NCBI GenBank assembly: GCA_016867965.1
Contig: VGIH01000009.1
Span: 1 to 32,292 of the forward strand
DNA length: 32,292 nt
Direction of reading: 5' to 3'
From: Betaproteobacteria bacterium
GTDB taxonomy: Bacteria > Pseudomonadota > Gammaproteobacteria > Burkholderiales > Burkholderiaceae
Part shown: positions 1-32,292 of the stretch, one piece after another
How positions within the stretch are numbered: the stretch's first letter is position 1
Layout of the letters: each line of letters starts with the position of its first letter
Made by a program: the position numbers and the translations under genes
The notes under the pieces: model-generated
Seen by the model: only the letters and a program-made list of their open reading frames with translations
What the model was told of the DNA's origin: nothing
The model's database searches: none

Positions 1-1991
1 TCTTTGATGGTCACCATCAGTTTGGCTTGTTGCATGGAAACCAAGCCGCTCACTTCAGTCAATTCAGGCCAACTGCCTTTTGTGGAAGGAAAGAGAGGGG
101 CTGGTCGAAAAACTGTTTTTGAGATTGGCAAATTTAATGAGAATTCGCCAGTTCCTGAGGCATCATAAGGCGCTAAATTAGGGTCCCCTTTAATTCTGAG
201 GCTGCCATTGTTAATGTCGCCAGTAACAAAGGCTTTTTCAATATAGGTGCGCGCATCCCTAGACATTTCAGCAGGAAGATAGCGGTAGATGGTTCCCGCC
301 TTTCCTCTCGGAAATTGAATGCTTAGATCCAAAGTATCAGGCGTTTTTTCTTTACCGATCAGGTAATTGCCATTGGCGATTACTGCGATATCAGGATTAC
401 TAACGGAGAGCTGATCAAATCCGATTTGCCATTGCTTATTTTTTAATGACCAAGTAAGTCCTCCGCTTGCGCTATCGAACTGTAGGCGTGGTTCAGCTAA
501 AAAATCAATAATTACTAATCCCAAATTTTTTGAGTTGAGTTTGATGCTGCCTTGGTTTTGATTGGTGGTAATCGTGCCGCTTAAATTGGTAATGCTTGGG
601 ATGGTGTCCCGGTACGCTTTAATGCCTACCTGATTGAGTGTGCCGGTAATATTAAATTTAGGGCCTTGGCCACTTAAGAGGCCACCGATCAGTGGAATAT
701 TGGATTTTGGTTCAGCCCAAGTGATATCGACGTCGATCAGCTCTCCACGCGGTTCGGTTTGCTCTAAAACCTGACGAATGCGATTGGGAATAGGCAGATT
801 CATCGCAAATAGGCTGAGGTTCTCGAGACTAATTTTTGCCGAGGAGAACGCAAACTTTTCAAGCTCGCCATCGCGCTTAGGAGCCTGCCAACCGAATGTC
901 ATGGGCGCTAGGGACTCCATTGCGCTTCCTCGCTTTTGATTCTTATTTAACCAGGCAAACCGCTGAACACCCAACGAAATAAACTTCCCAGATGTGAATT
1001 GCTTCGCTTCCATTTCGAGGCGACCAAATTCAAGCGCTTGATTACTCTTTGATTGTTGAAAAACAGGTTGCTCGATTGCAAGCTTGAACTGTCCGCCATC
1101 TGGGATACCTTTATTTAGAGCAATGGATCCCGAGGAGTCCAAAACACCGCTTAGTTGTTTAAATGGAATCTCAAAATCCCGGCTAAATTGCCCCAGATTA
1201 AGTTGCTCAACCTTCCACTGAAAATCACCATTCCAATCCCGCCAATAACCAGCTTGCCCACCTAGACGATGGGAAAATTTTCCAGAGAGGCTTAATTTGC
1301 CTTGATGCCATGGGCTGTAGAGTGCTGCATCGAGTTCGTGTTGTCGAATTCCATTTTGCAGCTGCATCGATTCGATCCGCAGATCAGCGGCATCAGCTTT
1401 GGACTTTGAAAAATCTTTCCACAGAATGTTGATATCGGTAAGCTTTAAATCACCTTGCTTGAATAACCAATTTTCAAGATGGAAATCATCGCCACCATCC
1501 CCAGCAAGAATGCCGGCTACGTATAAACGTTTTTGTGAGTCACGTGTGACTTGAATCACAGCATTACTGGCGTGTAATTTAGTGAAATAGGGCTTAAGGT
1601 GATAAAACGATGACCAACTAAGTTCTCCGCGGATCTCTGCAATTTTTAAATAGGGTTTATCGGAAATGGCAGACGGATTTCGATTCGCATCGACAAAAAA
1701 TTCTAGGTTACGAATATCAAAGACTGGACGGATCCCTTGCCAGTAGACATTTAGTTCATTGATTTTGACCTCAACGCCAATGCGCTGTGACAGTAACTTT
1801 TCGACAGCGGGTTTTGAGGTTTCAAGTTGCGGCCAAATGATGAATCGGATGACTAAATGTCCAAGAATCACGAGTCCGACTGTAATGAGAGCCAAAATTG
1901 CCAGACGGCGCAACCAACGTGACCACGAGGTGGCGTTGGGCCGCATCGTGAGAAGGTCTTTGAGGCGTAGCGGATACTTTTTTTCGGTCAT
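1..1991 (-). CDS. AsmA/YhdP-like envelope protein (DUF3971 / TIGR02099 type), 3' end cut by window edge
   Basis: Reading the minus strand from ATG at 1991, the frame stays open to the window edge, giving about 663 residues with no stop. After a basic N-terminus with several Arg and Lys there is one hydrophobic segment at about residues 35-55 (LAILALITVGLVILGHLVIR), then a long region rich in beta-type repeats and in the pattern seen in YhdP/AsmA proteins (for example residues near 75-85, VYWQGIRPVF). Large AsmA-like proteins are inner-membrane anchored, span the periplasm and are linked to lipid transport to the outer membrane. The family call is by recognition of style and context, since the most conserved C-terminal part lies outside the window. 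Full members exceed 1200 residues, so about half is probably missing. It is divergent from glnE with 57 bases between the two starts. Confidence 0.75.
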   Translation of the reverse strand, partial: MTEKKYPLRLKDLLTMRPNATSWSRWLRRLAILALITVGLVILGHLVIRFIIWPQLETSKPAVEKLLSQRIGVEVKINELNVYWQGIRPVFDIRNLEFFVDANRNPSAISDKPYLKIAEIRGELSWSSFYHLKPYFTKLHASNAVIQVTRDSQKRLYVAGILAGDGGDDFHLENWLFKQGDLKLTDINILWKDFSKSKADAADLRIESMQLQNGIRQHELDAALYSPWHQGKLSLSGKFSHRLGGQAGYWRDWNGDFQWKVEQLNLGQFSRDFEIPFKQLSGVLDSSGSIALNKGIPDGGQFKLAIEQPVFQQSKSNQALEFGRLEMEAKQFTSGKFISLGVQRFAWLNKNQKRGSAMESLAPMTFGWQAPKRDGELEKFAFSSAKISLENLSLFAMNLPIPNRIRQVLEQTEPRGELIDVDITWAEPKSNIPLIGGLLSGQGPKFNITGTLNQVGIKAYRDTIPSITNLSGTITTNQNQGSIKLNSKNLGLVIIDFLAEPRLQFDSASGGLTWSLKNKQWQIGFDQLSVSNPDIAVIANGNYLIGKEKTPDTLDLSIQFPRGKAGTIYRYLPAEMSRDARTYIEKAFVTGDINNGSLRIKGDPNLAPYDASGTGEFSLNLPISKTVFRPAPLFPSTKGSWPELTEVSGLVSMQQAKLMVTIK

Positions 1992-2048
1992 TGGGATCCA
2001 TTATCCGATACCCTTCATTGATTGGGCTAGTAGCGATTAAGATAAGGC

Positions 2049-4862
2049 ATGGTTTCGGATCAAGACGCCCTTTCTTTTCTTGAGAAAAACTCCGTCTATG
2101 CAAATCGCTGGCTAACTGCCCATGAGGATTGGCGAGATTGGTTAAGGGAGCGCATTCATACGCCGGTCGATACAAATCAGATTGATCAGCTGCTCTTACC
2201 AATAAGTCATGATCTGGACAAGGGGGTGCTCGATGAAGCAGCGCTCATGAGTCAGCTCCGGTTGAGTCGTCAGCAGTTGATGCTTTTGATTGGTTGCCGA
2301 GACCTCAATGGACTGGCGTCTTTATTAGAAGTTACCCAGGCGCTCAGCTATTTTGCAGAGCAAACCCTTGGGCTGGTAGTGCGCTATCTTCGCACGGATC
2401 TGCAAGAGCGATTTGGCCTACCTTGGGCTCGGACTGAAGACTACGAACTGCCACTCCTGATTGTCGGGATGGGGAAATTAGGCGGTCGTGAACTCAATCT
2501 TTCCTCGGATATTGATTTGATCTTCCTATATGAGGAAGAAGGCGAGACCCAACATGGGGCAAGCTCGATTTCAAATCACGAGTGGTTTACAAAGCTGGGT
2601 CGCCGCCTAATTAAAATCATCTCAGAGCATGATGCTTATGGATTTGTATTTCGAGTAGATATGCGCTTGCGTCCCAATGGGGATTCTGGCCCACTGGCTT
2701 GTAGTCTAGAAATGCTCGAAGAGTATTTGTTTGTGCAAGGGCGTGAATGGGAGCGTTACGCGTGGATTAAAGGCCGTATGATTTATCCGTCGATATCGCA
2801 CCCCGATTATGTTAGGTGCGAGAAGGGGCTTGAGCAAATCATTCGGCCATTTGTGTATCGCCGCCATTTAGATTACGGTGTGATTGCAGCGATTCGAGAG
2901 TTGCATGCACAAATTCAACGAGAAGCGGATAAGCGAAGCAATCAACGCAGTGGACGATCACGCGATATTAAGTTAGGTCGCGGTGGAATCCGTGAAATTG
3001 AGTTTTTAGCCCAGATGTTTCAATTAATGCGGGGTGGAACCGATCCGCGCTTACGAATTCGTCCAACGCTAGAGGTCTTAGATCGGCTTCAAGAAGGCGG
3101 GCTGATGAACGCAGAGGAAATTCAGACCCTTAAATCTACTTATGTGTTCTTAAGGCGCTTGGAACATCGCATCCAGATTTGGGAAGACCAGCAGACACAT
3201 TATTTACCTGAGCAGGATGATGCAAGAGCTCAGTTGGCGCAAGCCATGGCTGGACCGAATCAAGAGGGGCGTCTCGAAGAGTTTATGCAAACGCTCACTG
3301 AGCATCAAAATCAGGTAGCACGTTATTTTGAAAAGGCGTTTGCCTTGGACGAAAGCACCCGTTTACAAATTGATGCAAACGACGCAAGCTGGCAACCCAA
3401 TGCTGATTTATTCCCCAAGGCTAATGAGCGGTGGAGCGCCTGGCAGGAAAGCTCCCGTGCCAAATCACTGCCAGAGAAAAGTCGACTCACGATACGGAGC
3501 TTGTTAAAGAAGGCAGGGAATGATATCGAGGCTGATCATCCAGACGATGCGGATCATACCCTCTTGCGATTTTTTGATCTCCTTGAGGCAATTTGTCGTC
3601 GCAGCGCCTATCTATCGATATTGGCTGAGAACTCTAATGCCTTGCAAAAAGTCTTGATGCTTCTCAATGTCTCGCAGTGGGCCGCCCAATATTTAGCCAG
3701 ACATCCTCATTTATTGGACGATCTGTTATCGGCCAATGCGCAATCCGAACTAATTCACGATCCCGAGAGTTATTGGAGCAAAGTAAAGGTAAATCTTGAT
3801 CTACGTTTAGATGATGCCCTTGCCGATCAGGCGAGCCCTGATCATGCGATGGATATCCTACGGGTAACGCATCACACAGAAACCTTTTTAATTCTCTTAG
3901 CTGATTTAGGCATTGGTGCTCCCGAGGGTTTAAGCACCGAGCGGGTCAGTGATCGCTTATCCGCACTTGCGGATTTGATTTTGCAGGCAACCTATGAGCG
4001 TGTATGGCCATCGGTCGCCACCAAGTTTGGTTTGGATCCTCAACATAAACCCCCGTTTGCTGTAATTGCCTATGGCAAGTTGGGCGGCAAAGAATTGGGC
4101 TATGCCTCGGATCTCGATTTAGTGTTTTTGTATGACGCGTTACCAACAGACTATGCCGCACAAGAGATTTATTCCGTGCTTGGTAAACGCATGATTAATT
4201 GGTTAACCACCTTGACTGCCGCTGGAACTTTATTTGAGATTGATACTCGGCTGCGCCCAAATGGAGCCGCAGGATTTTTGGTGACCAGCCTTGACTCCTT
4301 TCGACGCTATCAATTGCGTGAGGGGGATAACGCCGCCTGGGTTTGGGAGCATCAAGCCATTTCTCGAGCACGCTTTGCTGCAGGCGACCCAAAGGTGGGG
4401 GCCCAATTTGAAGAGATACGTAAGGAAGTTCTTGCCCACGAACGAAATCAATCCGATCTCAAGCATGAAATTATTGAAATGCGCCATAAGGTCCATGCTG
4501 GTCATCCCAATTTATCCAATGATTTTGATCTTAAGCATGATCATGGCGGCATGGTCGATATTGAATTCATCGTCCAGTATTTGGTTTTGGCCTACGCTCG
4601 CAAGTACCCTGATTTATTGGGCAACTTAGGCAATATTGCACTTTTAGGTATTGCCGCAAAGCATCAGCTGATTTCTGAGATTGATGCGATTGAAATTGGT
4701 AATGCCTACCGCATGTTTCGGGCCCAACAACATCGATTGCGTCTCGATGGAGCAGAAAAAATCCGAGTATCCATTCACGAACACCCTGATTTTGCTGAAG
4801 CAAAGGCATGTGTGACTAAACTTTGGGAGACGGTATTTGGTGCGCCCTCGCAACCGATTTAA
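2049..4862 (+). CDS. glnE: Bifunctional glutamine synthetase adenylyltransferase/adenylyl-removing enzyme
   Basis: GlnE attaches AMP to, and removes it from, glutamine synthetase in response to the nitrogen state, with PII proteins as partners. The protein has 937 residues, close to the 946 of E. coli. Two nucleotidyltransferase domains are visible: the first has GMGKLGG at 140-146 and the acidic pair D154/D156 in SSDIDL; the second has YGKLGGKELGY at 675-685 and D688/D690 in ASDLDL. In known GlnE the N-terminal domain removes AMP and the C-terminal domain adds it; both carry their metal-binding aspartates here, so both activities should be intact. The ATG at 2049 has an AAGG too close to act as a good ribosome site, so the start is likely but not certain. 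Its 3' end faces recN with 6 bases between the stop codons and no clear terminator. Confidence 0.97.
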   Translation: MVSDQDALSFLEKNSVYANRWLTAHEDWRDWLRERIHTPVDTNQIDQLLLPISHDLDKGVLDEAALMSQLRLSRQQLMLLIGCRDLNGLASLLEVTQALSYFAEQTLGLVVRYLRTDLQERFGLPWARTEDYELPLLIVGMGKLGGRELNLSSDIDLIFLYEEEGETQHGASSISNHEWFTKLGRRLIKIISEHDAYGFVFRVDMRLRPNGDSGPLACSLEMLEEYLFVQGREWERYAWIKGRMIYPSISHPDYVRCEKGLEQIIRPFVYRRHLDYGVIAAIRELHAQIQREADKRSNQRSGRSRDIKLGRGGIREIEFLAQMFQLMRGGTDPRLRIRPTLEVLDRLQEGGLMNAEEIQTLKSTYVFLRRLEHRIQIWEDQQTHYLPEQDDARAQLAQAMAGPNQEGRLEEFMQTLTEHQNQVARYFEKAFALDESTRLQIDANDASWQPNADLFPKANERWSAWQESSRAKSLPEKSRLTIRSLLKKAGNDIEADHPDDADHTLLRFFDLLEAICRRSAYLSILAENSNALQKVLMLLNVSQWAAQYLARHPHLLDDLLSANAQSELIHDPESYWSKVKVNLDLRLDDALADQASPDHAMDILRVTHHTETFLILLADLGIGAPEGLSTERVSDRLSALADLILQATYERVWPSVATKFGLDPQHKPPFAVIAYGKLGGKELGYASDLDLVFLYDALPTDYAAQEIYSVLGKRMINWLTTLTAAGTLFEIDTRLRPNGAAGFLVTSLDSFRRYQLREGDNAAWVWEHQAISRARFAAGDPKVGAQFEEIRKEVLAHERNQSDLKHEIIEMRHKVHAGHPNLSNDFDLKHDHGGMVDIEFIVQYLVLAYARKYPDLLGNLGNIALLGIAAKHQLISEIDAIEIGNAYRMFRAQQHRLRLDGAEKIRVSIHEHPDFAEAKACVTKLWETVFGAPSQPI

Positions 4863-4868
4863 TTGACT

Positions 4869-6533
4869 TTAGGTTTGTCCTAGTAATTCTCTCGCGTGTC
4901 GACGCGTGGTATCAGTAATCGTTGTGCCACCAAGCATTCGAGCAATTTCTTCAATTCGCTCTTGGCGACCCAAACTTTTCACATCCGAATGCGTTTTACC
5001 ATCCAACGGTTGTTTGCTAACCTTGAAATGATGATCGCCTTGAGCCGCAACTTGGGCTAGATGGGTGACACAAAGGATTTGATGGGACCCTCCCAGTTGC
5101 CTTAAAAGTTCGCCAACCGTCTGAGCCACTGCTCCACCAATGCCAGAATCGACTTCATCAAATATGAGGGTTGGGGTGAAACTCGCTTTACTGGTAATCA
5201 CGCTAATGGCTAAGCTGATACGGGCTAATTCCCCACCAGAGGCAACTTTAGCCAAAGGCTTTGGAGTACTGCCGCTGTGGGCAGCAATCAGAAACTCAAT
5301 TTGATCGATTCCATAGCGGCTCGCTTCAGTTGGGCTAACTAGCACTTGCAGCTGACCGCCCGACATTGCTAGGCGCTGCATTGCGTCGCTGACAGCTTGA
5401 CCGAGCTCGATCGCTGCCTGCTGACGACGCGTTGATAAATCCTTGGCAAGTTTTAGAAAATCGGACTCTTGAATCTTGAGTTTCTGACGAAGGGATTCGA
5501 TATCTTGTGCTGCCGTGAATGCTGCTAATTTTTCTTGAGAGCTGATCCAGAGATCTGGTAACTGATCGGGGTTGACTTTGTATTTTCTGGCCGCGGTATG
5601 AAGAACCTGCATTCGGGCTTCGAGCTCTGCAAGGCGATCTGGATCCAAATCCATTTTTTGTCGATATCGATTTAATCCATGAATTGCCTCATCAATCTGA
5701 ATCTGAGCATTACTAAGGCTTTCATTGATCTCATTCAAATTTGCGTCATGTTTGACTAAATCATCAATCGTATGCTGTACCCGATTGAGTTGTGACTCAA
5801 TCGAATTCTCGGCATCACTCAAGTGATCAATAGCAAGCTCAATCCCTTGAATAATTTTGGCGGCATTTGCTAGACGAGCATGTGACGTTTGGATTTCCCC
5901 CCACTCGTGTGCTTGCGGCGCAATTTCATTGAGTTCATCGAGCTGCCACTGAAGACGTTCTTGTTCGCGTTGTAAATCAGCCCCTGCAGCTTCTGCTTGC
6001 TGTAATTGCTTTGAAGTAGCATTCATCAGCTGATACGCTTGCGCCACTTTTGCAGCTTGGTCATACAGATTGGCATGTCGATCGAGCAATTCTCGTTGCG
6101 CACCAGTTTTGAGAAGCAGTTGATGTGCGTGTTGCCCGTGAATGTCGACGAGACGATCACCCAGCTCGCGCAATTGATTTAAAGACGCAGCACCACCATT
6201 AATGTAGGCCTTACTACGTCCAGAATGATCCATACTGCGTTTGATCACAATGCGATGGTCATCCTCGAGTGGAAAATCTGCTTCATGTAACCATGCAGCA
6301 ATTTCCTCTTGTAAATACTCCTCAACCTGAAAAATTGCTGAAATCTCTGCGCGTTGGCAGCCCTCGCGAATTTGACTGGTATCGGCACGCTCCCCCAAGG
6401 CTAAGGCTAGAGCATCAAGCAAAATTGATTTACCCGCACCGGTCTCACCAGTTAAAACACTAAAGCCCGAACCAAAATCAAGCTCGAGGTGATCCACAAT
6501 CACAAAATCGCGCAATGCTAATGATTGAAGCAT
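4869..6533 (-). CDS. recN: DNA repair protein RecN
   Basis: RecN is an SMC-like ATPase that acts in recombinational repair of double-strand breaks. The 554 residues match the usual length (553 in E. coli). The N-terminal head has Walker A GETGAGKS at 29-36, the centre is a long Gln/Glu/Ala-rich coiled coil (about 160-360), and the C-terminal head has the ABC signature block KVASGGELARISLA and Walker B TLIFDEVDSGIGG, followed by the switch histidine in ILCVTHLAQVAA. The gene follows nadK on the same strand by 15 bases and is probably cotranscribed with it, a common arrangement in proteobacteria. No LexA box is evident just upstream, which is expected if transcription starts before nadK. Confidence 0.97.
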   Translation of the reverse strand: MLQSLALRDFVIVDHLELDFGSGFSVLTGETGAGKSILLDALALALGERADTSQIREGCQRAEISAIFQVEEYLQEEIAAWLHEADFPLEDDHRIVIKRSMDHSGRSKAYINGGAASLNQLRELGDRLVDIHGQHAHQLLLKTGAQRELLDRHANLYDQAAKVAQAYQLMNATSKQLQQAEAAGADLQREQERLQWQLDELNEIAPQAHEWGEIQTSHARLANAAKIIQGIELAIDHLSDAENSIESQLNRVQHTIDDLVKHDANLNEINESLSNAQIQIDEAIHGLNRYRQKMDLDPDRLAELEARMQVLHTAARKYKVNPDQLPDLWISSQEKLAAFTAAQDIESLRQKLKIQESDFLKLAKDLSTRRQQAAIELGQAVSDAMQRLAMSGGQLQVLVSPTEASRYGIDQIEFLIAAHSGSTPKPLAKVASGGELARISLAISVITSKASFTPTLIFDEVDSGIGGAVAQTVGELLRQLGGSHQILCVTHLAQVAAQGDHHFKVSKQPLDGKTHSDVKSLGRQERIEEIARMLGGTTITDTTRRHARELLGQT

Positions 6534-6548
6534 GTTGATTGACTCAGA

Positions 6549-7454
6549 TTAAAACGTGGAAGGATACTCGTTCCAGTGCAACTTTTCTCTGAGGGTCTGG
6601 TAGTCACTGTGCCCCAGTGGGTGTAAGAGGCAGATGGATTTATCGGAACGCTTCACCTCAACCCGATCGCCGATTTGTAACTTCGTTAATGATTGCATAT
6701 CAAAGTTCACAATGACCTCTCGCCCGCCGGCAACTTCGATCGTAATCTGGGACTCTTGTGCCAAGACGATGGGTCGATTGGAGAGGGCGTGGGGGGCGAT
6801 TGGTACAAGCACAATCCCTGGAACTCGGGGATGCAAAATGGGACCGCCTGCCGAAAGAGCGTATGCGGTTGAGCCGGTTGGGGTGGAAACGATTAGGCCA
6901 TCAGAGCGCTGGTTGTACATGAATGAGCCGTTGACATGCACCTTCAATTCCACCATTCCCGATAGTCCTGAGCGATTGACGACCACATCGTTTAAGGCTA
7001 AGCCCCGATGAATCTCTTGATCGTTTCGCCATACGCTAGCTTCTAGTAGAGAACGTTCATCGATTTCATATTGACCATCAATCATGGGCGGTAGAACCGT
7101 TTGGGCATCTTCAAAGGGGATGTCGGTCATATAGCCCAAGCGCCCCATATTGATCCCTAAGAGCGGTACCCCCGTTCCGGCAATTTGGCGACCAATGCCC
7201 AACATGGTGCCATCACCCCCTAAAATAACCGCTAAATCTGTGGATTTTTGGAAATTCTGTAGTTCAAGTACCTGCAAGTTGCGACTGGATAAATGGCTGG
7301 CGGTCGAAGCTTCAATACTGAGCTCACAACCCTGATTTGTGAGGATTTGGGCTAATTCTTGAAGATGATGCCCAATGCCCTCCGCTTGGTGCTTACCCAC
7401 AAGGGTTACGCGCCTAAATTTCTTCCGCAGGGGTTTGCTTGATGGGCTTAACAT
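6549..7454 (-). CDS. nadK: NAD kinase
   Basis: NadK phosphorylates NAD to NADP with ATP. From ATG at 7454 the protein has 301 residues, normal for the family. It shows the hallmark GGDGTM at 79-84, the following GINMGRLGYM block, NDVVVNR, and the DGLIVSTPTGSTAYALSAGGP active-site region split over its conserved parts. The frame stays open upstream to 7625, but that would run through the divergent hrcA start and add 57 non-conserved residues, so the internal ATG at 7454 is preferred; it leaves 37 bases between the nadK and hrcA starts. No strong Shine-Dalgarno sequence is seen before it. It lies directly upstream of recN. Confidence 0.95.
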   Translation of the reverse strand: MLSPSSKPLRKKFRRVTLVGKHQAEGIGHHLQELAQILTNQGCELSIEASTASHLSSRNLQVLELQNFQKSTDLAVILGGDGTMLGIGRQIAGTGVPLLGINMGRLGYMTDIPFEDAQTVLPPMIDGQYEIDERSLLEASVWRNDQEIHRGLALNDVVVNRSGLSGMVELKVHVNGSFMYNQRSDGLIVSTPTGSTAYALSAGGPILHPRVPGIVLVPIAPHALSNRPIVLAQESQITIEVAGGREVIVNFDMQSLTKLQIGDRVEVKRSDKSICLLHPLGHSDYQTLREKLHWNEYPSTF

Positions 7455-7475
7455 ATGACGATTAAACCATAGGCA

Positions 7476-7481
7476 TAAAAT
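7476..7481 (+). promoter_or_regulatory. Candidate -10 element for hrcA
   Basis: TAAAAT matches five of six bases of the sigma-70 -10 consensus and ends 10 bases before the hrcA ATG. No good -35 lies at 16-18 bases upstream; TTAACA at 7448-7453 is a good hexamer but 22 bases away. If used, transcription would begin only a few bases before the start codon. Confidence 0.3.
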
Positions 7482-7491
7482 TACTCCAATC

Positions 7492-8505
7492 ATGGATGAT
7501 CGCTCAAAAGTTCTGCTAAAAACCCTAATCGAGAGATATATCGAAGAAGGCCAGCCAGTAGGCTCGCGGACCCTGTCACGCTTTTCAGGATTGGATCTTT
7601 CAGCAGCGACGATTCGGAATGTCATGGCCGATCTTGAGGACCTCGGACTAGTGACTAGCCCCCATACCTCAGCTGGACGAATTCCAACCCCACGGGGTTA
7701 TCGCCTCTTTGTCGATACGATGTTGACGATTCGGCCTCTCGAAGAGCTAGCTTCCAAGCAAGTTGAGCAATCGCTCTATCCAGACTCCCCTCAAAAGGTG
7801 ATTAGTTCTGCGGCACAGCTCTTATCCAATTTGACGCATTTTGCGGGTGTGGTCATGACCCCAAAGCGCTCACAGATCTTCAAGCATATTGAGTTTTTGC
7901 GCCTTGGAGAGGGCAAAATTTTGTTAATTTTGGTAACCCCCGAGGGGGATGTGCAAAACCGTATCTTGCCGACCAATCAAGATTACAGCCCTGCACAACT
8001 TACTGAGGCGAGTAATTTCATTAATACTCATTTTTCAGGAAAGAGTTTTTCCGAGGTTCGTAATCGCTTGCGGGCAGAACTGGATCATTTGCGTGGCGAC
8101 ATTGCTGGATTAATGGCGCTCGCCCTCGACAATGGTGTGAGTGACACGGGATTAAATCACCCGGATATGGTGATTTCTGGAGAGCGCCACTTACTCGATG
8201 TGGGTGAGTTGAGCTCCAATCTGAGCAAATTGCGCAAAATGTTCGATATGCTGGAGCAAAAATCCCTACTCATGCAATTACTCGATGTATCAAGCCATGC
8301 AGATGGCATACAGATCTTTATTGGCGGCGAGAGCGAGTTGTTGCCCTATGAGGATTTGGCGGTTATCAGTGCTCCGTATAGTGTGGATGGGCAAGTCGTC
8401 GGAACGCTGGGTGTGATTGGGCCCACTCGAATGGCGTATGATCGCGTGATTCCGATTGTGGATATCACCTCGAAGCTATTAAGCGGCGCCTTGAGCTCCC
8501 CTTGA
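7492..8505 (+). CDS. hrcA: Heat-inducible transcription repressor HrcA
   Basis: HrcA represses chaperone operons by binding the CIRCE inverted repeat, and its activity depends on GroEL in studied species. The 337 residues match the family (about 340). The N-terminal winged-helix region (about 1-75) contains the conserved [17 protein letters not shown] and the block around [16 protein letters not shown]. The C-terminal region carries the GAF-like dimerization/repressor segment ending in a conserved [15 protein letters not shown] motif. It heads the run hemH-grpE-dnaK-dnaJ. No CIRCE element is seen in this window, so its targets are probably elsewhere (groESL is typical in betaproteobacteria). 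No Shine-Dalgarno is visible before ATG 7492. Confidence 0.97.
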
Positions 8506-9617
8506 TGACTGGATCACTATTGAAAACGAACCCTCATTTAAGACCCTCTCGCACTGGAGTTTTACTGATTAATTTGGGTACGCCTGAGGCGCCCACGCGC
8601 GCAGCGGTGAAAACTTACCTCAAGCAATTTTTGTCGGATCCTCGGGTCGTTGAAATTCCACGCGTGGTGTGGTGGTTCATTTTGCACGGCATCATCTTGC
8701 CAATTCGTAGTGGCGCATCCGCCAAAAAATACGCCTCGATTTGGTTAAAAGACGGTTCTCCTCTTTTGGTTCATTCACAAGCTCAGGCTCAGGGTTTGCG
8801 GGATCGCTTTGCGGGCAAGGATTTGAATGTGATCGTGGATCTGGCGATGCGTTACGGCAAACCATCCATTCCTGAAGTACTCAAACGTTTTCAGGAAGCA
8901 AATGTTGAGCGTCTATTAGTATTACCTTTGTATCCTCAATATTCAGCGACCACGAGCGCCTCTAGTTTTGATGAGGTGTTCTCAGTGCTTAAAACGTGGC
9001 GCAATCAACCGGAACTGCGAATCGTGAAGCACTACCATGATCACGGCTCTTACATTGAGTCCCTACGTCAGCAGATTGAAGCCTACTGGGCTCAACATGG
9101 TCGACCCGATTTTTCAAAGGGCGCTAAGCTCATCATGTCGTTTCATGGCCTGCCCAAACGAAATTTGATGCAAGGCGATCCTTACCATTGCGAATGCTTG
9201 AAGTCAGGTCGATTATTGGGCGAGGCACTTGGGTTGGAGCCAGACCATTACCGGGTGACGTTTCAGTCCCGTTTTGGTCGCGCAGAGTGGTTAAAGCCCT
9301 ATACCGCATTGACGATTGAGGAGCTTGGAAAAGCGGGTTGCCCTCAAATTGATATTGTTTGCCCAGGCTTTCCTGCAGACTGTCTAGAGACTTTGGAGGA
9401 AATTGCCATGGAGGGTCAGGAAATTTTTCATGAGCATGGTGGTGCAGAGTATCGGTATATCCCATGCTTAAATGACGATACTAATTTCATATCCGCATTG
9501 CATGCAATTGCCTTAGAGCATATGCATGGTTGGTCTAAAGAGCTTGAGTCCCCTGCAGTTCTAGACTTGCGTGATCAGCGTGCTCAGGCTGCGGAGGCCG
9601 CGATTACCACTGGGTAA
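8505..9617 (+). CDS. hemH: Ferrochelatase
   Basis: HemH inserts ferrous iron into protoporphyrin IX, the last step of protoheme synthesis. From ATG 8505 the protein has 370 residues. It has the family start block GVLLINLGTPEAP, the catalytic histidine H214 in SFHGLPKR, the FQSRFGRAEWLKPYT segment, and the PGFPADCLETLEE block (C293 to E299) with the acidic metal-side residues. The ATG overlaps the hrcA stop as TGATG, so translation is probably coupled; a TTG one codon upstream is possible but less likely. A DPYHCEC segment after the active site contains two cysteines; they lie away from the C-terminus where some ferrochelatases bind a cluster, so I do not infer a cluster. Confidence 0.96.
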   Translation: MTGSLLKTNPHLRPSRTGVLLINLGTPEAPTRAAVKTYLKQFLSDPRVVEIPRVVWWFILHGIILPIRSGASAKKYASIWLKDGSPLLVHSQAQAQGLRDRFAGKDLNVIVDLAMRYGKPSIPEVLKRFQEANVERLLVLPLYPQYSATTSASSFDEVFSVLKTWRNQPELRIVKHYHDHGSYIESLRQQIEAYWAQHGRPDFSKGAKLIMSFHGLPKRNLMQGDPYHCECLKSGRLLGEALGLEPDHYRVTFQSRFGRAEWLKPYTALTIEELGKAGCPQIDIVCPGFPADCLETLEEIAMEGQEIFHEHGGAEYRYIPCLNDDTNFISALHAIALEHMHGWSKELESPAVLDLRDQRAQAAEAAITTG

Positions 9618-9626
9618 ATCCAGCCC

Positions 9627-9656
9627 CTTGAAATGGGCGGTCATGAACCCCACATA
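9627..9656 (+). promoter_or_regulatory. Sigma-32 (RpoH) heat-shock promoter for grpE
   Basis: CTTGAAA at 9627-9633 is a perfect -35 for sigma-32. After a 14-base spacer comes CCCCACATA at 9648-9656, close to the sigma-32 -10 consensus CCCCATNTA. It begins just after the hemH stop and ends 27 bases before the grpE ATG, giving an expected leader of about 20 bases. The match is direct; use by RpoH is inferred from the consensus and from the target gene. Confidence 0.9.
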
Positions 9657-9683
9657 AAATGCAGTAAATAAGATGGAACGACT

Positions 9684-10211
9684 ATGAGTGATCACAAATC
9701 TGAGCAACACGCTCCTGATACTGCATCAACCGAAGTGAATGAACAGCCTCTCCAGAGCATGGAGGAGGAATTAGCGGATCTCAAGACCAAGCTTGCTGAG
9801 ATGCAAGATAACTTCTTGCGCGCTAAGGCGGAAGCCGAGAACATTCGCCGCCGCGCTGCTGAAGATATTGCAAAAGCTCACAAATTTGCTATTGAAAATT
9901 TTGCCGAGCACTTAATCCCCGTAAGCGATAGCTTATATGCTGCTCTAGCCACTGAGGCTGGTGATGCAAAAGCGTTCAAGGAAGGTCTTGAAATTACGCT
10001 TAAACAATTAGTCGCTGCTTTTGAAAAAGGCCGTTTGGTCGAGATTAATCCCGCGCCTGGCGCTAAGTTTGATCCGCACCAGCATCAGGCAATCTCCATG
10101 GTGCCCTCTGATCAAGAGGCCAATACGGTCGTTTCGGTCTTGCAAAGAGGCTTTTTGATTGCTGATCGAGTACTAAGACCCGCTTTGGTGACTGTTAGCC
10201 AAGCAAAATAA
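9684..10211 (+). CDS. grpE: Nucleotide exchange factor GrpE
   Basis: GrpE releases ADP from DnaK and sets the chaperone cycle rate. The 175 residues are a little shorter than E. coli GrpE (197). An acidic, Gln-rich N-terminus is followed by a long coiled coil (about 22-60) containing [20 protein letters not shown], the conserved family block, and then the C-terminal beta domain with [17 protein letters not shown] and a [21 protein letters not shown] end. A GGAA ribosome site lies at 9674-9677 before the ATG. The gene has its own sigma-32 promoter upstream and sits before dnaK, its partner. Confidence 0.97.
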
Positions 10212-10243
10212 GCTAGGGCTAATCATTTCAAGGACTTAGAGCC

Positions 10244-10272
10244 CTTGAAATTGCCCAAGTTGTCCCCACCTA
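10244..10272 (+). promoter_or_regulatory. Sigma-32 (RpoH) heat-shock promoter for dnaK
   Basis: CTTGAAA at 10244-10250, 13-base spacer, CCCCACCTA at 10264-10272: a second near-consensus sigma-32 promoter, in the 102-base gap between grpE and dnaK. The expected start near 10279 leaves a leader of about 35 bases before the dnaK ATG. It shows dnaK(J) can be transcribed separately from grpE under heat stress. Confidence 0.88.
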
Positions 10273-10313
10273 ATCATTATTTGAAACAACCCTCACCATT
10301 ATTTGGAGCCATT

Positions 10314-12242
10314 ATGGGAAAGATTATTGGAATTGACTTAGGAACCACAAACTCCTGCGTCGCTGTGATTGAGAACAACGCCCCGAAGGTCATTGAAAAC
10401 GCAGAGGGTGCTAGAACGACCCCTTCCATCATTGCGTATATGGAAGACGGGGAAGTATTGGTTGGCGCACCCGCAAAGCGGCAATCCGTTACTAATCCTA
10501 AAAATACGATCTATGCCGTTAAGCGCTTAATTGGTCGTAAGTTTACTGATGCGGAAGTTCAAAAAGATATTGGTTTGATGCCCTATAGCATTATTGCTGC
10601 AGATAACGGCGATGCCTGGGTATCAGTACGCGATAAAAAAATCGCCCCTCAGCAGGTATCGGCTGAAGTCTTGCGCAAAATGAAAAAGACTGCCGAAGAT
10701 TATTTGGGCGAAGAGGTCACCGAGGCTGTAATCACAGTGCCCGCTTACTTTAATGATAGTCAGCGTCAAGCCACGAAAGACGCCGGCCGAATTGCTGGTC
10801 TGGAGGTCAAGCGCATTATTAATGAGCCTACTGCTGCTGCTTTGGCATTTGGATTAGACAAGCAAGATAAGACCGATCGCAAGATTGCTGTTTATGACCT
10901 AGGTGGCGGTACTTTCGACGTTTCGATTATTGAAATCGCAAACGTGGATGGAGAAAAACAATTTGAAGTGTTATCTACGAATGGCGATACCTTTTTAGGC
11001 GGCGAAGACTTTGACCAACGCATCATTGATTGGATCATTGCCGAGTTCAAGAAAGAGCAAGGCGTTGATTTGAGTAAAGATGTCTTAGCTTTACAACGGT
11101 TAAAAGATGCTGCTGAGAAAGCTAAGATCGAGTTATCTTCTTCCCAACAAACAGAAATCAACTTGCCTTATGTAACAGCGGATGCAAGTGGTCCCAAGCA
11201 TTTGAACTTGAAATTAACCCGCTCCAAATTAGAGTCATTGGTTGAAGAGTTGATTACCCGTACCATGGGCCCATGCCAGGTTGCGATGAAAGATGCTGGT
11301 GTATCAGCATCCGATATTGATGATGTCATCTTGGTGGGTGGTCAAACTCGCATGCCAAAAGTACAAGAGCAGGTCAAGGCCATTTTTGGTAAGGAACCAC
11401 GTAAAGATGTTAATCCCGACGAGGCAGTTGCTGTTGGCGCTGCGATTCAGGGATCTGTATTAGCCGGTGATCGCAAGGATGTCTTGTTGCTTGATGTGAC
11501 CCCCTTATCTCTGGGTATTGAGACCTTGGGCGGCGTGATGACCAAGATGATTCTTAAAAATACAACGATTCCGACCAAGCACGCTCAAGTGTTTTCAACG
11601 GCTGAAGACAATCAGCCAGCGGTCACTATTAAGTGCTTCCAAGGTGAGCGTGAGATGGCCAGTGCTAATAAATTGCTAGGTGAGTTTAATTTGGAAGGTA
11701 TCCCGCCATCACCCCGTGGTTTGCCACAAATTGAGGTGACCTTTGATATCGATGCCAACGGAATCTTGCATGTAACCGCTAAAGATAAAGCGTCTGGCAA
11801 AGAGAACAAGATTACGATCAAGGCAAACTCAGGTCTTTCTGAAGATGAAATTCAGCGGATGGTGAAGGATGCCGAAGCCAATGCTGAGGAAGATCGTAAA
11901 TTACTTGAACTGGTCACCGTCCGAAATGCAGCGGATGCCTTAGCGCACTCTACCAAGAAGGCGCTCGATGAGCATGGCGCGAGTCTTGATGCGTCCGAGA
12001 AGAGTGCAATTGAATCGGCATTGAAAGAGCTCGAGGAGGCCATTAAAGGAAGTGATAAGGCCGCGATTGAGGCAAAGACTGAGGCGTTAGCAAAGGCTAG
12101 TCAGAAGCTTGGTGAGAAAGCGTATGCTGCGGAGCAAGCAAAGGCTAATCCTGGTAATGCAAATCCAGCAGCTGAAAAAAAGGCCAATAACGATGCGGAA
12201 GTGGTTGATGCTGACTTTAAGGAAGTAAATGATAAGAAGTAA
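10314..12242 (+). CDS. dnaK: Chaperone protein DnaK (Hsp70)
   Basis: DnaK is the ATP-driven Hsp70 chaperone working with DnaJ and GrpE in the cytoplasm. From ATG 10314 the protein has 642 residues (638 in E. coli). The ATPase domain opens with [14 protein letters not shown] and shows [13 protein letters not shown] and [13 protein letters not shown]; the linker [19 protein letters not shown] leads to the substrate-binding domain and helical lid, and the tail ends in the acidic conserved [10 protein letters not shown] motif. A GGAG ribosome site at 10304-10307 supports this start. An in-frame TTG at 10245 would extend the protein by 23 residues but lies inside the sigma-32 -35 box and lacks conservation. 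Confidence 0.98.
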
Positions 12243-12271
12243 TACGTAAAAAAGAATGATGCAAATTGGTG

Positions 12272-12290
12272 AGTCGGCCTTGTGCCGACT
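12272..12290 (+). other. Hairpin in the dnaK-dnaJ gap
   Basis: AGTCGGC (12272-12278) pairs perfectly with GCCGACT (12284-12290) around a 5-base loop. A TTTT tract follows only six bases later and is short, so this could be a leaky terminator or an RNA-processing/stability element that lowers dnaJ relative to dnaK. The structure is seen; the role is inferred. Confidence 0.5.
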
Positions 12291-12322
12291 TCGCCTTTTG
12301 GGCAAAGAAAAAGGAATGGGTT

Positions 12323-13441
12323 GTGGCTACTGGTAAACGCGATTTTTATGAAGTACTTGGTGTTGGTAAAAATGCCAGCGATGAAGACCTTAAAAAGGCT
12401 TATCGCAAATTGGCCATGAAATACCATCCGGACCGCAACCTGGATAATCCATCAGCAGAAGCAAAGTTCAAGGAGGCTAAAGAAGCCTACGAGACTCTGG
12501 CGGACCCACAAAAGCGCAACGCCTACGATCAGTTCGGCCATGCCGGAGTGGATCCTAGTATGGGTGGTTTTGGAGGCGCTGCTGGTGGCTTTGCAGACGC
12601 CTTTGGTGACATTTTTGGTGACATCTTTGGTCAGGGTAGAAGCGCTGGACCCCAGGTTTATAAAGGTGCCGACTTGCGCTACAACATGGAAATTACCCTC
12701 GAGCAGGCTGCTGAGGGTTACACCACCCAAATTCGAGTGCCTAGCTGGAGTAATTGCAAAACCTGTAGTGGTTCTGGTGCGGAGCCCGGGTCAAAGATTG
12801 AGGAATGCCTAACTTGCGATGGCCGTGGCCAAGTTCGGATTGCTCAGGGGTTTTTCTCAATGCAACAAACGTGTCCGAAGTGTCGTGGCACTGGTCAATA
12901 CATACCGAAGCCTTGCAAGACCTGCCAAGGAAGTGGCAAGCTGAAAGAGCAAAAGACCCTTGAAATTAAGATCCCAGCCGGTATTGATGATGGTACGCGC
13001 GTGCGCTCAGTCGGCAACGGCGAGCCCGGTATTAACGGCGGCCCTTCGGGCGACCTTTATGTCGAAGTACATGTCAAAGAGCATCCAGTATTTGAGCGCG
13101 ATGGAAGCGATTTGCATGTTCAAATGCCGATTTCATTTGCGACCGCCACTTTGGGCGGTGATATTGAAGTTCCAACACTCGGGGGTCGGGTTGAGTTAAC
13201 GATTCCTGAAGGAACTCAAACCGGCAAAACCTTTCGGTTGCGTAGTAAAGGAATCAAGCAATTACGCTCTGCACTAATGGGCGATTTGTACGTGCATGTC
13301 TTACTCGAGACCCCGGTAAAGTTATCGGAAGAGCAAAAATCATTACTTTCTCAATTTGATGAGTCGCTTCGAAGTGGTGGTAAAAAACACAGCCCCCAAC
13401 AAGAGAGTTGGTTTGATCGTGTAAAAAGTTTTTTTAATTAA
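12323..13441 (+). CDS. dnaJ: Chaperone protein DnaJ (Hsp40)
   Basis: DnaJ delivers substrates to DnaK and stimulates its ATPase. From GTG 12323 the protein has 372 residues (376 in E. coli). It has the J domain with HPD at 35-37, a Gly/Phe region containing a repeated GDIF unit, four zinc-binding CxxCxGxG modules ([32 protein letters not shown]), and the C-terminal substrate-binding domains. The GTG is preceded by AAGGA at 12311-12315 with a 7-base spacing, which decides the start; an upstream ATG at 12266 is inside the intergenic hairpin region and would add non-conserved residues. The 3' end overlaps the convergent panB by four bases. Confidence 0.96.
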
Positions 13442-14253
13442 GAGGCAAAGCAGTGTTCGGGTCCGGGAAATTTTCCGGACTTGACTTCACGAACATAGGC
13501 TTTAATCGCCGCCTCAATCGAGCTGCTACCGGCCATAAAGTCTTTCACAAACTTTGGTGCTTTGCCTGAACTGATTCCCAGTAAATCTTGAAGGACTAAC
13601 ACTTGCCCTGAGCAATCAGGTCCAGCACCAATCCCAATCGTGGGGATGTGGAGTGATTGAGTAATTTTTTCTCCGAGCGCTGATGGGATCGCCTCTAAAA
13701 CGAGCATTTGAGCGCCTGCAGCCTGGCAAGCATGGGCTTGATCAAACATCAGAGCGCCCGCATCTTTTGACTTGCCTTGGACCTTATAACCGCCCAGCAA
13801 GTGCACAGACTGAGGCAAAAGTCCCAAGTGAGCACAAACTGGAACACTGCGCTCAACTAGAAATTGAATGATATCGACCTGCCAATCACCGCCTTCAAGC
13901 TTCACCATGTCAGCACCTGCGCGCATCAGTTCGGCAGCTGATTCCAATGCTTGTACTGGATCTCCATAACTCGCAAATGGTAGGTCGGCAACCAAGAAAG
14001 CATGGTGATTAGCACGGGCAACGCACTTCGTGTGATAAGCCATTTCTTCTACGGTAACCGGTGTAGTACTACTATGACCTTGGATCACATTACCCAGTGA
14101 GTCGCCAATCAAAATTACTTCAACTCCGCAGCGATTGAGAAGCGTACTCATAGTTGAGTCATATGCAGTTAGCACAGTAATCTTTTCGCCATCCGCATGC
14201 ATGGCTAATAACTTCGTAATCGTAATTAGCTTATCGCCTTGTAAATAACTCAT
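13438..14253 (-). CDS. panB: 3-methyl-2-oxobutanoate hydroxymethyltransferase
   Basis: PanB makes ketopantoate from alpha-ketoisovalerate and methylenetetrahydrofolate, the first committed step to pantothenate and coenzyme A. The 271 residues are close to the usual 264. Visible signatures are [29 protein letters not shown] with the metal-binding aspartate, the MVKLEGG block, [22 protein letters not shown], and [17 protein letters not shown]. It is the last gene of a minus-strand run, 15 bases after folK; folate (FolK) and pantothenate genes are often neighbours. No clear Shine-Dalgarno is seen before ATG 14253, but the N-terminus aligns with betaproteobacterial PanB (start MSYLQ). Confidence 0.96.
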
Positions 14254-14268
14254 AAGCTAATTTTAAGC

Positions 14269-14778
14269 CTAATGCAGTTGTTGCTCGCAATCGCAGTGTT
14301 TACAAGTGATTCGGGTAATGCGCTGATGCGCGATATTCAGCAAAAGATTTTTTAAGGGGCCGTGGTTCGGCAAGAAGAAATCGGGACAGATTTCAAGTAA
14401 AGGAAGGATCACAAATGATCGTTCAGCAATGCGCGGATGGGGAATGGTGAGCTCAGAATGGTTTTGTTCGATGCCTTCATAAAACAAAATATCGAGATCA
14501 AGGGTTCGGGGTGCATTCGCATAAGGACGTTCGCGACCAAACTGATGCTCAATGGATTGGCAGACATACAAAAGTCCATAGGGATTGAGTTCGGTATCAA
14601 TCTCCACAACCGCATTGATATAGTCACCGCCTACCGCGTTTACGGGCGCGCTTTGATAAAAGCAACTCTTATTAACGATCTGAATTTCAATGTGTTGTGC
14701 AAGGCAGACGATCGCATCAGTGATGCTCTGTCGAGCATCGCCAATGTTGCCACCAAATCCAATAAAGGCCTGCGCCAT
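14269..14778 (-). CDS. folK: 2-amino-4-hydroxy-6-hydroxymethyldihydropteridine pyrophosphokinase
   Basis: FolK transfers pyrophosphate from ATP to the pterin precursor of folate. From ATG 14778 the protein has 169 residues (about 160 is typical). It begins with the family pattern AFIGFGGNIGDARQ, contains FGRERPYANAPRTLDLDILFY with the two metal-binding aspartates, and IPHPRIAERSFVILPL. A GGGA ribosome site lies just before this ATG; an upstream in-frame ATG at 14802 would add eight residues before the conserved start and is less likely. The C-terminal tail is rich in His and Cys (CKHCDCEQQLH), which is not a conserved part of the family. Confidence 0.94.
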   Translation of the reverse strand: MAQAFIGFGGNIGDARQSITDAIVCLAQHIEIQIVNKSCFYQSAPVNAVGGDYINAVVEIDTELNPYGLLYVCQSIEHQFGRERPYANAPRTLDLDILFYEGIEQNHSELTIPHPRIAERSFVILPLLEICPDFFLPNHGPLKNLLLNIAHQRITRITCKHCDCEQQLH

Positions 14779-14821
14779 GTGTTTCCCGCAATCGATATGC
14801 ACTTACTTTACTGAAAATCAA

Positions 14822-16249
14822 TTAATTTTGCTTGGCGCCATTTAGTCCGGAATCGGGTTGAATTTCAGGGCCTGGTTTGGTCTTTTTTGGCCTGCGGCGC
14901 CTTTTTCTATTTGGGTTGCCTGGGGTTTGGCCAGAGTCTATATCCTCTAGCTTGGCAGTTGCCAGCAGTGCTTCACGTTGGGGTAAATCCGCATGATAAA
15001 AGTCAGTCCACCATTGCCCAAGACTAGGTTTGCAGTATCCGGTTTGGCTGCGTAAAAGCATAAAGTCATAGCCTGCTCGAAAGCGAGGGACTTCCACAAG
15101 TCGATCGGGATAGCGTCCCACGCGTTTTTCAAAACGGGGCTGCATCGTCCAAATATCTCGCATATCACCTTCATGGCGACGTTGAATGGAAATTCCAGTA
15201 TGCGAAGGAGCAACTACCGCATCGATTGCAGCGTGGAGCGCTGCTGCAGTTGGCATCCCCGTATTTCGGAGGCTTTGCCATTGCTTTTCCAGATCAGGCC
15301 AAAGTAGGGCGGCAAATAGAAAACCTGGGGAAACCGACTTACCCATCTGAATCCGTTCATCGGTATTGCGCAACGCCTCCTCTATAAATTGAGCCGCATG
15401 CGGATCTTCGAGGGCGCGAGCCATAAAAGGCAAAAGGCCATGATGCAGGTTTGCATCACGCAAGGCTTGAATTCCGGCCCAGGCATGACCAGACATCAGT
15501 AACTTCAAGATCTCATCAAATAAGCGCGCGCTTGGAACATCATGGATTAATTGGCCAAGTTCATGAATGGGCGCAAGGGTCTTGGGCTCAATCTGGAAGC
15601 CCGTCTTTGCGGCAAACCGAATGGCTCGTAACATCCGAACCGGGTCTTCGCGGTATCGCTTGGTTGGGTTGCCAATCATACGAATCGTTTTAGAGCGGAT
15701 GTCGCCTATACCACCGTGATAATCGAGTACCGTTTCGGAGCTAGGATCGTAATACATTGCATTGATCGTAAAGTCACGACGGGCAGCGTCTTCTGCGTGC
15801 GTGCCCCAAACGTTGTCACGCAGAATGCGACCGCTCTCGGCAATATGCTCGCCAACGCTTTCTAAAACAGCTCGAAAGGTGGAGACCTCGATAATTTCAG
15901 GGCGGTCCTTACCAAAATAAGTGACGTGCACAATTTGAAAGCGGCGACCAATCAGACGTGAGCGCCTGAATAATTTTTGTACTTGCTCGGGAGTAGCATT
16001 AGTCGCCACATCAAAATCTTTAGGGGCGATCCCTAAAACAAGATCACGAACCGCCCCGCCCACAATATAGGCCTTATAGCCAGCTTGCTGGAGGGTGTGG
16101 GTAACCTTGACTGCATTTTTTGAAAGCAGGGCAGGATTAATTTGGTGGGATTTTTTAGAAACCTTATGAGCTACTAGGGTAGCGCCAGATTGATCCGACT
16201 TTGGGCGAGGGCCTCGACGCAATAATCGATCGAGGAATTTAGTGATCAT
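14822..16249 (-). CDS. pcnB: Poly(A) polymerase I
   Basis: PcnB adds 3' poly(A) tails to RNA and marks it for decay. The 475 residues fit PAP I. The nucleotidyltransferase core has YIVGGAVRDLVLG (61-73) and the catalytic D78/D80 in KDFDVATNATPEQV; LIGRRFQIVHV at 99-109 is the signature that separates bacterial PAP I from CCA-adding enzymes. The RNA-binding middle domain follows (RYREDPVRMLRAIRFAAK), and the C-terminus is strongly basic (RKRRRRPKK), typical of PAP I. It lies 20 bases downstream of the HAD gene, in one minus-strand run with hda and folK. Confidence 0.95.
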   Translation of the reverse strand: MITKFLDRLLRRGPRPKSDQSGATLVAHKVSKKSHQINPALLSKNAVKVTHTLQQAGYKAYIVGGAVRDLVLGIAPKDFDVATNATPEQVQKLFRRSRLIGRRFQIVHVTYFGKDRPEIIEVSTFRAVLESVGEHIAESGRILRDNVWGTHAEDAARRDFTINAMYYDPSSETVLDYHGGIGDIRSKTIRMIGNPTKRYREDPVRMLRAIRFAAKTGFQIEPKTLAPIHELGQLIHDVPSARLFDEILKLLMSGHAWAGIQALRDANLHHGLLPFMARALEDPHAAQFIEEALRNTDERIQMGKSVSPGFLFAALLWPDLEKQWQSLRNTGMPTAAALHAAIDAVVAPSHTGISIQRRHEGDMRDIWTMQPRFEKRVGRYPDRLVEVPRFRAGYDFMLLRSQTGYCKPSLGQWWTDFYHADLPQREALLATAKLEDIDSGQTPGNPNRKRRRRPKKTKPGPEIQPDSGLNGAKQN

Positions 16250-16269
16250 GAGAAAGCGTCAGATTCAAT

Positions 16270-16950
16270 TTAATGAAATAGTTCCAAAATTAGCCAGTTG
16301 CGTCGTTCTGCTTCAGCGCGTAGTAGCACATCTGGATTGGTAGCAACTGGGTTTGTAACCTTTTCCAATAGAGGTAAATCATTCATCGAATCCGAGTAAA
16401 AATAACTGCTCTCCATCGACTCTAGGCTAAAGCCTAGTTGATGCAGCCAATCATTAACCCGAGTAATTTTTCCTTCTTTAAAGCTCGGAATTCCTGCAAT
16501 GCTACCCGTGAAGTTCGTACCCGGCTGATTATTTTCAGTTGCAGGCTCAGTAGCAACAAGATGTTCAATCCCAAAAGCATTCACAATGGGGCGCGTTACA
16601 AAACTATTGGTTGCGGTTACGACACAACACAAATCACCGGCATTAAGATGACGTTGCACAAGATTCACAGCTTGTGGATGGAGGCGCCCATCAATTTTCT
16701 CTTGCATAAATGCCTGATGCCAGCGATCCAATTGCGTACGCGGATGGTCTGCTAAAGGCTTTAAAGCGAAACGTAAAAATGCATCAATATCAAGCTTACC
16801 AATTTTGTAATCAGCGTAAAACTGATCATTGGCTTTGGCATATTGCTCCCCATCGACTACTCCTAGGCGCACTAAAAATTGGCCCCATTCATAATCGCTG
16901 TCAAACGGTAGTAGGGTGTGATCTAAATCAAATAGGGCTAAGCGAGTCAT
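16270..16950 (-). CDS. HAD superfamily subfamily IB phosphatase (SerB-like)
   Basis: A 226-residue HAD hydrolase. Motif I is FDLDHTLLPFDSD with nucleophile D8 and acid/base D10; motif II is in VVTATNSF; the motif III lysine is in SFKEGKI; motif IV is YSDSMNDLPLLE. This is the IB branch (TIGR01490 type) related to phosphoserine phosphatase, but the substrate cannot be read from sequence: it may be a phosphoserine, a sugar phosphate or another small phosphate ester. The ATG overlaps the hda stop codon by four bases (ATGA), and pcnB follows by 20 bases, so all three are likely cotranscribed. The same gene order is familiar in Burkholderiaceae (recall). Confidence 0.9.
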   Translation of the reverse strand: MTRLALFDLDHTLLPFDSDYEWGQFLVRLGVVDGEQYAKANDQFYADYKIGKLDIDAFLRFALKPLADHPRTQLDRWHQAFMQEKIDGRLHPQAVNLVQRHLNAGDLCCVVTATNSFVTRPIVNAFGIEHLVATEPATENNQPGTNFTGSIAGIPSFKEGKITRVNDWLHQLGFSLESMESSYFYSDSMNDLPLLEKVTNPVATNPDVLLRAEAERRNWLILELFH

Positions 16951-17708
16951 GGCGTGTGTCCGGAAATTTGCAATAGCTCACGAACCAAGGGTAAGGTAAT
17001 CGCACGTTTGGTCTCCAAGGAATAGGCGTCGAGCGCATCAAGGAGTGCCATCAAACTTGGCATATCGCGATAGAAATGATGGATTAACCAAGGCAAAACC
17101 TCGTTCGATAAGACCAGCCCACGCTCTTTCGCAGCGCGCGATAAAGCCTCTATCTTCTCAGAATCAGACAGTGGGTGAACTTCAAAAATCAACCCCCAGC
17201 CGATACGTGTTCGTAGATCCTCTCGCAAAGCTAATTGCTTAGGTGGCGCATGCCCGGACAAGTAAACAAACAAGTGTGGACTAGCGTGCACTATATTTAA
17301 TAAGCGAAAAAGACTGGCTTGTTGGTGTTCATCAAGGCGATCCACATCATCAACGGTCAAAACCAACGATTGAGAGCCCTCGGTAGCGGCGAGTTTGGAT
17401 TCAGCATCAACCCAGCCACTTGGTTGACTTGGAAATAGCCTAATCGTACCAATTTGGTGTCGCTCGGCTTGATTTGCAATGGCACTTAAGAGATGCGAGC
17501 ATCCAGAGCCATGGCTTCCCCACCAGTAAAACCAGCGACCTTCAATGGAGTGGGAGGGGGTGTTTGGAGGAGAACTACAGACCGTAATGGAATGGTTAAG
17601 GGCATCAATTAGCGCTTCATTACCATTGGGTAAAAAATTATGGAATGAGGGCTTGGGGACTTGATTAATATCAAGGGCAAATTGGCGGGGTAGCGCTGAT
17701 GAGGCCAT
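16947..17708 (-). CDS. hda: DnaA regulatory inactivator Hda-type AAA+ protein, with unusual Walker A
   Basis: Hda works with the beta clamp to promote hydrolysis of DnaA-ATP and so restrains replication initiation. From ATG 17708 the protein has 253 residues. The N-terminus carries a hydrophobic/Gln-containing segment (LPRQFALDINQ) similar to the clamp-binding motif of Hda. The P-loop reads GSHGSGCSHLL: a Cys occupies the position of the usual Lys (Arg in E. coli Hda). Walker B is LVLTVDDVDRL and the Box VII-like arginine block is LREDLRTRIGWG, followed by DnaA-like sensor helices. The start overlaps the stop of the upstream permease as TAATG and the stop overlaps the next gene as ATGA. A start 15 bases upstream exists but sits inside the permease gene. 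Confidence 0.9.
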   Translation of the reverse strand: MASSALPRQFALDINQVPKPSFHNFLPNGNEALIDALNHSITVCSSPPNTPSHSIEGRWFYWWGSHGSGCSHLLSAIANQAERHQIGTIRLFPSQPSGWVDAESKLAATEGSQSLVLTVDDVDRLDEHQQASLFRLLNIVHASPHLFVYLSGHAPPKQLALREDLRTRIGWGLIFEVHPLSDSEKIEALSRAAKERGLVLSNEVLPWLIHHFYRDMPSLMALLDALDAYSLETKRAITLPLVRELLQISGHTP

Positions 17709-18697
17709 TACTTTTGATACCAATCACTGTGAGCGTACTGTGTCCAAGCAAACCGAATCAATACCAATACAACTGCACTTGCTGGTAAGGCAAGCAATAC
17801 GCCAAAAAATCCAAATAATTTAGCGAAGATTAATAAAGCAAATAAGACAGCTACGGGGTGGAGTCCAATTCGCTCACCCACTAACCGGGGTGTTAGAAAA
17901 AATCCCTCGAGCACTTGGCCGATTCCAAAAACAATCAACACAATCACGAGTTCTGACCCAAATCCAAATTGCAAAATGACCGATAGGACCGCCAAGACCA
18001 AGCCAAGTGCAATCCCAATATAGGGAATCACGATGACTAGAGCGGTAAATACCCCAAGGCCAAGCGCTCCATGCATGCCAGTCAAACTCAATCCAGCGCT
18101 ATAGAAAACCGCCATAATCAAAATTACCAGCATTTGCCCTCGTAGGTATTGCGATAGCAACACGTCAGTTTCATGTGCGAGTCTTTCTGCGGTGGCTTGA
18201 TACCGAACTGGAATTAACCGCTTGAGCAATTCAAAGAAGTGCTTCCAATCAATCAGTAGATAAAAAAGGACAAAAAGAATAAAGACTATATTGACTAGGC
18301 CGCCGAGTACGGAGCTGCCGGAAGCCAAGATGGTCTCAAAACTTGAGGCCAATATTTGGTTTGCATTTGCGGAGAAATGAGCGGTCAATTTTTGAGTAAT
18401 CGCCTCCCGTAAAGCAAGCCAATCGATTTCAATATTGAGGCTCAGTAATTTGGGCCCTAGCCAGGTTTGGAGACTTTGAAACCAAATCGGGAGCTGGGCC
18501 TTAATGAGGGGGATTTCATAGCGCAGCAGATTAATCAGCAAAAGCAGAATGATGAGAAAAACGCCAAGCCCGAAAAGTATGCCAATGCCGCTGGCAAAGG
18601 TTTGGCCCATTCCTAGAATTTGGAGGCGCAGCACTACCGGCCTCAGAATGTAAGCCAAAATAAATGCGAATAGGAAAGGGGTAAAAATTTCAGCCAT
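17708..18697 (-). CDS. AI-2E family membrane permease (PerM/YdiK type), short N-terminus
   Basis: A 329-residue multi-spanning membrane protein of the AI-2E transporter (UPF0118) family. It has the opening FTPFLFAFILAYILRPVV, a central soluble-like region (about 70-120), then LVNIVFILFVLFYLLIDWKHFF, LSQYLRGQMLVILIMAVFYS and the C-terminal helices with EGFFLTPRLVGERIGLHPV, a family hallmark. Substrate is unknown; family members range from quorum signal to cation exporters. The protein begins right at the first conserved block, about 20-25 residues later than usual, so the first membrane helix seems to be absent. An in-frame TGA lies two codons upstream of the ATG, so a longer product from this frame is excluded. 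AAGG precedes the ATG. First gene of the hda-HAD-pcnB-folK-panB run. Confidence 0.88.
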   Translation of the reverse strand: MAEIFTPFLFAFILAYILRPVVLRLQILGMGQTFASGIGILFGLGVFLIILLLLINLLRYEIPLIKAQLPIWFQSLQTWLGPKLLSLNIEIDWLALREAITQKLTAHFSANANQILASSFETILASGSSVLGGLVNIVFILFVLFYLLIDWKHFFELLKRLIPVRYQATAERLAHETDVLLSQYLRGQMLVILIMAVFYSAGLSLTGMHGALGLGVFTALVIVIPYIGIALGLVLAVLSVILQFGFGSELVIVLIVFGIGQVLEGFFLTPRLVGERIGLHPVAVLFALLIFAKLFGFFGVLLALPASAVVLVLIRFAWTQYAHSDWYQK

Positions 18698-18711
18698 AGG
18701 CCTTCATACTC

Positions 18712-18729
18712 TAGAATTCAGAGATTCTA
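18712..18729. promoter_or_regulatory. Overlapping divergent -10 hexamers as a perfect inverted repeat
   Basis: TAGAAT (18712-18717), six bases, then ATTCTA (18724-18729). TAGAAT on the plus strand would start a transcript near 18724 toward purM; TAGAAT on the minus strand would start one near 18717 toward the permease, with a leader of about 20 bases. The -35 regions at 17 bases are weak on both sides (three of six matches). A simple dimeric operator is the alternative reading. Confidence 0.4.
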
Positions 18730-18780
18730 ACGATGTAAATGACTGATCTGCAGGATTTACCCTTTTTTGAAGACCCATCT

Positions 18781-19827
18781 ATGAATAATCCATCAAAAAC
18801 CCCAGGCTTGTCTTACCGCGACGCGGGTGTTGATATTGATGCTGGCGATGCCCTGGTTGACCGCATTAAACCATTGGCAAAAAAGACCATGCGCGATGGT
18901 GTTTTGGCTGGAATTGGAGGGTTCGGGGCTTTATTTGAAGTCCCCAAGCGTTATCAAGAACCTATTTTAGTATCGGGTACCGACGGCGTTGGCACCAAGC
19001 TAAAGCTCGCCTTTGAGTGGGATGCCCATGAGACGATTGGCCAAGATTTAGTGGCGATGAGCGTTAATGACATTTTGGTCCAAGGCGCTGAATCCCTTTT
19101 TTTTCTGGATTACTTTGCATGCGGCAAGTTATCGGTTGATACAGCAGCGACCGTAATCGCGGGAATTGCCAAAGGTTGTGAGTTGGCGGGCTGTGCCTTA
19201 ATTGGGGGTGAAACTGCTGAGATGCCAGGAATGTACCCACCGGGTGAATACGATTTGGCAGGTTTTGCGGTTGGCGTGGTTGAGAAATCCAAAATTATTG
19301 ATGGCTCCAGTATCCGTCTAGGTGATGCGATCATTGGAATTGCGTCAAGTGGTGCGCATTCAAATGGCTATTCCTTAATTCGCAAGATCATTGAGCGAGC
19401 TGGCGCAAAACCCAGTGAGGACATCGAGGGCAAAACCTTGCAAGAGTGGGTTATGGCACCCACCCAAATCTACGTGAAGCAACTTTTAAATGTTATGGCG
19501 CGACATCCCTTAAAAGGGCTTGCACATATTACCGGCGGCGGCCTGGTTGATAACATCCCACGCGTATTACCGGAGAACACCCAAGCGGTACTACGACGCG
19601 ATTCATGGACCATGCCACCGCTCTTTCGCTGGTTGCAAATGAAAGGCGGGGTTGCTGATGCAGAAATGGTACGCGTTTTCAATTGCGGCATTGGGATGGT
19701 GGTTGTGGTAGATCAGCAAGAGGCAAAAGCCGTTATAGCAAGCATCGAACAACAGGGTTTAAATGCTTGGTTGTTAGGTGATATTACCCAGCGTCCACAC
19801 GGAGCGCCGCAAACCATTCTTATTTAA
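18781..19827 (+). CDS. purM: Phosphoribosylformylglycinamidine cyclo-ligase (AIR synthetase)
   Basis: PurM closes the imidazole ring in de novo purine synthesis. From ATG 18781 the protein has 348 residues (345 in E. coli). It has [20 protein letters not shown] at the start, [13 protein letters not shown], the glycine/Asp loop [31 protein letters not shown], the [20 protein letters not shown] motif and [15 protein letters not shown]. An upstream in-frame ATG at 18739 would give 362 residues; I prefer 18781 because the family begins there and a weak GAAG lies before it, whereas 18739 has no ribosome site. Its 3' end overlaps the convergent miaA by eight bases. Confidence 0.95.
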
Positions 19828-20791
19828 AGGATGCTTTAAGAATATCCATCGCCATTGTTTTTGCGGCTTGAAGTTCTGCTGGGCTAAACGGGTCAAATGC
19901 ATGCCGTTGCATCGCTCGAAGCCAAGTCACCTGACGTTTACTAAGCTGTCGTGTGGCAGCGTACGCTTTTTGTTTCATCGTCGGGTAGTCCACCTTACCC
20001 TCCAAATATTCCCACACCTGCCGATAGCCCACTGAGCGAATGGCCGGTAGATTGGTATGCAAATCGCCGCGCTCAAATAAAGTTCGCACCTCGTCCATGA
20101 AATTATTTTCAAGCATTTGATCAAAACGGTTTTCAAGACGAGCATGAAGAGATACGCGGTTACTCGGTTCCAACGAAATTACTTCAACGACGTGCTCCGA
20201 GAGTTCAGAACCACGACCAGTGGCGCTTGGGGATTCTTCAAACAACTGGGATAGAGGTTGACCAGTTAGAGCATAGACTTCAAGTGCCCTTTGGATTCGT
20301 TGACTGTCGTTAGGCTGAAGTCGAAATGCAGTGATTGGATCAATCTTAGCTAACTTTGTATGCATCCCGGGCCAACCCAACAAGAGAGCTTCAGCATCGA
20401 TGCGCTTGCGTGTTTCTGAATCTGCGGGTGGGAGTTTTGAAAATCCATAGACCCACGCGCGCCAATACAGCATGGTTCCACCTACAATCAGCGGAATATT
20501 TCCCCGCGCCTGGATCTTTTCAATTAATTGTTTTGCATCGTTAGCAAAATGTGCTGCAGAATAGCTTTCGCTTGGATCGCGTATATCAATGAGGTGATGA
20601 ATCACCTCAGCTTGTTCTGCAGCAGTGGGCTTTGCAGTGCCAATATCCATTCCGCGATACACCAGGGCGGAGTCCATACTGATGATTTCAACATTTTGGC
20701 GTTGCTGGCGGCATTGTCTGGCTAAATCAAGTGCTAAATGACTTTTACCAACCCCGGTAGGGCCGACAATAGATAAAACCTTAGCCTGCAT
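19820..20791 (-). CDS. miaA: tRNA dimethylallyltransferase
   Basis: MiaA prenylates A37 of tRNAs that read codons starting with U. The 323 residues are normal (316 in E. coli). It opens with the P-loop GPTGVGKS at 10-17, followed by [18 protein letters not shown] with the catalytic-side Asp, [32 protein letters not shown] and the C-terminal [14 protein letters not shown] and [14 protein letters not shown] blocks. It is the last gene of the murJ-sirB1-miaA run, 14 bases after sirB1. In many proteobacteria miaA sits near hfq or purM; here purM is the convergent neighbour. Confidence 0.97.
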
Positions 20792-20805
20792 CCGCTGTAC
20801 TGAAA

Positions 20806-21648
20806 TTAATGTTGACGTACTTGATGTTCAAGCGTAGCAATATGCTCCCGAATCTCATCAGCATCCGCGGCATCGGGAACTTCTGTGAGGTATTGCTGCA
20901 TATCGTCAATGGCAGGGCGTAAATATTCCAATTGCGCATAGATTAAGCCGCGATCCCGAATTTCCTCCATGGCATCAGGCAAGAGGATTACGAGCCGCTG
21001 TTGAACGCCCAACAAGCGCTCCCAACGCTCATGTTCGGTATAGATGAGTTTGAGGTTACGCAAAAAACGGGAGATGATCTCGCGGCAGCTAGAGACCCGT
21101 AAAAATACATTAAGTGGGAGTTGCAGTTCGCCAACATATCCCCGCGCCTCTAAATACGGATCGAGCATCTCTTGAAGTTCGTGCTTCGACAGGGATGCAC
21201 CAGTGAGGGGATCCATAATGATCTCGCCTTGCGGCAACGAAACCCGCAGCATGAAGTGATTGGGAAACGATACCCCACTGATTTTTAATCCAATTTGATT
21301 GCCAAGTTCCATCATTAAGATTGCAAGTGAAATCGGAATGCCTCGACGACTTTGCAAAACATGATGCAGATAGGAGTTCTCGGGCGCATAAAAGTCATTA
21401 GGATTGGGACCAAATCCGAGCTCGGTGTAAAAGAAATGCTTGAGCTGTTGGAGTCGCTGCACCGCAGAAGCATCTGCAGAAATTCGTTTTTTAAGACGAT
21501 CGCCTAGTTGATCAATCTCATCGAGGATATGTTGAACATCGAGATCTGGAAATGCATGCTGCGCAACTGCAATGCATGCCTCCGTAAGCGGAAAATGCTC
21601 ATCCTCAGCAACCAAGGTGGCAAAGTAGTCAAGTTGTTGAGTTGGCAT
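20806..21648 (-). CDS. SirB1 family protein (transglutaminase-like fold plus TPR)
   Basis: From ATG 21648 the protein has 280 residues. It has an acidic helical N-terminus, then FYAPENSYLHHVLQSRRGIPISLAILMMELG, the characteristic SirB1/transglutaminase-like core, followed by GVSFPNHFMLRV with a conserved His and IMDPLTG with a conserved Asp, and a helical TPR-like C-terminus (about 190-280). The biochemical role of SirB1 proteins is not settled; in other bacteria the gene often lies in the prmC/kdsA region and no enzyme activity is established to my knowledge. An earlier in-frame ATG at 21702 lies inside murJ, so the start 5 bases after the murJ stop is preferred; translation is probably coupled. 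Confidence 0.9.
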   Translation of the reverse strand: MPTQQLDYFATLVAEDEHFPLTEACIAVAQHAFPDLDVQHILDEIDQLGDRLKKRISADASAVQRLQQLKHFFYTELGFGPNPNDFYAPENSYLHHVLQSRRGIPISLAILMMELGNQIGLKISGVSFPNHFMLRVSLPQGEIIMDPLTGASLSKHELQEMLDPYLEARGYVGELQLPLNVFLRVSSCREIISRFLRNLKLIYTEHERWERLLGVQQRLVILLPDAMEEIRDRGLIYAQLEYLRPAIDDMQQYLTEVPDAADADEIREHIATLEHQVRQH

Positions 21649-21653
21649 ATTTC

Positions 21654-23210
21654 TTATTTTGCATGACGCAGAAAATTTTGCCAGCGCAAACCAATCAGCC
21701 ATAGGCTAGCAAAGTAAATCACGGCTGCAGCAGTTAACCACAGACCCAGAAGACCAATGCGGATCAAGGGGCTCGCTTGCAAAGCGAGCCAATCGTGTGC
21801 CTGTGCACCATAAAAAAGCACAATACTGAGTGGCAATAAACCAACAAGCAGTTGGCCAAAATATTTAAACCAGCCGACCGCGCTTGGAAGAGCGCCACGT
21901 CGACGAAGACCAAGCCACAATAAGGCTGCGTTTAAACACGCGCCAAGGCCAACCGATAGGGCGAGGCCAGCATGGGCAAATAGGGGTACAAGCCCAATAT
22001 TGGCGAGCTGCGTGAACAGTAGAACCAATAAAGCGATTTTGACGGGGGTACGAATATCCTGACGCGAGTAAAAGCCTGGGGCCAAGATCTTAACCATAAT
22101 GAGGCCGATGAGGCCCACTCCATACGCAGCCAGTGCTTGCCGGGTCATTTCTACATCCATGGCGTTAAATTGCCCATAGTGATACAAAACAGCGGAGATC
22201 GGGGTACCAAACGCGAACAGTGCAATTGCACAGGGAGCTGCTAACAAGAAGGTTAAGCGTAATCCCCAAATTAATAATTCTCCAGCTTGCGCGGTATCTT
22301 GGGCAGCATTTGCTTTGCTAAGGCTTGGGAGCAGCACGGTTCCGAGTGCAACCCCGAGTAGAGCAGTCGGAAACTCCATAAGGCGATCGGCATACGAGAG
22401 CCAAGAGACGCTACCGGTTTGCAAATGCGAGGCAATATTGGTGTTGATGATGAGGGAAATCTGCGCAACGGAGACTGCAAATACAGCCGGCACCATGAGT
22501 TTTAGGACGCGGCGGGCATCTTGGTTTTGCCAAGCGGATTTAATCTTTCCAGGTAGCAAGCCAATTCGAGGCAATAATCCGAGTCGCATCAAGGCTGGAA
22601 TTTGAATCGCCAGTTGCAAGATGCCTCCAATCATGACCCCAATACTTAAGGCATAAATCGGTTGCTCAAGAACTGGCGCAATAAATAGGGCGCCGCCAAT
22701 TAAGGAAAGATTAAGGAGTACGGGGGTGAAGGCGGGAACCGCAAAACGTCCAAAGGTATTGAGGATGCCAGCGGATAAGGAAACCATCGAAATCAGACCA
22801 ATGTATGGAAACATCACACGCGTCATAAACACGGTGGTCTCAAACGCGGCGCCGTCCTTAAGGCCTGCGGCAATAATAAAAACTAGGATCGGTGCAGCGA
22901 GGACCCCAATAATGACCGTGAGACTGAGCGCCCAAAACAGGATAGTCGCAACGGCATCGACTAACGCTCTAGTTTGATCCTTTTCCCCGCGATTTGAGAT
23001 TTCCCCCAAGATTGGCACAAATGCCTGGGAGAAGGCCCCTTCTGCAAAGAGCCGACGCAAGAGGTTGGGGAGTCTGAAGGCCACATTAAAGGCATCGGTC
23101 CACTCCGAGGCGCCAAAACTTCTAGCAATTAAGGTTTCCCGAACCAATCCCGTAATGCGGGAAACCATGGTCAGGGAGCTTACCTTGGCTGCGGCAGAAA
23201 GGAGATTCAT
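21654..23210 (-). CDS. murJ: Lipid II flippase MurJ (MviN)
   Basis: MurJ moves lipid II across the inner membrane for peptidoglycan synthesis. The 518 residues (511 in E. coli) show about 14 hydrophobic segments. The N-terminal signature is clear: SLTMVSRITGLVRETLIARSFG, then AFRLPNLLRRLFAEGAFSQAFVPIL, and later FPTALLGVALGTVLLPSLSKANA and VKILAPGFYSRQDIRTPVKIA. These carry the conserved arginines (in R-E and RLPN-LLRR) that line the MurJ cavity. First gene of the minus-strand run with sirB1 and miaA; the divergent neighbour rpsT is a common partner of murJ in proteobacteria. Confidence 0.97.
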   Translation of the reverse strand: MNLLSAAAKVSSLTMVSRITGLVRETLIARSFGASEWTDAFNVAFRLPNLLRRLFAEGAFSQAFVPILGEISNRGEKDQTRALVDAVATILFWALSLTVIIGVLAAPILVFIIAAGLKDGAAFETTVFMTRVMFPYIGLISMVSLSAGILNTFGRFAVPAFTPVLLNLSLIGGALFIAPVLEQPIYALSIGVMIGGILQLAIQIPALMRLGLLPRIGLLPGKIKSAWQNQDARRVLKLMVPAVFAVSVAQISLIINTNIASHLQTGSVSWLSYADRLMEFPTALLGVALGTVLLPSLSKANAAQDTAQAGELLIWGLRLTFLLAAPCAIALFAFGTPISAVLYHYGQFNAMDVEMTRQALAAYGVGLIGLIMVKILAPGFYSRQDIRTPVKIALLVLLFTQLANIGLVPLFAHAGLALSVGLGACLNAALLWLGLRRRGALPSAVGWFKYFGQLLVGLLPLSIVLFYGAQAHDWLALQASPLIRIGLLGLWLTAAAVIYFASLWLIGLRWQNFLRHAK

Positions 23211-23241
23211 GGCCTGATTTTCCCTTATTTGGGGGGAGGGG

Positions 23242-23270
23242 TGGGCATTTTGGGGTCTTTAAGGTAGAAT
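23242..23270 (+). promoter_or_regulatory. Candidate sigma-70 promoter for rpsT
   Basis: TGGGCA (23242-23247, four of six -35 matches), 17-base spacer, TAGAAT (23265-23270, five of six -10 matches). It would give a leader of about 100 bases before rpsT, long for such a short gene. Confidence 0.5.
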
Positions 23271-23281
23271 GTCAGGTTTTC

Positions 23282-23301
23282 GAGATCAGTTATTTGGTCT
23301 C
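23282..23301 (+). other. Leader hairpin upstream of rpsT
   Basis: GAGATCA (23282-23288) pairs with TGGTCTC (23295-23301), seven pairs with one G-U, around a 6-base loop. It lies a few bases into the predicted rpsT leader. S20 controls its own translation in E. coli, so a regulatory or stabilizing role is possible; no direct evidence here. Confidence 0.35.
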
Positions 23302-23381
23302 TTGTAACGCGAATGTACCCAAGTCCACTTTCTTTAAGGGCCTGATTTCATTCTGATTATTTGTTTAGATAGGTTAATTGA

Positions 23382-23645
23382 ATGGCTAATACCGCACAAG
23401 CTCGTAAGCGCGCTCGTCAATCTGTGAAGCTAAATGCTCACAATGCTAGTTTGCGTTCCAAACTTCGCACCTCGATCAAGGCAGTTCGCAAGGCAATTGA
23501 AGCCGGCGATAAAGATGCTGCTAAGAAAGTATTTGTTGCTGCGCAATCAACAATCGACAAGATTACCGATAAAAAGATTGCTCATAAAAATACCGCTGCG
23601 CGCCAGAAGTCACGACTATCTGCTGCGATTAAAGCAATGGCCTAA
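23382..23645 (+). CDS. rpsT: 30S ribosomal protein S20
   Basis: S20 is a primary 16S rRNA-binding protein of the small subunit. The 87 residues match the family exactly (87 in E. coli). It starts [18 protein letters not shown] and has the conserved middle [16 protein letters not shown] and tail [21 protein letters not shown], lysine- and alanine-rich helices. A weak AGG lies eight bases before the ATG. It is divergent from murJ across 171 bases that hold the promoter and leader, and is followed by a terminator. Confidence 0.98.
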
Positions 23646-23688
23646 TTTTTTAGGCCTGTTGCGGGCCTAAGGAAGTACCGATTTTCTG

Positions 23689-23715
23689 ACCCGCTCGCAT
23701 GTTGAGCGGGTTTTT
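23689..23715 (+). terminator. Rho-independent terminator after rpsT
   Basis: ACCCGCTC (23689-23696) pairs perfectly with GAGCGGGT (23704-23711) around a 7-base loop and runs into TTTTT. A smaller stem, AGGCC/GGCCT, precedes it at about 23652-23669. It lies only 18 bases before the argF start. Confidence 0.85.
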
Positions 23716-23733
23716 GTTTAGTGGAGCGTTCTT

Positions 23734-24744
23734 TTGCAAAACAAGCCGCATAACACTTCGATCGCATCAACAAGTACTCAGTTCGCAGAGTTGGGTAATG
23801 GCCAATCTCTGGCTAAGCCACAATCTCCTGATCAGCTCAGGCATTACTTGCAATTTTCTGATTTTAGTCGCGATGAGTATGAGTATTTATTCGGACGCGC
23901 TGCTTGGTTAAAGGAGCGTTTTAAGCGATACGAGACCTGGCATCCACTGCATGATCGTACTTTGGCGATGATCTTCGAAAAGCACTCAACTCGTACCCGC
24001 CTCTCCTTTGAAGCAGGCGTTCATCAGTTGGGTGGGCATGCGGTTTACATGAATACTCGCGATACCCAGTTGGGTCGGGGTGAGCCGATCGAGGATGCTG
24101 CACAAGTCATTTCGAGGATGACTGACATCATTATGATTCGGACCTTTGAGCAAGAGACGATTGAGCGGTTTGCTGCCAATTCCCGCGTTCCTGTCATCAA
24201 TGGCTTAACGAATCAATACCACCCTTGCCAAGTATTGGCGGATATTTTTACGTTCGTTGAGGCATGTGGGCCCATTCAAGGGAAAACCGTAGCCTGGGTT
24301 GGTGACGCAAATAATATGGCATACACTTGGATTCAGGCAGCTGAAAAACTGGATTTCCAGGTTCGCTTCTCTGCGCCGGATGGGTATCAGCTTGATCGCT
24401 CTCGCTTGCAACCCTCTGCCTTTAATCATCTTGTGGTGTGTGCTGATCCGAAGGATGCGTGTAAGGGCGCTGATTTAGTGAGCACTGATGTTTGGACCAG
24501 CATGGGATTTGAGGCTGAGAATGCAACCCGAATGGCAGCATTCAAGCACTGGATGGTCAACGAGCAATTGATGGCCTTGGCCCGTCCTGATGCACTCTTC
24601 ATGCACTGCTTGCCTGCGCACCGTGGCGAAGAGGTTAGTGCCGGCGTGATTGATGGTCCGCAGAGCGTGGTTTGGGAAGAGGCCGAAAACCGCTTGCATG
24701 TTCAAAAAGCTCTGATGGAATTCTTGCTCTGTGGGCGCTTATAA
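23734..24744 (+). CDS. argF: Ornithine carbamoyltransferase
   Basis: ArgF makes citrulline from ornithine and carbamoyl phosphate. The protein has 336 residues, about 30 longer than usual (near 306). Conserved blocks: carbamoyl-phosphate loop STRTR at 85-89, RGEPIEDAAQVISRM, the NQYHPCQVLADIFTF motif, WVGDANNMAYTW, TDVWTSMGFEAE and HCLPAHRGEEV. Family similarity begins at about residue 36 (LRHYLQFSDFS). The start is a TTG with GGAG seven bases upstream; there is no in-frame ATG before the catalytic STRTR block, so either this TTG with a Ser/Thr/Gln-rich extension or a later TTG (codon 20, 23791) is the start. It is followed by argG after 53 bases. Confidence 0.93.
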   Translation: MQNKPHNTSIASTSTQFAELGNGQSLAKPQSPDQLRHYLQFSDFSRDEYEYLFGRAAWLKERFKRYETWHPLHDRTLAMIFEKHSTRTRLSFEAGVHQLGGHAVYMNTRDTQLGRGEPIEDAAQVISRMTDIIMIRTFEQETIERFAANSRVPVINGLTNQYHPCQVLADIFTFVEACGPIQGKTVAWVGDANNMAYTWIQAAEKLDFQVRFSAPDGYQLDRSRLQPSAFNHLVVCADPKDACKGADLVSTDVWTSMGFEAENATRMAAFKHWMVNEQLMALARPDALFMHCLPAHRGEEVSAGVIDGPQSVVWEEAENRLHVQKALMEFLLCGRL

Positions 24745-24797
24745 AATTAGATTCCCTTATTTAAGTGATTTCTTAACCTATTGAGATCGTAAACACT

Positions 24798-26027
24798 ATG
24801 TCTGAGATTAAAAAAGCAGTATTGGCCTATTCCGGTGGCCTCGATACCAGCGTGATTTTGAAGTGGCTTCAAGATACTTATGGCTGTGAGATTGTCACCT
24901 TTACAGCCGACTTGGGTCAAGGCGAGGAGCTTGAGCCCGCGCGAGCCAAAGCACTACAGTTTGGAATTAAGCCTGAGCACATCTTTATTGATGATCTGCG
25001 TGAAGAGTTTGTGTGCGACTTTGTGTTTCCAATGTTTAGGGCAAACACAATTTATGAGGGTGAATATTTGCTAGGCACATCGATCGCCCGCCCTTTAATC
25101 GCAAAACGTCAGATTGAGATTGCACGTCAGGTAGGGGCAGATGCGGTGTCTCATGGCGCTACTGGCAAAGGCAACGACCAGGTGCGTTTTGAGCTTGGTT
25201 ACTACGCCCTTGAGCCTGGAATTAAAGTGATTGCTCCATGGCGTGAGTGGGATTTACTGTCTCGAGAAAAATTACTGGCCTATGCTGAAAAACACGGTAT
25301 CCCTGTGGAAATGAAGCACAAGCAAGGGGGCGCGCCTTATTCGATGGATGCCAATCTATTGCACATTAGCTTTGAGGGTAGGCATCTCGAGAATCCAAAC
25401 GCAGAAGCTGAGGAAGCGATGTGGCGCTGGACCGTTTCCCCAGAGAAGGCTCCTGATCAAGCGCAAGTGATTGAAATCGAATTTAAGCAAGGTGATCCAG
25501 TGGCGATCAATGGAAAGTCTTTGAAACCACACGAGCTGCTGGCCGAGTTAAATCGTTTGGGCGGTGCTCACGGCATTGGCAGACTGGATCTGGTCGAGAA
25601 TCGCTTTGTTGGAATGAAGAGCCGGGGTTGCTATGAGACGCCTGGCGGAACTATTTTGCTCAAAGCGCATCGTGCGGTTGAGAGCATTACCTTAGACCGT
25701 GAAGTCGCTCATCTCAAAGATGATCTGATGCCACGCTATGCAGCTCTGATTTATAACGGCTATTGGTGGTCGCCTGAGCGCTTAGCATTGCAGACCCTAA
25801 TTGACCATACTCAAAAGACTGTGAACGGGGTTGTGCGTCTCAAGTTGTACAAAGGTTCGGTTTCTGTGTTGGCACGCGATTCAGCCAATACTTTATTTGA
25901 CCAAAATATTGCAACCTTTGATGATGATGGTGGAGCATATAACCAAGCTGATGCTGGTGGCTTTATTAAACTCAATGCATTGCGGATGCGAATTGCTGAA
26001 ATTGCAAAACGTAAACGCGCAAAATAA
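24798..26027 (+). CDS. argG: Argininosuccinate synthase
   Basis: ArgG joins citrulline and aspartate, the step after ArgF. The 409 residues belong to the shorter ArgG type (about 400) rather than the 447-residue E. coli type. The ATP-binding PP-loop is AYSGGLDTS at 10-18; other blocks are [10 protein letters not shown], the [19 protein letters not shown] segment, [15 protein letters not shown], the [11 protein letters not shown] and [17 protein letters not shown] blocks, and GYWWSPER. It lies 53 bases after argF and 24 bases before the ppnP remnant, all on one strand, suggesting a single transcript. Confidence 0.97.
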
Positions 26028-26051
26028 TCACTAAATTACGGAAGAATTGGT

Positions 26052-26357
26052 ATGCAGTTTGATGGCGTTTCTGTTAGTAAAAAAGCAAATGTATATTTTG
26101 ATGGCAAGTGTGTATCCCATACCGTTACATTACCGGATGGGGTCCGTAAATCAGTCGGGGTGATTTTGCCCAGCACCTTGCGCTTTGATCTCAGCACCAA
26201 AGAGGTGGTGGAAGTCGTTGAGGGCACAGCGCATGTCAGCATCAACGGTCAGGCAGAACGCACTTTTACTGCAGGGTAATCTTGGACCGTTGAGTCCGGT
26301 GGATATTTTGTGATTCGAGCGGAGCAACCGGTGCATTACGTGTGTCACTTTGGCTAG
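26052..26357 (+). pseudogene. ppnP: Pyrimidine/purine nucleoside phosphorylase gene with an in-frame stop
   Basis: PpnP (formerly YaiE, DUF1255) is a small cupin-fold enzyme that cleaves nucleosides with phosphate; members have about 95-105 residues. Here the frame from ATG 26052, preceded by a good GGAAG, reads FDGVSVSKKANVYFDGKCVSHTV and on to AERTFTAG, then meets TAA at 26277-26279 (codon 76). Past it the same frame continues with SWTVESGGYFVIRAEQPVHY and VCHFG and ends in TAG at 26355-26357. That tail is the normal PpnP C-terminus, so one nonsense codon splits an otherwise intact 101-codon gene. A CAA or GAA codon at this place would restore it (family members read GES or GQS here). The 75-residue product lacks the last strands of the cupin barrel and is probably inactive. 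A sequencing error is the main alternative. Confidence 0.88.
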
Positions 26358-26360
26358 TCA

Positions 26361-26804
26361 CTAACGTTTTGGTAAACCTGTAATTACGGTACCAGGCCCA
26401 AGGGCTCGTTGTGTAAACCATTTCTGATTCATTTCTAGAGCAAATCGGACCGGCCCTCGAGGACAGTGATTATTTTGGGTTTCTGGCTCCATATCAGAGA
26501 GATTCACAATCTTGCCATCATCATCGATAAAAGCGATGGTCAGTGGTAATTTTGTGTTGCGCATCCAAAAGCAATGAATGGCTTTTTCTGGAAAGACGAA
26601 GAGCATTCCAGTATTTGTCGGCATAAACGTTCGGTACATTAAGCCAGTTTGTCGGGCTGCAGGTGTATCGGCGAGTTCGGCCTCGATCCGGTACATTCCA
26701 GCCTTGAGTTCAATGATCGGCAGGAAGGGGCCTTGAGCGGCGGCATTTTCTGTGAGGATGAATAAAAAAGAAGCCGCCAGAATAGTCAAGTATTTGTGGA
26801 TCAT
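26361..26804 (-). CDS. Exported DUF192 domain protein
   Basis: From ATG 26804 the protein has 147 residues: a signal-peptide-like start MIHKYLTILAASFLFILTE ending around NAAAQ (about residue 24), then a DUF192 domain with MYRIEAELADTPAARQTGLM, the RTFMPTNTGMLFVFPE block, CFWMRNTKLPLTIAFID and the acidic IVNLSDMEPET. DUF192 is a small conserved domain of unknown function, usually secreted or periplasmic. Two earlier in-frame ATGs (26831, 26858) would bury the signal peptide, so 26804 is preferred, though none has a strong ribosome site. It is convergent with the broken ppnP, three bases apart, and divergent from icd with 91 bases between the starts. Confidence 0.85.
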   Translation of the reverse strand: MIHKYLTILAASFLFILTENAAAQGPFLPIIELKAGMYRIEAELADTPAARQTGLMYRTFMPTNTGMLFVFPEKAIHCFWMRNTKLPLTIAFIDDDGKIVNLSDMEPETQNNHCPRGPVRFALEMNQKWFTQRALGPGTVITGLPKR

Positions 26805-26868
26805 TGGGCTTGGGGAATTAAAATAGTGCATTTTCAGGAATAGGCGGTTTTGCCTCATGCGAAAATAC

Positions 26869-26874
26869 TATATT
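26869..26874 (+). promoter_or_regulatory. Candidate -10 element for icd
   Basis: TATATT, five of six matches to the -10 consensus, ends 21 bases before the icd ATG. No convincing -35 lies at 16-18 bases, so an activator or an extended element would be needed. Confidence 0.3.
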
Positions 26875-26895
26875 CGTTGAACGGGGAAAAGCATC

Positions 26896-28146
26896 ATGTA
26901 CAAACATATTAAAGTCCCAGCTGGTGAAAAAATTACGGTCAACCCTGATTTTTCAATCAATGTTCCCAATAATCCCATTATTCCGTTTATCGAGGGGGAC
27001 GGGACTGGGATGGATATCACCCCGGTGATGATTAAGGTGGTTGATGCTGCAGTTGAGAAGGCTTATGGCGGTAAGCGCAAGATCGCCTGGATGGAGGTCT
27101 ATGCGGGTGAGAAATCAACCAAGGTTTATGGTCCAGATGTTTGGATGCCCGATGAGACCCTTGATGCGGTTAAAGAGTATGTTGTATCCATTAAAGGCCC
27201 GTTGACCACCCCGGTTGGTGGCGGTATTCGATCCTTGAACGTTGCCTTACGTCAATCACTCGATTTATACGTTTGCTTGCGTCCAGTGCGGTATTTCAAG
27301 GGAGTCCCCTCTCCCGTGCGTGAGCCCGAGAAGACGGATATGGTGATCTTTCGTGAGAACTCCGAAGATATTTATGCAGGTATTGAGTGGGAAGCCGGCA
27401 CAGATGGTGCCAAAAAGATGGTGGATTTCTTGATTAAAGAAATGGGCGTAAAAAAGATTCGTTTCCCTGAATCCTCAAGTATTGGTATTAAACCTGTATC
27501 ACGTGAGGGCACTCAGCGTTTGGTTCGTAAGGCATTTCAATACGCCATCGATAATGACAAACCTTCGGTAACCTTGGTTCACAAGGGCAATATCATGAAA
27601 TTTACCGAAGGTGGTTTCCGTGACTGGGGCTATGAGCTCGCAATAAAAGAATTTGGAGCGCAACTGGTTGATGGTGGCCCATGGTGTAAGTTTAAGAACC
27701 CCAAAACCGGCAAGGACATCATCGTGAAAGATGTCATTGCCGATGCATTTTTGCAGCAGATCTTGTTGCGCCCCAATGAGTACAGTGTGATTGCGACCTT
27801 AAATCTCAATGGAGACTATATTTCGGATGCTTTGGCCGCACAGGTTGGTGGGATTGGAATTGCCCCGGGTGCCAACATGTCCGATAGTATTGCCATGTTT
27901 GAAGCAACCCATGGTACGGCTCCAAAATACGCCGGCAAGGATTACGTCAACCCCGGCTCCGAGATCTTGTCTGCCGAGATGATGTTGCGTCATTTAGGCT
28001 GGATTGAAGCGGCTGATCTGATTATTTCTTCGATGGAAAAAGCGATTCTTTCAAAGAAGGTGACCTATGACTTTGCGCGCCTACTCCCTGGCTCCACCCA
28101 GGTATCGTGCTCGGGTTTTGGTCAGGTCATGATTGATCATATGTAA
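26896..28146 (+). CDS. icd: NADP-dependent isocitrate dehydrogenase
   Basis: Icd converts isocitrate to 2-oxoglutarate and makes NADPH in the TCA cycle. The 416 residues equal the E. coli enzyme in length. It shows [13 protein letters not shown], the substrate/phosphorylation segment [13 protein letters not shown] with S113 at the position of the E. coli regulatory serine, [30 protein letters not shown], and the [19 protein letters not shown] block. A GGGGAAAA site precedes the ATG. A strong terminator follows. Phosphorylation by AceK is possible but aceK is not in the window. Confidence 0.97.
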
Positions 28147-28165
28147 TTACGAAGCGCTCTAAAAG

Positions 28166-28195
28166 AAAAACCCCAGGTTTGACCCTGGGGTTTTT
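28166..28195. terminator. Bidirectional Rho-independent terminator between icd and csp
   Basis: CCCCAGG (28171-28177) pairs perfectly with CCTGGGG (28184-28190) around a 6-base loop, and AAAAA on the left matches TTTTT on the right, giving 12 pairs and a T-tract on both strands. It serves icd (+) and the convergent cold-shock gene (-). Confidence 0.9.
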
Positions 28196-28214
28196 AATTG
28201 GGATCAGCTAGTGA

Positions 28215-28418
28215 TCAGGCAGCTTGAATATTCGTTGCCTGTTTACCTTTTGGGCCTTGAGTAATATCAAACGTTACTTTTTGACCTTCTTTGAGGGTTT
28301 TAAAGCCGCTCATCGTGATTGCACTGAAGTGTGCAAACAACTCTTCTTCTCCATCATCCGGTTTAATAAAACCGAAACCTTTTGCATCATTAAACCACTT
28401 AACAACTCCGGTCGCCAT
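28215..28418 (-). CDS. Cold-shock domain protein (CspA family)
   Basis: A small RNA/ssDNA-binding protein of one cold-shock domain. From ATG 28418 it has 67 residues, the standard length. RNP1 is in [14 protein letters not shown] and RNP2 is in [13 protein letters not shown] site lies just before this ATG; an upstream in-frame ATG at 28448 would add ten non-conserved residues. Paralog identity (CspA, CspC, CspE and so on) cannot be decided from sequence alone. The predicted leader of about 115 bases suggests temperature control at the mRNA level, as in E. coli cspA. Confidence 0.95.
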
Positions 28419-28533
28419 GCGAACTCCATTACAAAAATCTAAAGACAACCGTGAAGAGGGGAAATACCTTTTGATCAGTCTTACTCCGCAACACGCCTAA
28501 TGCAGGTAAATCTCAAACGAGAAAAACACCACA
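28419..28533 (-). other. Long 5' leader of the cold-shock gene
   Basis: Between the predicted transcript start near 28533 and the ATG at 28418 lie about 115 bases without a credible gene. Long leaders are typical of cold-induced csp mRNAs, where they fold differently at low temperature. I did not identify a clear cold-box sequence. Confidence 0.45.
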
Positions 28534-28539
28534 GGATTG

Positions 28540-28568
28540 ATTGTTTGCCCTTTTTGAGGGGGTGTCAA
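28540..28568 (-). promoter_or_regulatory. Candidate sigma-70 promoter for the cold-shock gene
   Basis: On the minus strand TTGACA (28568-28563, perfect -35), 17-base spacer, AACAAT (28545-28540, four of six -10 matches). A/T tracts at about 28591-28616 lie just upstream and may bend DNA or aid polymerase. The 307 bases between csp and clpS hold this promoter, the csp leader, a hairpin and the clpS promoter, and no gene I can support. Confidence 0.6.
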
Positions 28569-28652
28569 GGAAATATGACTCGATATCACTAGGAAAAACC
28601 CTTTTTTTTCGTAAAAACACCCCAATATGACAAATATGCCTTGATTTTGAAC

Positions 28653-28673
28653 GGTTTTCGTCAGATGAAAACC
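28653..28673. repeat. Inverted repeat upstream of clpS
   Basis: GGTTTTC (28653-28659) and GAAAACC (28667-28673) form a perfect 7-base inverted repeat around a 7-base centre. It lies 17 bases before the clpS -35 hexamer and about 85 bases upstream of the csp -35, so it could be an operator for either. It lacks a T-tract and is not a good terminator. Confidence 0.45.
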
Positions 28674-28690
28674 TGATTTGCGAGGATTTA

Positions 28691-28718
28691 TTGCAGAGTT
28701 TTGCGGTGTGGTTAGAAT
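28691..28718 (+). promoter_or_regulatory. Candidate sigma-70 promoter for clpS-clpA
   Basis: TTGCAG (28691-28696, four of six matches), 16-base spacer, TAGAAT (28713-28718, five of six). The -10 ends only seven bases before the clpS ATG, so the predicted start is at or next to the start codon. Confidence 0.45.
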
Positions 28719-28725
28719 GTTTCTC

Positions 28726-29073
28726 ATGAGTCGTAATTCCAAAACACCCCCCGGAGGAAACCCAGTCACCCCATTTAAGGAAGACACGGTTTTATTGGAA
28801 CGGCAGGCCGAAAAGGTCAAGGTGCCGGCCATGTATAAAGTGATGTTGTTAAACGACGACTACACGCCGATGGAATTTGTGGTGATGGTGATTCAGGAAT
28901 ACTTTAATAAAGATCAAGAAACAGCAACACGCATCATGTTGCAAGTGCATCTCGCAGGAAAAGGTGTGTGCGGCATCTATACCCGCGATGTGGCCTCGAC
29001 CAAGGTCCATCAAGTCATAGAACGTTCCCGTGAAGCGGGTCACCCATTGCAGTGCACTATGGAGGAAGCATGA
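28726..29073 (+). CDS. clpS: ATP-dependent Clp protease adaptor ClpS
   Basis: ClpS hands N-degron proteins to ClpAP. From ATG 28726 it has 115 residues (106 in E. coli). After a flexible N-terminus it shows [20 protein letters not shown] with the Asn-Asp-Asp that grip the substrate amino terminus, and [17 protein letters not shown], both family hallmarks. No Shine-Dalgarno is visible; an alternative ATG at 28717 overlaps the -10 hexamer. It overlaps clpA by four bases (ATGA), so the adaptor and its unfoldase are translated together. Confidence 0.95.
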
Positions 29074-31379
29074 TTGCTCAAGAACTGGAAGTAAGTTTGC
29101 ATATGGCTTTTGTGGACGCTCGCGCGGCGCGCCACGAGTTCATTACGGTTGAGCACTTGCTATCCGCTTTATTGGATAACGCCACCTCGGTCGAGGTTCT
29201 GAAGGCCTGTGCGGTCAATATCGCTGAGTTGCGCTCCCAGCTGAAAAATTTTATTAATGACAATACGCCGGTGGTTCCCGGAACCGAAGAGGTCGATACT
29301 CAGCCAACGCTTGGATTCCAGAGGGTGATCCAGCGCGCCATCATGCATGTGCAGTCGACCTCGAATGGCAAAAAAGAGGTGACTGGCGCCAATGTGTTGG
29401 TGGCTATTTTTGGTGAAAAAGATTCTCATGCGGTGTATTTCTTGCAGCAGCAGGGGGTAACCCGCTTAGACGTGGTGAACTTCATTAGTCACGGCGTTCG
29501 CAAAGACAATACCGAACCCGCAAAAGCGGCTGAAGCGAGTCCTGATACTGAGGAGGCTGCAAGCAGTGGCAAAGAGAGTCCACTCGATCAATTCACCCAA
29601 AATCTGAACGCTATGGCGCGTCAGGGCAAGATTGATCCATTAATTGGTCGTGAAGGTGAAGTGGAGCGGGTCATTCAAGTGTTATGCCGCAGGCGTAAAA
29701 ATAATCCCCTCTTGGTTGGTGAGGCTGGCGTCGGCAAGACAGCAATTGCCGAGGGCCTGGCCTGGAGAATCACGAAAGGGGAAGTTCCCGAGATTTTGGC
29801 GAATGCCACGGTTTACTCGCTTGATATGGGCGCTTTGCTGGCAGGAACAAAATACCGTGGTGATTTTGAGCAACGACTCAAAAGCGTGCTGAAGTCATTA
29901 AAAGACAATCCACATGGCATCCTCTTTATTGATGAGATTCATACCTTAATTGGTGCCGGAGCTGCTTCCGGGGGAACCTTGGATGCGAGTAATCTTTTAA
30001 AGCCAGCGCTATCGAGTGGAACGCTTAAATGCATTGGTGCAACCACCTTCACTGAGTATCGTGGCATTTTTGAAAAGGATGCAGCCCTATCGCGGCGTTT
30101 CCAAAAAGTCGATGTAGTAGAGCCGACCGTTGATCAAACCGTGCAAATTCTGCGTGGCTTGAAGTCACGCTTTGAAGAGCACCATGGCGTCAAGTACGCC
30201 GCTGCAGCGCTTGTGGCCGCTGCTGAACTGTCATCTCGCTACATTAATGATCGTCATTTGCCCGATAAAGCCATCGATGTCATTGATGAGGCTGGTGCTG
30301 CCCAACGGATCTTGCCTAAATCAAAGCAGAAAAAAACCATTAATCGCCAAGAGATCGAAGAAATCGTGGCGAAGATTGCACGCATCCCACCGCAATCAGT
30401 GTCGGTCGATGATCGCAGCAAGTTACAAACCTTGGATCGCGATATTAAGAGTGTCGTCTTTGGACAAGATCCTGCGATTGAAGCTCTTGCGAGCGCCATC
30501 AAAATGACGAGGGCTGGCTTAGGCAAGGTTGATCGACCCATTGGTTCCTTCCTGTTTTCGGGACCCACTGGAGTCGGTAAGACTGAGGTTGCTAAGCAGT
30601 TAGCCTTCATTATGAGCATTGAACTCCTGCGCTTTGATATGTCAGAGTACATGGAGCGCCATGCGGTAAGCCGTTTGATCGGAGCACCTCCTGGCTATGT
30701 TGGCTTTGATCAAGGCGGGCTTTTGACTGAAGCCGTTTCAAAGAAACCGCATTGCGTTTTATTGCTCGACGAAATTGAGAAGGCGCATCCGGATATTTTC
30801 AATATCCTTTTGCAAGTGATGGATCACGGCACCTTAACGGACAACAACGGACGCAAGACGGATTTTCGTAATGTCATCATTATCATGACCACCAATGCAG
30901 GTGCGGAAGCAATGCAAAAGTCGACTATGGGCTTTACCAATGCGCGTGAGCAAGGTGATGAAATGGCGGATATCAAGAAGTTATTCACCCCGGAGTTTCG
31001 CAATCGTCTCGATGCAATTGTGTCGTTTAAGGCCTTGGATGAGTCCATCATTATGCGCGTGGTGGATAAGTTCCTTATGCAGCTCGAAGAGCAATTGCAC
31101 GAGAAAAAAGTGGACGCAGTCTTTAGCCCTGCCTTACGTTCCTACTTGGCTAAGCATGGTTTTGATCCCTTGATGGGAGCACGACCCATGCAGCGAATTA
31201 TTCAAGATACAGTGCGCAAAGCCTTGGCTGATGAATTACTCTTTGGACGCCTAGCCCACGGCGGATCCGTCGTGGTCGATATTGATGACGATGGTAAGGT
31301 AAAGCTTGATATTCAATCCTCGAACCAGCCACCGAGTAAATCGAGCAAGGCGAGTATTGAGCCAGTCGAAGAAATCTAA
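29070..31379 (+). CDS. clpA: ATP-dependent Clp protease ATP-binding subunit ClpA
   Basis: ClpA is the hexameric unfoldase of ClpAP. From ATG 29070 it has 769 residues (758 in E. coli). It has an N-domain (about 1-145) that binds ClpS, an acidic Ala/Glu/Ser linker, AAA+ module 1 with GEAGVGKT at 217-224 and Walker [15 protein letters not shown], and AAA+ module 2 with GPTGVGKT at 498-505 and [22 protein letters not shown] segment in module 2 matches the loop that docks ClpP (IGL/IGF type). A strong GGAGG lies before the ATG inside the clpS end. Earlier in-frame ATG at 29052 is inside clpS and not needed. Confidence 0.97.
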
Positions 31380-31390
31380 AGAAATTGCTG

Positions 31391-31410
31391 GGCGCGGATT
31401 TATCCGCGTC
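31391..31410. repeat. Small hairpin between clpA and dut ends
   Basis: GCGGAT and ATCCGC form a tight inverted repeat, flanked by further near-pairing bases, at the convergent ends of clpA and dut; it overlaps the dut stop codon. No T-tract follows on the plus strand and only a short T-rich stretch on the minus strand, so it is at best a weak terminator. Confidence 0.3.
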
Positions 31411-31849
31411 CAGTGCTTCCAAAGCCACCCGTACCCCGAGTACTGCTCTCAAATTCATAAACTACTTTGAGTTCGACATGGAGAACCGGTACGATCACGA
31501 GCTGCGCTAAACGCTCCATCGGTTCTAACCGAAATGCGGTAGAGCCTCGGTTCCAAGCACTCACCATCAATTGACCTTGGTAATCTGAATCAATTAATCC
31601 GACTAAGTTACCCAACACAATTCCATGTTTATGACCAAGTCCTGAGCGCGGCAGGATCATTGCAGCGTAACGGGGATCTTCAATGTAAATGGCAAGACCC
31701 GTTGGAATCAATTCGGTTTGACCTGGTGCGAGCTCGATGTTTTTATCAATGCAAGCACGCAGATCCAATCCAGCACTTCCTGGGGTGCCATAGCTTGGCA
31801 TCTGAGAGCGCATCCGCTCATCGAGAATTTTGACTTGAAGAACTTGCAC
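31400..31849 (-). CDS. dut: Deoxyuridine 5'-triphosphate nucleotidohydrolase (dUTPase)
   Basis: Dut hydrolyses dUTP to dUMP, keeping uracil out of DNA and feeding thymidylate synthesis. The 149 residues fit the trimeric family (about 151). All five motifs are visible: [49 protein letters not shown] and the C-terminal TGGFGSTG P-loop-like arm. The start is GTG at 31849 with AGGA nine bases upstream; there is no good in-frame ATG before the conserved start. It follows coaBC by 14 bases, the order found in E. coli too, and is likely cotranscribed. Confidence 0.96.
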
Positions 31850-31863
31850 GATTGATATTCCTA

Positions 31864-32292
31864 TTAAGGTAAGCGAGAGCTAACGATGGCAATGAGTTTT
31901 CTCGCAAGTTCTAACTTGCTGGCACGTCCAAGGTTTTTACTGCCTTTTTCATCAACCACGAGGATCTCATTCGTATCGAGACCAAAGGTGGCGGGGCCAA
32001 TATTTCCCACAATCATGGGGATGCCCTTGCGCATACGCTTCTCTTTCGAGTGTTTACCCAACCGATCGGTTTCAGCAGCAAATCCAACACAGTATGGCTT
32101 TGATTTGCGATTGGCTAATTTAGCCATATCGAGCAAGATATCGGGGTTCGAACGAAACTCTAAATGCAGCCCAGACTGCTCTTGGCGTTTAATCTTCTGT
32201 GGAGCGCGATTGGCAATCGTCCAATCGGCAACGGCAGCGACCGCAAAAAATACATCGCAATTTGCAGAGGCAAGCGTGACGCGATGCATCTC
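31864..32292 (-). CDS. coaBC: Phosphopantothenoylcysteine synthetase/decarboxylase, C-terminal part, cut by window edge
   Basis: CoaBC makes 4'-phosphopantetheine from phosphopantothenate in two steps of coenzyme A synthesis. Only the last 143 residues are in the window, from the CoaB synthetase domain: [21 protein letters not shown] with the conserved Ala-Val-Ala-Asp block and catalytic-side lysine, [23 protein letters not shown] and [19 protein letters not shown]. The frame stays open across the right edge (about 400 residues expected in all). It ends 14 bases before dut. Together with panB earlier in the window it belongs to the coenzyme A pathway, though the two are not in one operon. Confidence 0.95.

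Follow-up and report, generated by a model that had tools for sequence, protein, structure and literature searches.

The ppnP gene in the draft genome (G000) of a freshwater Polynucleobacter bacterium is interrupted at codon 76 by an in-frame TAA that arose by a lone substitution, and this stop is slightly more likely to be an artefact, or an allele of a minority strain, than a fixed gene loss; we give this reading a probability of about one half (0.49). The gene lies in a stretch of 32,292 nucleotides (the window), which is positions 1-32292 of contig C9. The draft has 1,978,166 bases in 227 contigs and is 95.8% complete; its main reference is a complete Polynucleobacter genome of 1,915,272 bases (G122). 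In the reading we favour, a single C-to-T transition converted the conserved glutamine codon at position 76 to TAA in a ppnP that is normal in other respects, translation of the sequence as written would end after 75 of 101 residues, and the last quarter or so of a small fold would be lost. Because of this loss, the truncated 75-residue PpnP is most likely inactive. The stop would be one of a number of isolated nonsense codons scattered through the draft alongside other private changes from C/G to A/T, and its origin would lie in the sample or the assembly: a consensus called at low coverage, a damaged or amplified template, or a minority strain.

The ppnP frame is on the forward strand (26052-26357). 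It opens with an ATG at 26052, directly downstream of a GGAAG stretch that resembles a ribosome binding site, runs through 75 intact codons (26052-26276) that align with those of relatives, meets the TAA at 26277-26279, where relatives align a glutamine, and continues in the same frame through 25 C-terminal codons to the normal stop (26280-26357, the TAG itself at 26355-26357), which gives a length of 101 codons to the last stop. The first 75 residues cover positions 1-62 of the 92 in the PF06865 profile (E=5e-18, 65.7 bits), and the 25-residue tail on its own has no match in Pfam. Read across the stop, the frame matches the whole profile (1-92) at 88.7 bits, above the curated cut-off of 25, with one TAA inside, so the copy lacks the uninterrupted open frame expected of a PpnP. 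The frame reading and the profile match bear out what the earlier note had described, a normal PpnP start, a TAA at codon 76 and a same-frame C-terminus reaching 26355, and the GGAAG stretch agrees with its intact ribosome site. In sequence family, length and neighbourhood the gene fits the PpnP family of pyrimidine/purine nucleoside phosphorylases (PF06865; UPF0345 in older records, also known as YaiE). The phosphorylase activity is predicted here from the names of the family and its structures. Solved PpnP structures align to residues 11-100 of an intact relative, or to 2-100 or 10-100 in the case of two of them.

Both neighbours of ppnP are intact. Upstream lies argG, encoding argininosuccinate synthase (24798-26027, forward strand; PF00764/PF20979), which is 98.8% identical in G122, and downstream a convergent DUF192 (COG1430) gene (26361-26858, reverse strand; PF02643, E=6.9e-31), which is 97% identical. 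The three genes stand together in all six relatives that have all of them at the locus (G017, G023, G105, G119, G024, G122), and this conserved grouping indicates that the ppnP frame is not a chance ORF. Elsewhere in the window, most genes are closer to G122 than are glnE (2049-4862, 89.5%) and panB (13441-14253, 85.2%), which look, judging by these identities, as if a foreign allele had been taken up by one lineage. A search of the window for Rfam elements gave none at the gathering threshold. Three rows of the window alignment (8502-9617, 10245-12242 and 12266-13441) are misaligned for at least one relative, and the totals of that alignment were left unused.

Among the best 80 of 497 matches to the N-terminal part of ppnP, the closest come from Polynucleobacter and from Burkholderiaceae or betaproteobacterial assemblies; of the copies compared, those of G122 (94.7% identity), G085 (90%), G167 (88%), G165 (86%) and G166 (85%) resemble the draft copy most. 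Of 186 genomes in the genus, 171 have a PF06865 match. An interior ppnP stop occurs only in G000, both in a search of 61 genomes (46 with a match) and among the matches listed in the wider search of the 186. At the DNA level we compared 104 near-full-length copies that aligned without gaps and comprise 80 distinct sequences, and of the 59 distinct sequences with more than 70% identity (G000 included) only that of G000 has a stop at codon 76; the same is seen in an alignment with G122, G085, G167 and G165. Residue 76 is glutamine in 73 of 77 distinct relatives, glutamate in three and serine in one. The draft and G122 copies align without a gap and are 94.8% identical across all 306 bases, with the final stop counted, and 94.7% identical across the first 300. 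Since the G122 copy is intact and relatives have glutamine at this residue, the stop is a single C-to-T transition, one of the two changes that the earlier note had proposed; the note had also seen no frameshift, with which the gapless alignment agrees. G000 ppnP thus carries a disabling change relative to intact orthologues, of the kind that defines a pseudogene by nonsense. The possibility that relatives all end at the same place does not hold: the copies read are full length, save those that are frameshifted or truncated where a contig ends, and a truncation common to relatives was seen neither in the 61-genome search nor among the genus matches listed nor in the DNA alignment.

Compared with seven relatives, the draft copy has two private amino-acid changes, M53V and A82S, the latter being the only one in the 25-codon tail. 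The G122 copy has its own, T24N and V25I. As the 25 codons past the TAA show no other damage, the stop, if real, is recent.

A true recent loss, in which the nonsense codon has become fixed in the lineage, PpnP is inactive and decay of the gene has begun, has somewhat less than an even chance. It is plausible because four complete Polynucleobacter genomes carry frameshifted copies, broken near residue 15 (G119), residues 22-30 (G105), residues 40-47 (G017) and residue 57 (G023), each beside an intact argG. These sequences point to repeated loss of ppnP within the genus. G101 was rejected as a further broken copy and left uncounted, since its two parts sit at two contig ends. The change M53V also speaks for a true loss, at a site that is methionine in 77 of 77 relatives and valine in G000. 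Against it, a PF06865 match is retained in 143 of the 144 genomes of the genus with a completeness of 90% or more and a contamination of 5% or less, although this count includes frame-broken copies. The frame-broken relatives share with G000 the gene, the locus, the adjoining argG and the inactivation, but they have frameshifts at four other places where G000 has one substitution. They also differ in context: the sampled genome of G023 is widely decayed and that of G000 is not, while G017, G105 and G119 were examined at the ppnP locus only. The complete genome of G017 has 1,550,368 bases. Passages of PMC5018217 put the genome of the endosymbiont STIR1 at 1.56 Mb and describe many pseudogenes in its species, P. 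necessarius.

We scanned 412 kb of G000 (19 stretches of 20 kb and the window) for stops against the ORFs of six relatives and of the draft G079. In the 240,147 nt covered by relatives, four isolated nonsense codons were accepted in open conserved frames and no frame change was found. Apart from ppnP, they affect a gene for a DnaJ-domain protein (C4 near 4712; glutamine to stop at residue 131; PF00226 and PF01556 in a relative), which we take to be CbpA-like, an amino-acid permease gene close to a contig end (C17 near 153; tryptophan to stop at residue 401; PF00324 in a relative) and a gene for a GST-like protein (C20 near 8359; glutamate to stop at residue 69; PF02798 in G122). Because ppnP was the seed of the scan, only three of the four are independent finds. 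In searches of eight other genomes, the permease has no stop in the seven with a match and the DnaJ-domain gene none in the six with a match, against one each in G000. For the GST-like gene, stops were counted in most genomes searched; in the three relatives read (G122, G165, G085) these lie at the gene end, and the interior stop is missing. Each of the four nonsense codons is a TAA or a TAG, and the frame beyond it is intact; extrapolation to the entire draft gives about 30 such stops.

The same scan accepted no interior stop in 286,105 nt of G122, in 193,076 nt of G024, in about 37 kb each of G085, G167 and G165, or in the small sample of 71,836 nt from the draft G079. Frame changes were absent from G024, G079, G085, G167 and G165, and G122 had one, in an ORF of 111 residues. 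In G023, whose ppnP is frameshifted, the scan picked up numerous stops as well as 10 sites of frame change, so it is able to see decay. The raw lists held 16 stop sites for G000, 29 for G122, 14 for G024, 29 for G023, 3 for G079, 9 for G085, 21 for G167 and 7 for G165, of which four were accepted in G000 and none in G122, G024, G079, G085, G167 and G165, acceptance being the author's judgement of the alignments with no programmed rule. The rows dropped were taken for short ORFs of the antisense or shadow kind, or for ORFs in which the first start codon precedes the true one, and what we take to be accB, metK, msrA, typA and a patatin-like gene were among them. The three further isolated nonsense codons of G000, unaccompanied by frameshifts, do not resemble the decay of G023, and this difference in the pattern of nonsense and frame changes counts against a true loss (pooled hypergeometric P=0.043, with ten sites of frame change and about six genes with nonsense codons counted by eye for G023).

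Private substitutions were compared between one draft (G000) and one complete genome (G122) in 99 genes, or 28,684 codons, for which G122 and at least one outgroup were available; only ORFs of at least 120 codons were used, from codon 26 onward and without the last 8, and ppnP was too short to be included. Private nonsynonymous and synonymous changes stand at 207:973 in G000 and 168:1117 in G122 (p=0.0024). Only four classes carry the nonsynonymous excess, C>T, G>A, C>A and G>T, which make up 108 of the 207 changes in G000 and 58 of the 168 in G122 (p=0.0008). The remaining classes pooled hold 99 changes in G000 where 95.8 are expected; synonymous changes show no shift toward the C/G-to-A/T classes (p=0.89). 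The 26 genes with close outgroups gave ratios of 51:173 (G000) and 62:375 (G122, p=0.006). All four nonsense changes of G000 belong to the same four classes. Template damage, amplification or consensus errors at thin coverage would look like this excess, and so, too, would fresh mutations.

If the whole excess consisted of errors, about 5.0 nonsense changes would be expected in the 99 genes and about 14 in the 240 kb, predictions that are loose because the bootstrap interval of the difference in N/S is wide (0.009-0.118). There was no nonsense change among the 207 private nonsynonymous changes of G000 in the 99 genes (P=0.0066), and only four were accepted in the 240 kb (P=0.0018). This shortfall, which favours a true loss, suggests that a large part of the excess consists of real changes that have passed through selection, and the tie between the ppnP stop and the excess is loose.

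An artefact or an unfixed allele is thus supported by four isolated nonsense codons without any frame change in the G000 sample, set against the frame changes of G023, and opposed by the lack of nonsense among the private nonsynonymous changes, by the repeated loss of ppnP in the genus and by the one frame change in G122 itself. Given the three sibling nonsense codons and the C/G-to-A/T excess, the ppnP stop may be artefactual or unfixed, and we lean slightly to this side. The ordinary nonsense alleles and consensus errors of draft genomes are isolated single substitutions to a stop in conserved genes, of the C/G-to-A/T kind and free of frameshifts, as in G000, and we found nothing that distinguishes the ppnP stop from them. 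The two readings are close in likelihood, and the event is an ordinary one either way. The possible ongoing loss raised in the earlier note accordingly stays plausible in view of the four frameshifted relatives, but the three sibling stops allow that this stop is an artefact or unfixed. Of the mutation, sequencing error and readthrough that the note had offered, a single recent substitution at a glutamine codon stands, whereas nothing supports readthrough.

That the TAA is read through or suppressed, by an ochre suppressor tRNA or by its context, with full-length PpnP being made, is very improbable. All four nonsense codons of G000 are of a kind that an ochre suppressor could read, with intact frames beyond, and the tRNA set of the draft is incomplete: an Rfam search found 32 tRNA genes, against 39 in G122, and no tRNA-Tyr is among them, so some tRNA genes are missing from the assembly. 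However, none of these 32, all of them named by ARAGORN, has a stop anticodon or is a suppressor, the absence of TGA among the four stops has a chance expectation of 34%, and a TAA followed by T, as here, is an efficient terminator. Conservation of the stop, as readthrough would lead one to expect, was not seen in any relative read, including the 46 genomes with a match among the 61 searched. The narrower idea that the lineage tolerates scattered TAA and TAG codons through an ochre-type suppressor tRNA encoded in the unassembled part of the genome is less probable still; if it were true, all four interrupted genes (ppnP and those for the DnaJ-domain protein, the permease and the GST-like protein) would still yield full-length products. 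It is just as hard to credit that the truncated 75-residue protein still functions as a short PpnP, or that the two halves of the frame act together as a split protein. The N-terminal 75 residues do match Pfam by themselves, but none of the relatives read stops in frame at this point, roughly one quarter of the structurally aligned fold is missing, and the first in-frame start within the tail is a GTG at its eleventh codon. An alternative genetic code can be set aside by inference, as ordinary stops close the genes of the window and only a few interior stops were accepted.

By itself, the G000 stop means little: it is another inactivated or misread copy of a salvage enzyme. It does counsel caution, in that an isolated stop in a draft genome should be weighed against the other stops and private changes of that genome before a gene loss is claimed. 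For the genus, the finding of ppnP broken by a frameshift in four complete genomes, at a different place in each and always beside an intact argG, suggests that the gene is readily dispensable in Polynucleobacter.
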